From NCBI GenBank assembly GCA_945870425.1, contig CAMBSD010000004.1:147587-211586 (forward strand): 64,000 bases of DNA, given 5' to 3'. The DNA is from Chitinophaga pinensis (GTDB lineage Bacteria; Bacteroidota; Bacteroidia; UKL13-3). This document shows, piece by piece, positions 1 through 64,000 of the stretch (the stretch's first letter is position 1; each line of letters opens with the position of its first letter). Under the pieces are notes generated by a model. That model was not told the DNA's origin and made no database searches. It saw only the letters and a list, made by a program, of their open reading frames with translations. The position numbers and the translations under genes are program-made.

Positions 1-2
1 TA

Positions 3-260
3 AAAAAACAAGAAACAGATGATATCAAAATGATCATGATATCCAATCGAGGAACTCAGGTTTGGCCTACAGGTTCTGTTTTTACAGAATGTGTTGATCA
101 ATATAGGGTGAGATTTGAGTGTATAAATAATTCTGAAACCACTCTAAGTAAAATGCTTGAATTAACGGAAGCTATATCAAAAGACATCTTTATTTGTTCG
201 GTTGAAATTCTCAGAAGTTATAATGGTAAAAAAGGTTACTCATTAGCTCAAGGACAATAA
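3..260 (+). CDS. icd: NADP-dependent isocitrate dehydrogenase, C-terminal fragment
   Basis: This is the 3' end of a gene cut by the window edge; the frame is open from base 3 to the TAA at 258-260 (85 residues). Isocitrate dehydrogenase converts isocitrate to 2-oxoglutarate in the cytoplasmic TCA cycle. The fragment matches, from memory, the extra C-terminal domain of the Thermus-type enzyme: the segment SNRGTQVWPTG followed by CVDQYRVRF, and an ending of the G(Y/F)xxAQG type (KKGYSLAQGQ). The catalytic part lies outside the window, so the assignment rests on this domain alone. A strong terminator follows at once. Confidence 0.78.
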   Translation, partial: KKQETDDIKMIMISNRGTQVWPTGSVFTECVDQYRVRFECINNSETTLSKMLELTEAISKDIFICSVEILRSYNGKKGYSLAQGQ

Positions 261-284
261 AAAAGGGGCTTAAGCCCCTTTTTT
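259..284. terminator. Bidirectional intrinsic terminator
   Basis: A perfect inverted repeat, AAAAAGGGGCTT paired with AAGCCCCTTTTT, directly follows the icd stop. It has an A-run on one side and a T-run on the other, and lies between two convergent genes, so it can end both transcripts. Confidence 0.9.
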
Positions 285-301
285 ATTTGAATAAATGATA
301 T

Positions 302-970
302 CTACCAATCATCTTCATCTAATAATTTTGGATCCCTCATAGCAAGTTGAAACTTTTGAATAGTTTCCTTAATATCTTTATCAGCATAACGCAAAACCTT
401 GTCGTAAGCTTGAATATTACTTGTGCTATTATTATAGTATTCGAAATAATTTCTTACAGGTTTTCCTCCAGATGCAGAAACTTCAGACTCATGAACAAAG
501 TTGGTAATGGTATATTTGTATCTACCTTCTTTAACTAATATTGTCATTTTAAATTGGAATTTACCAATAGTTTTTTTATTAAACTTATTAATATATGCGA
601 AGGCAGGAATAGAACCATTTACAACTAATTTTTGGTTGCGCTTATCCAACTCATATAGCTCTTTACCTTTACCTAAATTTTTTTCGGAAAATCTTTTTGC
701 GCGAGCATAAAGAGAATCACTTCCACTTTCTTCCTGCTCAACTATGCCATTATAAGTAATTAAATTGGTAACAGAGTCAAATGGCATAAGAATTCGTTGA
801 TATACTTTAACTGTTTCCTCAGCCGCTGATTCAGTTGAAGAGGAGTCGCTAGTTGTTTGGGTACTATCAGTATAATTGTAGTCATAAACAGGTGAGTTAG
901 GGTCTTGGTTCTGAGCAAAAACGAACAAGCCTAACATGCTTAATACTATAGTTAATATCGATTTTTTCAT
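302..970 (-). CDS. Secreted DUF4468-family protein
   Basis: A 222-residue exported protein. Residues 1-19 form a signal peptide (MKKSILTIVLSMLGLFVFAQ). A low-complexity Ser/Thr/Asp/Glu linker covers about residues 25-53. The rest matches the DUF4468 pattern common in Bacteroidota: a YQRILMPFDSVTNLITY-like start, then LYARAKRF, then a beta-rich domain, which I recall being described as TBP-like. The function is unknown; family members are predicted to be periplasmic or surface proteins. It is a single gene converging on icd, and the 147 bp upstream show no clear promoter. Confidence 0.72.
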   Translation of the reverse strand: MKKSILTIVLSMLGLFVFAQNQDPNSPVYDYNYTDSTQTTSDSSSTESAAEETVKVYQRILMPFDSVTNLITYNGIVEQEESGSDSLYARAKRFSEKNLGKGKELYELDKRNQKLVVNGSIPAFAYINKFNKKTIGKFQFKMTILVKEGRYKYTITNFVHESEVSASGGKPVRNYFEYYNNSTSNIQAYDKVLRYADKDIKETIQKFQLAMRDPKLLDEDDW

Positions 971-1117
971 TTCCTCTTTTCTTTATTTTAACGAGTGTTA
1001 AGAGTTTGTAAATATATGATTAGCAAAATATTTTTTTTAAAATATTTTTTGGAGCGCAAGCATAAACAAATTTAACAAATTGTTTGCCACAAATTTGATA
1101 ATCAAATGAAAAACTGA

Positions 1118-1537
1118 TTAATTTTTAGGACCATAACCACTTTCCCTAAGTGCATCCCAATATTCTTTGCCATAAGAAACGTAAATTTCATCACTTGGAT
1201 TAAGATTTCTGCTTGCAACGATGTATGGTTTACCTTTGATAATTTCGTAACGGGCATTGTTTTTCATTCCCTCAATTCTTACAAATCCTGCCGCATCATT
1301 GGCATATCTAGCTAGAGAGTCAAGGTGATTTTGAGCATCAATACACTTTTTTTCAGAAACGTAAAAATAATAGGCGCCAAATCCATCTTTCATACCTTCA
1401 TTTCGCTTCTGACATTCTTTCCAAGTAATCACATCCCCGGTATATTCAATAACCTTCTCACCTCGTTTTATTAATTCTTCGGCAAATAGACCTTTCCCAG
1501 CGCCCGGTATTTTACTTTTTTTGATACTTAATTTCAT
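1118..1537 (-). CDS. SET-domain protein (putative lysine methyltransferase)
   Basis: A 139-residue single-domain SET protein. The N-terminus has the SET opening IPGAGKGLFA and later EYTGDVI. The cofactor-site segment is RYANDAAG, in place of the usual RFxNH, and the C-terminal signature is DEIYVSYGKEYW. Eukaryotic SET proteins methylate lysines with S-adenosylmethionine; the target of small bacterial forms like this is generally unknown. I chose the start at 1537 (MKLSIKKSK). A longer reading to 1570 would add 11 residues before the conserved domain and leave only 53 bp to the divergent xth gene. Confidence 0.75.
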   Translation of the reverse strand: MKLSIKKSKIPGAGKGLFAEELIKRGEKVIEYTGDVITWKECQKRNEGMKDGFGAYYFYVSEKKCIDAQNHLDSLARYANDAAGFVRIEGMKNNARYEIIKGKPYIVASRNLNPSDEIYVSYGKEYWDALRESGYGPKN

Positions 1538-1623
1538 TTGTTGCAAATGTGCTAAATTGTAACACAACATAAAAATATTATTTTAATCAAAATTGCTTTG
1601 TTTGCAGCACAATCCATAAGTCA

Positions 1624-2391
1624 ATGAAAATAGTTAGTTACAATGTAAATGGAATTCGCTCAGCTATGAGCAAAGGACTGGTAAATTTTATGCAGCAAGA
1701 AAATGCTGATGTGTATTGCTTTCAAGAAACCAAAGCCATGAAGGAACAAATAAATGATGCATATATTTTTGAAGTCGCAGGATACAAAAACCACTATTGG
1801 TTTTCGGCCGAAAAGAAAGGATATAGTGGAGTTGCGCTATTTTGCAAAAACGAACCTGACCATGTTGAATATGGTTTTGGTAACGAAGATTATGACAAAG
1901 AAGGAAGAATTATTAGAGCGGATTATGGTGATACAAGCATCATAAGTATATACATTCCTTCAGGGTCTAGTGGGGATTTAAGACAATCCTATAAAATGGT
2001 TTGGCTTGACTTTTTTCATCAATATATTGATGATTTGAAAGCAAAAAGACCAAATTTGATAATTTGTGGGGACTATAATATTTGCCATCAAGCCATAGAT
2101 ATACACGATCCTGTGAGTAATAAAAACAGTAGCGGTTTTTTACCTGAAGAACGTGAATGGATGAGTCGTTTTATTGAAAGTGGATTTGAAGATTCATATA
2201 GAGCCTATATTAAAGCCCCTCATAACTATAGTTGGTGGAGCTATCGCGCTGGGGCAAGAGCAAGAAATAAGGGTTGGAGAATAGACTATTGCATGGTGGC
2301 TGACAAAATAAAAAACCGCATGAACGATGCAGGAATTATACCATCAGCTATGCACTCTGATCACTGCCCGGTTTGGGTTGATATGAAATAA
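1624..2391 (+). CDS. xth: Exodeoxyribonuclease III (AP endonuclease)
   Basis: A 255-residue enzyme of the EEP fold that cuts DNA at abasic sites and trims 3' ends in base-excision repair. Visible active-site residues are N7 in YNVNGIRS, E35 in FQETKAM, the GDYNICH motif near residue 150 (Asp and Asn), and the closing SDHCPVW motif with D246 and H247. Length and order match the family. It stands alone, divergent from the SET gene, and is followed by a strong terminator. Confidence 0.93.
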   Translation: MKIVSYNVNGIRSAMSKGLVNFMQQENADVYCFQETKAMKEQINDAYIFEVAGYKNHYWFSAEKKGYSGVALFCKNEPDHVEYGFGNEDYDKEGRIIRADYGDTSIISIYIPSGSSGDLRQSYKMVWLDFFHQYIDDLKAKRPNLIICGDYNICHQAIDIHDPVSNKNSSGFLPEEREWMSRFIESGFEDSYRAYIKAPHNYSWWSYRAGARARNKGWRIDYCMVADKIKNRMNDAGIIPSAMHSDHCPVWVDMK

Positions 2392-2419
2392 AAAAGTGGA
2401 GCATCTACTCCACTTTTTT
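2390..2419. terminator. Bidirectional intrinsic terminator
   Basis: GTGGAG and CTCCAC pair around the loop CATCTA, flanked by A6 and T6 runs. It lies between the convergent xth and pepP genes and overlaps the xth stop by two bases. Confidence 0.88.
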
Positions 2420-2423
2420 GTAT

Positions 2424-3719
2424 TTACTTTTTCATCAATTCCTCGATATGGTCAGCCTCTATTGGAATATGTTCCATTAAATCAACACAACCATTTTCGG
2501 TAATTAAAATTTCGTTTTCTATTCTTACACCAATACCTTCTTCTTTTATATATATACCAGGCTCACAACTAAAAGTCATTCCGGGTTTCATTGGCTCGTA
2601 GCGCATTCCCACATCATGCACATCTATACCTAAAAAATGACTTGTGCCATGCATAAAATATCTTTTATAGGCTGGCCATTTAGGATCTTGTTTCTTAATA
2701 TCATCCATAGTTAACAAACCTAAATCCACCAATTCTTTTTGTGTGATTTCACCAACTTGGGCCTGGTATTCCATAAGCAACACGCCAGGTTTTAATAGTT
2801 TTTTGGCTTCTCGCAAGGTTCTTAAAACTGCATTGTAAACTTGCTTTTGACGGGGCGTATATACACCATTCACTGGAATGGTTCTCGTCATGTCACTCGC
2901 ATAATTGGCATAATCAGCTCCTGAATCCAAAAGAAGGATATCACCATCTTTGCATTGTTTATTATTATCTACGTAATGTAAAATACATGAATTGGCACCA
3001 CTAGCTACAATGGGCGAAAATGAATGACCGCTTGCACGGTTAGAAAGATATTCGTGAATTACTTCTGCTTCAATTTCGTATTCACACACACCAGGCTTGA
3101 CAAACTTCAAAATACGAGCAAACATTTTTTCACTAATACTCACGGCTATTTTCATTAACTCTAATTCATAATTCGATTTAATACAACGCAATCTATGTAG
3201 TATCGGTGTTGCCCTTTCAAACTCATGCAAAGGGTACTTATCTCTCATCAATTGCGCAAAACGTAAATCCTTATAAGGAGTGCTAATGGTTGAACGATCA
3301 TTTTCATTCAGACTTAAATAAATATTAGATGCATAATTAATTATTGGGCGCATTTTCACCTCAAATTCATCAGCCCAATAAATATTATTGATTCCACTCA
3401 CTTCACGTGCTTGATCCATATTAAGTTTATACCCATTCCAAGTTACCATAGCATCATTGGTTCTCTTGATAAAAAGAGCTTCGCGAAACTCTTCAAGGAC
3501 ACAATCAGGGTATATTACCAAAACAGAATCCTCTTGATCCACACCACTTAAATAAAATAGGTCAGAGTTTTGTTTGAAATTATGATGGGCATCACCATTC
3601 ATAGGATGCTCATCATTGCTATTAAATATGGCAATACTATTAGCTTTTAAGTGCTTAATAAAATTGGCTCTGTTAAGTATAAACAGTTCCTTGTTGAGGG
3701 TATGATATTTTTTATACAT
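2424..3719 (-). CDS. pepP: Xaa-Pro aminopeptidase (M24B, aminopeptidase P)
   Basis: A 431-residue cytoplasmic metallopeptidase that releases an N-terminal residue preceding proline. An N-terminal AMP_N creatinase-like domain (about 10-150) carries FYLSGVDQEDS. The C-terminal pita-bread fold (about 185-425) shows all metal ligands: two Asp in LLLDSGADYANYASDMTRT, His in HGTSHFLGIDVHD, Glu in EPGIYI and Glu in VRIENEILI. Length is normal. A hairpin with a T-run lies in its 5' region (3766-3799), so its transcript may be attenuated. Confidence 0.93.
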   Translation of the reverse strand: MYKKYHTLNKELFILNRANFIKHLKANSIAIFNSNDEHPMNGDAHHNFKQNSDLFYLSGVDQEDSVLVIYPDCVLEEFREALFIKRTNDAMVTWNGYKLNMDQAREVSGINNIYWADEFEVKMRPIINYASNIYLSLNENDRSTISTPYKDLRFAQLMRDKYPLHEFERATPILHRLRCIKSNYELELMKIAVSISEKMFARILKFVKPGVCEYEIEAEVIHEYLSNRASGHSFSPIVASGANSCILHYVDNNKQCKDGDILLLDSGADYANYASDMTRTIPVNGVYTPRQKQVYNAVLRTLREAKKLLKPGVLLMEYQAQVGEITQKELVDLGLLTMDDIKKQDPKWPAYKRYFMHGTSHFLGIDVHDVGMRYEPMKPGMTFSCEPGIYIKEEGIGVRIENEILITENGCVDLMEHIPIEADHIEELMKK

Positions 3720-3765
3720 AGTTCAAATGTAATTTTTGTCGTTTAAATAAATAATGATAATTGAT

Positions 3766-3799
3766 AAAAAACAAAAAGGGCAACCTAAACGGCTACCCT
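3766..3799 (-). terminator. Hairpin with U-run upstream of pepP
   Basis: Read on the minus strand, AGGGTAGCC pairs with GGTTGCCCT (two G-U pairs) around a five-base loop and is followed by TTTTTGTTTTTT. It lies between the hup terminator and the pepP start, 46 bp from the latter, so it is not needed to end hup. It could be a leader attenuator or the end of a short RNA. Confidence 0.5.
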
Positions 3800-3915
3800 A
3801 TTATAAATTTAGTTCAAAATATTAATTAAGTATGTCGCCATTTAATTCAAAAATACTTTATTGCCATCAATTGAATTATGAGCAATGAGCGCATTACATT
3901 GACAAGAAATGCAAT

Positions 3916-3948
3916 AAAAAAAGCCTCGACAATGTCGAGGCTTTTTTT
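3916..3948. terminator. Intrinsic terminator of hup
   Basis: A perfect 15-bp inverted repeat, A7 then GCCTCGAC paired with GTCGAGGC then T7, with loop AAT. It lies 21 bp past the stop of the HU gene. Confidence 0.93.
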
Positions 3949-3969
3949 GAATAAGTAGCTAGGAAAAAA

Positions 3970-4242
3970 TTATTTTACTTTAGCTTGCAAACCTGAACCT
4001 GCTTTGAATTTTACAACCTTTTTTGCAGGGATGTTAATTTCTTTACCTGTTTGAGGGTTACGTCCTTTGCGTGCAGCACGTTTAGTTACTGAGAAAGTAC
4101 CGAATCCTACTAGGATTACTTTGTCACCTTTTTTCAAAGCTGTTTGAGTAGAAGCCATGAATGAATCTAAAGCAGCTGTAGCTTGTACTTTAGTTACACC
4201 AGCAGCTTTTGCCATGTTGTCAATTAAATCTGATTTGTTCAT
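3970..4242 (-). CDS. hup: HU-family DNA-binding protein
   Basis: A 90-residue histone-like protein that bends and compacts DNA as a dimer. The sequence is canonical: MNKSDLIDNMA, two short helices, GFGTFSVTKRAARKGRNPQTG with the DNA-gripping arm, and KKVVKFKAGSGL at the C-terminus. The 170 bp upstream are AT-rich with no obvious TAnnTTTG box. Single-gene transcript with its own terminator. Confidence 0.96.
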   Translation of the reverse strand: MNKSDLIDNMAKAAGVTKVQATAALDSFMASTQTALKKGDKVILVGFGTFSVTKRAARKGRNPQTGKEINIPAKKVVKFKAGSGLQAKVK

Positions 4243-4411
4243 AATTAAAAATGTTTATTTGGTTTGTAATACTAAACGAATGTACTAATTGAATATGAAA
4301 TGTCAAGTGTTTTCGGGGCTTAAAGGAAAAAAAAATGAAAAAAATTTTCACAGCTTATCAACAAAAGTAGCTTATTTATTGGGACATAGTGTAAAATGAA
4401 GGTCATAATAC

Positions 4412-4918
4412 CTACATAATAACTTGACTTACAATGTCTTTTAAGCTCTTTATTGGTAAATCAATATGTACATTAGCCGCTAAATAGAAGGGCTCCCTTA
4501 TAATCAATAGTTTCTCAATTCTCTCCTTCATTTGAACTCGAGACATCCCTAAAAAAAGTGGTCTTTGGTTCTTACTACCTTCAATTCTATCTGTAAGAAG
4601 TGAGGCGTTTGCCTTAAAGTAGATGCTTTTTCCATGTGAATTAATCCAATTCATATTATCAAAATAGCAGGGTGTACCGCCCCCACAAGCAACAATTGTG
4701 GTAGTAAAGTTGGATGTTTGATGAAGGATTTTTTTTTCTAACTCTCTAAAATAATCTTCTCCTTTTTCAATAAAGATTTGTCCAATTGAGGTGCCTTCAT
4801 TTTCTTCAATAATCAAATCTAAATCTACAAAATTATACTTAAGAGTGTTGGCTAATCGCTTACCCCATGTGCTCTTGCCACTGCCCGGCATACCAAGTAT
4901 ATAAATGTTTTCTTGCAA
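4412..4918 (-). CDS. aroK: Shikimate kinase
   Basis: A 168-residue kinase that phosphorylates shikimate at O3 in the chorismate pathway. Walker A is GMPGSGKST (residues 9-17). The shikimate-binding Asp lies in FVDLDLIIE. FRELE follows, then the CGGGTP Walker-B-like motif and the lid arginine in NQRPLF. Length is typical. It lies 12 bp behind the BT_3928-like gene and probably ends an operon of DUF1599, BT_3928-like and aroK. Confidence 0.93.
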   Translation of the reverse strand: MQENIYILGMPGSGKSTWGKRLANTLKYNFVDLDLIIEENEGTSIGQIFIEKGEDYFRELEKKILHQTSNFTTTIVACGGGTPCYFDNMNWINSHGKSIYFKANASLLTDRIEGSKNQRPLFLGMSRVQMKERIEKLLIIREPFYLAANVHIDLPIKSLKDIVSQVIM

Positions 4919-4930
4919 TGAATGTATTTG

Positions 4931-6052
4931 CTATTTATTCATGTACCTTAGCACCACTTCATAGCTTGGCAAATTATAAGCACTCCATTTTTTAATGATG
5001 GTGCTTTTCTTCATTAATATCACCCCCGGGTTTGAGCGGATAATTGATTTTAAAGGAACTTGATCCATTGAGTAATAAGGAAAAGCAAATTGGTGCTCGT
5101 GACGGTATGCTTCTAATTGGTCTTTCCCACTAGATGTTAATGCCCAAAACTTAAGATTTGATTTACTTGTCCAATCATTGGCAAGCTTTGCAATTTTGGC
5201 CTCTTCACCTGTTCTACCTTCAACAACTTTTTTCTGAACCAAAATCAATTTATAACCTTCATCATTCAATAATGAATCGGTATATTCATTAACGCTTGAA
5301 TCATATAATTTGAAATCATGAATGGGTGGCTTACAACCTTCTCTAACCAATTTGTCCTTTCTATCTTTAAAAATAAAAGTCGTATCATCAGGTATATGGT
5401 TCATATCAAACTCGTAATCCTGTCCTGCTTTTGTATAGATAAATACCATCACCATAGAATCGGTTGGTGACCCTGGAGGACAAACCATTTTTTCTCTAAT
5501 GTCATTGCCCACTTTGTATGGTAAAAAGTCTTTAATTGGCAAAAACATATATGTATAGAATGTAAAAAATGTTATAACACTAAAGGAGGTGTAAATAGCA
5601 ATACTCAAAATGCCTTTGTTAAACAGCGGTTTGATATGTTTTACTCCAATAAATATGAACACTATAAGTACCAATAAAACCAAATCTTTATAAAACGATT
5701 CAATGGGTTTTAGTTTGATGGCATCTCCAAAACAGCCACAATCTGTCACCTTTCCTGTAATGGCAGAATAGCCTGTTAACAAGGTAAAGAATATGATCAT
5801 AAGCAACAATAACCATGCATTCAATCGGGCAAATGCCCCCAATAGCAGTGCTACTCCACACATAATTTCGAAGATGCAAATAAACATTGCCAATGCTACT
5901 GCATAAGGTGCAAAAAATGGCATGTGAAATACTTCAAAATATTCATCCAACTTATAACTGAAACCTATTGTATCATTGGCTTTGATAAGACCCGAAATGA
6001 TAAATAAAATACCTACAAAAATTCGGCTAAACTGTGTTATTATTCTCATCAT
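4931..6052 (-). CDS. BT_3928-family DoxX-like membrane protein
   Basis: A 373-residue protein whose first ~190 residues are a DoxX/MauE-like bundle of about five membrane segments, opening with IFVGILFIISGLIKANDTIGF and containing DCGCFGD between helices. The remaining ~180 residues are soluble, face the periplasm, and have a sparse resemblance to thioredoxin-fold proteins. Its function is not established; MauE/DoxX relatives take part in redox and disulfide chemistry. It lies 5 bp after DUF1599, a neighbourhood I recall as conserved in Bacteroidota. Confidence 0.75.
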   Translation of the reverse strand: MMRIITQFSRIFVGILFIISGLIKANDTIGFSYKLDEYFEVFHMPFFAPYAVALAMFICIFEIMCGVALLLGAFARLNAWLLLLMIIFFTLLTGYSAITGKVTDCGCFGDAIKLKPIESFYKDLVLLVLIVFIFIGVKHIKPLFNKGILSIAIYTSFSVITFFTFYTYMFLPIKDFLPYKVGNDIREKMVCPPGSPTDSMVMVFIYTKAGQDYEFDMNHIPDDTTFIFKDRKDKLVREGCKPPIHDFKLYDSSVNEYTDSLLNDEGYKLILVQKKVVEGRTGEEAKIAKLANDWTSKSNLKFWALTSSGKDQLEAYRHEHQFAFPYYSMDQVPLKSIIRSNPGVILMKKSTIIKKWSAYNLPSYEVVLRYMNK

Positions 6053-6057
6053 ATTTG

Positions 6058-6594
6058 TTATTCTTTCATTCTAATTAATGCAAAAACAGAATAGTTTACC
6101 ATATCCATTAGGTTGGAATCTATTCCTTCACTCATGATGGTTTTTCCATCGTTTTCAAGTATCTGTCTCATGCGGTGTATGCGCATCAAAAGCATATCAG
6201 TAAAAGTACTCACCTGCATATTACGCCAAACCTCGCCATAGTCATGGTTCTTTTCCATCATTAAATCTTTGCAAGCTTTTATATATTTATCATACAAAGT
6301 AGCTACCCTTTCCCCACTAAGTTCTATCTCTGTTTCGTTTTTCAATTCAATTTGTATCAATCCCATCACACAATAATTGATGATGCCCATGTATTCAGGT
6401 TCAATGCCTTCATTCACTTTCATCATTCCATTTTCTTCAATGGTACGAATGCGGGTTGCTTTGATAAATATTTGATCCAATATGGATGATACACGCATGA
6501 TACGCCATGATGTGCCATAATCTTTATGTTTTTTTATAAAAACCTCTCGGCAAGTTTTTATCGCATTATCAAATTCAATAGATGTTTTATTCAT
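6058..6594 (-). CDS. DUF1599 protein with internal duplication
   Basis: A 178-residue soluble protein made of two copies of the same unit, at about 11-85 and 105-178. Both copies run KxHDYG, then (S/V)WR.M, a helical stretch with R(I/M)R, then EGI and MxxxNY followed by a hydrophobic helix. Aravind and colleagues call the unit nucleotide modification associated domain 1, but its role in this chromosomal setting is unknown. The KHKDYG and KNHDYG sites may be ligand-binding. It heads the minus-strand operon and is divergent from folP. Confidence 0.75.
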   Translation of the reverse strand: MNKTSIEFDNAIKTCREVFIKKHKDYGTSWRIMRVSSILDQIFIKATRIRTIEENGMMKVNEGIEPEYMGIINYCVMGLIQIELKNETEIELSGERVATLYDKYIKACKDLMMEKNHDYGEVWRNMQVSTFTDMLLMRIHRMRQILENDGKTIMSEGIDSNLMDMVNYSVFALIRMKE

Positions 6595-6633
6595 AAGTTC
6601 GAAGCCAATTGTTACGAATGTATATAGTCAAAC

Positions 6634-6656
6634 GTGCAATAGCTGTATTATTGCAC
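6634..6656. promoter_or_regulatory. Inverted repeat between DUF1599 and folP (possible operator)
   Basis: GTGCAATA and TATTGCAC form a perfect 8-bp inverted repeat with a 7-base spacer in the 84-bp gap between two divergent genes. The position suits an operator serving both, but no regulator is known. Confidence 0.35.
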
Positions 6657-6678
6657 AAAAATAAACCCTGTATTCAAA

Positions 6679-7530
6679 TTGCAAGTAATTAGAACTAAAA
6701 ATATTCTTAATTGTGGTGGAAGGCTTGTTAATACTGAAAAACCATTGGTAATGGGTATCCTAAATATTACCCAAGACAGCTTTTTTGATGGAGGCAAACA
6801 CCTATCAATAGACACGGCATTGGCACAAACCGAGAAAATGCTAAGTGAGGGCGTTAGCTTTATTGATGTGGGCGCACAATCAACCCGACCAGGGGCTGAT
6901 ATGATAGGTGAAGAAGCCGAACTAAAAGCAGCAATACCCGCCATTGAAGCAATGGTAAAGCACTTTCCAAATGTGTTGATTTCCATTGATACCTTCAGGG
7001 CCAGAGTAGCGGATGAAGCCATACATGCTGGTGCAGTAATAATAAATGACGTATCCGCAGGAGATGATGATGAAGCCATGTTTGATATCGTTGTAAAACA
7101 CAAAGTGCCTTACATCATGATGCATAAGCAAGGCAATAGCAAAACCATGCAGCATAAACCTAGCTATAATGATGTGGTGCTTGATATTATAAATTATTTT
7201 ATTCCTAAAGTGGAATACCTAATGGCAAATGGAGTGGCTGATATTATTTTAGACCCTGGATTTGGCTTTGGTAAAACCATGGAACACAATTACAATTTAC
7301 TTAACAGACTCGATAGGTTTAAGATATTTGAATTGCCTATATTGGTGGGTATGTCGCGTAAAAAGATGATACAACATGCCGCCAAAACAGATGCCAATGG
7401 TGCATTGAATGGCACCACTGCAGCCAATACCATTGCCTTGATGAAAGGTGCTAATATCCTTAGGGTACATGATGTGAAAGAAGCGGTGGAGGCGGTGAAT
7501 GTTTTTATGCAAATGGTAAATATTGAATAA
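6679..7530 (+). CDS. folP: Dihydropteroate synthase
   Basis: A 283-residue TIM-barrel enzyme that joins p-aminobenzoate to dihydropterin pyrophosphate in folate synthesis. Signatures: MGILNITQDSFFDGG (residues 25-39, with the metal-binding Asn), DVGAQSTRPGA, SIDTFRARVADEA, INDVSAG, LDPGFGFGKTMEHNYNLL and GMSRKKMI. It is divergent from the DUF1599 operon. No terminator is evident after it, only the short palindrome AAAGTAATTACTTT. Confidence 0.95.
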   Translation: MQVIRTKNILNCGGRLVNTEKPLVMGILNITQDSFFDGGKHLSIDTALAQTEKMLSEGVSFIDVGAQSTRPGADMIGEEAELKAAIPAIEAMVKHFPNVLISIDTFRARVADEAIHAGAVIINDVSAGDDDEAMFDIVVKHKVPYIMMHKQGNSKTMQHKPSYNDVVLDIINYFIPKVEYLMANGVADIILDPGFGFGKTMEHNYNLLNRLDRFKIFELPILVGMSRKKMIQHAAKTDANGALNGTTAANTIALMKGANILRVHDVKEAVEAVNVFMQMVNIE

Positions 7531-7650
7531 AAAAAAGAAAGTAATTACTTTGAAAATATATAAAAAATTTAAGTTTAATTCAAATAGCTTAATTGCTGTC
7601 AATTTCCATCCATAGAGGAGGTAGGGGTAGGTATATTAAAAATAAAACTT

Positions 7651-7658
7651 TATTTTTG
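7651..7658 (+). promoter_or_regulatory. TAnnTTTG -7 box of the nucleotidyltransferase pair
   Basis: TATTTTTG lies 13 nt before the ATG of the 50-residue partner gene. No good -33 TTTG is seen at the normal distance. Confidence 0.45.
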
Positions 7659-7671
7659 ACTCAATAAAACA

Positions 7672-7824
7672 ATGTCACATCAACATAGTATCATAGTAAG
7701 CGAAGAGGATAAAATAAAAAGGCGTTTGGCTATGAGTTATAGCGAAAGGTTTAAAGCCGCCATGCAAATGATTAGGCTCAAACAAAAACTTCAATCTGCT
7801 ACTATTATTAAACCCAAGTCTTGA
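7672..7824 (+). CDS. Small basic protein coupled to a nucleotidyltransferase
   Basis: A 50-residue reading frame starting MSHQHSIIVSEEDKIKR. It is rich in Arg and Lys and predicted helical, with a central MSYSERFKAAMQMIRL stretch. The TGA stop shares its A with the ATG of the next gene (TGATG), the classic arrangement for translational coupling. I recall short proteins with a SxxERF(xn)L pattern in front of similar nucleotidyltransferases in Bacteroidota, but know of no tested function. By position it may be an antitoxin or accessory subunit; that is inference. Confidence 0.6.
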   Translation: MSHQHSIIVSEEDKIKRRLAMSYSERFKAAMQMIRLKQKLQSATIIKPKS

Positions 7825-8294
7825 TGGATATTTTAGATGAAGAAATTATTGCTTTTTGGCGAGAACTTGCAAATAACAAAGTAAAATACATCATGATTGG
7901 AGGTTTTGCAGCTATTCTGCATGGTGGTTCGCGTATTACCCAAGATGTTGATATTTGGATAGAAGACACACTTGAGAACAGAATAAATTTAAGAAAAACA
8001 ATTGCCAACCTAAACCTTGGTGACTTTAAAGAACTAGAAACTATTCAGTTTGTGCCTGGCTGGACAAGTATCTTTTTAACCCATGGAATTGAATTAGATA
8101 TTTTAACCTACTTAAAAGCTTTTCCTCAATCAAAATTCAGCTATTGCCTTAACTTAGCTTATGTAGCAGATATAGAAGGGGTATCTGTACCTTTTTTGCA
8201 TATCAACCAATTGATTGAAGAAAAACAAGCCACTGCCAGACCCAAGGATTTATTGGACATTGAAGAGTTGCAAAAAATAAAAAAACTTTCCTAA
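7824..8294 (+). CDS. Minimal nucleotidyltransferase (DUF6036/AbiEii-like)
   Basis: A 156-residue protein with a pol-beta-type nucleotidyltransferase core: GG at 26-27 in MIGGFAAILHGGSR, paired aspartates D41 and D43 in TQDVDIW, and a third acidic residue at about D92 in IELDIL. The C-terminus has RPKDLLDIEEL, common in DUF6036 and AbiEii-like proteins. Relatives include toxins of type IV-like systems that transfer nucleotides to tRNA or other targets. The start is the ATG at 7824; an in-frame TTG one codon earlier is less likely given the TGATG coupling. Confidence 0.72.
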   Translation: MDILDEEIIAFWRELANNKVKYIMIGGFAAILHGGSRITQDVDIWIEDTLENRINLRKTIANLNLGDFKELETIQFVPGWTSIFLTHGIELDILTYLKAFPQSKFSYCLNLAYVADIEGVSVPFLHINQLIEEKQATARPKDLLDIEELQKIKKLS

Positions 8295-8573
8295 GTCCAT
8301 CTGCTCAATGCAGCATTAGAATCATAACAAACTGGAAAATTTCATCCAAACTTAAACTATCAATAATTTCAGACCTTATTATGTTTAGTAAAATTAGAAT
8401 TCAATCTAGGATCATTAATGTTGGAAGTATAAATAGGGTAGCCAATAACTATTCTAGTATTAGCAAAAATCAGGTATCATTAATTTGAATAAGAATAATT
8501 TTAATAGAATATCTATATGAAAACTATGGCTGCTATTTTTGGCTTTATATATGGACAATTCAATTTACATAAA
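8295..8573. other. Intergenic region without visible features
   Basis: An AT-rich stretch between the nucleotidyltransferase and the gap terminator. I see no reading frame with coding character, no strong hairpin and no repeat shared with the rest of the window. Confidence 0.5.
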
Positions 8574-8615
8574 GATAAAAACAGCGCAGCCCCAGTTGAA
8601 ATAACTGAGGCTACG
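8574..8615 (-). terminator. Terminator of gap
   Basis: On the minus strand AGCCTCAGTT pairs with AACTGGGGCT (one G-U pair) around a five-base loop. A further GCGCTG and a T5 run follow. It lies about 85 bp past the gap stop. Confidence 0.65.
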
Positions 8616-8700
8616 TTATAAAGTTAATTAACTTCTATGAAATATAAAAAGGCTATGTTTATAAAATAATTTCTCTTTTATGTTAAATATTTAGTACTTT

Positions 8701-9699
<999 letters not shown>

Positions 9700-9739
9700 T
9701 TAGTGTTTATTGTTTAATGGGTGAATAATTAAATCGGCA

Positions 9740-9774
9740 CAAAATTATAAGGCTTTTGTTCATTATCAATCAAA
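9740..9774 (-). promoter_or_regulatory. Promoter of gap
   Basis: On the minus strand TTTG (9774-9771) is followed after 23 nt by TAATTTTG (9747-9740), about 40 nt before the gap start. The spacing is at the upper limit for the Bacteroidota consensus. Confidence 0.5.
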
Positions 9775-9827
9775 TATTGTACTTTTGAAGTAAGATTTAA
9801 GGAAAGACAAAAAAAGTTAAAAAAAAC

Positions 9828-9858
9828 TTTGGCAAATTGGAAAAGCTTCCTATTTTTG
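9828..9858 (+). promoter_or_regulatory. Promoter of tRNA-Glu
   Basis: TTTG at 9828-9831, a 19-nt spacer and TATTTTTG at 9851-9858 match the Bacteroidota consensus. The box ends 15 nt before the tRNA. Confidence 0.8.
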
Positions 9859-9873
9859 CCGTCCCAAAAACTT

Positions 9874-9945
9874 GGCCCGTTCGTCTATCGGTTAGGACAA
9901 ATGGTTTTCATCCATTAAAGAGGGGTTCGACTCCCCTACGGGCTA
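9874..9945 (+). tRNA. tRNA-Glu (anticodon TTC)
   Basis: The sequence folds into a cloverleaf. The acceptor stem is GGCCCGT with ACGGGCT (first pair G-U). A D-arm with GGTTAGGAC follows. The anticodon stem AATGG/CCATT holds the loop TTTTCAT, giving anticodon TTC. The T-stem AGGGG/CCCCT holds TTCGACT. The CCA end is not encoded. It lies 41 bp before rpsO and may share its transcript. Confidence 0.95.
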
Positions 9946-9986
9946 CTAAACTAGCGATGTTGCTGGTTTTTTAATAAAATATAATC

Positions 9987-10262
9987 ATGCATTTGACCAC
10001 AGAATCGAAGCAAGCAATCTTCGAAAAGTTCGGTAAAGCCAAGTCTAAAACAGACACGGGCTCGGCTGAGAGTCAGATAGCTCTATTTACAGAGAGGATT
10101 AACCATATCACAGAGCATCTGCGTAGAAACAAAAAAGATTTCTCGGCTGAATTAAGCCTAGTTAAACTTGTAGGAAAAAGAAGAGCGCTTCTAGACTACT
10201 TGACGCGCGAAGATATTTTCCGTTACAGAGCAATCATCAAAGAACTTGATATTCGTAAATAG
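9987..10262 (+). CDS. rpsO: 30S ribosomal protein S15
   Basis: A 91-residue protein that binds the central domain of 16S rRNA and bridges the subunits. Recognised by GSAESQIALFTERINHITEHLR and KRRALLDYLTREDIFRYRAII. It is followed by its own terminator and then pnp, the same order as in Escherichia coli and many other bacteria. Confidence 0.97.
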   Translation: MHLTTESKQAIFEKFGKAKSKTDTGSAESQIALFTERINHITEHLRRNKKDFSAELSLVKLVGKRRALLDYLTREDIFRYRAIIKELDIRK

Positions 10263-10317
10263 GTTTTTAAGAATAGTGAAATCCGATTTCACCTTCTCAT
10301 TAACTTAAAATTTCAAA

Positions 10318-10358
10318 GAAAGCAGGGCCATCAAAAATTTTGATAGTTCTGCTTTTTT
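10318..10358 (+). terminator. Terminator or processing hairpin between rpsO and pnp
   Basis: AGCAG and CTGCT close a hairpin whose inner arms are ATCAAAA and TTTTGAT, followed by T6. It ends rpsO or partly separates it from pnp. In E. coli a hairpin at this place is the RNase III site for pnp autoregulation, but here the T-run favours termination. Confidence 0.7.
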
Positions 10359-10454
10359 GATTTAAAAGTCGAAAACAAATCCAAAACACAGCCTTATTCC
10401 CATCATAATACTGTGAAATATTTAAACTTAACAGATGGGGCTGAAAAAAATAAT

Positions 10455-12611
10455 ATGCAAAACGCAACAATTAAAACATTTGAAATTGGTGGTAAGACCA
10501 TCAGTATTGAAACCGGTCGTTTGGCTCGCCAAGCAGATGGCGCAGTAGTAGTAAAAATGGGTGATACCATGATTATGGCCACTGTAGTATCAGCGAAAGA
10601 AGCCAAAGAAGACGTGGATTTTATGCCACTAACTGTTGATTACCAAGAAAAATTTGCTTCCGTTGGTCGCATACCTGGTAGTTTCCATCGCAGAGAAGCA
10701 AAGCTTTCTGACTACGAAGTGCTAATTAGCCGTATCGTTGATAGAGCTTTACGTCCTTTGTTTCCCAGCAATTACCACGCTGATACCCAAGTGGCTCTGA
10801 CTTTAATTTCATCAGACCAAAATATTATGCCTGATGCATTAGTAGGTTTAGCAGCATCTGCAGCCTTATTGGTGAGTAATGTACCTTTTAACGGCCCTAT
10901 TTCTGAAGTTCGTGTTGCTCGTGTGGATGGTCAGTTTATCATTAATCCATACAAAGACGAACTAGATCGTGCGGATATGGATTTGATAGTAGCAGGTACC
11001 GAAAAAGATCTCAACATGGTTGAAGGTGAGTGCCAAGAAGTGAGTGAAACTGATATGCTTGCTGCTTTAAAAGTGGCTCATGAAGCTATTAAATTACAAA
11101 TCAAAGCACAGTGGGAACTTTGCGAAATGCTAGGTGGTAAAAAACCTGTTCGTGAATATAACCACGAGCGCAGCAATCCTGAATTAGAAGCTTCAATCCG
11201 TGAATTTGCTTATGATAAAGTATTGGCAGTTGCTAAATCTAAATCTGGTAAAAACGAAAGAAGTGCAGCTTTCAAAGCCATTAGAGAAGAATATAAAGCT
11301 TCATTGCCTGAAGGTACTGAGCTAGATAAGTTCTTAACAAATAAATATTTCCATGATGTTGAATACGATGCTGTTCGTGCTATGATTATGAATGACAGAC
11401 AACGTTTGGATGGTAGAAAATTAGATGAAATCAGACCTATTTGGTCAGAAGTTGGATACCTTCCTGCTGCTCACGGTTCGGCTGTTTTCACTCGAGGTGA
11501 AACTCAATCTTTAACTACGGTTACTTTAGGCTCAAAACTAGATGAGCAATTGCTTGATAGCCCAATGATGGCCGGTTATTCAAAATTAATGTTACACTAT
11601 AATTTCCCTTCTTTTTCTACAGGTGAGGTTAGACCAAACCGTGGTCCTGGAAGACGTGAAATTGGACATGGTAATTTAGCATTACGCGGTTTGAAACGTG
11701 TATTGCCTCCATTAACAGAATGTCCTTATACCATTCGTATTGTATCTGATATTTTAGAATCAAATGGTTCTTCAAGTATGGCTACAGTATGTGCTGGTTC
11801 ATTGGCATTAATGGATGCTGGTATCAAAATTACAGGTGCTGTAAGTGGTATTGCTATGGGATTGGTAAGTGATGAAACCACTGGTAAATATGCTATTTTA
11901 TCTGATATCTTAGGAGATGAAGATCATTTAGGTGATATGGATTTTAAAGTAGTAGGAACTGCAAAAGGTATCACTGCTTGCCAAATGGATATTAAGATCA
12001 ATGGTTTACGTTGGGAAATGGTTGAAGAAGCCTTAAACCAAGCAAAGGCTGGTAGAGAGCATATTAGAACAGAAATGAGCAAAACCATTTCATCTCCTGC
12101 GGGCGACTTGAAACCACATGCACCACGTATCGAAACGATTTTGATTGATAAAGAATTCATCGGTGCTGTAATCGGACCAGGTGGTAAAGTAATTCAAGGT
12201 ATTCAAAAAGAAACAGGCGCTGTCATTTCAATTACAGAAACTGAAAAGAATGGTGTGGTTGAGATTGCTTCAAACAATGCAGATAGCTTGAACCGCGCAA
12301 AAGCCATGGTAAAAGGTATTGTAACCATGCCTGAAGTAGGTGAGGAATACGTTGGTAAAGTAAAAAACATAGTTGAGTTTGGTGCTTTCGTTGAATTTTT
12401 ACCTGGTAAAGAAGGTTTGTTGCACATTAGTGAAATAAGCTGGAAACGCATCGAGAAAATGGATGGTGTTTTACAAACAGGCGAAGAAATCAAAGTAAAA
12501 TTGATTGAAATAGACAAGAAAACAGGTAAATACAGACTTTCTAGAAAAGTGTTATTACCTAAACCTGAGAGCCCAAAGGTGGAAGCACCTAAGGAAGAAG
12601 GAGCAAACTAA
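10455..12611 (+). CDS. pnp: Polyribonucleotide nucleotidyltransferase (PNPase)
   Basis: A 718-residue trimeric enzyme that degrades RNA 3' to 5' with phosphate. Two RNase PH domains (about 5-220 and 300-540) flank a helical linker. They are followed by a KH domain (about 550-610, with [12 protein letters not shown]) and an S1 domain (about 618-690, with [17 protein letters not shown]). I chose the ATG at 10455 ([13 protein letters not shown]). A start 14 codons earlier adds residues with no family match. Confidence 0.95.
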
Positions 12612-12629
12612 TATAAGGTTTGTTAAATA

Positions 12630-12661
12630 AAAGAAGCCCGCGATGTATCGCGGGCTTCTTT
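12630..12661. terminator. Bidirectional terminator between pnp and thiL
   Basis: AAAGAAGCCCGCGAT and ATCGCGGGCTTCTTT form a perfect 15-bp stem with loop GT between two convergent genes. Confidence 0.9.
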
Positions 12662-12691
12662 GTTTATTGGCTTCATGGTGGTTACTTTTTC

Positions 12692-13729
12692 TTAAAAAGC
12701 TTTCCATCCTTGGGCTTTTAACTCATGTTTGTTATTTGATTTGGTGATTAGGCTTATTCCTTCTGATTTGTTGGCACAATGCCCGATAATACTAATGTCT
12801 GCATTGTTTTTTACCTTATCATAATCTGCTTGAGAAATAGTAAACAGCAATTCGTAATCCTCGCCACCATTTAATGCACACATGGTAGGGTCTAATTCCA
12901 TTTCACGAGCCATATTGTAAGTCGTGGTATCAATTGGAATTTTTTCTTCATAAATCACAATTCCTACATCTGATTGTTTGGCAATATGCATCAATTCTGA
13001 TGACAGACCATCTGAAATATCAATCATAGAGGTGGGTTTTACTGAAAGACCTTTCAAAGTTTCAATCAAATCTTTTCTGGCTTCAGGCTTCAATTGTCTT
13101 TCAAGTATATAATCGTGGCCTTCAAGGTCCGGTTGAATTTCAGGATTACTCAAATACACTCTTTTTTCGCGTTCTAATATCTGATAACCCATGTATGCGG
13201 CACCTAAGTCCCCACTTACACATATCAAATCATTATCTTTTGCACCGGAACGATAAACCACATCATCTATCGCAGCTTCACCCATAACCGTCACAGAAAT
13301 TAGTAAGCCCTGTTTGCTGGTGCTAGTGTCTCCGCCTATAATATCTATTCCATAGTGTTTTGCTGCTAATTGTATTCCTTGGTATATTTCTTCAATGGCA
13401 TCTACCGAAAATTTGCTAGAGATTCCCAATGAAACAGTGGCATGAGTGGGCTTTCCGTTCATTGCAAATATATCGCTCACATTGACAGTTATGGCTTTAA
13501 ATCCCAGATGTTTAAGAGGCATATAACTCAAATCAAAGTGCACACCTTCCAAAAGTAAATCAGTACTAACCAACATACATTTACCATTTTCAGTTTTTAT
13601 TACGGCCGCATCATCCCCAATTCCCTTAATGGTTGAGGCTTGTGTGGGCGTTAAACCTGCTGTAATCAGATCAATTAAACCAAATTCGCCAACCGATTCA
13701 ATGGAGGTAGTGTTTTTATCTTCAAGCAT
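12692..13729 (-). CDS. thiL: Thiamine-monophosphate kinase
   Basis: A 345-residue ATP-dependent kinase making thiamine diphosphate. It belongs to the PurM/SelD/HypE superfamily. Visible are IGDDAAVI near residue 40, VSTDLLLEGVHFDL, AVNVSDIFAMNGKP, IIGGDTSTS, MIDISDGLSSEL and LNGGEDYELLFT. Its upstream region faces the isomerase gene; TATATTTG on the minus strand (13758-13751) is a possible -7 box. Confidence 0.93.
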   Translation of the reverse strand: MLEDKNTTSIESVGEFGLIDLITAGLTPTQASTIKGIGDDAAVIKTENGKCMLVSTDLLLEGVHFDLSYMPLKHLGFKAITVNVSDIFAMNGKPTHATVSLGISSKFSVDAIEEIYQGIQLAAKHYGIDIIGGDTSTSKQGLLISVTVMGEAAIDDVVYRSGAKDNDLICVSGDLGAAYMGYQILEREKRVYLSNPEIQPDLEGHDYILERQLKPEARKDLIETLKGLSVKPTSMIDISDGLSSELMHIAKQSDVGIVIYEEKIPIDTTTYNMAREMELDPTMCALNGGEDYELLFTISQADYDKVKNNADISIIGHCANKSEGISLITKSNNKHELKAQGWKAF

Positions 13730-13779
13730 GTATTGTAAATATTAAGTCTGCAAATATAATTTAAATTAAGTACGGCTAA

Positions 13780-13810
13780 TTTGCTTCACATTGCTAATTT
13801 CATATTTTTG
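13780..13810 (+). promoter_or_regulatory. Promoter of the first PpiC-type isomerase
   Basis: TTTG at 13780-13783, a 19-nt spacer and TATTTTTG at 13803-13810, followed by a 31-nt leader to the ATG at 13842. Confidence 0.8.
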
Positions 13811-13841
13811 CAATCCTTTAAAAAACATACTAATCCGCAAA

Positions 13842-15845
13842 ATGAAAAAAATAGTATTTGTAATTGCAGCATTCAATGTAATCATGGCGAGCAATACTTT
13901 TGCTCAAAAAGCAAAACCAAACGCGGCTAAGGCTAAGCCAGCAGCCGTTGTTGCAACAGTAAAGCCCAATCCTTTGGTGTTTAGTTTTGCTAACGAATCG
14001 GTACTTAAAAATGAGTTTGAGCGTTTGTTGAACAAAAACAGAAAAGACAAAGCAACCCCAACAGAAAAGGAAGTTCGCGAGTATTTAGATTTGTACATCA
14101 ACTTTAAATTAAAGGTTAAAGAAGCTTTAGCGCTTCAATTGGACACCAACCCAACATTTGTATCTGAATTGGCAGGTTACCGCAAACAATTATCAACCCC
14201 ATATTTAACTGACAAGAAAGTTACGGATGACTTGATCAACGAAGCTTATGATAGAATGAAGCAAGAGGTAAATGCAAGTCACATTTTAATTATGTGTAAC
14301 GAGAACGCTTCTCCAGCTGATACTTTAGCGGCTTTCAACAAATTACTTGACTTAAAAAGACGTTACGCAAAAGGAGAGAACTTTGATAGTTTAGCTTCAA
14401 AATATTCTGAAGATCCATCAGCTAAGAAAAACTATGGTTCACTAGGTTGGTTTGGCGCTTTCAATATGGTGTATCCATTCGAAACCAATGCATACAAAAC
14501 AGCAAAAGGTGATGTTTCAGCCCCTTTTCGTACACAGTTTGGATATCATATTTTGAGAGTTAATGATAGACGTGCTGCTAGAGGAGATGTCAAAGTAGCT
14601 CATATCATGGTAAGAGTTAGTCCTCAACCATCAGAGACTGAATGGAACGATGCCAAATCTAAAGCGGATTCAATCCACCAAAAACTTAATACAGGTGAAA
14701 CCTTTGAAGCTATGGTTGAAAAACACTCACAAGATGAAGGCAGCAAACCTAACAAAGGTGTGATGAATTGGATGGCAAGCCTAAGTGGTTACCCTGAAAA
14801 CTTTAAAGATGTAAGTTTTGCTTTAAAAGAAAACGAAATCTCAAAGCCATTTAAAACTGACTATGGATATCACATTGTGAAATTGGTTGAACGCAGACCT
14901 CTTGCTGATTTTAAGGAAATGCAAGATGTTATTAAATCAAAAATCACCAAAGATAGTCGCTCGCAAAGTTCGAAAGTGGCTGTAGTTAACAGGATTAAAA
15001 AAGAAAACAACTACAAAGAAATTTTAGTTAATGTAAAAGAATTTGCCAACGGCTTAGATTCATCATTTATCAAAGGAAATTGGACTTATGATGAGAATAA
15101 AATGGGCACTAAACCTGTTTTAACCATTGGTGATAAAACCTTTACGCAAAAAGATTTTGCTGCTTATGTGAAAGCCAATCAAACACCAATTGAAAAAGGT
15201 TCAACGCAGGTAATCGTTCAAAATATGTTTAAGTCATGGTCAGACGATAAGTGCATGGCTTATGAGGAAAACATGTTAGAAAACAAATACGAAGACTTTA
15301 ACAATGTTTACAAAGAATACCATGATGGTATTTTGTTATTCGATTTAACCGACAAAAAAGTGTGGAGCAAAGCGGTGTCTGATACTGCCGGTTTGGAGAA
15401 GTTTTATGAAAGCAACAAAGGCAAATACATGTGGAAAGAGCGTGTTCATTACCAAACTTTCACTTGTCTAAATGCTAGCGCTAAAGCAGATGCTATTAAA
15501 ATGTTGCAAAAAGGAAAATCGATAGATGAAATTCAAGCTAAGCTTAATAAAAAAGTAGCAGGTACAGTTAGTTTCAGAGATACTAAATCTGAAAAAACAG
15601 ATGCGACCGCTGAGAAACTATGGGACAAAAAAGGATTGGTTGATATTCCAAAAGAAGGCGAGAACGACAAATTCTATTGGGTAATTGGAAACCTTTCTGC
15701 TGAAAGCAAAACCTTGAAAGAAGCTAAAGGAATTGCTACTTCTGACTATCAAAACTACTTGGAGAAAGAATGGATTAAAGAGTTAAGAGCTAAATACCCT
15801 GTTCAAGTAAACGAAGAAACCATTCGCGGTTTATACGCTAACTAA
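13842..15845 (+). CDS. Periplasmic peptidyl-prolyl isomerase with two PpiC domains
   Basis: A 667-residue exported chaperone. The start is the ATG at 13842, giving the signal peptide MKKIVFVIAAFNVIMASNTFA; earlier in-frame ATGs lie upstream of or inside the promoter. After an N-terminal helical region come two parvulin-type rotamase domains (roughly 120-225 and 230-335), each with (S/A)HI(L/M), an EDPSA or QDEGS loop and FGYHI or YGYHI. The C-terminal ~320 residues resemble a third, degenerate chaperone lobe. It probably assists outer-membrane protein folding beside the SurA-like gene that follows. Confidence 0.87.
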   Translation: MKKIVFVIAAFNVIMASNTFAQKAKPNAAKAKPAAVVATVKPNPLVFSFANESVLKNEFERLLNKNRKDKATPTEKEVREYLDLYINFKLKVKEALALQLDTNPTFVSELAGYRKQLSTPYLTDKKVTDDLINEAYDRMKQEVNASHILIMCNENASPADTLAAFNKLLDLKRRYAKGENFDSLASKYSEDPSAKKNYGSLGWFGAFNMVYPFETNAYKTAKGDVSAPFRTQFGYHILRVNDRRAARGDVKVAHIMVRVSPQPSETEWNDAKSKADSIHQKLNTGETFEAMVEKHSQDEGSKPNKGVMNWMASLSGYPENFKDVSFALKENEISKPFKTDYGYHIVKLVERRPLADFKEMQDVIKSKITKDSRSQSSKVAVVNRIKKENNYKEILVNVKEFANGLDSSFIKGNWTYDENKMGTKPVLTIGDKTFTQKDFAAYVKANQTPIEKGSTQVIVQNMFKSWSDDKCMAYEENMLENKYEDFNNVYKEYHDGILLFDLTDKKVWSKAVSDTAGLEKFYESNKGKYMWKERVHYQTFTCLNASAKADAIKMLQKGKSIDEIQAKLNKKVAGTVSFRDTKSEKTDATAEKLWDKKGLVDIPKEGENDKFYWVIGNLSAESKTLKEAKGIATSDYQNYLEKEWIKELRAKYPVQVNEETIRGLYAN

Positions 15846-15850
15846 TTATA

Positions 15851-15912
15851 AAATCCGTCATAGTATTAGGCTTACATTTTAGGCTTTTCAGTGCTTTGAC
15901 GGATTTTTTTAT
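15851..15912 (+). terminator. Probable terminator after the PpiC-type isomerase
   Basis: AAATCCGTCA pairs with TGACGGATTT and is followed by a T-run. The loop of 36 nt is long and contains the direct repeat AGGCTT, so this is weaker than the others in the window. Confidence 0.6.
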
Positions 15913-15953
15913 TAAATCTCATTGTGCTGCCTATATTTACAGCCACTTTAAAA

Positions 15954-17333
15954 ATGATAAACAAGCCAAGCATAAGCTATTTTTTTAAGACCATATTGTT
16001 TTTTGCGCTCATATTTTTGGGTATAAAAAGTTTTGCTCAGCCTAAGTCAGGTCAGGTAATTGACGAGATAGTGGCAGTGGTGGCAGATAAAATTGTTTTG
16101 CATAGTGAAGTAGAGTTTGAATACCAACAGCTAAAGCGTGAGTATGGTCCTGTAGGCGATACTATCAAATGTGATATCCTTACAAGAAAGTTAACCGACA
16201 ACTTGATGCTTGTGAAAGCACAAGTGGATAGTGTTGAAATTAATGAAGACCGTGTGGATGCAGAATTGGAAGAGAGAATCCGATATTTCGCTAAACAATT
16301 TGGTGGTGAAAAAGGCCTTGAAGATTTTTATGGAAAAACCATTGCTGAAATAAAATCCCAGAACCGTGAAAAAATCCGCAATACCCAGTTGATTGGTGAA
16401 ATGCAACGCAAAATCATCAAAGACGTTAAGGTTACCCCTACAGATATTAAGAATTACTACAACCAAATGTCAAGGGACAGTTTGCCTTTATACAGCGCAG
16501 AATTGGAAGTTTCTCAGATTATCATAGAACCAAAAGTGTCAAAAGCATCGAAGGACGCGGCCAAAGAGAAAATTATAGAACTTAGGCAACGTGTAATTGA
16601 TGGAGAAAACTTTAAGACCTTGGCACTCATTTATAGTGATGATAAGGTTTCGGCCAAGCAAGGAGGAGAGTTGGGCTATTTCTCGAGGGGTATGATGGTT
16701 CCTGAGTTTGAGGCTGCTGCTTTTAAATTAATGCCTGATAGCATTTCGCGTGTAGTTGAAACCAAATATGGCTATCACATTATCCAAGGTATCAATCGCA
16801 AAGGAGATGATATGAATGCCCGACATATTCTTATCATGCCTAAAATATATAAAAATGATGTAGAGTTAGCCAAAATTAAGGCAGATAGCATTTTGTATTT
16901 AATCAAATTGGATTCTATTTCTTTTGAAAACGCAGCTAAAAAATTCTCTGATGATGCACCTACAAAAAACAATGGCGGTTTGATTACGGATGCCAACGGT
17001 GGTGGAACTAAAATCCCTGTAGACGAATTGGACAAAGATATTTACCTAAAAGTTTCAACCCTTAAACCTAGTGAATATACCGAGCCTGAGATGATTACCA
17101 TCAGCGTGCCTGAACCAAAGAAAGTATGGCGTATCTTATACCTTAAATCTGAAACCCGACCACACCGCTGCAACCCTCGAGACGATTACCAAAAACTACA
17201 ACAAATGGCTTTGGTAAAGAAACAAAACGACACCATGCAAAAATGGTTGGAGAAAAACCGCAACAAGTTTTATGTTTATGTTAGCGATTCATTTAAAGAT
17301 TGCGATGAATTGAAACTTTGGTCAAAAAAGTAA
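15954..17333 (+). CDS. surA: SurA-like periplasmic peptidyl-prolyl isomerase
   Basis: A 459-residue exported chaperone. The ATG at 15954 gives a signal peptide with the hydrophobic run ILFFALIFLGIKSFA. The SurA N-domain opens with VIDEIVAVVADKIVLHSEVE. Two rotamase domains follow (about 175-270 and 280-370): the first has AELEVSQIII and KYGYHIIQ, the second NARHILIMPK. The C-terminus closes with residues typical of SurA-like proteins in the phylum. It probably escorts outer-membrane proteins across the periplasm. A GTG ten codons earlier is possible but would lengthen the signal peptide oddly. Confidence 0.87.
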   Translation: MINKPSISYFFKTILFFALIFLGIKSFAQPKSGQVIDEIVAVVADKIVLHSEVEFEYQQLKREYGPVGDTIKCDILTRKLTDNLMLVKAQVDSVEINEDRVDAELEERIRYFAKQFGGEKGLEDFYGKTIAEIKSQNREKIRNTQLIGEMQRKIIKDVKVTPTDIKNYYNQMSRDSLPLYSAELEVSQIIIEPKVSKASKDAAKEKIIELRQRVIDGENFKTLALIYSDDKVSAKQGGELGYFSRGMMVPEFEAAAFKLMPDSISRVVETKYGYHIIQGINRKGDDMNARHILIMPKIYKNDVELAKIKADSILYLIKLDSISFENAAKKFSDDAPTKNNGGLITDANGGGTKIPVDELDKDIYLKVSTLKPSEYTEPEMITISVPEPKKVWRILYLKSETRPHRCNPRDDYQKLQQMALVKKQNDTMQKWLEKNRNKFYVYVSDSFKDCDELKLWSKK

Positions 17334-17366
17334 GAATCAAGCCTACCCCTTATTCATAATAAATTC

Positions 17367-17374
17367 TATCTTTG
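17367..17374 (+). promoter_or_regulatory. TAnnTTTG -7 box of prfA
   Basis: TATCTTTG lies 19 nt before the prfA start. A clear TTTG at -33 is not seen. Confidence 0.5.
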
Positions 17375-17393
17375 CGCCTCAAAAAACAGAGCA

Positions 17394-18467
17394 ATGTTAG
17401 ATAAATTAGAGGCTATATACCAACGATCAAAACAAGTAGAAGATATGCTATCACAGCCTGATATATTGGCTGATATGAAGCGTTATACCCAAATGAATCG
17501 TGAATACAAGAGTTTACAGCCCTTGGTTAACAAATATTTTGAATACAAAAACCTCATCGGAAATATTGAGAACGCTAAGGAAATCCTTAAAAACGAAAAG
17601 GATGCGGACTTGCGTGATATGGCCAAAATGGAATTAGATGAATTGGATCCTTTGGTGGCACCTATGGAAGAGGAAGTAAGAATCTTGTTAATTCCAAAAG
17701 ACCCAGAAGATGATAAGAATGCAGTAGTTGAGATACGTGGTGGTACAGGTGGAGACGAGGCGAGTTTGTTTGCTGGTGAGCTTTTCCGTATGTATGAAAG
17801 ATACTGTGACAAGCGTGGTTGGAAGACTGAAGTAATAGATTTTACCGAAGGCACAGTTGGTGGTTTTAAGGAGATTGTGATGGAAGTTACAGGTGATGGT
17901 GTTTATGGGGTTTTGAAATATGAAAGTGGTGTGCATCGCGTGCAACGTGTTCCTGATACCGAAGCTCAAGGTAGGGTTCATACTTCTGCTGCATCAGTTG
18001 TGGTTTTGCCAGAGGCTGAAGAGGTAGATGTAGAAATTAATCCTGCAGATATTGAAATGCAAACTGCCCGAAGCGGTGGTGCTGGTGGTCAGAATGTAAA
18101 TAAGGTGGAGAGTAAGGTAATGCTAACACACAAACCAACAGGGATTGTGGTTGTTTGTCAGGTAGAGAGAAATCAATTAGGTAATCGTAACCGTGCTATG
18201 CAAATGTTGCGTACCAAGCTATATGAAATCGAATTGCAAAAGCATAATGATGGCATTGCAAACAAGCGTAAAACCATGGTTTCAACGGGTGATAGATCTG
18301 CTAAGATTAGAACCTACAATTACCCACAAGCTAGGGTAACTGATCATCGTATTGGTTTAACTAAATACAATTTACCCGATGTGATAGCAGGTGATATCCA
18401 GGAATTTATTGATAAGCTTCAAATAGCTGAAAATTCAGAGAAGTTGAAAGAAGGTCAAATGAACTAG
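17394..18467 (+). CDS. prfA: Peptide chain release factor 1
   Basis: A 357-residue class I release factor that reads UAA and UAG and hydrolyses peptidyl-tRNA. The catalytic GGQ lies in [15 protein letters not shown]. The stop-codon-reading loop has a PxT-type motif in the [15 protein letters not shown] region, as expected for RF1. Family length and order are normal. No terminator is obvious after it. Confidence 0.95.
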
Positions 18468-18514
18468 AGATTAGACTCTTACTAAAGCAAAAAGTCAAAT
18501 TATTATTTGAAATG

Positions 18515-18546
18515 TTGTAAAAGACATTTTAATTGCTATATATTTG
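18515..18546 (+). promoter_or_regulatory. Promoter of the PAS-protein gene (possibly leaderless)
   Basis: TTG at 18515-18517, a 21-nt spacer and TATATTTG at 18539-18546. Only five bases separate the box from the ATG at 18552, so transcription would begin at or next to the start codon. Confidence 0.55.
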
Positions 18547-18551
18547 TCCTG

Positions 18552-20078
18552 ATGGACAAATCTCATAATATTCATGATTTTGTAAATACGGCATTTTTTG
18601 TGTCTGTTTTACGATCTTTGATTCTTGTTGAGGTATTGGTATTTTTCTATATCGGCATACAATCCTCTTTTTCACTTTTGTATTGTTTGCAGGCTCTTTC
18701 ACTTGTTGTACTGCATATTACCACCTTTCAGTCTTCAAAGTATTTCTCATTTAATTTTTTTCCTTATAGCATAATTATTTCGCTTGCGCTAATGCTTTTG
18801 TATAATGCTTTTAGTCCATTATCCATTTCGTTTGTTGGCTTCTCTGTTTCGTTGGTTTTTTATTCTATTTTTTTAATTAAACACAATTGGCTTCAATATT
18901 TTTATGTAAGCATCATTATCATCTCTGCTTTTGCTAGTGAGGTTTATAAAGGTACTGATTATGAAATTGCCCTGATGGTTCTTATACCATCCATTGGATT
19001 CACAAGTCTTTTTTATACGGCTATTTTGCATTTACAGAAAACCCATCTTCAGTTGGCAAATAACATCCATGAACTTGTTAAGGCAAAGTCAGAATTTCGG
19101 CTATTACTAGAAAATACGAATGTTGATATTTGGAGTGTTGACAAAAATTATAAATACATTAAAGGAAACTCTAAGTTTGAGAATTACCTATTCATAGTTT
19201 ATAACAAAACGATTATATTAAATCAAAATATACTTGAATTTACGGAGGATAATGAAGATAAATTGTTTTGGAAAAAGATTTATGATAGGGGTTTAAATGG
19301 TGAGGTATTCACTTTAGAAAAGGAGAAAAAAATTAATAATGACCTTATCACATTTGAGATTAATGTTAATCCTATATATGATGTTTCCAACAAAGTTTAT
19401 GGCGTTACCTTATTAAGTAAAAATATTACTCAAAAGAAACTTTTTGAAAAGCAAAGGGTTGATAGTCAAAAGTTTTTGGATATTGTTTTAAATGAAATGC
19501 CAATCGGCTTTGAACTCTTCAATAATGAGGGATTTTTAATAAGGATGAATGAGAAACAAATGAAGAATTTAGCTATCTCTAAGCCTGAAAATTACATAAA
19601 TAATTATAATATATTGACCGACTCATTCAGTTTGGTAAGTGGCCAGTATGAATATTACAAAAGGGCTTACAGTACGGGTGAAGTTGTTAATTATGAAATT
19701 GTTATTGATTTTGATTTGCCTGAAAACCCTTTTCTAAATATGAAATCAGTTTCTACATTTGAGGTTAATTTGTTTTCAATAAAAGGCGAGAATGGAAACA
19801 TAAAGGGTTTGATCGCACTAACATCAGATATTTCGGTTAGAAAGCGAAACGAGCAAATTCTTCTAGAGCAAAATAAGCGCTTTGAGGAATATAGTTTTAC
19901 CTTGTCTCATGTAATACGCAGACCCGTTGCAAATCTGATTTCGTTAACAGGCTTGCTTCACGATTATGCTGATATAAATGTTGAAGACCAGAGCACATTA
20001 AATTTTATTCATGATTCGGTGCAGGAGTTGGATGGTATTATTAGAAATTTAAATTCAAGACTTAACTCTAATATATAA
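18552..20078 (+). CDS. Membrane PAS protein with a DHp-like helix but no ATPase domain
   Basis: A 508-residue sensor. About residues 15-165 hold five or six membrane segments. Two PAS-like domains follow (about 185-300 with IWSVDKNYKYIKG, and 310-430 with IGFELFNNEGFLIRMN). The end (about 440-505) is a histidine-kinase dimerisation helix pair with the H-box YSFTLSHVIRRPVANLI. The protein stops there: there is no HATPase_c domain. Bacteroidota PAS proteins with a similar H-box usually continue into an ATPase. It may receive phosphate from another kinase or signal by contact with the receiver encoded 12 bp downstream. Confidence 0.78.
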   Translation: MDKSHNIHDFVNTAFFVSVLRSLILVEVLVFFYIGIQSSFSLLYCLQALSLVVLHITTFQSSKYFSFNFFPYSIIISLALMLLYNAFSPLSISFVGFSVSLVFYSIFLIKHNWLQYFYVSIIIISAFASEVYKGTDYEIALMVLIPSIGFTSLFYTAILHLQKTHLQLANNIHELVKAKSEFRLLLENTNVDIWSVDKNYKYIKGNSKFENYLFIVYNKTIILNQNILEFTEDNEDKLFWKKIYDRGLNGEVFTLEKEKKINNDLITFEINVNPIYDVSNKVYGVTLLSKNITQKKLFEKQRVDSQKFLDIVLNEMPIGFELFNNEGFLIRMNEKQMKNLAISKPENYINNYNILTDSFSLVSGQYEYYKRAYSTGEVVNYEIVIDFDLPENPFLNMKSVSTFEVNLFSIKGENGNIKGLIALTSDISVRKRNEQILLEQNKRFEEYSFTLSHVIRRPVANLISLTGLLHDYADINVEDQSTLNFIHDSVQELDGIIRNLNSRLNSNI

Positions 20079-20090
20079 TAAACAGTACAT

Positions 20091-20483
20091 ATGAAACTTA
20101 AATTATTGCAAATTGATGATGATAGTATCAATAACATGGCCAATGAGCGATTACTAAAGAAAATGGGCATTGAATTGGAGGTTACCAATTTTTTAAATCC
20201 ATCTGAAGCAATTAGCTTTTTAACCAACAGTGAGGCCTCCTATGATTTAATGCTTCTTGATATCAATATGCCACAATATAGTGGCTGGGAATTTCTTGAG
20301 AAATATGCTTCGTTAAACAAAACAATACCTATAGTTATGCTAACCACGTCCTTAGATCCGCGCGACCAAAACAGGGCTTTAGAGAATAGTTTGTTACATG
20401 GTTTTTATTCTAAACCACTCACAAAACAAATGTTGATTGAAATATTCCATACATGCCAATTACCTATTGATATAGTTATTTAA
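20091..20483 (+). CDS. Single-domain response regulator
   Basis: A 130-residue receiver domain with no output domain. All key residues are present: the acidic triad at DDD (9-11), phospho-acceptor D57 in LMLLDINMP, Thr in VMLTTS and Lys in YSKPLT. It lies 12 bp after the ATPase-less PAS protein and is surely co-transcribed. As in CheY- or Spo0F-like proteins, output must come from protein contact or phosphotransfer. Confidence 0.88.
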   Translation: MKLKLLQIDDDSINNMANERLLKKMGIELEVTNFLNPSEAISFLTNSEASYDLMLLDINMPQYSGWEFLEKYASLNKTIPIVMLTTSLDPRDQNRALENSLLHGFYSKPLTKQMLIEIFHTCQLPIDIVI

Positions 20484-20536
20484 TGAAAAGCACGAGAATA
20501 TCCATTGCAGAGCTTTTTACAACAACATTATCAATT

Positions 20537-21595
20537 CTATACCGTCTGCATTCTAGCATATTCTCTTTCTGTTTGTTTGTTTCTATTGCTAAAGGTTAGC
20601 ATTAGCATACTTACCATCGTTACAATACAAGTAAATGTGAAGAAGGAGAATGAATTTTCAATTACCAATGTTAAGTAAATAACAAATGCACATAAAAGGG
20701 TCATTACAATCACTGGAGGCCTCAAATAATTGGCACCAAAATTAATTTTATTGAAGTTTTGTGTATTTATTCCATCTATTAATATTTTGGCACCTAAATA
20801 GTAGTAGTAGGCAAATAAAAACGATTGTTTTAGATGGAAAGCCAATTGCTTGCTTTTTGATTCTTTACTATAATCTGTTAGGGTAGCATTTTCAGCAAAC
20901 CCAATTGGGTTATTATATAGCACCAGATTTGATTGAAGTTTTTTGTCATCATCAAAATTACTTGGGTTTAGGTCTATCAACTTTAGTGTTTGTAATTTAA
21001 TGAAAAATCCGTGGTGGCAAATGGTGCTCGAAAGTCCGGCCTTTATGCGATTGCTTCTTTCAACCATATTTCGGACATTGCTTTTGTTTAACCCTAGTAT
21101 TGATTCATCAGATTTTATGATGTTAGCTTGTGCTACCTTATAACCTTGGTTAAACAAAACATTGATATTTTTAATGAAGTCAGCATCAAGTGTGCAATTT
21201 CCTTTTATGTAGGCAACGACTTCTGAGTCCGGTTTAACTACATTTACAACATAGTCAATTATCTGTAATTTACTCTCTAATAAGCATCTTTCCAAGATTC
21301 TATATTTCTTCAAATTAATGGATGATGGCATTTTTACTCCGTTTGCAATTATGAACAAAACTTTAAAATTTTGGTAGCTTTGGTTTTGCAATGATCGTAA
21401 TAAATTGTCCCAATTAAAGTTTTCGGTAACATGCACTATCAATGTATATTTGTATTGATAGAAATCATTTGACATTTTTTCTTTGACTTTCGATTTTAGG
21501 GCATTCATTTTAACCATTATTGTTAAATAAACGGCTGAAAGCATAATAAAACAGAATGCTGTTTTAAAAATGGTAATGAAAATTTCTGTTGCCAT
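20537..21595 (-). CDS. Membrane glycosyltransferase-2-like protein with degraded active site
   Basis: A 352-residue protein with one N-terminal membrane helix, a GT-A-like cytoplasmic domain (about 50-260) and two or three helices at the C-terminus, the layout of processive family 2 glycosyltransferases. Family traces are SLQNQSYQNFKVLFI near the start of the domain, CTLDADFIKNIN and HHGFFIK. The place of the metal-binding DxD reads KGN, and the later ED motif reads DDDKK. It may be an inactive relative or have changed chemistry. It is translated 6 bp after a small membrane protein that is probably its partner. Confidence 0.6.
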   Translation of the reverse strand: MATEIFITIFKTAFCFIMLSAVYLTIMVKMNALKSKVKEKMSNDFYQYKYTLIVHVTENFNWDNLLRSLQNQSYQNFKVLFIIANGVKMPSSINLKKYRILERCLLESKLQIIDYVVNVVKPDSEVVAYIKGNCTLDADFIKNINVLFNQGYKVAQANIIKSDESILGLNKSNVRNMVERSNRIKAGLSSTICHHGFFIKLQTLKLIDLNPSNFDDDKKLQSNLVLYNNPIGFAENATLTDYSKESKSKQLAFHLKQSFLFAYYYYLGAKILIDGINTQNFNKINFGANYLRPPVIVMTLLCAFVIYLTLVIENSFSFFTFTCIVTMVSMLMLTFSNRNKQTEREYARMQTV

Positions 21596-21601
21596 GATAT
21601 T

Positions 21602-21874
21602 TTATAATAAATTGCTTGAAACTGCATCGCTTGCCACTCGTTGATAGTTATCAAACGGGGTGTCAACACCTGGGAAAATATCTACATTATAGATTGTTTT
21701 AAGTTCAAGTAATGCTGATAATAATAGCACCAATACTAAAACTAAATACAAGAACTTAGCAAAATCCACCATTCCATTTTTAGCTCTTATGATTTTATAA
21801 AAAAAGTATCCTTTTAATGATTCTTCTTTTTTTAATTGAATGTAATAACCGATTGTATTTTTTTGAGCTTCCAT
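21602..21874 (-). CDS. Small membrane protein of unknown function
   Basis: A 90-residue protein with one strong membrane helix (about 37-60, FAKFLYLVLVLVLLLSALLEL), a charged N-terminus and a soluble tail. I do not recognise the family. It lies 6 bp before the glycosyltransferase-like gene and has an unusually strong ribosome-binding site, which suggests it is made in quantity. The 330 bp upstream hold only a TATATTTG-type box on the minus strand (21927-21920). Confidence 0.6.
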   Translation of the reverse strand: MEAQKNTIGYYIQLKKEESLKGYFFYKIIRAKNGMVDFAKFLYLVLVLVLLLSALLELKTIYNVDIFPGVDTPFDNYQRVASDAVSSNLL

Positions 21875-21877
21875 ATT

Positions 21878-21887
21878 GACCTCCTTT
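21878..21887 (-). promoter_or_regulatory. Strong Shine-Dalgarno sequence
   Basis: Read on the minus strand, AAAGGAGGTC lies a few bases before the ATG at 21874. Such a full match to the 16S tail is rare in Bacteroidota and was noticed nowhere else in the window. Confidence 0.7.
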
Positions 21888-22205
21888 TGAATAATTTTAT
21901 TGTTACTGATTTACTTGTACAAATATATAATTCAAATGGTGGTAAAAGCTATGTAAGTGGTGAAATGACGTAAAATATCTCTTAAGCAGGATTATTTAGC
22001 TGAATAACAGCCACATTAATTTTGAAAAATTGAAAAATTTTGTTGAAAATGAGGTCGAAATTGGATGAAATTGAAAGAAAAAGTAGTATTTATTCTACAA
22101 GAAAAAGCAATATATTTATTTAAGTGGGGTAATTTATTATTCAAATGGCGATTTTTTGATTTCCCTTTTGAGCCTTTAAAATGAACTATGATTAAACAAT
22201 TGCCC
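21888..22205. other. AT-rich intergenic region
   Basis: It holds the upstream region of the small membrane protein, including TATATTTG on the minus strand at 21927-21920, and the 3' flank of the LytTR regulator. I see no terminator hairpin, repeat or reading frame. Confidence 0.5.
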
Positions 22206-22925
22206 TTACAAACTCATCATTTCTTTGAATTTAACGGCCTGTCTTCTGCTTACTTCTACCTTCAATCCATCTTTCATGTGTATCAGAAACCCGGAGTTAA
22301 AAAATGGCTCAATCTTTTCAATATAGCTTAAATTGATTATTTGCTGTCTGTTAGCCCTAAAGAATACGTGCTGACTAAGCCTTTCATCCAAGGCGTTCAG
22401 CGTTCTATGAATAAGTGGTTGATACTTTTCAAAATGTACTTTTGCATAATTGCCAGCAGATTCAATCATTCTCACATCACTTAATTTTACAAACCAGCAT
22501 TTCTCTCCGTCCCTTATAAATACTTGGTCTTCGGCTCCCAGTTTACCTCTGTCTTTGTTTTCTTCTAAATCGCTAATTTGTTTTTTTGCCCTAGTAATAG
22601 CATCCCTCAGCCTTTGCGACTGTATAGGCTTCATTAAATAATCTAGGGCGTTCACATCAAATGCTTTTGTGGCAAATTCATTATAAGCAGTAGTAAAAAT
22701 AACAATGGGTGTTTCAATTAACTCCTCAAGCAAATCAAAGCCAGTCTTTTCGGGCATTTGAATATCTAAAAAGAGTAATTGTGGCTTCAGTTTATCAATT
22801 ATCTCCAAAGCTTCATCTACATTAGCAGCCTCTCCAATAATCTCTATTTCGCTAAATTCTTTTAGAAGGCCTTTAAGCCCTTCTCTAGCCAAACGTTCAT
22901 CGTCAATTATTATTGTTTTAATCAT
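22206..22925 (-). CDS. LytTR-family response regulator
   Basis: A 239-residue regulator. The receiver domain (about 1-120) has DDE at 8-10, phospho-acceptor D54 in LFLDIQMP, and a TTAY...K switch (FTTAYNEFA, YLMKPI). The C-terminal LytTR DNA-binding domain (about 135-237) has VRMIESAGNYAKV and FFRANRQQIINLSYIEKI. It overlaps the 3' end of its kinase gene by 8 bp, so the two are translationally coupled. Confidence 0.92.
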   Translation of the reverse strand: MIKTIIIDDERLAREGLKGLLKEFSEIEIIGEAANVDEALEIIDKLKPQLLFLDIQMPEKTGFDLLEELIETPIVIFTTAYNEFATKAFDVNALDYLMKPIQSQRLRDAITRAKKQISDLEENKDRGKLGAEDQVFIRDGEKCWFVKLSDVRMIESAGNYAKVHFEKYQPLIHRTLNALDERLSQHVFFRANRQQIINLSYIEKIEPFFNSGFLIHMKDGLKVEVSRRQAVKFKEMMSL

Positions 22926-23952
22926 GGGTTGGTATGCATATTTGGGTTAATACTACTTCTTCATTCATATTACTTATTTCAAAAGTTGCTTTTCCTTCAT
23001 ACAGCAGCAGCAGGCGCTCTTTGGTGTTTTCAAGACCTAGTCCATCGTGATTCTCTTTTGGATGATATTGGCCTGAATTACTTATTTCAATGCAAAGTTT
23101 GGATTCTTTTTGGCATGTTTTAATGTTTACAAAACCACCGTTTTTAAGATTAGAAATTCCATGCTTTACTGAGTTTTCTACCAATGTTTGCAGCATCATT
23201 GGCGGTACTTCCATAGATAAAGTGGATTGATCAAGACTATATGATATATTTAGCCTTTCATCAAACCTAATCTTTTCAATGGCTAAATAATCCTCAAGGG
23301 TGCTTATTTCATTTTTAAGTGGTACCGTTTTCTTATTATTCATCTGTAATGAACTTCTTAATAATCCAGATAAGCGTGTGATGGCCTCTTTTGACAAATC
23401 GGGATTTAAATCAATAAGTGTCCTGATGCTATTAAGTGAATTGAACAAAAAATGAGGATTTAACTGGGTTCTCAGGTTGTGGTACTGATTTTCCTTTAGG
23501 GTTGCTTGTAATAATAATCGGTCTTTCTCTGCTTGCAAACTGCGCTCCCAATATTGAAACAAATGGTAAATTAGTGCCCACATTAAAATGTACCTACTCC
23601 AGTTAAATAGATAGTTGAATACTAATACACCGTCAATAGGTAATTGTCTTAGCAATGGAACAGTAAATCGATCTAGAAATATATTTAACAGAGCCATCAG
23701 CACGCTAATGGTTACAATACTTATTGATGCCCTTGGGATAAGTTTTGCAGAAGACAATGTCAGCCAGTTAGTATGTATGAGGAATAATCGATAAAGATGC
23801 GTTAAACCCAATCCTATGAAAAAATTCACAACCACATTTAAAGTAAGTAATTTATTAAAACCAAACACATTCCCATAGCTTATCATTTCGATTAGCATAA
23901 AAAATGCCCAACCTCCAATTTGGCAAACCCAATATAGTTTGTATTTCTGCAT
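22918..23952 (-). CDS. LytS/YehU-type sensor histidine kinase
   Basis: A 344-residue kinase with about four membrane helices in the first 135 residues and no extra sensor domain. The His_kinase domain has LNPHFLFNSLNSIR with the phosphorylated H167. An HATPase follows with the N-box LVENSVKHGI and a G-box near GLGLENTKERL. Together with the overlapping LytTR gene it forms a simple two-component system; its signal and targets cannot be read from the sequence. Confidence 0.9.
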   Translation of the reverse strand: MQKYKLYWVCQIGGWAFFMLIEMISYGNVFGFNKLLTLNVVVNFFIGLGLTHLYRLFLIHTNWLTLSSAKLIPRASISIVTISVLMALLNIFLDRFTVPLLRQLPIDGVLVFNYLFNWSRYILMWALIYHLFQYWERSLQAEKDRLLLQATLKENQYHNLRTQLNPHFLFNSLNSIRTLIDLNPDLSKEAITRLSGLLRSSLQMNNKKTVPLKNEISTLEDYLAIEKIRFDERLNISYSLDQSTLSMEVPPMMLQTLVENSVKHGISNLKNGGFVNIKTCQKESKLCIEISNSGQYHPKENHDGLGLENTKERLLLLYEGKATFEISNMNEEVVLTQICIPTHD

Positions 23953-24041
23953 CTGTCGGTAAATGTAGGATGTGGTAACTTTAATTTATAAAATCTTACA
24001 CAAAAGGACTTTTCATTTTTTAGGTGGGAAAATTAGGCAAT

Positions 24042-24071
24042 AAAAAAGCCATTCCGATTTGGAATGGCTTT
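24042..24071 (-). terminator. Terminator of atpDC
   Basis: AAAGCCATTCC pairs with GGAATGGCTTT around a five-base loop, followed on the minus strand by a T-run. It lies 20 bp past atpC. Confidence 0.88.
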
Positions 24072-24090
24072 CAAAATACTTTGTTAGTAA

Positions 24091-24321
24091 TTAAGCAAGT
24101 ACAACAACCTTGTTTTTTAAAACCTCAGCCACACCACCCGAGATTTCGAATTTTTTCTCTCCTTCTTTGGTTTTAATTTTAACTGTACCTTTTTCAAGAC
24201 TTGAAATCAAAGCTGCATGGTTGTTTAAAACCTGAAACTGTCCTTTACTGCCAGGAAGTGTTACGGCATCTGCCTCTCCCGAAAATAAAGTTTTATCTGC
24301 TGTTATTATGTCTAATTGCAT
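24091..24321 (-). CDS. atpC: ATP synthase F1 epsilon subunit (short form)
   Basis: A 76-residue epsilon subunit of the rotor stalk. It contains only the N-terminal beta-sandwich (LDIITADKTLFSGEADAVTLPG, then NHAALISSLEKGTVKI) and lacks the two C-terminal inhibitory helices found in the ~135-residue E. coli protein. Short forms are usual in Bacteroidota, so this is not a truncation. It follows atpD after 85 bp. Confidence 0.92.
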   Translation of the reverse strand: MQLDIITADKTLFSGEADAVTLPGSKGQFQVLNNHAALISSLEKGTVKIKTKEGEKKFEISGGVAEVLKNKVVVLA

Positions 24322-24406
24322 ATTTTAATGAGTGAATGTGACTATTTGTGAATGTGATTAAAAATGCATTTGCAGATTCTCAAATTCACACATTTTCAAA
24401 TTGGGT

Positions 24407-25936
<1,530 letters not shown>

Positions 25937-25949
25937 TTAAAAAGTGTTG

Positions 25950-25979
25950 CAAAAATATGTTTTATTGGCTAAAAACAAA
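25950..25979 (-). promoter_or_regulatory. Promoter of atpDC
   Basis: On the minus strand TTTG (25979-25976), an 18-nt spacer and TATTTTTG (25957-25950), leaving a leader of about 30 nt. Confidence 0.7.
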
Positions 25980-26029
25980 CCTCTGACGCAAATTTATCGA
26001 ACTGATATTTAACAGAAAAATAAGGCCTA

Positions 26030-26536
26030 TCAATTTTTGAGTTTTGAAACCAAGGTTTCAACCAAGCTTGCATCATCAGGTGATAAGATGACTTTTCGCC
26101 CCTCTTTTTGTTCAATGAGTACGAGGTTTTTTCTTTGGGTTGTATACAAAGATAATTTGCCCATTGATGATGAATAATAAAAACCAAAATACCCAAATAA
26201 TCCACCTACACCAAAAGTTCTAACGAGAGTTCGTATTTCTGATTTGTCAACTAATCTTACACTCGAGAAATTATTTAAAGCTAAGTCAATATTGCCAATG
26301 GGCCTTATGATAGAGAGTTTATCACTTTCAACAATATAGGCTTGAGGCGCATATAAATAACAGAATAGAAAAGTTCCCAAAAAGATTGATTCAATCAAAA
26401 GGGCGGCCCACAAAGGGATTTCGTTGGGATTAGTTGGATCTAAATTGTAAATGATTGAAGCCCCTATGACAAGGAATATGAGTATAGCTATACTCATACC
26501 TTTAGCCAAGCTATCCAAACTTGCTTTGTATAACAT
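26030..26536 (-). CDS. Membrane protein with bacterial PH-like domain
   Basis: A 168-residue protein with two membrane helices (about 14-32 and 42-65) followed by a beta-rich domain with the sequence flow of bacterial PH domains (YIVESDKLSIIRPIGNIDL, then RTFGVGGLFGYFGFYYSS, LVLIEQKEGRKVILSP). Function unknown. Its ATG overlaps the stop of the Fic-like gene by one base (TAATG-type junction), so the two are coupled and probably work together. Confidence 0.65.
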   Translation of the reverse strand: MLYKASLDSLAKGMSIAILIFLVIGASIIYNLDPTNPNEIPLWAALLIESIFLGTFLFCYLYAPQAYIVESDKLSIIRPIGNIDLALNNFSSVRLVDKSEIRTLVRTFGVGGLFGYFGFYYSSSMGKLSLYTTQRKNLVLIEQKEGRKVILSPDDASLVETLVSKLKN

Positions 26537-27744
26537 TAATTGCTTTCATTTTCCGAATCCATTGCCATTTTCATCATTTGTTCTTCTGAATCTTTGATGA
26601 ATGAAGCATTGTATTGGTCAAGCACCGATGATTGATGTTCGCGAAGGTTTAGAGCATATCTTAAAGCACTACCCGCGCCAATAATTTTTACTAAGCCCAA
26701 TTCTAATAGCAAGGTAAAATCTCTTTGAATGGTTTTTCTGTTACATCCAAATTCGCTAACTAGGTCTTTGGTAGAAATGAAGCCTCGATGCTGAATGATA
26801 TACATGATGAGCTTTTGTCTCTTGTTGATTATGCTTTCATCAATATCTTTCAACTTATATCCACGCTTGAAAACATAGTTCATTATGTTTTTTTGCCTTG
26901 GATTTAATTTCTCATAGTCAACTTGTTTACGGAAGTATGATTGTAATAAAGTCTCAATCCTATTTAGTTGAGAGCTGTGCATTTTTAAACCAAATGCCAA
27001 TTGGTGATTCAGGTCAAATTTATCTTCACCATCTCCTTTTTCATCAGGCGAAGGTCTGTGTTCAATAAAATAGGAACGATACTCGATTTTGTTAAGGTAA
27101 ACTTCATGCTCAACAGTTAACAAACCATGCAAGTCCATGTCATTTTTCTTCAACCAAAAATTTTGCAACAAACAAGCTATGCGGCTTTTGCCTTCAGCAA
27201 ACAATTGCATTTCCAAAATTCTAAAATTAAGCATCCAAGATTGAACAATGGGATGAAATTCAGTGTCATTATTTAAAAATTCAAACAGAGATTCAAGTTG
27301 TAATTCCGCCTCTGTAGTAAGTTTTTCGGCCTGACGAGGTACTTGTTTGTTAAATAAACTTACCTCAGAATGGGTGTTGTATAAATCGGTAATTAATATT
27401 TTGTGAAGATGATAAACCATTGATAGAGAAAGTGGCTCATTAGACACTTCATTCATGAATTCTTCAGCTTTCAAATATTGGAAAACAGCTCTTTCGTTTA
27501 GGCTATTTGGCTTTACATTTTTATTTATAATGTATTTGACACTTTTTATGTCAAGTAAATTATGGTCAATTGCATTAGAATAGTAATTTCGAAGTATGGC
27601 ACTGTTGCTCTTCTCTAAATCTCTGAATTGCTCAGGCAAATCAATAAATTCATAGATTTTTTTCAACTCATTGTACTGATGCACAATGTTTACAAAGGCA
27701 TCATCCATACTTATCTCCGGCTCGTATTTATTGATTAGAATCAT
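26536..27744 (-). CDS. Fic-like protein with lost catalytic motif and C-terminal HTH
   Basis: A 402-residue protein with the layout of class II Fic AMP-transferases that carry a C-terminal winged helix. The inhibitory-helix region is YYSNAIDHN (54-62), comparable to SxxIEGN. The segment HPIVQSWMLNFRILEMQLFAEGKSRIACLL lines up with the Fic core, but the catalytic HPFxDGNGRxxR reads QLFAEGKSRIAC (180-191): the general-base His and the last Arg are gone. The HTH lies at about 305-365 (ISTKDLVSEFGCNRKTIQRD). It is therefore probably not an AMP transferase but a regulator or binding protein. Confidence 0.65.
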   Translation of the reverse strand: MILINKYEPEISMDDAFVNIVHQYNELKKIYEFIDLPEQFRDLEKSNSAILRNYYSNAIDHNLLDIKSVKYIINKNVKPNSLNERAVFQYLKAEEFMNEVSNEPLSLSMVYHLHKILITDLYNTHSEVSLFNKQVPRQAEKLTTEAELQLESLFEFLNNDTEFHPIVQSWMLNFRILEMQLFAEGKSRIACLLQNFWLKKNDMDLHGLLTVEHEVYLNKIEYRSYFIEHRPSPDEKGDGEDKFDLNHQLAFGLKMHSSQLNRIETLLQSYFRKQVDYEKLNPRQKNIMNYVFKRGYKLKDIDESIINKRQKLIMYIIQHRGFISTKDLVSEFGCNRKTIQRDFTLLLELGLVKIIGAGSALRYALNLREHQSSVLDQYNASFIKDSEEQMMKMAMDSENESN

Positions 27745-27908
27745 TCATACGAAACTAATTACTATTTAAATATGTGTGGGAGTATGTTTTATTCAACATG
27801 AAGTTAATTGTATCAAAAAAAAGACAAATCGCTAAATTGTCATATTATATTAGTGGCGCAAAAACAATTATTGGCTGCAGATTTTGGCTCTTAAGTATAA
27901 ATGTGATT

Positions 27909-28484
27909 TTATTGATACAAGCCCAAACGCAAAATTTCCAATCGCGCTTTTTCAGGTACTAGGTAGTGTATGCTTTTGCTTGCCTGCAAAATTTCACGGA
28001 TATAGGTTGATGAAATATTGAGAAGAGGCACATCAAATAATTTTATTTTTGGGTGATTGGCTAACAATGGGTTTTCGTGAAATCCAGCTCTTCGGTATAC
28101 ATACAATTCATGTTTGTCTAGAATTTTTTCATAGTCTTTCCACTTATGAAAACTCTGCAAATTATCACCACCAATAATGGGTACAAATGTATGTTCAGGA
28201 TATAGATTGCTTAAATGATTTAATGTGTGAATGGTGTATGAAGGCCTTTCGAGCGAGAATTCAATATCGCAAGCTTCAAACCTCTCATCATCTTCAATAG
28301 CTAGTTTCAATAGATTAAGTCTTTGCTTTTCATCAAGCAAATCATCATTCACCTTAAATGGATTTTGTGGAGAGATAACAAACCATATTTTATCCATATC
28401 GGTAAAGTCGACCATGTAGTTGGCTATTAGCAAATGCCCAGAATGAATGGGATTAAACGAGCCGAAAAATAAACCGATACGCAT
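27909..28484 (-). CDS. nadD: Nicotinate-nucleotide adenylyltransferase
   Basis: A 191-residue enzyme making deamido-NAD from nicotinate mononucleotide and ATP. The nucleotidyl transferase motif is GSFNPIHSGHL, and later ISSTYIRE replaces the usual ISSTxIR. It lies 24 bp after gmk in what looks like a yicC-gmk-nadD operon, a common arrangement in the phylum. Confidence 0.94.
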   Translation of the reverse strand: MRIGLFFGSFNPIHSGHLLIANYMVDFTDMDKIWFVISPQNPFKVNDDLLDEKQRLNLLKLAIEDDERFEACDIEFSLERPSYTIHTLNHLSNLYPEHTFVPIIGGDNLQSFHKWKDYEKILDKHELYVYRRAGFHENPLLANHPKIKLFDVPLLNISSTYIREILQASKSIHYLVPEKARLEILRLGLYQ

Positions 28485-28508
28485 CTTAAATACTTTTAGA
28501 GGAGTTTA

Positions 28509-29072
28509 TTATTGTAAAAAATCAAAAACCAATTGCTCTGCCTTATTAAGTGCATTGCTCAACACATCGTTCACTAATACCACATCAAATCGGGCTTCAT
28601 AATCTAATTCAAGTACAGCTTTTCCAACCCTTATGCGTAGCATCTCTTCAGTCTCTGTTGAGCGTTCTCTCAGCCTTCGAGCTAGTTCTTCTATATTGGG
28701 TGGTTTTACAAATACCGCCAATGCTTGATCACCAAAATAGTTTTTTAAGTTTAATCCACCTTCTACATCCACATCAAAAATAACGGTTTTGTTCAAGGCC
28801 CAGATTCTTTCCATTTCTGATTTTAGGGTGCCATAGTAATTACCACCATACACCTCTTCATATTCGATAAATTCGTGGGCTTCTATTTTTTGTTTGAAGG
28901 TATCAACATTGATAAAATAGTAGTCTTTGCCATGCACTTCATTGGGTCTTTGTTTGCGTGTGCAAGCCGAAACCGAAAACATCAAATTATCATTTACCGA
29001 CAGTAAATGTTTTACGATGGTAGTTTTTCCACTGCCTGATGGGGCACAAAATATGACAGCTTTGTTTCTCAT
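28509..29072 (-). CDS. gmk: Guanylate kinase
   Basis: A 187-residue kinase phosphorylating GMP to GDP. Walker A is APSGSGKTT near the N-terminus. The GMP-binding residues lie in SACTRKQRPNEVHGKDYYFI and EYEEVYGGNYYGT; DVDVEGG and the lid RLRERSTETEEM follow. It sits 8 bp after yicC. Confidence 0.95.
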   Translation of the reverse strand: MRNKAVIFCAPSGSGKTTIVKHLLSVNDNLMFSVSACTRKQRPNEVHGKDYYFINVDTFKQKIEAHEFIEYEEVYGGNYYGTLKSEMERIWALNKTVIFDVDVEGGLNLKNYFGDQALAVFVKPPNIEELARRLRERSTETEEMLRIRVGKAVLELDYEARFDVVLVNDVLSNALNKAEQLVFDFLQ

Positions 29073-29080
29073 GCTTTTCC

Positions 29081-29950
29081 TTACAACACGTTGTTTATTT
29101 GTTCTTTAATTTTCTCTAGGTCGTCTTTCATTTCAATCACCCTACGTTGGATATTAACCTCGTTGGCTTTAGAGCCAATGGTATTTATTTCGCGACCTAT
29201 TTCTTGCGCAATAAACGAAAGTTTTTTTCCGCTTGAAAGTTCTTTTACTGTTTTTAAGAAATAATCACCATGCTGTTTCAACCTCGCCTTTTCTTCGCTG
29301 ATATCAAGTTTTTCAATGTAGTAAATCAACTCTTGCTCAAAGCGATTCTTGTCTACTAAATCACTGTTTAGGTTTGATAATTCCTTGTTGATTTTTTCCT
29401 TAATGTTTTGTATGCGCAGCTCTTCGTAGGGCTCTATTTCAGTGAGCTTGGCCAATATCGAATGGCATAGTTTTTCTAACTCACCCAATAGCATATTGCC
29501 TTCCGTTTTTCTAAAAGATTCAAAATTGTCAAAAGCATCTTTCACTGTTTGAAGGATGAGTTTCCAATCTTCATCATTGCTTTCGTTGTCTTTGTTGGTA
29601 AGCACCCCAGGCATATCAAACACATTGTTTAATAACTGACTTAATTCAATGCCTGCATTTTCTGAAATAGGTTTTAGCTGATTGATATAATATGTAACCA
29701 CATCCGCATTAATGGGTGATACCACATCTTCTGCTTGTTTGTAGCTTAGGTTGATGTTAACCGTAACTGAACCTCGTTCCACCCATTTGCTCAAATCTCT
29801 ACGTAGTTCCGATTCTTTATGCTGCCATTGACGTGGCATACGAAGGTTCAACTCAAAAAATTTTCCATTGAGCGACTTCACTTCCACCTTAATATTTATT
29901 TTATTGGTTTCGGTTTCTGCAATACCAAAACCCGTCATTGAACGTAGCAT
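29081..29950 (-). CDS. yicC: YicC-family endoribonuclease
   Basis: A 289-residue protein beginning MLRSMTGFG, the hallmark of the family, followed by VEVKSLNGKF and ending with the DUF1732 part (NEVNIQRRVIEMKDDLEKIKEQI). E. coli YicC is an RNase acting on a small RNA; in Bacteroidota it often precedes gmk. It heads the yicC-gmk-nadD operon. Confidence 0.93.
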   Translation of the reverse strand: MLRSMTGFGIAETETNKINIKVEVKSLNGKFFELNLRMPRQWQHKESELRRDLSKWVERGSVTVNINLSYKQAEDVVSPINADVVTYYINQLKPISENAGIELSQLLNNVFDMPGVLTNKDNESNDEDWKLILQTVKDAFDNFESFRKTEGNMLLGELEKLCHSILAKLTEIEPYEELRIQNIKEKINKELSNLNSDLVDKNRFEQELIYYIEKLDISEEKARLKQHGDYFLKTVKELSSGKKLSFIAQEIGREINTIGSKANEVNIQRRVIEMKDDLEKIKEQINNVL

Positions 29951-29993
29951 ATTTTAAAATTTAGGCTGCGAAAGTACTGTTTTTTTGAGCGTT

Positions 29994-30230
29994 TTATACC
30001 ACTTCATCTAGGGCGGCTGCCAATAGGCGGTCTTTATCGCTTATGGTATTGCCTGCGTCATGCGTTGTTAAGCGCACATGCACCTTGTTGTATATGTTGG
30101 TCCACTCAGGGTGATGGTCCATTTTTTCAATGATGTATGATGCCTTTATCATCCAAGCCATGGCATCGCCAAAGCTTTTAAAGGTAAAGGTTTTTTGCAA
30201 GGCATTGTTTGCTTCGGTCCAGTTGCTCAT
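29994..30230 (-). CDS. phhB: 4a-hydroxytetrahydrobiopterin dehydratase (PCD/DCoH)
   Basis: A 78-residue pterin-4a-carbinolamine dehydratase that recycles the pterin cofactor of aromatic amino acid hydroxylases. The signature HHPEW is present, followed by YNKVHVRLTTHDAGNTI. The start at 30230 (MSNWTEANN) fits the family; an upstream ATG at 30290 would run through an inverted repeat. No partner hydroxylase is visible nearby. Confidence 0.85.
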   Translation of the reverse strand: MSNWTEANNALQKTFTFKSFGDAMAWMIKASYIIEKMDHHPEWTNIYNKVHVRLTTHDAGNTISDKDRLLAAALDEVV

Positions 30231-30288
30231 GTTTTTTATACAATGATATGTAATTATTTTATTTCTTTGTTGTATTAGTAATCTTCGC

Positions 30289-30313
30289 AATCGCTAGCGT
30301 CCCGCTAGTGATT
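30289..30313. repeat. Hairpin upstream of phhB
   Basis: AATCGCTAGCG and CGCTAGTGATT pair over 11 positions (one G-U pair) with a 3-base loop. It begins the repeat-dense gap between phhB and the accessory cassette. Confidence 0.6.
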
Positions 30314-30369
30314 CTATTGATAAGGCTCAGGCTGTTTCTGCCTATCTTCATTTCAAAACGCAATTCCTT

Positions 30370-30503
30370 CTATCCTTAGTTAGCGAAACGCTCTTAGTAT
30401 TTAAAATGAAGTGTCTCGGACACGGTTTATTTAGAATGAGTTGCAAACTCTTTTTTCATTTATTAATTGGTAGTCTCCTCTGCTATATCCAAGCGCGCAA
30501 GAC
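30370..30503 (+). repeat. Structured dispersed repeat, copy A
   Basis: First of four copies of a ~140 bp repeat (others at 30962, 35136 and 52129, all in the same direction). It has the AGCG/CGCT hairpin, the GTGTC/GACAC hairpin and the GAGTT/AACTC hairpin followed by T6, then TAGTCT...AAGACT. The outer arms of the first hairpin have decayed in this copy. Confidence 0.82.
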
Positions 30504-30694
30504 TGCGAACAGTAAGTGGTCATGTTTTTTACAAAGTTAAAAACTTTGATTATTTAGGCTCACAAGTGACGCTTCGCTTAACACTTGCGAGAGCAAGGAG
30601 AGAGCAAGGAGCTTTCCTCAACAAATAGTATAGTTTAGCATAATAAGTCTGTTATTTTTAAGGATAAAAACACGCGGTAAATTGATTCAAAAAA
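30504..30694. other. Non-coding part of the repeat-dense gap
   Basis: It contains a further inverted repeat (CTCACAAGTG with CACTTGCGAG, about 30560-30592) and the short duplication GAGAGCAAG. No credible gene is visible. Confidence 0.5.
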
Positions 30695-30880
30695 GAAAGG
30701 TCGGCTTTTGATAAAAATCCGTAAATGAATAGGATTTAGCCTCCACAGGAGTCGCAACCTTCTAATGTCCCGAGTACAAGTACCCAAAATCCCACGAAGG
30801 TAAAAAAGCCTGGTTTTGACAAAGCGGTTCAGCTGTAATAAAATTAGTATTAATTTTTTCAAATATTACACCGACCTTTC
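30695..30880. mobile_element. MITE-like element with 10-bp terminal inverted repeats (candidate)
   Basis: GAAAGGTCGG at 30695-30704 and CCGACCTTTC at 30871-30880 are perfect inverted ends of a 186-bp segment. Inside are several smaller stems (CCTTC...GAAGG, CTCC/GGAG, GTAC/GTAC, ATCC/GGAT). No target duplication is clear and no transposase is present. It could equally be a structured non-coding RNA. Confidence 0.4.
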
Positions 30881-30902
30881 ATGAGCAAATGTAAGGATTT
30901 TG

Positions 30903-30931
30903 GTTGATAGTTGTTGGTTGACAGTTGATAG
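30903..30931. repeat. Tandem heptamers
   Basis: Four imperfect 7-bp units, GTTGATA, GTTGTTG, GTTGACA and GTTGATA, in a row just after the MITE-like segment. Confidence 0.7.
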
Positions 30932-30961
30932 TTTTTATTCGCTGGATTGTATCAATCCCTT

Positions 30962-31110
30962 TACTATCCGAAGCTTAAGCGAAGCGCTCTGCGGACTTAA
31001 AATGAAAGGTAGTGTCTCCGACACGGATTATTTAGAATGCGTTACAAACTCTTTTTTTATTTATTAATTCGTGGTCTCCTTTGCTATATACAAGCGCACA
31101 AGAGTCCTAC
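30962..31110 (+). repeat. Structured dispersed repeat, copy B
   Basis: About 90 percent identical by eye to copy C over ~145 bp. It opens with TTACTATCCGAAG, then the AGCGAAGCGCT, GTGTCTCCGACAC and GCGTTACAAACTC-T7 hairpins, and ends with ACAAGCGCACAAGAG. It ends 38 bp before the last gene of the accessory cassette. Confidence 0.88.
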
Positions 31111-31148
31111 AAACAGTATGGACATATTCTCAACTCCTATTTATTATC

Positions 31149-31601
31149 TTACTCCAAATCGTTAAGTAATTTTAATAATAAATCCTTTAAGTTTTTTAAA
31201 CGGACTCCCAATTTAGCTTTATTATCTGTACCTAATTCAATAGGAATATTAGCAATCACTTTTAAAATTTTTATACGAGCTAATACTATTGAATATGTGT
31301 GTCCAGGCAACTCATCACTGTCATGCATGTTAACCATTTTATTTAAAGGAGAAAACATTGTTTTGGACGAAAATTGAATAGCTAACTCCATAGCATCTGT
31401 TTGCATTTGTATGATTATATAATTTAAAAATTCATCAGAAATGTTTGACCAAGTTGTAGTATCAATTAAATACAAATTGTATCGAATTTCAACTAGCAAC
31501 CTGCGCTTTAAAGAATCCTTATGTTTTATCCAATAATTAATTTCTTTAACTGAGTTTATCACTATATCCTTAACCTTGAATGGTTGCTCTAACAAGTTCA
31601 T
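31149..31601 (-). CDS. Hypothetical protein of the accessory cassette
   Basis: A 150-residue soluble protein I do not recognise. It is mostly helical, with an amphipathic C-terminal helix (LKNLKDLLLKLLNDLE) and no signal peptide or metal motif. It lies 13 bp after the DUF1566 lipoprotein gene as the last gene of the minus-strand operon. Its composition is Ile/Leu/Lys/Asn-rich, like the AT-rich DNA around it. Confidence 0.55.
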   Translation of the reverse strand: MNLLEQPFKVKDIVINSVKEINYWIKHKDSLKRRLLVEIRYNLYLIDTTTWSNISDEFLNYIIIQMQTDAMELAIQFSSKTMFSPLNKMVNMHDSDELPGHTYSIVLARIKILKVIANIPIELGTDNKAKLGVRLKNLKDLLLKLLNDLE

Positions 31602-31614
31602 AATTTATTAATTT

Positions 31615-33075
31615 TTAAAATGATCTTACAGCTCGAACACCATAATTATAAATTTTCCAAGTAATGTCTTGAATACCAGTTAAAAAGTTAACAGTATAGG
31701 CATTATTCGTGGCTGTATCGTCAGTGGAACTCCAATATAATTTCAATGTTGTTTCATTAAAAATTACACCTCCATTTGCTAATGCAGTTTTATTAATTTC
31801 AGATTTATTTAGATATATTTTATTCAATTCATTTATACTTGGTAAAAACCAATCTGAATATCCATTTAAATTTAAATTATCACATAATCTTGCGGCAATA
31901 TCTTGTTCAGGACAATTAGTTATAATAATATTAGTATTGGATTTGCCAAATCCAATATTACTTGACAAATTAGGTATCGAATACATTAGGCATCCCCAAG
32001 GTGTTCCGAGGGATGTATTTTGGTCTTTTGGTGCTACAATAATTCCATGAATTTCTCCCGAAACATATCCAGGATCCCCTAATTTAAATACATATCCAAT
32101 AATACCACCTTGATAAAAAGAACCAATAGCTGTGGTAGTTTTTACAATTATCTGCTCACCGTATCCAGTTCCATGAAAATTCGTTGCGTAAGCTCTTATA
32201 TAATAAGTTGTTTCTGGATTTAAATTATTTAAAATTTCAGTAAAATTTGATAAATTGGAACTATTGACAACTATATTATCTGATATAGTTGGGTCTGGGG
32301 ATGTGCCATAACACAGACCCTTTTTTGTAATTGCGCTAGCCCCTGGAAATAAAATAATTCCTCCACAAGTTAAGTTGTTAAAATTAACATTACTTGCCGC
32401 AATTGTGGAAATTGTTGGCTTAATATCAAAGGTTTTAAATTGTTTTGTAATTCCATAAAAAGTTCCAAACATATTGGTTGCATATGACCGAACGTAATAT
32501 TGAGTATTTTCCTTGAGATTATTAATTTCACTATCGAATTCACCTACTCCTGATCCATATATAGTTACATTATCCTCTATTGTGGGATTACCTGTTAAAT
32601 TGTAGCAAACTCCTCTTTTGGTAATTGCACTACCACCATCACTTGATATCACTCCTCCACATTTTGCAGAATTATGTGTTACTTGGCTCACATCTTTGGT
32701 TAAAATTAATCCATATTCAATCTCACTTGTAGGTCCATAACTTGTGCCATTTTTATTAGTTGCATAACTACGAACATAGTATCTTACATCTGGCTTTGTT
32801 CCTTTAATTGCACAAACAAAATTCCCAATATTACTTATGTTATTGTTGGTTATTTTATTGTCGTTTATACTTGGATTATCTTGCAAACTCCAACAAATGC
32901 CTTTTTCTTTTATGTCATCAATTGAGGCAAACACACTACTCTTACATAAGATTGAATCTGTATATAGGTTGAAAGATACTTTTTCCAAAAGCGGTAAATC
33001 ATCTAGTTTTTTACAAGAATTAAATAATACGACCAAAAGTGCCGCGAAAATCAATATAACTTTGAAATGCTTCAT
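31615..33075 (-). CDS. DUF1566 lipoprotein with three Ig/FN3-like repeats
   Basis: A 486-residue surface lipoprotein. The lipobox is LFNSC with the lipidated Cys near residue 21. Three ~95-residue repeats follow (about 30-320), each with a KGxCW/CY segment, a NPxI(x)DN loop and YY(V/I)R(S/A)YATN. The C-terminal domain (about 325-486) is DUF1566: SDWFLPSINELNKIY, LYWSST and YGVRAVRSF. Such proteins are predicted to be exposed and to bind other molecules; the ligand is unknown. It sits 9 bp after the barrel-like gene. Confidence 0.78.
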   Translation of the reverse strand: MKHFKVILIFAALLVVLFNSCKKLDDLPLLEKVSFNLYTDSILCKSSVFASIDDIKEKGICWSLQDNPSINDNKITNNNISNIGNFVCAIKGTKPDVRYYVRSYATNKNGTSYGPTSEIEYGLILTKDVSQVTHNSAKCGGVISSDGGSAITKRGVCYNLTGNPTIEDNVTIYGSGVGEFDSEINNLKENTQYYVRSYATNMFGTFYGITKQFKTFDIKPTISTIAASNVNFNNLTCGGIILFPGASAITKKGLCYGTSPDPTISDNIVVNSSNLSNFTEILNNLNPETTYYIRAYATNFHGTGYGEQIIVKTTTAIGSFYQGGIIGYVFKLGDPGYVSGEIHGIIVAPKDQNTSLGTPWGCLMYSIPNLSSNIGFGKSNTNIIITNCPEQDIAARLCDNLNLNGYSDWFLPSINELNKIYLNKSEINKTALANGGVIFNETTLKLYWSSTDDTATNNAYTVNFLTGIQDITWKIYNYGVRAVRSF

Positions 33076-33084
33076 AATATTAAA

Positions 33085-34047
33085 TTAGTTTTTGTTTTTC
33101 TTTTTTATACAAAGGCTAAGCCCAGCATTTAAAGAATATGATGGTATTAAGTTGGAATTAATTAAATGTAAGTTAAGGTTTGGTTTTAATGAAAAGGTTA
33201 TTCTGGATATTGAAGAATACCTGAGCTGCAAATACAGGGGGACTGTAATATAATTTATTCGACCACAGAGAATATCTGGTCTTCCTTCAATTGAAGTTAT
33301 AAAATCATTTTGCGTAATTGAAATACCTGAGCCGATGCTTGCTTTTAGAAGCTTTTGATAGAAACAATGGCCAATATTTAAGGTAGCACTATTGTTTACA
33401 AAATCAAATTTTGTGTATGGCGCATCAATTGAACTTTTTAGTTGGCTAACATCAAGCATAAAGCTTAGATTTTTTCGTTTACTATAATTTACTAAATACT
33501 CTATATTCAAGTTAATTCCTTTAAATAAAGAAGCATTTTGGATTGGAAAGAGTTCAATATTATTTGCAGCTTTCACCATATTTTCGATCCCATTTTCATT
33601 AATAGAAAAAACCGAAATACCCCCGCCTACATATAAATAATTATTGAAATGCATTTGATTTATTAAGTCTTCTTTTTCTTTTCTTTTTACTTCTTTTAGA
33701 GATAACTTCTGTTTTTCTCTTTCAATAGCAGTTAATGAATCGTTTTGCCTCTTTTGCTCAGCTATTTTTATTTGCTCAGCCATTTGATTTTCTTGATCGG
33801 CTTTTGCTTTTACTTTAGCATTTTCCTTTTCATCCAATTTTATATCCCGAATTTCAGAATACAATACTTTAAACACTTCGTCATTCATCAACTTAACTTT
33901 AATGAATTTACTTGGCTCAATCTCAGTAATTGTACCCTTAATTGGAAAACCCGACTTCAAATTAATAACTACGACATCATTAATTTTTTGTGCACTTACT
34001 GTTTTAATTAAAAGTAGCAGTACAAAAAGAATAGTTATTTTTTTCAT
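33085..34047 (-). CDS. Exported protein with Sm-like N-domain, coiled coil and beta-barrel-like C-terminus
   Basis: A 320-residue protein. The signal peptide is MKKITILFVLLLLIKTVSAQ. Residues 23-75 resemble a small beta-barrel (VVINLKSGFPIKGTITEI, then EVFKVLYSEIRDI), a pattern frequent in Bacteroidota surface proteins. A charged coiled coil (about 75-130) follows, and then alternating strands (about 135-315) that look like a small outer-membrane barrel. Function unknown. It lies between two lipoproteins in one operon. Confidence 0.6.
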   Translation of the reverse strand: MKKITILFVLLLLIKTVSAQKINDVVVINLKSGFPIKGTITEIEPSKFIKVKLMNDEVFKVLYSEIRDIKLDEKENAKVKAKADQENQMAEQIKIAEQKRQNDSLTAIEREKQKLSLKEVKRKEKEDLINQMHFNNYLYVGGGISVFSINENGIENMVKAANNIELFPIQNASLFKGINLNIEYLVNYSKRKNLSFMLDVSQLKSSIDAPYTKFDFVNNSATLNIGHCFYQKLLKASIGSGISITQNDFITSIEGRPDILCGRINYITVPLYLQLRYSSISRITFSLKPNLNLHLINSNLIPSYSLNAGLSLCIKKKNKN

Positions 34048-34053
34048 GGCGTA

Positions 34054-34401
34054 TTATTTTGTAAATTCAACAATATCAGCTGTTATTTTAACTGTAACTG
34101 TTTCAAAAATTACCAATGCTTTTACATTAGCAATGTCAACTGCAACATTTGCGTAAGTTTGATTTTCCTTTAGGGGGTATTTCTGATACATATCCAATTT
34201 AGCACGTGCAATTAAATCAGTTATATTATCACCAATACCAATTACTGAAGAAGCACTTGATTCACCTTCTACCATTCTTACATATTTAAAGTTTGCGCTA
34301 TTTAAAGTTGTGGTTGGGTTAAAATTTCCTGTTCTAGAAACCATACAGCTAGTTAAACTTAATAAAAATAAGCCTACGAGTATTGTAATAGTTTTTTTCA
34401 T
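34054..34401 (-). CDS. DUF6567-like lipoprotein
   Basis: A 115-residue lipoprotein with the lipobox SLTSC; I chose the start at 34401 (MKKTITILVG) because it gives a standard signal peptide. The mature part contains NFKYVRMVEGESSASSVIGIG and ALVIFETVTVKITADIVEF, which resembles the TRL-like/DUF6567 group. The function is unknown. First gene of the accessory minus-strand operon, divergent from the XRE regulator. Confidence 0.65.
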   Translation of the reverse strand: MKKTITILVGLFLLSLTSCMVSRTGNFNPTTTLNSANFKYVRMVEGESSASSVIGIGDNITDLIARAKLDMYQKYPLKENQTYANVAVDIANVKALVIFETVTVKITADIVEFTK

Positions 34402-34687
34402 ATTTGTAATTGTTTTCATTTGTTTTATATTAATTTTAATTGTTTCTGTTATAATTTTTTTCTAGGTCAATTAGTTTTAATTATTCAATTGATACCTTTA
34501 GTTGTATTGTTTTTATGCGCTTGTATAGTTTAGTCATTTTAGATTAAGATTAAATGTTGAATTACCTAAATCATTAAAACTATAATTTCATTGTTTGATA
34601 TCTCTAACCGTTTACAAAACTAAATCAATAAATATCCTGATTAAGGTTTTTTTACAACATTCAAGGTTTTTTTATTACTTTTGTTTC

Positions 34688-35035
34688 ATGGAAGAGCTAT
34701 ATAAAAACATTAAAAAATTTAGAGAAATAAAAAATTTAACCCGCGAACAGGTTGCAAGTAAAATTGGTATGAGTGTGAGTGGTTATAGTAAAATTGAAAG
34801 GGGTGAGGTTGATTTAACTATTTCACGAGTTGAGGAAATTTCTAAAATACTAAATATAGAAATTGAAAAACTAATGAATTTTGATGTTTCACAAATATTT
34901 AATGTAAGCAATAACAAGCTCGTTCAAGGGGTTGGAAAAGCCGAAAATAATCATTTTCATAATGATGATTACAGAGAAAAATATATAATTATGCTTGAGG
35001 AGGAAAACAAACGGCTTAAAGAAAAACTTTTGTAA
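34688..35035 (+). CDS. XRE-family transcriptional regulator
   Basis: A 115-residue regulator. The HTH_3 domain covers about residues 1-62 (LYKNIKKFREIKNLTREQVA, then SVSGYSKIERGEVD). The C-terminus has a short coiled coil (EKYIIMLEEENKRLKEKLL) likely to mediate dimers. The chosen ATG lies four bases after TACTTTTG (34676-34683), so the mRNA may be leaderless. Being divergent from the lipoprotein operon, it is the natural candidate for its control. Upstream ATGs would lie before the promoter. Confidence 0.82.
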   Translation: MEELYKNIKKFREIKNLTREQVASKIGMSVSGYSKIERGEVDLTISRVEEISKILNIEIEKLMNFDVSQIFNVSNNKLVQGVGKAENNHFHNDDYREKYIIMLEEENKRLKEKLL

Positions 35036-35135
35036 ACATCCTCAATACGCTGGTTTGTATATGCAATCCCAATCACTTACTAAACGGCCTCTACCTAACA
35101 TAAAGTATTTGTATAAAAAGGCAATTCATTTTGGC

Positions 35136-35280
35136 TTACTATCCGAAGAGTTAGCGAAGCGCTCTTCGGATTTAAAATGAAATGTAGTGTCTCCGACACG
35201 GGTTATTTAGAATGAGTTACAAACTCTTTTTTCATTTATTAATTCGTAGTCTCCTTTGCTATATACAAGCGCACAAGACT
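35136..35280 (+). repeat. Structured dispersed repeat, copy C
   Basis: The best-preserved copy. CCGAAGAG pairs with CTCTTCGG; then GTGTC/GACAC; then GAGTT/AACTC followed by T6; then TAGTCT paired with AGACTA. The third hairpin would also serve as a terminator for the XRE gene. It is in direct orientation with copies A and B across the cassette. Confidence 0.9.
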
Positions 35281-35467
35281 AGGCATAGCGCGAGTTAGCA
35301 TTTAGGGTTGGTAATGCTGCGCTATAACACCAAGCATAGGCAAATGCATGATAATGCCTGGTGTTGCTTCGCTATCATTCAAGCTTTTAAGAGCAACGAA
35401 AATAGGGATGTGAATAAAACTTTATTGGCGTTTAAGGTTTTGCCATAAAAGTTTACAAATTTGCTGA
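35281..35467. repeat. Non-coding gap with a bulged hairpin (35326-35365)
   Basis: AACACC...AGGCA pairs with TGCCT...GGTGTT. The flanks carry GCTGCGCTAT and GCTTCGCTAT, which recall the second repeat family near 39.55 and 51.8 kb. The rest up to the aminopeptidase shows no feature. Confidence 0.5.
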
Positions 35468-37933
35468 ATGAAAAAAATATTTTCCCTTTTCCTGACAGCC
35501 TTGTCAATTGCCGCATTTGGGCAACCCATTGTCAATTCTTACCTAAAAGACAATACCACATACCGAGAGCATTCTTTGGATATCACCTATATGAAACTTG
35601 ATGTGTCGTTTAAAGAAAACGAAGGAAAAGTAATAGGTAAGGTGTCTCATAGTTTTACTGTGCTTCAACAAAAAGTAGATTCTGTATTCTTTGATGGACC
35701 GGGAATTAAAATTTCAAAATCCACTTTAAATGGACAAGAATTAAAATTCAAAGCGGTACCTACAGGATTATGGGTGTATCCCAACAAGAGCCTGAAATGG
35801 GATGAAACAGGGGTAATTGGTTTTGAATACGAAGCCAATCCTCGCAAAGGAATATATTTTATTGGTTGGAATGAAGAAGCCCCGAAAGAAAACAATCCCT
35901 TTGCTGTAAGAAAACAAATATGGACCCAAGGACAAGGCATAGACAACCGCCAATGGATACCGATGTATGATGATATGAATGACAAGTTTATCACCGAAAC
36001 TTCTATCACCTTCAATAAGGATTACCAGGTATTATCGAATGGATTATTGGTGAAGAAAACCGCTAGCGGCAACAGCATCACATGGAATTATAAAATGAGC
36101 AAACCACATGCGGGTTATTTGTTGATGATAGCCATTGGAAAATATGCAGTTCAAACCGCTAAGAGTAAAAGTGGTGTGCCGCTGCAATATTGGTACTACC
36201 CTGAATTTGCCGACAGAATGGGACCTACCTACCGTTATACACCTCAGATGATTGATTTTCTTGAGCGCGAAACAGGTGTCAAATATCCTTGGGAGTCCTA
36301 TAGCCAAGTAATGGTACAAGATTTCATATTTGGAGCCATGGAAAATACCACTGCTACCATTTTTGGTGATTTCTTTAATGTAGATGAGCGAGCCTTCTTG
36401 GATAGAAATTATATTGGTGTGAATTGTCATGAGATGACACATCAATGGTTTGGGGATTATATAACAGCCCGCGATGGCCGCGACACTTGGCTTCAAGAAA
36501 GTTACGCAACATATTGGCCTAAACAGTTTAGCAAAGAATTAGATGGTGTTGAAGAATGGGATTGGCAGCGCAGAGGTCATCAAAACTCAGCGGTGGATGC
36601 AGGCAAAAAAGACAATTATCCCGTGCATCATACAGCAGGAGGAACGGCTAGGGTATATCCAAAAGGGGCTGCTGTAATATCCATGCTTGAATATGTATTG
36701 GGGGACGAACAATGGAAAAGAGCATTGAACCATTACTTGAAACAACATGCTTATGGCAATGTTGAAACTAATGATTTGCAACAAGCCATCAAAGATAAAT
36801 TGGGTTTAAACTTAGATTGGTTTTTTGACCAGTGGATTATGCGTGGTGGCGAACCTCATTATAAAGTGCAGTACCAAGATGTTACTTATGGAAATGGCTC
36901 AAGAGCCACTGAAGTAATTGTTGAACAAACACAAAAAACCGATGAAACAGTTCGTCATTTTCAAATGCCTGTGGTGATTGAAGTGCATTATGCTGATGGT
37001 AGTTTTGATAGTGTAAAGGAAATGAACAAAGAGGCTTATGAAAGGATCAAAATTCCTAATCCAAATAAGAAGGAAATAGCCTTTGTTTTGTTCGACCCAA
37101 ATTCAAATATTATCAAACAAGTAACGTTTAAGAAATCATTTGAAGAGATTGAAGAACAAATTGAAAAAGCCAAATACTACCTTGATAGGTATGATGCAGC
37201 CCTGGCATTAAGGGAAATACCATTAGATACAAAACGAGAAGTATTGATAGAAGCATTAAACCGTGAAAAACATTATGGAATTATCAATGAGATTGTTTCG
37301 CAATTGATAAGTGATAAAGACCCAAAGAGCCAAGTGGCCATGATGAACTTGATGAATATCAAACAAAAATCATCTACCCGTGAAGCGGTGTTAAAAGGAT
37401 TGGTAGATATGAGTGGCCCTTGGAAGCAAATATGCATAGTGGCTCTTAGTGATAGTAGCTATGATGTAGTTAAAGTAGCCATGGAAAAACTATATCAAAA
37501 AAGCTTTGATAAAAAAACCATGGAGTATGTGTTGGAAGCTACTAAAAACACTTGGGGCATGAATAACAACATCATGATAAAACGCTATGAAATAGGCGCC
37601 CTAGCAGGATTATTGATAGATAAAAGCTTTAATCGTGAGGATGCTTTGAACAAGATTACAAGTTTTGCTTCTTCACAATATGAGTTTAGAACCCGCATAC
37701 AAGCATTCAATAGCTTGAAGGTGTTGAACCACTTGGACAATGAAGTGGCCAAGAATTTATTCCAAGCCATATTGAGTCCTAATGGCAGATTAGCGGCACC
37801 TGCAGCTGAATTGGCCAACCATTTCTCTAATCAAATTAGCTATAAGAATACCATGAAAGGCTATTACCAAATGCAAAGCTATGAGCAATGGCAGAAAGAC
37901 ATATTAACAAAACAGTTAACATGGCTCAACTAA
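35468..37933 (+). CDS. Exported M1-family metallo-aminopeptidase
   Basis: An 821-residue secreted or periplasmic peptidase. The signal peptide is MKKIFSLFLTALSIAAFG. The exopeptidase motif is GAMEN at 289-293. The zinc site is HEMTH at 321-325 with the third ligand E344 (WLQESYATY). The last ~270 residues are helical repeats of ERAP/LTA4H type. It removes N-terminal residues from peptides, probably for nutrition. Single gene. Confidence 0.92.
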   Translation: MKKIFSLFLTALSIAAFGQPIVNSYLKDNTTYREHSLDITYMKLDVSFKENEGKVIGKVSHSFTVLQQKVDSVFFDGPGIKISKSTLNGQELKFKAVPTGLWVYPNKSLKWDETGVIGFEYEANPRKGIYFIGWNEEAPKENNPFAVRKQIWTQGQGIDNRQWIPMYDDMNDKFITETSITFNKDYQVLSNGLLVKKTASGNSITWNYKMSKPHAGYLLMIAIGKYAVQTAKSKSGVPLQYWYYPEFADRMGPTYRYTPQMIDFLERETGVKYPWESYSQVMVQDFIFGAMENTTATIFGDFFNVDERAFLDRNYIGVNCHEMTHQWFGDYITARDGRDTWLQESYATYWPKQFSKELDGVEEWDWQRRGHQNSAVDAGKKDNYPVHHTAGGTARVYPKGAAVISMLEYVLGDEQWKRALNHYLKQHAYGNVETNDLQQAIKDKLGLNLDWFFDQWIMRGGEPHYKVQYQDVTYGNGSRATEVIVEQTQKTDETVRHFQMPVVIEVHYADGSFDSVKEMNKEAYERIKIPNPNKKEIAFVLFDPNSNIIKQVTFKKSFEEIEEQIEKAKYYLDRYDAALALREIPLDTKREVLIEALNREKHYGIINEIVSQLISDKDPKSQVAMMNLMNIKQKSSTREAVLKGLVDMSGPWKQICIVALSDSSYDVVKVAMEKLYQKSFDKKTMEYVLEATKNTWGMNNNIMIKRYEIGALAGLLIDKSFNREDALNKITSFASSQYEFRTRIQAFNSLKVLNHLDNEVAKNLFQAILSPNGRLAAPAAELANHFSNQISYKNTMKGYYQMQSYEQWQKDILTKQLTWLN

Positions 37934-37939
37934 TGTCAT

Positions 37940-37969
37940 TTTGTTTTTTAATTAATAATGATACTTTTG
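37940..37969 (+). promoter_or_regulatory. Promoter of metK
   Basis: TTTG at 37940-37943, an 18-nt spacer and TACTTTTG at 37962-37969. The predicted leader before metK is ~165 nt, the longest of any gene here with a recognisable promoter. Confidence 0.7.
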
Positions 37970-37972
37970 CCA

Positions 37973-38081
37973 CGCATTAAGAAATTCCTAGAGGGATACC
38001 AACCGAGAAAAAAACCACGGTGGTAAATACAATGCGGGCTTTACAAGGTCAAAATATATAATTTGAAAAACCTCACAAAGC
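37973..38081 (+). promoter_or_regulatory. Structured metK leader (possible SAM-responsive element)
   Basis: CGCATT (37973-37978) pairs with AATGCG (38031-38036). Inside, TACCA-a-CCG (37997-38005) pairs with CGGTGGTA (38018-38025). Downstream GCTTT (38038) and AAAGC (38081) enclose AGGT/ACCT. The loop CCT at 37987 could instead pair with AGG at 38046, a pseudoknot that excludes the last stem. I could not match it confidently to a SAM riboswitch class. Confidence 0.4.
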
Positions 38082-38139
38082 AGCATTGGGCATTTCTTTC
38101 AAGCAATTATTTATAACCTTAATAAAAAAATAATAAAAA

Positions 38140-39393
38140 ATGTCGTATCTATTCACATCAGAGTCCGTATCAGAAGGACACCCAGACAAAGTAGCCGATC
38201 AGATTTCGGATGCATTAATTGACAATTTCCTAGCTTCTGACCCTGAGTCGAAAGTAGCTTGCGAAACCCTTGTAACTACTGGACAAGTAGTGCTTGCGGG
38301 TGAAGTAAAATCTTCTGCTTATTTGGACGTACAAACCATTGCTCGTGATGTAATCAAAAAAATAGGTTATACCAAAAGTGAATATATGTTTGAAGCAAAT
38401 TCTTGCGGTGTGCTTTCTGCTATCCACGAGCAATCTGCTGATATCAATCAAGGTGTTGACCGTAAGAAAAAACAAGACCAAGGTGCTGGTGACCAAGGTA
38501 TGATGTTTGGTTATGCAACCAATGAAACTGACGACTATATGCCTTTGGCTTTAGACTTAGCTCATAAGATTTTGATTGAGTTAGCTGATTTGAGAAGAGA
38601 AAACAAAGCCATCAAATACCTTCGCCCGGATGCAAAAAGCCAAGTAACTTTAGAATACAATGATAACAATGTGCCTGTGCGCATTGATTCAATCGTGGTT
38701 TCTACACAACATGACGATTTTGATGCAGAAGCTAAAATGTTAGCTAAAATCAAAAAAGATATTGTTGAGATTTTGATTCCTCGTGTTAAGAAAAAATACA
38801 AAAAATTCGCTCATTTATTCAACGATAAAATCAATTACCATATCAACCCAACTGGTAAGTTTGTAATTGGTGGACCACATGGCGATACAGGCTTAACAGG
38901 TCGTAAAATCATCGTAGATACTTACGGTGGAAAAGGTGCACATGGTGGAGGAGCTTTCTCTGGTAAAGATCCAAGTAAAGTGGATAGAAGTGCTGCTTAT
39001 GCAACACGTCACATTGCTAAAAACTTGGTAGCTGCTGGCCTTTGCTCTGAAGTATTGGTTCAAGTAAGTTATGCCATTGGTGTTAAAGATCCTATGGGTA
39101 TCTACATCAATACTTATGGTACTTCTAAAGTAAAAATGTCAGATGGAGAAATAGCTAAAAAAGTGTCAAAATTATTTGATATGACTCCTTATGGTATCGA
39201 AACGCGTTTGAAATTGCGTAACCCTATCTATAGCGAAACTGCTGCTTATGGCCACATGGGTAGAAAAAATGAAGTAGTATCAAAAACCTTCAAATCGCCT
39301 GATGGAAAATCTAAAACCATGAAAGTAGAATTATTTACATGGGAAAAATTAGACATGGTAGATAAAGTGAAAAAAGAATTTAAAATAAAATAA
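38140..39393 (+). CDS. metK: S-adenosylmethionine synthetase
   Basis: A 417-residue enzyme making S-adenosylmethionine from methionine and ATP. Signatures: the [15 protein letters not shown] opening, [16 protein letters not shown], the substrate loop [40 protein letters not shown], and [11 protein letters not shown]. Somewhat longer than the ~385-residue E. coli enzyme, as usual in Bacteroidota. It has a long structured leader and its own terminator. Confidence 0.97.
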
Positions 39394-39413
39394 TTTTCAT
39401 CCAGACTGATACA

Positions 39414-39448
39414 AAATCCCGAAGCGAAAGTTTCGGGATTTTTTTTGC
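39414..39448 (+). terminator. Terminator of metK
   Basis: AAATCCCGAA pairs with TTCGGGATTT around an eight-base loop and is followed by a T-run. Confidence 0.9.
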
Positions 39449-39551
39449 CGTTGTAGGTGTTTTGCCGCTGTGTTCTTCACCATGTGCGTCAACTTTAAAT
39501 CTATACAATAGGTCTAATATGTTAACAATTACGGCACATATCAGTATTGCT

Positions 39552-39615
39552 TATGGTTGGTGTTTAGCAAAGCGTCACCAACCATATAAGGAGCAGTTTT
39601 TTGTCACCAACCTTG
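39552..39615. repeat. Second repeat family, copy 1
   Basis: TATGGTTGGTG and CACCAACCATA form a perfect 11-bp stem with a 13-base loop. ATAAGGAGCAGTTTTTTGTCACCAACC follows in segments. A reverse-oriented relative lies at about 51770-51824. Confidence 0.7.
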
Positions 39616-39647
39616 GACAAAGCATTGAAAAGACTTAATTTATAGGA

Positions 39648-40349
39648 TTATTTCCCAGGCTCATGGCAAACTTCCACTGCTCCTTGTTCTTGTTGGATTT
39701 TGGTGCTTAGGTAAGGCACACCCAAATTCATACCTCTCAAGATAAACACACAACCAATGATAATGGCAAATACAGGCGTAAGTTTATTGATGCGTCTGCG
39801 CAAATCTATAGATAGAAACTGCCCCAACATTGAAACCCCAAGCATTAAGGGCAAGGTGCCCAAGCCAAACAAGACCATAAACAAAGCCCCTTGGTAAGCA
39901 TCTTGCGTAGCCACCGAACCCACCAATCCAATGTAAACAAAACCACATGGCAATAGCCCATTAAAAACACCAATAAGAAACAAGGCTGCGTATGATTTCT
40001 TTTGAAAGAGCCTTGTTATGCTTTGTCCTTTAATTATTGAAAAGGGATTACCCGTAAATGAATGAAGCCATTTGGAGCTAAGCAATACACCTAGGATGAT
40101 GATAACTCCTGCACCAATACTGATGCTTTGTTGCAGACCTGCCAATTTTAAACCCATACCAAAACTTCCCAATAGAAGGCCCAATATGGCATAGGTAAAA
40201 ACCCTACCTAGGTTGTATAAAAGTTTAGCAAGTAATTTTTCGAAAAAGCTTTGCCCAATATTAGGCGTAGCCAATGCAATAGGTCCACACATACCCACAC
40301 AATGAAAACTGCCTAATAGTCCTGTGAGAAAAGCGGTAATGAAGATCAT
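39648..40349 (-). CDS. TauE/SafE-like (urease accessory UreH-type) membrane protein
   Basis: A 233-residue protein with about six membrane helices. The N-terminus GLLGSFHCVGMCGPIAL and the second repeat LPCGFVYIGL are typical of the cytochrome biogenesis/sulfite exporter group often found at the end of cco clusters. It may help copper or haem handling for the oxidase; that role is inferred from position. Its start overlaps the ccoH stop by 4 bp. Confidence 0.8.
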   Translation of the reverse strand: MIFITAFLTGLLGSFHCVGMCGPIALATPNIGQSFFEKLLAKLLYNLGRVFTYAILGLLLGSFGMGLKLAGLQQSISIGAGVIIILGVLLSSKWLHSFTGNPFSIIKGQSITRLFQKKSYAALFLIGVFNGLLPCGFVYIGLVGSVATQDAYQGALFMVLFGLGTLPLMLGVSMLGQFLSIDLRRRINKLTPVFAIIIGCVFILRGMNLGVPYLSTKIQQEQGAVEVCHEPGK

Positions 40350-40774
40350 TTTATCTCAATGTTTTTCTCTGAAGCCATTAACTTTTCGCCTATCTTCCAT
40401 TCGAATGTGGCTTTCCAAACACCTTTTTTAAGTTGACCGGTATTATAGATAAAAGGAGTTTCTCCTTCCACTGAAAAAGGGAGTTTAAAATCTAAATTCT
40501 CATCACCTGCTCTATAAAAATATAGGGTACCAGTGATGGCTTGATTGGCTGTGAATGATAAAGATTTTTGAGCATCATCATAGGCCACTTGATGCTCAAC
40601 ATCTGAGCTGGCATTAAATTTATTTATTTCGTCTTGGTATTTGATACCTCTTTCGTAATAGTTCTTATCTACCAAATCTACTTTTTGCTTGCTAATGGTA
40701 TACACCATGTATATGATGAATAACATGAATAAAACAGTGAAGAATACGAGTTTATGACCCCAATTGATTTTCAT
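40346..40774 (-). CDS. ccoH: FixH-family protein
   Basis: A 142-residue protein with one N-terminal membrane helix (GHKLVFFTVLFMLFIIYMVYT) and a periplasmic beta-domain. The VDKNYYERGIKYQDEI segment after the helix is the FixH/CcoH signature. It assists assembly of the cbb3 oxidase. I start at 40774 (MKINWGHK), because the longer form (40807) adds an uncharacteristic 11 residues. Confidence 0.85.
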   Translation of the reverse strand: MKINWGHKLVFFTVLFMLFIIYMVYTISKQKVDLVDKNYYERGIKYQDEINKFNASSDVEHQVAYDDAQKSLSFTANQAITGTLYFYRAGDENLDFKLPFSVEGETPFIYNTGQLKKGVWKATFEWKIGEKLMASEKNIEIK

Positions 40775-40836
40775 ATAACAAAAGTTTAATAGTATGTATT
40801 TACTCACATGATTTTTTCAAAGTAACTAAAGCGTAT

Positions 40837-42252
40837 TTATTTTACTGGCCCTACAAAGTTTGTTTCAATCGTTTGAATGAGTTTGTTGTTGCTGTATATT
40901 TCTATGTCAGTTTTAATATTGTTTGCCTTAATATCGGTTTGAGGAATGATGATAAAGAATGAACCTTTGGCCAATTCATCTTCGTTTAACTCAAACTGAG
41001 GGCTATTTCTGTCTACCATTTTAAGAACGGCTGTGCTTGGTTTGGTCACTTTAATTTCAATGTGTTTATTAAAAAAAGTTTTATTCACCACCTCAAAATT
41101 ATACATATTGCTAATCATCCCATTTCCTTGTTCTTGGTGCAACATGCCCGGTGTTCTTAGTATTGTAGAATCAATTTCTTTGCGAGTAGTTAACAGGTAG
41201 GTTAAGGTACTCATTAAAATGAGAAGAATCGTAGTATAAGCTACACTTCTAAATGTAATACGTTTAACAATACCTGAAGTGATTTCGGCTGAAGAGGCAA
41301 AACGAATTAAGCCTTTTGGTTGTTTCATTTTTACCATCACATCATTACACTCGTCAATACAGGCGGTGCAATTAATGCATTCTAATTGTGTACCATTTCT
41401 AATATCAATTCCAGTTGGACAAACATGCACACAACGGTTACAATCCACGCAATCTCCTAGTTTTTCTTCTCTACCTTTTTTATGCAATCCCCTTGGTTCA
41501 CCACGAACATAGTCGTAAGCTACTACTATGGAATTTCTATCAAGCATCAAACCTTGAAGTCGTCCGTAAGGGCAAACAACTATACAAATGATTTCTCTGA
41601 ATTTGGCAAAAACGGCATAAAAAACTGTAGAGAAAATGATAAGGGCAAAGAACTTACCCAAGTGTGCCATGGGCCCTTCTTCTATCAGTTTCCATACTTG
41701 ATCAACACCAATCAAATAGCTTAAAAAGGTATTGGCTATGACTACGGCTAATAAAAAGAATAAAACGTGTTTTATGGTTTTCTTGCCTATTTTTTCTGTA
41801 TCCCAATCTTGTTCATCCAGTTTCTTTTGGGCTTTAGCATCTCCTTCTATTAGGTATTCAATTTTACGAAATAACATTTCCATAAAGATGGTTTGGGGAC
41901 AAGCCCAACCGCAGAATACACGACCAAAGATAACAGTAAAGAGAATGATGAAAACCACAAAGGTTATCATCAAGAGGGCAAACAAAGGAAGGTCTTGTGG
42001 CCAAAACGGAATGCCAAATATGATAAACTTCCTTTCAAGCACATTTAGCAAAAGCAAAGGATGACCTTTTAATTTGATAAACGGACCAGTAAACAACAAC
42101 ACCATCAAGGCAATGCTAAACCATGTGCGACCCGTGTATAGTGGTCCCTTGGGTTTCTTGGGATAAACCCAATTGCGATCACCCCCTTTATCAATTAAGG
42201 AGATACTATCACGATAAATTTCGCCTTGAGGTGGTGTTGCTTGATGAGACAT
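40837..42252 (-). CDS. ccoG: Cytochrome c oxidase accessory protein CcoG
   Basis: A 471-residue membrane ferredoxin-like protein for cbb3 biogenesis, thought to reduce copper. It has several membrane helices, GRVFCGWACPQTIFMEMLFRK, VVCPYGRLQ, and two 4Fe-4S clusters in CVDCNRCVHVCPTGIDIR and CINCTACIDECNDVM. The C-terminal periplasmic domain resembles an Ig fold. It lies 7 bp after ccoP. Confidence 0.93.
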   Translation of the reverse strand: MSHQATPPQGEIYRDSISLIDKGGDRNWVYPKKPKGPLYTGRTWFSIALMVLLFTGPFIKLKGHPLLLLNVLERKFIIFGIPFWPQDLPLFALLMITFVVFIILFTVIFGRVFCGWACPQTIFMEMLFRKIEYLIEGDAKAQKKLDEQDWDTEKIGKKTIKHVLFFLLAVVIANTFLSYLIGVDQVWKLIEEGPMAHLGKFFALIIFSTVFYAVFAKFREIICIVVCPYGRLQGLMLDRNSIVVAYDYVRGEPRGLHKKGREEKLGDCVDCNRCVHVCPTGIDIRNGTQLECINCTACIDECNDVMVKMKQPKGLIRFASSAEITSGIVKRITFRSVAYTTILLILMSTLTYLLTTRKEIDSTILRTPGMLHQEQGNGMISNMYNFEVVNKTFFNKHIEIKVTKPSTAVLKMVDRNSPQFELNEDELAKGSFFIIIPQTDIKANNIKTDIEIYSNNKLIQTIETNFVGPVK

Positions 42253-42259
42253 CTTTCAA

Positions 42260-43141
42260 TTATTTATTTACGATTGTAACCGTAGTGGCTGTTTTATCAT
42301 TTGTGCTAGGTGATGTGCTTACAACTTTGTCTCCTTGTGGATCTTTACCACCCGGAGGATTTGTTCCTTGTAGACTTAGAATAAAACTTGCTAACTCCTG
42401 CATTTGAGATCCATTCATTGAATTTTGCCAAGCCACCATACCTTTGGATGGAACACCATATTTAATGGTTTTGAAGATTGATTTCACATCACCACCATGC
42501 AACCAATATTCGTCAGTTAAGTTTGGTCCTACTTTACCTTCACCTTTATCACCATGACAAACCACACATTTACTTGTGAAAATTTCAGCACCTTCATGAA
42601 TCTTGTTTTTATCTGTTAATAAAACCACACTGTTTTCATCTATTAAGTTACCTGCTTTTTTAATGTATTCTTGTCTAGATATTTCAGCATTCGCCATTTC
42701 TGTTTCATATTCTTTGCCTTGAAGACTTCCTACTTCAAACACATGGAATACCAAGAGGTAGACAAAAGCTACAGCAATGGTTGTATAAAACAATAGATTG
42801 AACCAAAAAGGAATAGGGTTATTCAATTCTTTGATACCATCAAAATCGTGATCTAGTTCTAGCTCTTTTTCAGCAGCTAGGGGTTTTAAGCTCAAGATGT
42901 TTTCCCAAAAATTTTGTTGCACTTCAATAGGATAAACGCCACCTTGTGATTCAACTTTAAGGATATATAGAACTCTCCTTAGGGTCAATACCAATAGGAA
43001 AAGAACAAAAATCAAAATGCCTATAACTCCTAACAGTATGGTGTGAAATTCCATTGTGGGTGCGCTTTCGGTAGTGGCAGTTTGCGCCATTGCTATTGAT
43101 GCAAACAACATCAATACCGCTGTTAATTTTATTTTATTCAT
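42260..43141 (-). CDS. ccoP: cbb3 oxidase subunit III, single c-type haem
   Basis: A 293-residue subunit bringing electrons to the oxidase. A cleavable-looking N-terminus is followed by a first membrane helix (about 32-53), the FixP_N helix (NPIPFWFNLLFYTTIAVAF, about 112-135), and one cytochrome c domain with CVVCH and the Met ligand near KGMVAW. Proteobacterial CcoP has two such haem sites; only one is present here, and the extra helix is another phylum-specific feature. Confidence 0.9.
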   Translation of the reverse strand: MNKIKLTAVLMLFASIAMAQTATTESAPTMEFHTILLGVIGILIFVLFLLVLTLRRVLYILKVESQGGVYPIEVQQNFWENILSLKPLAAEKELELDHDFDGIKELNNPIPFWFNLLFYTTIAVAFVYLLVFHVFEVGSLQGKEYETEMANAEISRQEYIKKAGNLIDENSVVLLTDKNKIHEGAEIFTSKCVVCHGDKGEGKVGPNLTDEYWLHGGDVKSIFKTIKYGVPSKGMVAWQNSMNGSQMQELASFILSLQGTNPPGGKDPQGDKVVSTSPSTNDKTATTVTIVNK

Positions 43142-43153
43142 AACTTATTATTT

Positions 43154-43306
43154 TTAGTTAAGTGGTATATTTTTCATTTTATCTATGTATTTTTTATCGG
43201 CTTTGAGCACCCAAAAGAGTAGTCCAATAAAAAAAGACATAAAAACGATCATTGAGAAGATGAGATAACCATCTACACCTTGCACATTTGCTAAATATTG
43301 TTTCAT
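43154..43306 (-). CDS. ccoQ: CcoQ-like small membrane protein
   Basis: A 50-residue protein, MKQYLANVQGVDGYLIFSMI at the N-terminus, with one membrane helix (about 14-34) and a basic tail. It lies 6 bp after ccoNO and 12 bp before ccoP, exactly where ccoQ sits in cbb3 operons. The sequence itself is too short for a firm family call. Confidence 0.75.
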   Translation of the reverse strand: MKQYLANVQGVDGYLIFSMIVFMSFFIGLLFWVLKADKKYIDKMKNIPLN

Positions 43307-43312
43307 GTTTAA

Positions 43313-45439
43313 TTAATTGCTTGCTGTAGTTTGTTTTTTAATATCAGTTCCCATTCTTTGCAAATAAGCAATCACAGCAACCAATTCTTTCTGACTTTCC
43401 ATAACAATACCTTCCTTTTTCAAGTTAGCTGTAATCGCATCTGCTTGGACTTTTAATGATACATTGCCATTGTCTATTTCATATTCTGTATAAGGCACAC
43501 CAAGCGTTTTCATTGCTTTCAGTTTCTTAGGTGTGGTGCTAATGTCTAAATCTTGTTCAGCCAACCATGAATATTGTGGCATGATACTACCTGGTGACAT
43601 GGTGCGAGGGTCAATCATGTGGTGATAATGCCAGCTATCAGGGTATTTACCGCCAATACGCATTAAATCTGGTCCTGTACGTTTTGAACCCCATAAAAAC
43701 GGATGGTCATAAACGAACTCACCAGCTTTAGAGTATTCACCCATGTATCTTTCAGTCTCGGAGCGGAATGGACGAATCCATTGTGTATGACAAGTATTAC
43801 AGCCTTCTCTTTGGTAAATGTCTCTACCTTGCAATTCAAGTGGTGTATAGGGTTTTACGGATGCAATGGTTGGAATGTTTGATTTGATTGTAAAGGTTGG
43901 GATTAACTCAACCGCACCACCTACAACAATTACCAATATAGCTAAAACAGTGAAAGTTATTGGTTTTCTTTCAAGGATGGCATGCCAAAATTCACTACCA
44001 TGACCCATAGATTTTTCTATTGCTGGAGCTTCTGCCGCTTCGTTAGCCACCAATTTACCTTGCCTGATGGTTTTAACCACATTGTAAATTAACACCAAGA
44101 AACCACTTAAATACAATGCTCCACCGAATGAACGAAGCATGTGTAATGGAAGAATCTTCAAAGTAATTTTTAAGAACTCGGGATATTGCAAGGTTCCTTC
44201 TGGTGTAAATTCTTTCCACATCAAGCCTTGCGTAAATCCGCTCCAATACATGGGAATAGCATAGAACACAATACCCAATGTAGCTAACCAGAAATGCACA
44301 TTCATTAGTTTTTTAGAGTAAATGGTTGTATTGTAAATACGAGGTATGATCCAATAAATAATGGCAAAGGTTAATAAACCATTCCAACCCAAGGCACCCA
44401 CATGTACATGACCTACAATCCAATCGATAAAGTGGGCTATAGCATTTACATTTTTCAGTGATAACAAGGGCCCTTCGAAAGTAGCCATGCCATAGGCAGT
44501 GATACCAACAGCAAACATTTTTAAAATAGGCTCATCTCGCACCTTGTCCCAAGCGCCACGTAGCGTTAACAATCCGTTTACCATACCTCCCCATGATGGA
44601 GCAATCAACATAATAGAGAAAGCAACACCCAATGATTGCGCCCAATCTGGTAAAGAAGAATATAACAAATGGTGAGGACCCGCCCAGATATATAAAAATA
44701 TCAATGACCAGAAATGAAGGATTGATAGTTTATAAGAATAAACTGGACGACCTGCTGCTTTTGGTAAAAAGTAATACATCATACCTAAGAAAGGTGTAGT
44801 TAAAAAGAACGCAACTGCGTTATGTCCATACCACCATTGTACCAAGGCATCTTGTACACCTGCATAAATTGAATAACTTTTTGTTAAACTGATGGGCAAT
44901 TCAAGTGAGTTAACAATGTGAAGAACAGCTACGGTTACCAAGGTGGCTATATAAAACCAAATAGCAACATACATTTGTTTTTCTCTGCGTTTGACAATGG
45001 TTCCAATCATGTTAATACCAAATGTTACCCATACCAAGGCAATCATAATATCGATAGGCCATTCTAATTCAGCATATTCTTTGCCTGTGGTATAGCCTAA
45101 AAGTAATGATACTGCAGCCAAAGCAATGATTAACTGCCATCCCCAAAAATGGATGCGACTTAAAACATCACTAAACATACGTGCTTTACAAAGGCGCTGT
45201 AATGAGTAATAGATTCCCATAAAAATGGCATTGCCAACAAATGCAAAAATGATGGCATTGGTGTGAAGTGGACGAATACGACCAAAAGAGGTATATTGAT
45301 TGCCTAAATTAGCTGCAGGCTCATAAAGTTGGATAGCTGCTAAGAGACCTACTAGCATGCCGACCACCCCAAAAATTAAGGTGGCTAAGGCAAAGTCCCT
45401 TACAATCTTATTGTCGTAATTAAATTTTTCGATTTGCAT
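43313..45439 (-). CDS. ccoNO: cbb3 oxidase fused subunits I and II
   Basis: A 708-residue fusion. The first ~480 residues are CcoN, the haem-copper catalytic subunit with twelve or so helices; histidine ligands lie in GRIRPLHTNAIIFAFVG, QWWYGHNAVAFF and HFIDWIVGHVHVGALGWNG. The C-terminal part is CcoO: a membrane anchor, then the c-type haem site GCNTCHTQWIRPF (near 550) and RTGPDLMRIGGKYPDSWH. The N-O fusion is typical of Bacteroidota. The oxidase reduces oxygen with high affinity and pumps protons. Confidence 0.95.
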   Translation of the reverse strand: MQIEKFNYDNKIVRDFALATLIFGVVGMLVGLLAAIQLYEPAANLGNQYTSFGRIRPLHTNAIIFAFVGNAIFMGIYYSLQRLCKARMFSDVLSRIHFWGWQLIIALAAVSLLLGYTTGKEYAELEWPIDIMIALVWVTFGINMIGTIVKRREKQMYVAIWFYIATLVTVAVLHIVNSLELPISLTKSYSIYAGVQDALVQWWYGHNAVAFFLTTPFLGMMYYFLPKAAGRPVYSYKLSILHFWSLIFLYIWAGPHHLLYSSLPDWAQSLGVAFSIMLIAPSWGGMVNGLLTLRGAWDKVRDEPILKMFAVGITAYGMATFEGPLLSLKNVNAIAHFIDWIVGHVHVGALGWNGLLTFAIIYWIIPRIYNTTIYSKKLMNVHFWLATLGIVFYAIPMYWSGFTQGLMWKEFTPEGTLQYPEFLKITLKILPLHMLRSFGGALYLSGFLVLIYNVVKTIRQGKLVANEAAEAPAIEKSMGHGSEFWHAILERKPITFTVLAILVIVVGGAVELIPTFTIKSNIPTIASVKPYTPLELQGRDIYQREGCNTCHTQWIRPFRSETERYMGEYSKAGEFVYDHPFLWGSKRTGPDLMRIGGKYPDSWHYHHMIDPRTMSPGSIMPQYSWLAEQDLDISTTPKKLKAMKTLGVPYTEYEIDNGNVSLKVQADAITANLKKEGIVMESQKELVAVIAYLQRMGTDIKKQTTASN

Positions 45440-45467
45440 GGTATTTGTTGTTTGTGTAGTTGTGTGT

Positions 45468-45659
45468 TTATTTTATTTCTGTTGAAGTTATTGCTTCCAT
45501 TTTCTGTTCTTCCTTCTTCTCAAAATCATCAAAAAGAATTCTGACGGAAGGGGTATAGTCATCGTCTAACTGTCCCGATTTTACTGACCAAATGAAGGCA
45601 GTTAAAAATCCAATTGCCAGCAATAAACTGATGCCAATTAATATGATCATGATGCTCAT
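45468..45659 (-). CDS. ccoS: cbb3 oxidase maturation protein CcoS
   Basis: A 63-residue membrane protein with one helix (about 3-24) followed by SVKSGQLDDDYTPSVRILFDD, the CcoS signature (SGQxDD). Needed for insertion of haem and copper in characterised systems. Its start overlaps the ccoI stop by 4 bp. Confidence 0.92.
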   Translation of the reverse strand: MSIMIILIGISLLLAIGFLTAFIWSVKSGQLDDDYTPSVRILFDDFEKKEEQKMEAITSTEIK

Positions 45660-48073
45660 TGTAATCCTCTTTTTTTTGCCAAGAGTGTGGTTGTTATTGT
45701 GGTAAATGCAATAACGGTTATTGAACTTACAGGCATCAATATAGCCGCGAAAAGTGGCGACAATGTTCCTTGCACTGCCAAGCTCAATCCTATGATATTG
45801 TAGATTAAAGATATTACGAAACTAGCATGTATAACTTTCAATGTGTTTTTTGAGAATTGTAAGAAGGATGGCAATTTTTCGAACATACTTACATCCATAA
45901 TCACATCACTTGCAGGCGAGAAATAAGCAGTATTTTCGGTTACCGAAATGCCAATATTGGCAGCTTTCAAAGCACCTGCATCGTTTAAACCATCTCCCAA
46001 CATGATCACTTTGCTATTATGTTTTTGTAAGGATACAATAAAGTCTAACTTATTAGAAGGAGATTGGTTGAAGTGTAAATGATTTTCTTGGCTAAAGAAT
46101 TTCATCAACTCTTTTTTCTCCTTGTCATTGTCTCCAGATAATAAATATTCATGATAGGTTTTACGCAAACTGCTTAACACTTTGGCTAGACCGACTCTGT
46201 ATGCCTGTTGTAGCTCAAAGTATCCAATCACTTCATGATCTATACTGATATAAACTTGGGTCGCTAAATGGTTTAGTTTTTCTTCTTTGGTTTTAATTTC
46301 TAATACCCAATGGCGAGAACCAATTTGTACCTGATGACCATCTACTTCAGCCATCATACCTTTACCTGTTACTTCTTCAAAAGAATCAATGAGTAGGCTT
46401 CGGTTAATTTGTAAATGGCTTTTTATTTTTTGACTTAATGGGTGAATAGATTGAGCCACCACACTTGCCACTAGTTGTTTTTGCTCAAAACTCAAGTCAT
46501 TTCCATGAAATGAAATATTTGAAGCTGTTGCTTGTGTTAATGTACCTGTTTTATCGAATACCAAAGTATCCATATGGGCTAATTGCTCAACTACATTTGG
46601 GGCTTTGATATAAAATTTATTTCTACCTAAAATGCGCATTGCTGTTCCTAAGGCAAATGGACTTGAGAGTGCCAATGCACATGGACAAGCAATGATAAGC
46701 ACTGCTGTAAATGCATTTAATGCCAATACTGGGTTTACAAACAACCAATAGATTGCGCTGCCAAAGGCAATCATTAATAGTGCAATGGTGAAATACCTGC
46801 TCACCATTTGTTGGAAGCTTTCAATTTGGCTTTGTCTGCCTTTGGCAAAGGCATCATTGTTCCAAAGTTGTGTCAAATAACTTTGAGATACTTTTTTACA
46901 AACTTCTAATTCAATAGTAGCACCTTTTTGTCTACCACCCGCATAGATGATTTCTCCTAATACTTTAGCTACTGGCTCTGATTCTCCAGTTACAAAACTA
47001 AAATCAACATTGGCATCACCTTTTAATAAGATGGCATCTGCAGGTATCAATTCGTTATTTCTGATGATAATTCTATCACCTATAGCCAATGAAGTAACAG
47101 GCACTGTCATTTCATTATTGTCCTTAACTACACCTACCGCAACAGGGAAATATGATTTATAGTCTCGTTCAAAAGATAAAGTATCAAATGTTTTTTGTTG
47201 AAACCATTTTCCTATCAACAAGAAAAACACCAAACCAGCATGCGTATCAAACCAACCAATTCCATGGCCACTAATTACCTCATAGCAGCTTCGTGCAAAC
47301 ATGATGAAAATACCCAATGCCAATGGTACTTCAATGCTGATAAATTTCCTTCTAATACCTCGCCAAGCAGAAATAAAGTAATCTTGGGCACTAAATAAAA
47401 ATACAGGTATAGATAATATTAAGTTGATGTATCCAAATAGTTTTGAAAAGGCACTTTGGGTAAAACTATCTAAACCAAAATATTCAGGAAAGCTAATCAG
47501 CATGATATTTCCGAAGCAAAATCCTGCAACACCAATTTGGTAACTAAGCTTTTTGTTATCGTCTTTCTTCACCTGTTTTTCAAGGCTATTCAAGTTGATA
47601 GCAGGTTCGTAACCTATGTTGCTTAATAAGGTTACAATTTCGCGTAGACTAGTATTTTGTGAATTGTAGCTTAGGTGCAATTCTTTTTTCATGAACTGCA
47701 CTTTGGCATTGCTGATGTTTGGGTTAAGTTTATACAAATGCTCAAGTAACCAAATACAAGAACTGCAATGCATAGTTGGGATGAAGAAAATTACTTTAGC
47801 AATTTTTTCATCTTTATAATTTAACAATTGCTTGGCTACCTTTTCATCATCCAAATAAGCATAAACATTGGATAAAACAGGGTTTCTTTGTGTAACGCCT
47901 GGTGTTTTTTCAATATCGTAATAACTACATAAATTGTTTTGAGACAACAATTGATACACACTCCTACAACCCACGCAGCAAAACGATTGACTATCGAAGT
48001 GCAGAACAATTTCGCAATTATCACCGCAGTGATAGCAGCTAGTTGTTTGAGATATGGTTGAGGTTTTTGTCAT
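45656..48073 (-). CDS. ccoI: Copper-translocating P-type ATPase for cbb3 assembly
   Basis: An 805-residue P1B ATPase. An N-terminal Cys-rich metal-binding unit (CYHCGDNCEIVLHF, CCVGCRSVYQLL) is followed by an HMA domain with CSSC (MHCSSCIWLLEH). The membrane part has the CPC ion site in IIACPCALALSS. DKTGTLTQ is the phosphorylation site and GDGLNDAGAL the hinge. It exports copper for the oxidase active site. It follows the Rrf2 gene by 29 bp. Confidence 0.94.
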   Translation of the reverse strand: MTKTSTISQTTSCYHCGDNCEIVLHFDSQSFCCVGCRSVYQLLSQNNLCSYYDIEKTPGVTQRNPVLSNVYAYLDDEKVAKQLLNYKDEKIAKVIFFIPTMHCSSCIWLLEHLYKLNPNISNAKVQFMKKELHLSYNSQNTSLREIVTLLSNIGYEPAINLNSLEKQVKKDDNKKLSYQIGVAGFCFGNIMLISFPEYFGLDSFTQSAFSKLFGYINLILSIPVFLFSAQDYFISAWRGIRRKFISIEVPLALGIFIMFARSCYEVISGHGIGWFDTHAGLVFFLLIGKWFQQKTFDTLSFERDYKSYFPVAVGVVKDNNEMTVPVTSLAIGDRIIIRNNELIPADAILLKGDANVDFSFVTGESEPVAKVLGEIIYAGGRQKGATIELEVCKKVSQSYLTQLWNNDAFAKGRQSQIESFQQMVSRYFTIALLMIAFGSAIYWLFVNPVLALNAFTAVLIIACPCALALSSPFALGTAMRILGRNKFYIKAPNVVEQLAHMDTLVFDKTGTLTQATASNISFHGNDLSFEQKQLVASVVAQSIHPLSQKIKSHLQINRSLLIDSFEEVTGKGMMAEVDGHQVQIGSRHWVLEIKTKEEKLNHLATQVYISIDHEVIGYFELQQAYRVGLAKVLSSLRKTYHEYLLSGDNDKEKKELMKFFSQENHLHFNQSPSNKLDFIVSLQKHNSKVIMLGDGLNDAGALKAANIGISVTENTAYFSPASDVIMDVSMFEKLPSFLQFSKNTLKVIHASFVISLIYNIIGLSLAVQGTLSPLFAAILMPVSSITVIAFTTITTTLLAKKRGLQ

Positions 48074-48102
48074 TAATTTTATTTAGTAGTTTTTAGGAAA
48101 GT

Positions 48103-48540
48103 CTACCTATGATTTTTTAAAAAAAGTTTGCTCACATTTAACTCGTCATTGTAGTCTGACACTTTAGTGGATGAAAGCATAGTTGTTATTTTTTTTCTGA
48201 TACTTTTATATTCAAAATGAACAGGGCAAGGTGCTTTTTCGGAACAATCACTTAATCCTAAGCAGCACGATGTGATTATTTTATTACCATCCATGGCAAT
48301 TACGATGTCCATTAATGTTACTTTACGTTGCTCTTCTGACAACATAAAGCCTCCATTTGGTCCTTTAGCTGATACTATGTAACCCTTTTTTGAAAGCTCT
48401 TGAAGTATTTTAGCTGTAAAATGTTGGGGGGCATCAAGACCCTCCGCAATTTCTTTAATACCCACAAAACGCACCTCCTCGGTTCGTTGGGCCAATAAAA
48501 ACATAGCGCGTATAGCATATTTGCAAGCTTGTGAAAACAT
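48103..48540 (-). CDS. Rrf2-family regulator with Fe-S-type cysteines
   Basis: A 145-residue winged-helix regulator. The DNA-binding domain is about 1-80 (CKYAIRAMFLLAQ, GIKEIAEGLDAPQHFTAKILQ, KGPNGGFML). Cysteines C92, C93, C99 and C105 fit the cluster-binding loop of IscR/NsrR-like proteins, so it may sense iron-sulfur status, oxygen or nitric oxide. It heads the cco operon and probably controls it from the inverted repeat upstream. Confidence 0.88.
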   Translation of the reverse strand: MFSQACKYAIRAMFLLAQRTEEVRFVGIKEIAEGLDAPQHFTAKILQELSKKGYIVSAKGPNGGFMLSEEQRKVTLMDIVIAMDGNKIITSCCLGLSDCSEKAPCPVHFEYKSIRKKITTMLSSTKVSDYNDELNVSKLFLKNHR

Positions 48541-48559
48541 ATTATTAATTATTACGTTT

Positions 48560-48613
48560 CAAAAGTAAAATATAATTAAATATTAAAAGACCTTTTTGTC
48601 TTTAATTATATTT
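48560..48613 (-). promoter_or_regulatory. Promoter and 13-bp inverted repeat upstream of rrf2-cco
   Basis: TACTTTTG on the minus strand (48567-48560) is the likely -7 box. Directly upstream AAATATAATTAAA (48568-48580) and TTTAATTATATTT (48601-48613) form a perfect inverted repeat, with AAAGAC/GTCTTT nested inside. It covers the -33 region and is a natural operator candidate. Confidence 0.5.
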
Positions 48614-48888
48614 ATGACTTGTAAATATTTGAAAAACAACAAGTAAAATAATATGCCTTTCGTCATGTTTTGATTTTTGGCTGATTTTTAAATGATTTTA
48701 GAGTTTATTTTAAAGTTTGTAGAAAGGAGCAATAGCAATAGTTTTTGAGAAAATAAGTTTTAATTTATTTCATTTTCACTTTTGATATAGCGAAACAAAA
48801 AACAAATGACATTTTTTGGCAAATTTGAGAATGTCGAAGAACTACATTCCGAATGCGAAGTTCGATTTTCGCAGTGCGTGCAATCAGT
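48614..48888. other. Intergenic region upstream of the cco operon
   Basis: AT-rich; no reading frame with coding character seen. From about 48830 the base composition changes, with several CG-containing blocks (GCGAAGTTCGATTTTCGC) that belong to the repeat region that follows. Confidence 0.5.
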
Positions 48889-48921
48889 CATTGCGAATCC
48901 CGATTATCGGGATTCGCAATG
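48889..48921. repeat. 33-bp near-perfect palindrome
   Basis: CATTGCGAATCCCGAT, one T, then ATCGGGATTCGCAATG: a 16-bp stem with a single central base, with no T-run, so it is not a normal terminator. Confidence 0.85.
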
Positions 48922-48982
48922 AACGAGCGTTCAAGTGGCAGAAAGTATACAGCGGAAAGAGGAAATCTTTTTGATTGAAACG

Positions 48983-49100
48983 TTCATTGAGCGGAGTCGA
49001 AATGTCGTTTCGGCAACGCTCAACGACCATTAGGCACCTTGACTCCGATTAATCGGAAGAAACTCTTTTGGTTATACCTTTTGGAGTTTCGGAAGGTATA
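48983..49100. repeat. Dispersed-repeat fragments and hairpins
   Basis: The segment TTGAGCGGAGTCGAAATG belongs to a short repeat I recall from many Bacteroidota intergenic regions. It is followed by the palindrome TCCGATTAATCGGA (about 49044-49057) and by TATACCTT paired with AAGGTATA (about 49074-49100). Confidence 0.55.
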
Positions 49101-49183
49101 AATAAAATCTTAATATCTACTTTTGAAATAAACTTATCTCATTTTCATATATGACAAAGCAAGTCAATTGCTATAAGAATAGG

Positions 49184-49216
49184 TTTGTTAATTCTCCGCT
49201 AAATAACATATTTTTG
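49184..49216 (+). promoter_or_regulatory. Promoter of the hydroxyacyl-CoA dehydrogenase gene (possibly leaderless)
   Basis: TTTG at 49184-49187, a 21-nt spacer and TATTTTTG at 49209-49216. The ATG is at 49222, five bases further, so the transcript may begin at the start codon. Confidence 0.6.
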
Positions 49217-49221
49217 AAAAC

Positions 49222-50073
49222 ATGAATTCTATTAAAACCATAGCCATTGCAGGTGCTGGAACCATGGGTTCTGGTATTGCTCAGGTTTGTGCAACAGCAG
49301 GATATAAAACCATTCTTTTTGATATTAACCCTGCTATGCTCGATAAAGCAAAGGCATCCAACGAAAAGGGCTTGAACTTTTTGGTTGACAAAAACAAAAT
49401 TTCGGCTGATAAACGAGATGATGTAATCAGCCTTATTTCATACACCGCCAATGTAAAAGAATTAATAGCAGACTTGATAATAGAGGCCGTGGTTGAGCGT
49501 TTAGATATCAAACATTCATTTTTTAATGAGGTGGCAGCTATTAATAAACCAGATTGCATTTTAGCAACCAATACATCTTCTATCCCTGTTACACAAGTAG
49601 CAGCCAAGATTCCGAATCCAGAAAGGGTATTGGGCATCCATTTTTTCAACCCCGCACCTATCATGAAATTGGTAGAGATTATTAGCGGTGCTCATACGGA
49701 TGATAAGATTGCACAACGATGCAAAGCTCTCATAGAAGGTATGGGAAAAACTTGCGTAATGGCCAAAGATGCTCCGGGCTTTATTGTTAACCGTGTGGCT
49801 CGTCACTATTATGTAGAAGGATTAAAGGTGCTTGAAGAGAACGTAGCAAGTCATGAAGATATTGATGCCTTGCTCGAAAGTTCTGGTTTTAAAATGGGTC
49901 CGTTTAGGTTAATGGATTTGATAGGCGTGGATACGAATTTTTCTGTAACCTCGTCTATTTACAATTTGTTTCATCAAGACGGAAAGTTCAGACCTAGTCG
50001 TATACAGCAACAAAAAGTGGATGCGGGTCTACATGGCAGAAAATCTGGAAAGGGATTTTATACCTATGAATAA
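49222..50073 (+). CDS. 3-hydroxybutyryl-CoA dehydrogenase
   Basis: A 283-residue NAD-dependent enzyme oxidising 3-hydroxyacyl-CoA (Hbd/PaaH group). The Rossmann motif is IAIAGAGTMGSGIAQ (7-21). The catalytic His lies in GIHFFNPAPIMKLVEII, and DAPGFIVNRVARHYY and GPFRLMDLIGVD are family signatures. The C-terminus ends GRKSGKGFYTYE. It probably acts in fatty acid or butyrate-type metabolism. The next gene overlaps its last codons. Confidence 0.93.
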   Translation: MNSIKTIAIAGAGTMGSGIAQVCATAGYKTILFDINPAMLDKAKASNEKGLNFLVDKNKISADKRDDVISLISYTANVKELIADLIIEAVVERLDIKHSFFNEVAAINKPDCILATNTSSIPVTQVAAKIPNPERVLGIHFFNPAPIMKLVEIISGAHTDDKIAQRCKALIEGMGKTCVMAKDAPGFIVNRVARHYYVEGLKVLEENVASHEDIDALLESSGFKMGPFRLMDLIGVDTNFSVTSSIYNLFHQDGKFRPSRIQQQKVDAGLHGRKSGKGFYTYE

Positions 50074-50533
50074 AATGCTCATTGCCTTGGTTGCGGGCAT
50101 TTGTCTTTTTTCGGGTTGTAGCAAAAGCAGCAATGGGATTGATCCAACTACTGATTTTTTCCCTGCACTTAACGTTGATTTTTATATCAATTTAGGTTTA
50201 CCCTCTGCTTCACCACTGCTTTTTCCTCAAGGTTGGATTTACCAACAAGGAGGATACCGCGGTATTATCGTGTATCGCAATTTTGATGAATATTTGGCCT
50301 TTGATAGAACCTGTCCTTACAAAACTGATAGCTCATGCAGCTATGTAAGCGTAGATAGTAACAATACATATATGCGATGTGGTCAATACAACAAGAGCTT
50401 CACCAAGTGCTGCGACTCGCGTTTTTATTTGTTGAATGGTACTGTTCAACAAGGCCCTGCTAATAGGCCCCTGAAACAATATTATGTAAGACAGGAAGGA
50501 AATAGCCTTCATGTTACAAGTTCACCTTTTTAA
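50066..50533 (+). CDS. Rieske-like lipoprotein with altered ligands
   Basis: A 155-residue lipoprotein (lipobox LFSGC, C18) with the fold pattern of a Rieske domain (GGYRGIIVYRNFDEYLAFDRTCPY, NGTVQQGPANRPLKQY, read in pieces). The cluster motifs CxH and CxxH appear as CPY (83-85) and CGQY (105-108): both His ligands are Tyr. Extra cysteines C91, C115 and C116 are present. It more likely binds zinc or nothing. The ATG at 50066 overlaps the dehydrogenase by 8 bp; I prefer it to a start at 50021. Confidence 0.68.
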   Translation: MNKMLIALVAGICLFSGCSKSSNGIDPTTDFFPALNVDFYINLGLPSASPLLFPQGWIYQQGGYRGIIVYRNFDEYLAFDRTCPYKTDSSCSYVSVDSNNTYMRCGQYNKSFTKCCDSRFYLLNGTVQQGPANRPLKQYYVRQEGNSLHVTSSPF

Positions 50534-50545
50534 TCGGCAATATTC

Positions 50546-51715
50546 ATGGCAATTAAGCACGAAATCAGGTTCTTTATTTTTATAGCCCTGGCATTTGCCA
50601 GCGGCATGTTTATGTATGCCACCTTAACTGATGACGATAAGCAAAAACAAGAGTTTGAACAAAACTACCGCATCTATTCTTTGCCCATTCCTCAAAAGGT
50701 AAGCTTTGCGGGAGTAAACATTCCGCTAAAAGAATATGATGTAGCCGAACGCTACGACCGCGAAATATTGACCAATGTGTATTGGCAATCGCAAACCTTA
50801 ATGCTATTAAAACGAAGCCAAAGGTTTTTGCCAACCATTGATAGAATATTAAGAGAAAACAACATCCCTTCTGATTTTAAATACCTAGCTATGGCCGAAA
50901 GTGGCTTGCAAAACGTAAGCTCACCAGCAGGTGCTGCAGGATTTTGGCAGTTCTTGGACAAAACCGCAAAGAGATATAAACTAGATGTAAACGAAGATGT
51001 AGATGAACGCTATCATCTTGAGAAAGCTACACAGGCTGCTTGTTTATACTTTAAAGAAGCTCATGCCATTTTTAATGATTGGGCATTGGTAGCAGCCTCT
51101 TACAACATGGGCATTGAAGGTGTGAGAAGACAAATGCAAAACCAGCAAATGAAAAGCTATTTTGATTTGTACTTAAATGTGGAAACCGCCCGCTATTTGT
51201 TTCGCATTATTGCCATTAAAGATATTTGCGAAAATCCAACAAAATTCGGCTTCCATATCCCCGCAAACCACTATTATAAAGAAGTACCTAGTGTTAAAGT
51301 AAAGGTGGATTTGAGTATTTCACAAATAAGCGAATGGGCCATACACAACAATTGCAATTATAAATTATTAAAACTATTGAATCCTTGGTTGCGTAAAGCT
51401 TATATTAACGTCACACCTGGTAAGACATACTACATTGCCCTACCTAAAGACAGGATTATGCAAAGCGAATTGGCAAATAAGGTAGTAAATGATACGCTTA
51501 GTTTAAGCCAAACCTCATTAGGTGATATGCCAAAAGAAGACCTGATGCCTATTATTGAACATAAAGTTGAAAAAGATGAGAATATTGAAAGCATAGCCAT
51601 CAAATATGCTTTAAAACCTGAGGACATCTGCACATGGAACAACCTAAAAGCAAAACAAAAACTAATTCCAGGCACTGTTCTTAAGATTAATAAGACCAAG
51701 ACGGAGGATGAATAA
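50546..51715 (+). CDS. Membrane-bound lytic transglycosylase (MltD-like)
   Basis: A 389-residue murein-cleaving enzyme. An N-terminal hydrophobic segment (about 7-25) acts as signal or anchor. The SLT domain (about 90-230) has the catalytic Glu in AMAESGLQ, then SPAGAAGFWQF and ASYNMGIEGVRR. One LysM repeat lies at the C-terminus (HKVEKDENIESIAIKY, then WNNLKAKQKLIPGTVLKI), and the segment about 270-315 resembles a second, weaker one. It lies 12 bp after the Rieske-like gene. Confidence 0.9.
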   Translation: MAIKHEIRFFIFIALAFASGMFMYATLTDDDKQKQEFEQNYRIYSLPIPQKVSFAGVNIPLKEYDVAERYDREILTNVYWQSQTLMLLKRSQRFLPTIDRILRENNIPSDFKYLAMAESGLQNVSSPAGAAGFWQFLDKTAKRYKLDVNEDVDERYHLEKATQAACLYFKEAHAIFNDWALVAASYNMGIEGVRRQMQNQQMKSYFDLYLNVETARYLFRIIAIKDICENPTKFGFHIPANHYYKEVPSVKVKVDLSISQISEWAIHNNCNYKLLKLLNPWLRKAYINVTPGKTYYIALPKDRIMQSELANKVVNDTLSLSQTSLGDMPKEDLMPIIEHKVEKDENIESIAIKYALKPEDICTWNNLKAKQKLIPGTVLKINKTKTEDE

Positions 51716-51764
51716 GGTACTCATTTTTTTGCCTACGGTTGAGGCTTCTCATACTTACGATTAG

Positions 51765-51830
51765 TGTTATCACCAACTGCTCCTTATATACTTGGTGACG
51801 CTAAGCTATACAACAACCATTGGCAAAGCT
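51765..51830. repeat. Second repeat family, copy 2 (reverse orientation)
   Basis: Read on the minus strand it contains GGTTGTTG, AGCTTAGCGTCACC and TATATAAGGAGCAGTTGGTG, matching copy 1 at 39552 over about 50 bp. The stem pairs are partly lost. Confidence 0.65.
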
Positions 51831-51898
51831 GTGCATATGAGCCTGCTGCTTGAAAAAAGATAAAAAGTATACTAAAAATAAAGTGTTTCATGTTTAGT

Positions 51899-52075
51899 TT
51901 AATTGCAACTTTTACACAATAAAAATATACCACCAATTATGATAACAATTCCCATTATTATACCTCTAAAATTATATGCTGAGGTGTCATTTTCATCGGC
52001 TGGAATTGCTATAGTAAACCATAAGAGTATTATGCCAAATACTATAAGCCCACAAGAAACATAAAAATTATTCAT
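51899..52075 (-). CDS. Small membrane protein
   Basis: A 58-residue protein with two membrane helices (about 6-22 and 38-55), an acidic middle and a Cys-rich tail (LLCKSCN). I do not recognise it. The start at 52075 (MNNFYVSCG) is preferred; an earlier ATG at 52102 adds a charged stretch. It stands alone between repeats, so it may be a genuine orphan or a chance reading frame. Confidence 0.45.
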   Translation of the reverse strand: MNNFYVSCGLIVFGIILLWFTIAIPADENDTSAYNFRGIIMGIVIIIGGIFLLCKSCN

Positions 52076-52128
52076 ATTCAATTTATTCGTTTTCAGTTTC
52101 AACCTTATCTATTGCCACATCGTTAGCC

Positions 52129-52296
52129 ACTATCTTTAGAGTTAGCGAAGCGCTCTAATGATTTACAATGAAATGAAGTGTCTCCGACACGGTTTGCTAA
52201 AAACATCAGTTTAAATATAAATATAGTTTCATCGAGTTGGAAACTCTATTTTCATTTTTAATCCGCAATCCCCTCTGCAATGGCTTAGCGGAGACT
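52129..52296 (+). repeat. Structured dispersed repeat, diverged copy D
   Basis: TTAGAG pairs with CTCTAA where copy C has GAAGAG and CTCTTC, so both arms changed together. GTGTC/GACAC and GAGTT/AACTC are kept, with a longer spacer between them. The 3' part (CAATCCCCTCTGC) is only loosely similar. Confidence 0.72.
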
Positions 52297-52351
52297 CCTA
52301 CGGATGGTAGGGCTTAGCTATAAACTAAGTCATAACAAATATTTATCTAAA

Positions 52352-53053
52352 CTATTGTATTTTGCCGTCATCGGCAAAACTGTAATAAGAATCACCCGCT
52401 ATGATGATGTGCTCAACTATAGCAATCTCAAGCATCCTACCCGATTCAATCATTTTCTTAGTGAGACTTATATCTGCGTGGCTCGGCTGTAAGTTTCCAG
52501 AAGGATGATTATGACACAAAACAATATTGGTAGACAAATGATCTATTGCCATCTTAAAAACTATCTTAGGATCAACGATGGTAGAGGTTATTCCACCTCC
52601 GCTTACTCTTTTGGCAGCCAAAAGCTGCAATCGGTTATTGAGCAAAAGTACCCAAAACTCTTCATGAGGTAAATCTTGTAAGTAAGGTAAAATCGTTTCG
52701 AAAATACGTTTACTGCTATTAAGCAAGGGCTTCTCTTCAGTAGCCGTATTCTTTCTTCTGCGACCTAGTTCCAATGCCGCAATAATGCTAATGGCTTTGG
52801 CCTCTCCTATTCCCTTAATCTTCTTAAGGTCTTTGATATTAAGTTGCGCCAGGTCATTTAAGCTGTTATTGGCAGTAGCCAATATCTTTTTGCCTAAGTC
52901 AACCGCAGATTCTTCTTTGGTTCCCGTAGCAATCAAAATAGCTATCAATTCGGCATCGCTCAGGCTATGTCTGCCTTTTAACAAAAGCTTCTCGCGCGGT
53001 CGGTCGTCTTCGGCCCATTGTTTTATGCCAAAAGGTTTGTTCTCTTCAGTCAT
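52352..53053 (-). CDS. radC: RadC-family JAB-domain protein
   Basis: A 233-residue protein. The N-terminal helix-hairpin-helix part has LKKIKGIGEAKAISI. The C-terminal JAB domain has the metal site HNHPSGNLQPSHAD with the upstream Glu. The DNA repair role once given to RadC is doubtful; the JAB fold suggests a metalloprotease or nuclease. It lies 15 bp behind the TPR gene and may be read with it. Confidence 0.9.
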   Translation of the reverse strand: MTEENKPFGIKQWAEDDRPREKLLLKGRHSLSDAELIAILIATGTKEESAVDLGKKILATANNSLNDLAQLNIKDLKKIKGIGEAKAISIIAALELGRRRKNTATEEKPLLNSSKRIFETILPYLQDLPHEEFWVLLLNNRLQLLAAKRVSGGGITSTIVDPKIVFKMAIDHLSTNIVLCHNHPSGNLQPSHADISLTKKMIESGRMLEIAIVEHIIIAGDSYYSFADDGKIQ

Positions 53054-53068
53054 AAAACAAATTAAAAC

Positions 53069-53680
53069 TTATTTATTGCACATTGCAAGTCCCTCTTGGG
53101 CAGATTTGCTGCTAGGCGTATTCATCAGAGCTCTTTCAAACAAACTTTTTGCTTCTGTTTTATCGCCAAGTGAATAGTTGTTCCAAGCGCTCATCAAAAG
53201 ACAATCATAGTCAAAAGGATACATTTGAAGAACAGTGTCAAAATGTTTTTGTGCTGAAGCATAGTTTTTTCGGTTATAATAAATCAATCCTGTTCTATAA
53301 TTTACCAGTGTATTTTTAGCATCTATGGCAAGTATCAATCTATATTGATTCAACACTTCATCCCATTTATTTTGAGCCGATAAAGGATAAACCAAACCCA
53401 ATTTGGCTTCGATAGAATAAGCATGCAAGGCAGTGGCTTTTTGATAATATACAATAGCATCGTTGTATCTACCAACCTCATATAATAACCAACCTAAGCG
53501 CAGGTTCATTTCATAAGACTTGGAATCATACACGGCCGTAATTTCATCAGCAGCTTTTTGGTATTGCTTGCTATTTTCAAGGGTGTAACTTTTAGAGAAT
53601 GCATTCTTGATGGCTTCTGCATTTTGAGCAAAGGCAATTTGCAAGCTAAATGATAGTAAGATGGTGATTAAGGTTTTCAT
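53069..53680 (-). CDS. Exported TPR protein of the envelope cassette
   Basis: A 203-residue protein with signal peptide MKTLITILLSFSLQIAFA. About five tetratricopeptide repeats follow (DAIVYYQKATALHAYSIEAK and NYASAQKHFDTVLQMYPFDY are typical). It overlaps the barrel gene by 4 bp (ATGA). It is probably a periplasmic scaffold for the barrel protein and part of the PqqD/ATP-grasp cassette. Confidence 0.8.
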   Translation of the reverse strand: MKTLITILLSFSLQIAFAQNAEAIKNAFSKSYTLENSKQYQKAADEITAVYDSKSYEMNLRLGWLLYEVGRYNDAIVYYQKATALHAYSIEAKLGLVYPLSAQNKWDEVLNQYRLILAIDAKNTLVNYRTGLIYYNRKNYASAQKHFDTVLQMYPFDYDCLLMSAWNNYSLGDKTEAKSLFERALMNTPSSKSAQEGLAMCNK

Positions 53681-55065
53681 AAATTGTATTTGATTCCGAT
53701 GGCTAATAAATGATTGTTATAATTGTTGTAGTTGCTTGTATAGTTTGTTTTGTCGATATAAGTTACATAATTACTTTGCCTTAAGGAGTACCTATAAGTT
53801 AGATACAAGATAAGGTTTTTGCTCATGGTATAAAAAAGTGTGCTACCTGTTCTACAGATGGTTTTATCTGTGATATTGTTTACCAATTGCCCATTCATCT
53901 CGGTGGTATTGGTCAAGTCTCCATAAAGCACATGTGCCGAAATCCATAGCTTCTTTGTAGCTCTGAAGGTAGATTCAATACTTGGTATGTATTGCATATC
54001 ACTGCTCTGACTCAATACTGTCAACTGAGCGCCAAAGACTAGATTGGTATTGCCCTTTGGATACCAGTATATATTGGCATTTCCTTGTAGCTGTGTTTTA
54101 CTGCTTAGGTTGGAGTAGCTGGCACCAAGGCCCAGTTTAAACTTCCTAATCTCTTTTTCGATACTAGCTCCTAAAACATAGTTTACATTACTATTAGTTG
54201 CTGAACTAAATATATAATTGGTTTGAACAGCCACATTCGTATCAACCATAAAAATAGTAGTGTCATAGCTTGGTGTAATGGTGGTATATTGGTTAAAAAT
54301 AAAATTTCCAAAAAGCTTTAATGAATACATCCTTGGTAACACAAAAGAAGTTTGAAAATAAAATTGCTGTTGACCAATCTTATTGTCAATGATATGAGTG
54401 GTGTCTGTTCTTGCATCTAATAGGGAATAGCTTTTAGCTTGTATTTTTTCTTCTCTATTGGTCTGAATGGCATCACATCCCAAAATGATATGCATAAAAC
54501 GATTCGCTTGAATACTTATTACTACTTGGGCAAAACTCAAATCTCTATTCAATATTTGTTGTCCATATTCTTTGTTGTCAATAATGTTGTTATTGGCATT
54601 AAGCGAATAGTTATCACTTGTTTGGTAACCGCCACCTAAATCAATGCTGCTAATAAATTTATTCTTTGGAATTAAATAATACTCCTTCTCTTCATCAGAA
54701 AACAAAGCCGCATAATACCTTGCCCTTTGGTAGTTGGCTGTATTCAAATAATTATGATATAACATCAATTTTGCATCCACGTCCATAGGATTGTTGTTAT
54801 ATAATAATTGATATTGAATAGTTGATGTTAGAAAATCTTCTTTCATAAAATAGGCATAAGCCAAGCGCTTTCTAATGGCAATGGTTTCAAAGCCATTGTT
54901 AATTGCTTCTTTCGCATTCACTATCAATCCATCCCAATCAGCCTTCAGATAATTGTCGTAGGTTAACGACTCGTAATCAATGGTCGCAATACTATCTGCT
55001 GTTTGTGCTTGGCTATAGAAAGTGGTGGAAAAAATAATAATCAAAATGATTATTGTGCTTCGCAT
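53677..55065 (-). CDS. Outer-membrane barrel protein with N-terminal TPR-like region
   Basis: A 462-residue protein with signal peptide (TIIILIIIFSTTFYSQAQ). Residues ~30-130 are helical and TPR-like (KRLAYAYFMKEDFLTSTIQY). The rest (about 140-462) alternates short polar and hydrophobic strands and ends in a typical barrel C-terminus (LLAIGIKYNL). It resembles YaiO-type outer-membrane proteins. It overlaps the UT-M23 gene by 16 bp. Confidence 0.7.
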   Translation of the reverse strand: MRSTIIILIIIFSTTFYSQAQTADSIATIDYESLTYDNYLKADWDGLIVNAKEAINNGFETIAIRKRLAYAYFMKEDFLTSTIQYQLLYNNNPMDVDAKLMLYHNYLNTANYQRARYYAALFSDEEKEYYLIPKNKFISSIDLGGGYQTSDNYSLNANNNIIDNKEYGQQILNRDLSFAQVVISIQANRFMHIILGCDAIQTNREEKIQAKSYSLLDARTDTTHIIDNKIGQQQFYFQTSFVLPRMYSLKLFGNFIFNQYTTITPSYDTTIFMVDTNVAVQTNYIFSSATNSNVNYVLGASIEKEIRKFKLGLGASYSNLSSKTQLQGNANIYWYPKGNTNLVFGAQLTVLSQSSDMQYIPSIESTFRATKKLWISAHVLYGDLTNTTEMNGQLVNNITDKTICRTGSTLFYTMSKNLILYLTYRYSLRQSNYVTYIDKTNYTSNYNNYNNHLLAIGIKYNL

Positions 55066-57209
55066 AGGGCTATCGTTTTTTTATTGTTTTCAAGGATTTC
55101 AATTTTATAGAAACCATTTGAATTAAGTAATATTGTATAATTGTTTTTATGTAAAATTAAATTGGCCATTCTTGTCACTGACGAAGACTTTAACTCAATT
55201 TTTGAGGTGTAATGCATATCATCAGCAAAGGCATACACCATGTTGTATTTTGATTTAACTATCTGAACAAAAGGAACCGTTAGATCTTCAAACCATTGTA
55301 CAATAAAATTGGTTTTATGAAGCATGGGGTATTTTTCATCAAGGCTCAATTCTGAATAATATCCCAAAAATACTTTATAACAACTTAGGTAAAAGTGATA
55401 TAAAAACGACTTTCTATTTCCTTCAAAATGATTGAACCTAAATACTACACCATCATTCTCAACCCTAGCTAAACTATTGGTTTCAGGGCACCAAATGTTA
55501 ATACGGTTCCAGGCATCTGTATACACCTCCCAATTCTCAATATTACCGTTCCAATTCCAACGTAATTTCTTGCCCGGAATAAAATAAAAGGCCGCTTTCA
55601 ACAATGGGTTTATTTCGGGATTTAGAATGGTTTGACCTTCTTTGGGCACTTCAAATATCTTTAAATCAAACTTCTTGTTTTCTTTAACGATATAGGAGGC
55701 TATGGGATAATCAAAAGTTTTTGCACCCAAAACAGGAACTGTTTGCAATTGAAAATGGATGTGGGGCTCAGGTGAACGACCCGAACTGCCGCACAGTGCA
55801 ATAGGTTCGCCACGTTTCACATAATCACCTACCTTTACTTTAAAGCTCTCTTTTTTGATGTGTGACACTTGAGAATACAAACCATTTCCATGATTTAAGA
55901 TGATGCTATTACCCCAATTTTGTTTGGTGTTTACATCGGCTATTTCGTTGTCATCAATATTGTCTACAATGTTTTCCACATAAGCATCTCCTGAAGCAAG
56001 CACAGGTTTGTTATAACAATAAAAATCTTCTACCTTGTTACCAGGTAATGTATATGATTTCATCTCATCATCGAGAATAATAAAATCAAGGGCTTTACTC
56101 CAATCTCCTATATGTGTAATCTTTCCATCATGTCCTTGACTCAGCATCCACTCACCCCAAAAAGGTAATGAAACAGGATAGTATTTGTAAAATCTACGAT
56201 TGTCATTGGATGAAATAAATTCATATAAATTTTTCTCTGGTGATGAATGCTGCCATTCAACTGCATGTATTCTTTTACCGTTGGTTCTCCATTTCAATGC
56301 ATATAAGAAAAATAAAGTAGTGATGGTAAATGAAAAAGTGAATGCTGGCAAATTAAAAACACTTAACATTTCACTCGAGCCATAGTGAATTAGTGTAACC
56401 AAAGGCACAATGGCTATCACCATCAAATAAGACCAAATATTGGGAACAATAAAAAACCCTCCAATGGCTATGGCAAAAAAGATAAAGTTTGATCCCACAA
56501 ATAGGTTTACCAAATCATTGGTATCAATACCCACAAGGCGATAAATAGAAAATGCAGTTAAAAATCCCAAGCATGCCAAGGTGAAAGAAATGCGAGAGTA
56601 TAAAAACAAGCCCACAGCTATGATTGCACCCACCAAGAAATTACTTTGAAAGAACACAGCTCCTAAGGAACGACAAAAGATAACAGCCATCTTTGGCACC
56701 TGCAACAGGTTCACTTGGTTAACTTTGAAAATATAATCGGACAAAAAAGGATATGAACCCACGTGAAAAGGAAGCAGATGTGTAAAAAATTTTGCAGCCA
56801 ATATGATTAACCACATGGAAAACAAAAAGGGCAAACCCATATATGGTAATTGATACTTTGATAGAAAGCCATGCAAACCTATTGATAAAATTAAACACAA
56901 GGCACTCATCATGAAAAGCATCAAAAAGAAAACCGAGTTCATTTCAAACAATGAACCCAATCCCATTCCTACCATAGCACTGTTAAAACCATAAGCACCT
57001 TCGCGAATGGTATGTGGATTTAAGGTAAAAATATCGGCCATGATATTGGTGATAAGCACCGCCAAAAGGCCTGATATACCAATAACTGGATTGACAAAGG
57101 AAGCAAGCATCAACAGCAGACCATACCAAGAGCTACGTGCAAAAAATATCTGCGAATAACTATATAGTATGCCGTGCCATTGTCTATCTATGATTTCCTT
57201 CCACCTCAC
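55050..57209 (-). CDS. Urea transporter fused to M23 peptidase
   Basis: A 719-residue fusion. About residues 20-305 form a ten-helix urea-channel domain: the first UT repeat shows EGAYGFNSAMVGMGLGSLF (70-88) and the second FVGSNFIFFAIAIGGFF (237-253). A soluble M23 (LytM) domain follows (about 345-515) with a complete zinc site: H366 and D375 in THIGDWSKALDF, H450 in SQVSHI, and H483/H485 in PHIHF. A further ~200 residues have no recognised fold. It may pass a small amide across the membrane and hydrolyse a peptide bond outside. Confidence 0.83.
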   Translation of the reverse strand: MRWKEIIDRQWHGILYSYSQIFFARSSWYGLLLMLASFVNPVIGISGLLAVLITNIMADIFTLNPHTIREGAYGFNSAMVGMGLGSLFEMNSVFFLMLFMMSALCLILSIGLHGFLSKYQLPYMGLPFLFSMWLIILAAKFFTHLLPFHVGSYPFLSDYIFKVNQVNLLQVPKMAVIFCRSLGAVFFQSNFLVGAIIAVGLFLYSRISFTLACLGFLTAFSIYRLVGIDTNDLVNLFVGSNFIFFAIAIGGFFIVPNIWSYLMVIAIVPLVTLIHYGSSEMLSVFNLPAFTFSFTITTLFFLYALKWRTNGKRIHAVEWQHSSPEKNLYEFISSNDNRRFYKYYPVSLPFWGEWMLSQGHDGKITHIGDWSKALDFIILDDEMKSYTLPGNKVEDFYCYNKPVLASGDAYVENIVDNIDDNEIADVNTKQNWGNSIILNHGNGLYSQVSHIKKESFKVKVGDYVKRGEPIALCGSSGRSPEPHIHFQLQTVPVLGAKTFDYPIASYIVKENKKFDLKIFEVPKEGQTILNPEINPLLKAAFYFIPGKKLRWNWNGNIENWEVYTDAWNRINIWCPETNSLARVENDGVVFRFNHFEGNRKSFLYHFYLSCYKVFLGYYSELSLDEKYPMLHKTNFIVQWFEDLTVPFVQIVKSKYNMVYAFADDMHYTSKIELKSSSVTRMANLILHKNNYTILLNSNGFYKIEILENNKKTIALCEAQ

Positions 57210-57221
57210 AATACAAGTGAA

Positions 57222-58595
57222 TTATAATTTAAATGCATTTAAATGTGCCGGTATTGACTCCAAATCAGTTAAAGTTTCAATGGTTTCGTTTTTACGAATC
57301 AAATGAACCTCACCTTTCATATCAATCATAACCACATTAGGTCTCATGGCAATAAACTGCATCCACTGGGTCATGTTATAAGCACCCACCTTATGCACCA
57401 CCACATGATCGCCTCTGTTTAAGAGTGGCAAATTAACACTTTCGCGCACTTTGTCAATATTCATACACAATGGCCCATAAACCACCATGTCTTCTGAATG
57501 GTGTGTAAACTCTTGTGCTGGAGATATTTTATGCTCGTACCAAAACGCAGTGAAAAGGATGTTAACACCAAAATCCATAATGGTAGCCCTTCTGCCGTCA
57601 GCTAAGCGTTTATTGGCCAATACACTTCCTACTAAATATCCTGCATCATCAATCAAAGCCCTACCTGATTCAAGCATCAACAAAGGCAAGTCTTCTTGTT
57701 TGAAACCATAGTTCAAAATAGTTGATGTAATTACTTCAGCATAATCATCAAAACTTGGGCTGATATCATTACCTGGCAAATAAGAACCACGTAAGGTATT
57801 GGTTGATGCAAATCCCCCTCCCATATCAATATATTGTATGCTTTTGTTCCATTTAGCTTTGATGTTCATAGCCAAATCACAAAGCTTAGAAGCTGCAATT
57901 CCGTATGCTCCAGCAGTCAACATAAAAGTTCCAATATGGGTGTGTAATCCTACCAATTCCATCTTTTCACAATTCATAATTTTGGTGATGGCATTCCAAG
58001 CTTGGTATGATTCGTAGTTAAATCCAAATCGATCCCACAACGGATATACGCCCACATCCATATTTACCCTGATAGCTACTTTGGCTTTTTTCTTTGATGT
58101 TTCAACAATCTCTATCAAATCATACAACTCATCAAAATGATCGATGTGAATGGTAGATTCATTTTCGATAGCTTGCTTCAATTCCGCAATGGTTTTATCA
58201 GGACCATTAAATAATATTTTGTTTCCTGGCACACCATTTCTGATGGCTTTCTCATACTCGAAACCACTTACGACTTCAGCCCAAGCACCTTCTTGGTGAA
58301 ACACTTTACATACGGCATCTAAATAATTGGTTTTGTAGCTCCAAGCAAACTGCACCTTTGGGTAACGGGTTTTGAAAGCACGCAAGGCAGATTGGTATGT
58401 TTTGCGGATGGTACGCTCTGATATTACAAAGCAAGGCGAGCCATATTGCTCAATAATGCGTTTTACTGGCACAGTGTCAATATGCGATGTAGGCTGGTAT
58501 TCGGTACGGGTACCAAATTTGTTCATCAGGCCTGCATTCATCTTACGAATCATAGGACGTTCGTAGCGTAATTTTTCTTTTGTTTCGGTTGACAT
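57222..58595 (-). CDS. Fold-type III PLP-dependent decarboxylase
   Basis: A 457-residue enzyme of the diaminopimelate/ornithine decarboxylase superfamily. The PLP lysine is K88 in SYKTN. HTHIGT, the GGGF phosphate loop and ESGRALIDDAG are present, and YGPLCMNIDKV replaces the usual CGPLC of DAP decarboxylase. It is longer than LysA by an N-terminal ~45 residues. The substrate is probably an amino acid or an amino-acid-derived moiety; I would not call it LysA. It lies 12 bp before the UT-M23 gene. Confidence 0.82.
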   Translation of the reverse strand: MSTETKEKLRYERPMIRKMNAGLMNKFGTRTEYQPTSHIDTVPVKRIIEQYGSPCFVISERTIRKTYQSALRAFKTRYPKVQFAWSYKTNYLDAVCKVFHQEGAWAEVVSGFEYEKAIRNGVPGNKILFNGPDKTIAELKQAIENESTIHIDHFDELYDLIEIVETSKKKAKVAIRVNMDVGVYPLWDRFGFNYESYQAWNAITKIMNCEKMELVGLHTHIGTFMLTAGAYGIAASKLCDLAMNIKAKWNKSIQYIDMGGGFASTNTLRGSYLPGNDISPSFDDYAEVITSTILNYGFKQEDLPLLMLESGRALIDDAGYLVGSVLANKRLADGRRATIMDFGVNILFTAFWYEHKISPAQEFTHHSEDMVVYGPLCMNIDKVRESVNLPLLNRGDHVVVHKVGAYNMTQWMQFIAMRPNVVMIDMKGEVHLIRKNETIETLTDLESIPAHLNAFKL

Positions 58596-58640
58596 ATCTT
58601 TTATGATTTAATTTTTTTGAATACTATTTTTTATACTGGT

Positions 58641-59690
58641 TTAATTTTCGCCAAAGGCTGAAAAGTGTTGGAACTGCTCAATGTCTATAATCATATCCCA
58701 TGAGTAACGAATGAAGGTTTTGCCTACTTCGTATGTTTCATATGGTTTCACTTTTTCGCCCATTGCTAATTTGACCAAGGCAGCAGGTTGATTTTGACCC
58801 GCTCCAACAGTTAGATAAATCCAAGCTGGGAAGCGAGGGTTGATTTCCATGAAATAAGGACGACCATCGGTGGTAACCATCAACTCTAACTCAAAACCCC
58901 CACGCCAATTGGTAGCTTTGATAAAGTCTTTAGCCAATTTTACCAAACGGCTGTCTTCAAGTGTCACACCCGCCCAAGCCTTGCCCTTGTCTGTAATAAA
59001 TAACTTGCGCATAGGCACTGCCGAAACTGTTTCGCCATGTCCATCGCCCAAAGCAGCCACATTTATCTCGGTGCCACTGATGTATTCTTGTACAATAATG
59101 GGCAAGCCCCATTTGGCCTCTAGCTTATGAAATGCTTTTTGAGCTTGGTCTAATGTTTGGCAAACCACTGCTTCGTAGTACTTACCTTTCACCACCATTG
59201 GATAGTTGAAATGTGCTGCTACGGCAGGCAATTCCGATACATTGTAAATGGTTTTATCCCTTGGTACATAGAAACCATGCTTTTGGCAAAATGCATATAA
59301 ATTTACTTTATCCCTTGCTTCAAACTGCTCTGTAGTGGGCATGTACGTGTTTATACCCATCTCTTTCAGTTTTGGCGAAAGCTTGATGAAATTATATAAT
59401 TCAGCATCAAAATTTGGAATTAACACATCTATTTTTTCTTGCTCATTGATATACTCAAGTCGCATCATCAGAGATTCGCTACCTGCCGATGGGTAGGGTA
59501 TCTGATAGGTTTTGTCAGCTATTCCTTCCATGTATATACCTGGTTCCAAGGCTTCATACGAAAGGCCAATGATACGCACATCATAGCCCTCCAACTCGCG
59601 CACACCACGTGCCACCGCTACACCAGGCCCGGGACTGTCAACAGCATTTAAGCCTGTAACAGCCACAGTAATTTTTTTCTTACTTCCCAT
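58641..59690 (-). CDS. ATP-grasp ligase
   Basis: A 349-residue enzyme of the carbamoyl-phosphate-synthase-like ATP-grasp family. A Rossmann-type pre-domain (VAVTGLNAVDSPGPGVAVARG) is followed by the ATP-grasp fold with YPMVVKGKYYEA, VQEYISGTEINVAALGDG, FELELMVTTDGRPYFMEINPRFP. It joins a carboxylate to an amine or thiol using ATP. It overlaps the PqqD gene by 11 bp. Confidence 0.85.
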   Translation of the reverse strand: MGSKKKITVAVTGLNAVDSPGPGVAVARGVRELEGYDVRIIGLSYEALEPGIYMEGIADKTYQIPYPSAGSESLMMRLEYINEQEKIDVLIPNFDAELYNFIKLSPKLKEMGINTYMPTTEQFEARDKVNLYAFCQKHGFYVPRDKTIYNVSELPAVAAHFNYPMVVKGKYYEAVVCQTLDQAQKAFHKLEAKWGLPIIVQEYISGTEINVAALGDGHGETVSAVPMRKLFITDKGKAWAGVTLEDSRLVKLAKDFIKATNWRGGFELELMVTTDGRPYFMEINPRFPAWIYLTVGAGQNQPAALVKLAMGEKVKPYETYEVGKTFIRYSWDMIIDIEQFQHFSAFGEN

Positions 59691-59931
59691 CAGTGCTTAG
59701 TAAATAGTTATCACCTAACTCTTGTATAAACTCATCATAGTCTCTTTCGATCGTTGATTTTTCAACATCGTATTTAGCTTGTAAAGCCTTCTTAATTTCG
59801 TCACTCGTTTTATTTTGTTTCATCAAAGTGATGATGTCGGTAGCAACTAAATTACTTGAGAAAGAATCCCCATTGGTAGGATTAAACAAATAACCCGATT
59901 CGCTTACTGCGATGTTTGTTAGTATTTTCAT
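59680..59931 (-). CDS. PqqD-family peptide-binding protein
   Basis: An 83-residue winged-helix protein of the PqqD/RiPP-recognition type: GYLFNPTNGDSFSSNLVATDIITLM, read in pieces, then DEIKKALQAKYDVEKSTIERDYDEFIQEL. In PQQ and other systems such proteins carry the substrate peptide to the modifying enzymes. As first gene of this operon it suggests a peptide or peptide-like substrate. No precursor peptide is visible upstream or in the junctions. Confidence 0.82.
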   Translation of the reverse strand: MKILTNIAVSESGYLFNPTNGDSFSSNLVATDIITLMKQNKTSDEIKKALQAKYDVEKSTIERDYDEFIQELGDNYLLSTDGK

Positions 59932-59980
59932 ATTGGTAATGTATAAATGTAAACCTTTCTGTTTTGAGAGGATTACGAAA

Positions 59981-60010
59981 CAAACGTAAAATAATTTGGA
60001 AAAAGGGCAA
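59981..60010 (-). promoter_or_regulatory. Promoter of the PqqD/ATP-grasp cassette
   Basis: On the minus strand TTG (60010-60008), a 19-nt spacer and TACGTTTG (59988-59981), about 50 nt before the PqqD start. Confidence 0.6.
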
Positions 60011-60098
60011 GAGATAATAGGTGAATGATAAAAATGTGTCGGTGTTTGATAGGTTTGTAAAAGAAATCTGACAGAAATAGGGCTGATTTGATATGCAC

Positions 60099-60138
60099 AT
60101 GTGAGAATGTGCGGATGTGAGAATGGGGAAATGGAAGA
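60099..60138. repeat. Tandem octamers
   Basis: Five imperfect 8-bp units: ATGTGAGA, ATGTGCGG, ATGTGAGA, ATGGGGAA and ATGGAAGA. They lie between comF and the cassette promoter. Confidence 0.7.
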
Positions 60139-60167
60139 TCTAAAATAATTGATAACATTACTCTTAA

Positions 60168-60851
60168 TTAACTAATAGCTGCAGCCATACTTGCCACACT
60201 TACTTTACAACCTTCTATTTGCAAGAGTTCGTTGGCACAGGCTTCAATGGTCGAACCTGTTGTTATCACATCATCAACCAACAGAATATGTTTGTTCTTT
60301 AACAGCTCGAGTTGGGTAACACTAAAAATGCTTTCTACATTTTGCCACCTATCAAACCGGGATTTCTTGGTTTGGGTTTCGGTGGCTTTATTTCTTATAA
60401 TACTATTTGAAAGGTTTTCAATTTTCATTGCTTCTGCTAGCCCATTGGCAAATAATTCACTTTGGTTATAGCCTCTTTTTCGCAGCTTGCTTTTATGCAG
60501 TGGAATGGCCATCACAGCTTCTATCTTTTCCTTAGCGATGGTTTCTTGCAAATGGTTGCCATAAAGCAGGCCCAAGTATTCAGCAAGTTCTGTATTGCCT
60601 TTGTATTTAAGTTGATGCAACATACGCTGCACCGAACCTCCTTTTTTAAAATACACAAAGGCAAAGGCTCGGTTTAGTTGGGTTCTTCCCCAGAAAATTT
60701 TTTCTAAAGGGTTTTCTTTTTCAAGGTGGAAATTTGTCAATGGCAAATCCAATTGGCAAGCCGTGCAAATGTGTTCTTCGGCAATGAGCAAATTGCCATT
60801 GCACAAAACACACAAACGAGGATAGAATAAATTTACTATGCCTTGTAACAT
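60168..60851 (-). CDS. comF: ComF-family phosphoribosyltransferase
   Basis: A 227-residue protein. An N-terminal zinc ribbon (CVLCNGNLLIAEEHICTAC) precedes a phosphoribosyltransferase domain with the PRPP loop ILLVDDVITTGSTI and the segment KRGYNQSELFA. Members are linked to DNA uptake in competent bacteria. It follows the symporter gene by 12 bp and may be read with it. Confidence 0.9.
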   Translation of the reverse strand: MLQGIVNLFYPRLCVLCNGNLLIAEEHICTACQLDLPLTNFHLEKENPLEKIFWGRTQLNRAFAFVYFKKGGSVQRMLHQLKYKGNTELAEYLGLLYGNHLQETIAKEKIEAVMAIPLHKSKLRKRGYNQSELFANGLAEAMKIENLSNSIIRNKATETQTKKSRFDRWQNVESIFSVTQLELLKNKHILLVDDVITTGSTIEACANELLQIEGCKVSVASMAAAIS

Positions 60852-60863
60852 ACAAATATTGTT

Positions 60864-62255
60864 TTACACCTCTCCTTCCCATTTAGCAACCACATAGGTT
60901 GCCATGCAATTACCAATTACATTCACAGATGTTCTTGCCATATCCATCAAGGCATCTACAGCAAGAATAGCAAAGGCTTTTTGTGGATCTAATCCTAAGG
61001 AGGATACCGTTGAAACCAAAATCAAGAAGCTGGCACCTCTTACTCCTGCTACGCCTTTGCTGGTCAACATCAAAATCAAACAAGTACCTATTTGCTGACC
61101 AAGGGTTAAATCAATGCCACTGGCTTGTGCCACAAAAACAGAAGCTAAGCTTAAATATAAAGTCGTCCCATCAAGGTTAAAACTATAACCTGTTGGCAAT
61201 ACAAAAGCTACGATACGTCTGGGTATACCCATCTTTTCAAGGTTCTCCATGGCCAAGGGCAAGGCTGCTTCTGAACTGGCCGTAGCAAAGGCAAGTGATA
61301 CGGGTTCGGTAATAGCATCCATAAATTTCTTAAAGGGTATCTTAACTATCAAGCCAATAGGAACTATCACAAACAATACAAAAACGATTAATGCTACATA
61401 CAATGTAAGCACTAGTAAAAGTAAATTCTTGAGTACCCCAAGTCCCATGCTAGCCACCGAATAGGCCATGGCACCTCCAACAGCCAAGGGTGCAGCATAC
61501 ATCACAATATCTGTGAATTTAAACATCACTTCGCTTAGGCTTGAAGTAAAATCTAAGATGGGTTTTTTCTTATCTTCTTTCTTAATCAAACTAACTGCTA
61601 TTCCAAACAAAATGCTAAACACAACCACTTGCAATACCTGATTTTCAACGATGGATTTAGCTATATTCTCAGGAAAAATATCAAGGATCACATCGTGTTC
61701 TTGCTTTTGAGATAGTAGCTTATTTGCCTTTTCTATTTGCGCATCTTGGGCTTGCAATTGCACCCCAAAACCCGCACCAGATAAGTTGATAGCAGCAAGA
61801 CCAATAAATAATGCAATGGTGGTTACTACTTCAAAATAGATAATGGATTTTAAACCCATGCGACCCACTTCTTTCAAATTTGAATGACCTGCAATACCAT
61901 ACACCAATGTAGCGAATAACAAGGGGGCAATAATGGTCTTGATCATACGTAGAAAAATATCGCTCGAAATTTTGAATGAGTACAAAACTGATTTGAAATA
62001 AATACCCAATCCTTGCTCAATATAAGCTTGGTTTTCGCGGGCATCGTTGCCCAACTCTACACCTAAGATTAGGAAAAAGAAAATGGCAGCACTCAAATTA
62101 TGGCGCTTGTAAGCATACCAAGCCACAAATACCAAGGTAATCCAACGAGATAGGGTTAAAAACGAGCTAGTTATAGTTGATTCAGGCAATAGATGAATCA
62201 GTGCCACAAAAAAAACCAATACCAATATGGTGATGAGTAAATGCTTTGTTTTCAT
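60864..62255 (-). CDS. Dicarboxylate/amino acid:cation symporter (DAACS)
   Basis: A 463-residue transporter with about eight to ten membrane segments and two re-entrant loops: ASSEAALPLAMENLEKMG contains the SSxAALP hairpin and GYSFNLDGTTLY the second motif. A charged insert (QDAQIEKANKLLSQKQEHD) lies in an outer loop. It imports dicarboxylates, aspartate or glutamate with sodium or protons; the exact substrate is not clear. Confidence 0.9.
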   Translation of the reverse strand: MKTKHLLITILVLVFFVALIHLLPESTITSSFLTLSRWITLVFVAWYAYKRHNLSAAIFFFLILGVELGNDARENQAYIEQGLGIYFKSVLYSFKISSDIFLRMIKTIIAPLLFATLVYGIAGHSNLKEVGRMGLKSIIYFEVVTTIALFIGLAAINLSGAGFGVQLQAQDAQIEKANKLLSQKQEHDVILDIFPENIAKSIVENQVLQVVVFSILFGIAVSLIKKEDKKKPILDFTSSLSEVMFKFTDIVMYAAPLAVGGAMAYSVASMGLGVLKNLLLLVLTLYVALIVFVLFVIVPIGLIVKIPFKKFMDAITEPVSLAFATASSEAALPLAMENLEKMGIPRRIVAFVLPTGYSFNLDGTTLYLSLASVFVAQASGIDLTLGQQIGTCLILMLTSKGVAGVRGASFLILVSTVSSLGLDPQKAFAILAVDALMDMARTSVNVIGNCMATYVVAKWEGEV

Positions 62256-62395
62256 TTCATCAAGAATAGAAAATATTATGGCTTAATGCAAGAAGAGGTG
62301 AAAATTGATAGATTTTGTCCTTGGTATGTATCCTAACTGAGCATATCAATTTTAATATAAAGAAAGATTGTCGTAGCTACCAAGCTTAGGTAAAA

Positions 62396-62427
62396 CAAAA
62401 AAAGGGGCGCGATACATCGCGCCCCTT
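62396..62427 (-). terminator. Terminator of the GEVED protein gene
   Basis: AAGGGGCGCGAT and ATCGCGCCCCTT form a perfect 12-bp stem with loop AC, with T8 on the minus strand. It lies 57 bp past the stop. Confidence 0.92.
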
Positions 62428-62483
62428 ACCAAAACACCAATTCAATATACTTGACATTTGACCAAGTTTCTTTATTAAATAAT

Positions 62484-64000
62484 TTACGGGGTAATCATTA
62501 TCACACCATTATTACTATTTATATCAAGTACAGGATAATCATTAAAATCAACTGAGGCATCACCGTTTAAGTCGTAAGTTAGGTAACCCAAGTCTCCATT
62601 ATTACTACTGATATCTAAATCAGGATAGTCATTAAAATCTATTGACCCATCTTGGTTAATATCTCCACTGAATAGCATGAATACACCTCCATCATCTGCC
62701 AAATTATCTCCGTATGCTTTTGATATGGAATTTGTAAAGTCATAAGTTGTGCTTGCACTAATTGTAACTGGACTGGCAGACCAAACCGCTATTGAGTTTC
62801 TGTGGCCAACTACCACATAATATCTGTTGCCATTTACAGAACCAGGGAAAATAATAATGGCATTTCCTGCGATATCTAAAAGGCCCTTAATAGTGTGAAT
62901 CACGTTGAATTGGGTAGTATCTCGCAGTTCAACTGTTATGGTATCAGCTAGGCTCATTGAACTAACGCCATCCGCACTAAATGGTGCCGCAATCATTGTA
63001 CCGTTTCCTAAATAAAGGCCTTGCAACATGGCTTTTAAATGAAAGGCAACCGTACTTGCCGTTACACTTAAGGTTAAGGTAGCAGCACTGTCGCAACCCG
63101 CAGCGTTGGTTAAATTGGCTGTTTGTGTTCCCGCAGCATTAAAGGTTAATCCATTCCACGAATAAGGTAATTGGCTAGCATTGATAGTAATACTATCTGT
63201 TGAACTTGTTGGTGCTTTAATCGTTAAATTCAGGGTTGCCAGACTATCACAACCTTGGCTGTTTGTTGTTGTATATGTATAATTTCCTGCTGCACTTCTG
63301 CTGCCATTCCAGTTATAAGGTAATTGGCTAGGACAAATGCTCACATTGGTTAGGCTAGTTGTATTTGTTTTTACAGTTATCGTTCCTGTAGCATTTACAT
63401 TACCACAACCTCCCGTTAAAGGAATCGCGTAGCTAAAAGTTCCGCTTGCTGTAGGCGAACCACTGATAGTAATGGCATCAGATGCCCATGTAGCAGTTAC
63501 CCCTGCAGGCAAGCCGTAATTTGTTTTTATACCACCCATATTAATGCTGTATTCCTCATATTCACCCCAACTAACAGTCTGCGTAGGGCTTGTAATAAGC
63601 CCATCACTACAAATTACCCTCATTCTGGTTAAACCAGATAGCGCAGAAGTGGGAATGGTAAATGTGCCTGTTTCTGTATGTGCACCTAAAGTCAGTGCAG
63701 ATGCTGAGTATACCTGCTCACCCACGTCTGTGAATACACCATTTCTATTATAATCAATGTAAATAGCCATGGCGTTGTTATATGGATTTCCAGTGTTAAT
63801 TGAACTCAAAGAAAAGGCATAGGTAGATCCTGGATACATGGCATATGGGCTAAATGCTGTAAAGTTAGAATAGCTCCCTGCTGTTCCAGAGCCTGTTCCA
63901 ATAGTTCCCGAAAGTGAATTGATTGATGTAGTATTGTTTATAATAGTTGATCCATTCAAACTAATAGTAACATTGCCCAAATCCTCATCTACTGTTGGGT
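62484..64000 (-). CDS. Large secreted GEVED-domain protein, C-terminal part
   Basis: The frame is open at the window edge, so at least 505 residues of a larger exported protein are seen; the TTG at 63980 is not a start. A GEVED domain comes first ([28 protein letters not shown]). A short putative Ig-like domain ([12 protein letters not shown]) and two repeats with LPY(N/S)WNG and GCDS(L/A)ATL follow. The end carries two dockerin-like EF-hand loops, [12 protein letters not shown] and [12 protein letters not shown]. It is probably a surface adhesin or secreted enzyme. Confidence 0.85.

Follow-up and report, generated by a model that had tools for sequence, protein, structure and literature searches.

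The established role of RRE proteins is to recognize the leader segments of short precursor peptides. The discrete RREs of lasso, PQQ and LPP systems (TbiB1, TfuB1, PbaB1, LppB) share the PqqD fold and bind leaders of the type [Y/W]xxPx[L/V/I/A/F/Y]. TbiB1, TfuB1 and PbaB1 are lasso RREs that were solved together with their leaders, and in the RRE-leader complex of LppB residues D70 and N33 fix the Tyr and the Pro of the leader (PMC13381572). A second group of related proteins is formed by the PLP-dependent N-citrylornithine decarboxylase FslC/FigC (7kh2) and its relatives SbnH, MccE, BtrK and LysA. According to PMC8503589, MccE acts on a peptidyl-nucleotide intermediate and BtrK on a glutamate residue in butirosin synthesis; going by its PDB entry name, the BtrK substrate is carrier-bound. 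Here we describe a six-gene cassette holding relatives of both groups, in which the PqqD protein would bind the N-terminal tail of the decarboxylase. A literature search of open-licence PMC text found no paper on this cassette, which does not imply that it is unpublished.

The window analyzed is a 64,000-nucleotide stretch of a Chitinophaga pinensis contig (CAMBSD010000004.1). In its list of open reading frames, six intact minus-strand ORFs fill positions 53069-59931 exactly. The features are, in order of the genes:

59981..60010, minus strand: promoter-like site TTG-N19-TAcgTTTG, 49 bp before the PqqD gene
59680..59931, minus strand: PqqD-fold RRE protein, 83 aa, leader-binding residues placed by alignment
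59740..59742, minus strand: codon of PqqD Asp64, the equivalent of the LppB Asp that holds the leader Tyr
58641..59690, minus strand: ATP-grasp ligase, 349 aa
57222..58595, minus strand: PLP decarboxylase of the alanine-racemase fold, 457 aa, catalytic C377 kept
58512..58574, minus strand: leader-like decarboxylase tail, residues 8-28, with YERPMI at 11-16 and K26 and G28 invariant
55050..57209, minus strand: fusion of a urea-channel-like protein and an M23 peptidase (UT-M23), 719 aa, GTG start
53677..55065, minus strand: outer-membrane barrel protein, 462 aa
53069..53680, minus strand: TPR protein, 203 aa, with a signal-peptide-like N terminus assigned by reading

The genes are close-packed or overlapping, as the first-pass annotation had described them: PqqD and ATP-grasp overlap by 11 bp, UT-M23 and barrel by 16 bp, and barrel and TPR by 4 bp, and gaps of 45 bp and 12 bp separate the decarboxylase from ATP-grasp and from UT-M23, respectively. 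The site before PqqD fits what we take to be the Bacteroidota promoter consensus; since the pattern count in the window is near chance (5 versus 2.5 expected, with 8 of 100 shuffles reaching 5), it is weak evidence when taken alone. The gene radC starts on the same strand 15 bp downstream of the cassette, and comF lies upstream.

The check proposed in that annotation, co-occurrence in other Bacteroidota, was run on a sample of 198 genomes. The decarboxylase was present in 20 of them, belonging to 12 family codes, and UT-M23 was found in exactly the same 20, as its neighbor. At all 21 places where the decarboxylase occurred it was flanked by ATP-grasp on one side and UT-M23 on the other (within about 0.7 kb), with PqqD beside it at 20 of 21 places by tblastn and at 21 of 21 by profile. 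Judged from these sequences, the cassette is a co-inherited, conserved unit. This co-occurrence and adjacency ruled out a chance neighborhood, and co-inheritance bore out the proposal that a ligase and a decarboxylase belong to one unit with a channel-like protein of the inner membrane and a barrel of the outer membrane. The distance between decarboxylase and UT-M23 exceeded 300 bp in 11 of 56 loci. In two genomes (L056 and L071), where the 10 kb upstream of UT-M23 were read, the two genes were located on separate contigs; the two parts of the cassette thus need not share one transcript. Relatives were retained as the best 80 of 463. Of the 120 listed proteins, the 69 barrels of at least 380 aa and the 43 PqqD loci, alignments A2, A3 and A5 took up 79, 64 and 36, respectively, in each case together with the window.

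The PqqD protein of the window matched Pfam PF05402 with 46.3 bits (cut-off 23.4), which places it in the PqqD fold by sequence, and the three best solved structures for its profile were TbiB1 (E 1.7e-12), TfuB1 and PbaB1. Aligning it without gaps to PbaB1 (chain number minus 18), with the residues named in PMC13381572 as anchors, placed the leader-binding residues at N27, V29, Y54, D64, F68, L72 and L77. N27 was found in 63 of 65 rows (the other 2 being gaps), D64 in 58 and F68 in 62. Like the discrete RREs, the protein thus keeps the Asn, Asp, Phe and Leu of the leader groove. It fell far under the lasso RRE cut-offs (25.4 versus 70), and other PqqD families were also matched (ScmD in 36 of 37 rows, WgkC in 35, HPr-rel-A in 31 and PQQ in 18). 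Judged by its sequence, the cassette PqqD resembles RREs that read peptides.

The N-terminal tail of the cassette decarboxylase is the likely partner of this protein. This tail of about 36 residues, which the LysA-like protein of the same genome lacks, reads [YF]E[R/K]Px[I/L/V]...K-x-G, the type of motif read by lasso-type RRE proteins. All 54 intact decarboxylases, from 53 loci plus the window, carried the stricter form [YF]ERPx[IL]; four fragments (L053, L076 and two of L077) had been excluded from the alignment. The same motif type occurred at 21 of 21 genome places, and locus L085 reads YESPAI. The loose form [YFW]xxPx[LVIAFY] was carried by 54 of 57 cassette decarboxylase genes (class A) of at least 100 aa; since all 53 intact ones have the motif, the three misses fall among the four fragments. 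Within the first 40 residues of other genes, the loose form was found in 55 of 1014. Among these were 8 of 11 members of a small protein family (c10) of the class B loci described below, where it appears to be part of the fold. PqqD had previously been read as a carrier of the compound, which the retained leader-groove residues and the leader-like tail do not bear out. The earlier annotation also saw no precursor peptide; a separate one was indeed not found (see below), yet the decarboxylase itself contains a leader-like sequence.

Tail and PqqD also covary. A tail Tyr coincided with PqqD Asp64 in 58 of 65 cassettes and a tail Phe with a residue other than Asp in 7, with no mixed case, and column 64 was the sole one of the 83 PqqD columns to be fully disjoint between the Tyr and Phe sets. 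Tyr and Asp64 correspond to the hydrogen-bond pair of the published RRE-leader complexes. The exchange maps to a single branch (one clade, SH-aLRT 99) and counts as one evolutionary event, so that the row counts of 58 and 7 overstate the pairing; a Fisher p value was set aside because the rows are related. The 65 rows count the genes of the window twice (also as L084) and hold L004, whose UT-M23 is 99% identical, as well as L102 and L104, with identical decarboxylase cores. We infer from these sequence patterns that PqqD binds the decarboxylase tail. Compared with the discrete RREs, leader motif, Tyr-Asp pairing and motif register are the same, whereas in the cassette the motif is carried by the N-terminal end of a complete decarboxylase instead of a short precursor.

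In published leaders the motif residues stand at Tyr -17, Pro -14 and Leu -12 (PMC10368454), and in this register Y11, P14 and I16 of the tail would bring K26 to -2 and G28 to +1. All 65 rows have both residues, which belong to the stretch missing from the LysA-like protein. G22, the Gly after the tail motif, is presumably off the lasso spacing. The invariance and register of K26 and G28, and the substrates given above for MccE and BtrK, would also suit a rather unlikely reading in which the tail is itself a substrate and not just a docking tag: the RRE would present K26-x-G28 to the ATP-grasp protein or to a peptidase, which would load an amino acid on it or cut it, as if a RiPP precursor were fused to its own decarboxylase. 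Against this, K26-x-G28 might just cap the enzyme fold or active site, and the six genes contain no lasso-type leader peptidase; we know of no modified peptide for this reading.

Whether gripped or processed, the tail precedes a decarboxylase with a pocket of its own. The protein matched Orn_Arg_deC_N with 98.5 bits and the C-terminal sheet with 45.2. Its best matches in NCBIfam (224.5 bits, cut-off of 500 not reached) and PDB (7kh2, 194 bits) were FslC/FigC; the LysA model gave 218.4 bits, below its cut-off of 297.9. With FigC it shares the alanine-racemase fold, the PLP Lys, a catalytic Cys followed by Met, and a specificity helix devoid of acid or Arg; T349 lies on this helix where the LysA-like protein of the genome has Arg. 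The side-chain pocket (T349, W352, Y353, M378, I380, Q410, M412) is unlike that of LysA, ODC or FigC. The two best matches could speak for a rhizoferrin-like siderophore pathway consisting of a ligase and an N-citryl-amino-acid decarboxylase, a reading that we regard as remote: the proposed citrate holders of FigC (H357, R387, N389) are replaced by I380, Q410 and M412, with I380 and Q410 invariant in 54 of 54 decarboxylases, and a Pfam scan identified none of the six genes as an NIS synthetase. The cassette enzyme further differs from FslC/FigC in its leader-like tail and in adjoining an ATP-grasp ligase instead of an NIS synthetase.

This ligase matched PF15632 (48.2 bits) and PF02655 (43.6 bits), and K168, E269, E282 and N284, residues with presumed ATP-grasp roles, were conserved in 48 of 48 rows. 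An RRE together with an ATP-grasp protein might point to an ordinary lasso peptide or graspetide cluster whose precursor gene had been overlooked. Such a reading is highly improbable. No conserved separate precursor was found among ATG ORFs of 20-120 aa in the 500 bp upstream, the gaps and the 450 bp downstream, as judged on the 12 largest recurring groups, which were gene starts, neighboring genes or antisense frames. By Pfam, the six genes include neither a B2 leader peptidase nor an asparagine-synthetase-like cyclase, so that the cassette departs from discrete RRE systems in lacking cyclase and leader peptidase and in having an ATP-grasp ligase as neighbor. Finally, among NCBIfam models the ligase came closest to those of PRK12767 (111.9 bits against a cut-off of 390), and the matches listed included no model of a graspetide ligase.

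In one clade, PqqD, ligase and decarboxylase are replaced beside UT-M23 by an unrelated decarboxylase and another ATP-grasp protein (class B). These are an Rv2531c-type amino acid decarboxylase (OKR_DC_1) and a PRK06524 ATP-grasp; according to PMC12910592, Rv2531c itself has no assigned activity. As in class A, a PLP decarboxylase is paired with an ATP-grasp protein, and the pair would stand in for the class A enzymes; in contrast to class A, the decarboxylase belongs to OKR_DC_1, no PqqD was seen in the module, and the tail motif was present in 0 of 13. The class B module was also found without UT-M23. We count the exchange of enzymes in favor of two coupled cassette parts. Pore residue 20 of the channel is Gln in most class A and Leu in class B; repeated coevolution was ruled out here, enzyme swap and pore change being one event.

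UT-M23, the protein common to both classes, consists of a channel (residues 14-305; PF03253, 191.6 bits), an M23 peptidase (about 345-510; 54.1 bits) and a C-terminal beta domain (about 545-719). Its first 305 residues adopt the UT fold, matching the structures of dvUT and UT-B (TM-score on target of 0.83 for 3k3g), and in 80 of 80 rows the M23 domain retains H366, D375, H450, H483 and H485, which we take to be the zinc and catalytic residues. These points would suit a system for uptake or release of urea or small amides with a peptidoglycan peptidase attached, in line with the "channel for small amides" of the first-pass annotation. We consider that reading quite improbable. Gln24 and Glu187 are, we presume, the urea-binding pair of dvUT-type channels; at the Glu187 position all 80 rows have A, S, G or M and none has Glu or Gln, and 53 of the 80 have Gln at the Gln24 position. 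The cassette channel differs from dvUT and UT-B in this loss of the second-half filter residue, in a Thr130 position that is mostly Ser (60 of 80), and in having M23 and another beta domain fused to it. Of the 198 genomes, 6 gave full urease matches (E < 1e-50); one of these six belongs to the 20 with UT-M23, and the genome of the window is not among them. The urease Pfam cut-off was passed in 13, the other 7 being partial matches of 23-26 bits, among them two UT-M23 genomes (G070 and G093) with partial matches only. The channel fold has likely changed its cargo.

A cytoplasmic M23 domain is predicted from the loops on its side, which are rich in Lys and Arg; this placement also speaks against its role in a urea system and against the late envelope step earlier ascribed to it. 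Disulfides as markers of periplasmic M23 and C-terminal domains were considered and rejected, the four conserved Cys not being lost in pairs. As to the fold of residues 545-719, the rows listed by Foldseek for the whole model were UT and M23-type entries and one cyanophage pre-ejectosome.

The barrel protein had no Pfam match and no match to a barrel family by sequence, and its designation was upheld by a structure model with 14 long strands (138-461), preceded by a signal-peptide-like N terminus and a helical, TPR-like repeat domain (31-130). Among the 50 structure-search rows listed, FadL entries resembled it at 10-12% identity, in fold only. The repeat domain in front and the lack of a sequence match to any barrel family set it apart from the FadL, CymA and OmpG barrels. 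The TPR protein matched Pfam TPR with 62 bits.

Co-inheritance, the conserved tail, the retained RRE residues and the joint exchange of Tyr and Asp64, all read from sequence, are best explained by a scheme to which we give an even chance. The PqqD-type RRE would grip the leader-like tail of the decarboxylase and hold it together with the ATP-grasp ligase. The ligase may first attach an amino acid to a partner without charge, after which the decarboxylase would strip the alpha-carboxylate from the coupled amino acid; this order is suggested because the pocket has neither the acids for a basic side chain, nor the Arg for diaminopimelate, nor the citrate His and Arg of FigC. The exit route of the small product would be formed by the urea-channel-like protein together with the barrel of the outer membrane. 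Least firmly, the M23 domain, predicted to be cytoplasmic, might trim the product or a peptide at the channel mouth, and the barrel and TPR proteins might pass the product out. In a distinctly unlikely variant, PqqD would present the tail, the ligase would load an amino acid on Lys26 to be decarboxylated in place, and the M23 domain of the channel protein would free the product at its cytoplasmic face for export; if true, RiPP leader recognition would here be a reusable loading arm for small-molecule synthesis.

With PqqD proposed to grip the tail, a previously uninterpreted six-gene unit gains a specific binding hypothesis, the new point being how PqqD fits. A conserved RRE whose leader motif is part of a complete metabolic enzyme would mean that leader recognition can serve to assemble enzymes. 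It would also suggest seeking leader motifs on other enzymes near orphan PqqD genes, where genome mining for short precursors would miss them.

As regards the surroundings of the cassette, a link to metals through an upstream AraC-type regulator (cluster c12) was considered and dropped, since the neighbors scanned (PMT_2, FtsW/RodA, Na/Ca-exchanger) followed no pattern. Separately, in locus L005 a heavy-metal-resistance-type gene precedes PqqD.

The cassette (window 53069-59931, minus strand), taken for one system in the first-pass annotation, is real and conserved: in an evenly drawn sample of 198 Bacteroidota genomes (103 genera), its decarboxylase (E <= 1e-100) and UT-M23, the urea-transporter-like channel fused to an M23 peptidase domain (E <= 1e-60), each occurred in 20 genomes, and by-eye comparison of the lists showed these to be the same 20 (17 of the 103 genera, 12 family codes), with ATP-grasp and PqqD adjoining, which bears out the claimed association. 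The decarboxylase was flanked by ATP-grasp on one side and UT-M23 on the other, within about 0.7 kb or less, at all 21 places, one genome having two copies with identical cores near both ends of a single contig; PqqD was detected at 20 places by tblastn and at 21 with a profile. Among the best 80 of 463 UT-M23 loci, 56 showed the cassette-type (class A) decarboxylase or ATP-grasp beside UT-M23, 13 another enzyme set (class B), and 11 lacked both within the sequence covered, in several cases because the contig stops there. Gene order was constant in nearly all 56 class A loci, the exceptions being L063, without a TPR gene after the barrel gene, and some loci with two. Since the decarboxylase and UT-M23 genes lie more than 300 bp apart in 11 of these 56 loci, the cassette has two parts, PqqD-ligase-decarboxylase and channel-barrel-TPR. 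No description of it was found in open-licence PMC text; it could still be published elsewhere.

At 11 loci (L006, L007, L009, L010, L011, L029, L038, L045, L052, L060, and L061) PqqD is immediately preceded by a gene for a LytTR-type response regulator (cluster c7), which in 8 of them follows a kinase gene (cluster c6), both names coming from reading and clustering only; the window has no such regulator there. The gene after the TPR gene differs among the other loci; in this genome the following may be cotranscribed with the cassette:
52352-53053, minus strand: radC, on the strand of the cassette, starting 15 bp past the TPR gene

The decarboxylase carries about 36 residues ahead of its fold, a tail absent from the LysA-like protein of the same genome. 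Conservation of the tail is striking: in 54 intact decarboxylases (53 loci among the best 80 of 463, plus the window), position 11 holds Tyr in 48 and Phe in 6, position 16 Ile in 49 and Leu in 5, and E12, R13, P14, K26, and G28 never vary. A tail of the same kind was present at all 21 places of the genome sample, one reading YESPAI. According to PMC13381572, most discrete lasso RREs (leader-peptide readers of the PqqD fold) read leaders with the motif [Y/W]xxPx[L/V/I/A/F/Y], which PQQ leaders share. The loose motif was also present in the first 40 residues of 55 among 1014 other genes at these loci, and 8 of the 11 copies of the small class B protein c10 had it (class B decarboxylases, 0/13; PqqD, 0/43; ATP-grasp, 1/48; UT-M23, 5/80), so that the motif by itself would not be enough.

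Using a 37-row profile, the best three solved structures for the cassette PqqD were TbiB1, TfuB1, and PbaB1. The two lasso PqqD models matched 37 and 36 of the 37 rows, but the numbers for other PqqD families were close to these (ScmD 36, WgkC 35), and the PqqD of the window scored far below the curated lasso cut-offs. The alignment with PbaB1 (chain numbers minus 18, as fitted to residues named in PMC13381572) is ungapped, and pairs N27 with G42 (LppB N33), D64 with Q79 (LppB D70), F68 with F83, L72 with L87, L77 with L92, and Y54 with Y69. The same paper reports that in LppB the leader Tyr is hydrogen-bonded by D70 and the leader Pro fixed by N33, and that complex formation is reduced by D70A and almost abolished by N33A. 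The best-supported new statement is that the cassette PqqD would be an RRE, with the tail of its own decarboxylase as its peptide.

If PqqD holds the tail Tyr through Asp64, loss of the Tyr hydroxyl should release this Asp to vary. Among 65 rows with both proteins present, 58 combined tail Tyr with Asp64; in the 7 with tail Phe, position 64 was occupied by Tyr in 4, Ser in 2, and His in 1, and there were no mixed cases. Column 64 was the sole one of 83 PqqD columns with wholly disjoint residues between both sets, and position 11 the sole one among tail positions 8-28. Since the 7 Phe rows form one clade, the exchange counts as one event, not seven; the telling point is the identity of the column, one of 83 (or of 19 conserved), which coincides with a known contact.

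In the lasso leader register (PMC10368454), Tyr is at -17, Pro at -14, and Leu at -12. Placed in this register, K26 takes position -2, whose residue is presented to the leader peptidase with help from the RRE, and G28 takes position +1, both being invariant; the tail may thus also be a substrate.

The ATP/Mg residues of the ATP-grasp protein were kept in 48 of 48 rows. The nearest characterised relative of the decarboxylase is FigC (FslC). In related enzymes, as described in PMC7857480, free basic amino acids or diaminopimelate are held by an acidic residue next to the catalytic Cys together with either an acid or an Arg on the specificity helix, and docking led to the proposal that FigC holds citrate by H357, R387, and possibly N389. 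The cassette equivalents of the former are M378 and FTAFWY (348-353), uncharged like those of FigC, and the latter align with I380, Q410, and M412; M378, I380, W352, and Q410 are kept in all 54 sequences (53 loci among the best 80 of 463, plus the window). Since both sets of residues are replaced, we infer, as we do everything about the cassette product, that the substrate, made by the ligase, has an uncharged and probably amide-linked side group.

The UT-M23 model (mean pLDDT 91.6) matches dvUT and UT-B. Among the best 80 of 463 loci, Gln is kept at the dvUT Gln24 position in 53; the residue aligned with Glu187, which binds urea in dvUT, is Ala in 50, Ser in 15, Gly in 14, and Met in 1. Of the 198 genomes, 6 gave full urease matches, one of them (G166) being among the 20 with UT-M23; partial matches over the Pfam cut-off in two more of these 20 (G070 and G093; 23-25 bits) were taken for other amidohydrolases. 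On average, residues 1-13 carry 1.9 Lys/Arg, residues 60-73 carry 1.8, and residues 306-325, past the last helix, carry 3.0, compared with 0.1 in residues 226-239; in the long loop in the middle (139-174), 2.1 Lys/Arg stand beside 4.3 Asp/Glu. These counts, with the known orientation of UT-B, predict a cytoplasmic M23 domain. The domain is likely active, since its five zinc/catalytic residues are invariant in 80 of 80 rows (best 80 of 463). Another domain of the protein is well modelled:
55050-55577, minus strand: C-terminal beta domain (residues ~545-719), no Pfam match above cut-off

The 13 class B loci (among the best 80 of 463) have UT-M23 accompanied by TPR and barrel genes, as far as the contig extends to them, and a divergent gene set as follows:
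Loci: L013, L017, L018, L021, L026, L028, L033, L035, L039, L054, L064, L068, L070
13/13: Rv2531c-like decarboxylase (913 aa, Orn/Lys/Arg-type)
11/13: a different ATP-grasp protein, PRK06524-type, after the decarboxylase; the remaining 2 stop at a contig edge
11/13: c10 (145 aa)

The decarboxylase matched PF01276 (270 bits, one protein scanned) and the solved Rv2531c (783 bits), and the ATP-grasp protein matched PRK06524 (727 and 750 bits in the two scanned; cut-off 684). According to PMC12910592, Rv2531c has no assigned activity, and the ATP-grasp neighbour is a lead toward the activity of this family. The class A decarboxylase was absent from all 13 class B genomes (best match 85 bits). In the genomes of 6 of the 11 loci with neither set it was on another contig (2 as fragments); its separation from UT-M23 is clear only for L056 and L071, since L031, L041, L046, and L065 start less than 2 kb from a contig end. 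L040 and L055 have the class B decarboxylase on another contig, and neither decarboxylase was found in the genomes of L014, L015, and L043. Since the 15 class B rows form a single clade nested in class A in the UT-M23 tree (SH-aLRT 100), the enzyme exchange is, judged from this topology, one replacement. The class B decarboxylase was found in 3 of 198 genomes, none with UT-M23. Pore position 20 of UT-M23 is Leu in 15/15 class B rows and in 0/57 class A rows (45 Gln), a shift with the enzyme set that counts as one event and is suggestive only.

A membrane acyltransferase-type gene (c11; PF01757/PF07786, scanned in L036 only) at 9 loci, also near class B loci, possibly adds an acylation step:
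L036:2345-3388, plus strand: inside a class A cassette
L022:1539, minus strand
L033:586, plus strand

Elsewhere in the window, a predicted riboswitch lies directly upstream of a putative metK:
37969-38066, plus strand: SAM-I/IV riboswitch, 53.1 bits
38140-39393, plus strand: ORF, putative SAM synthetase metK (named from reading the sequence)
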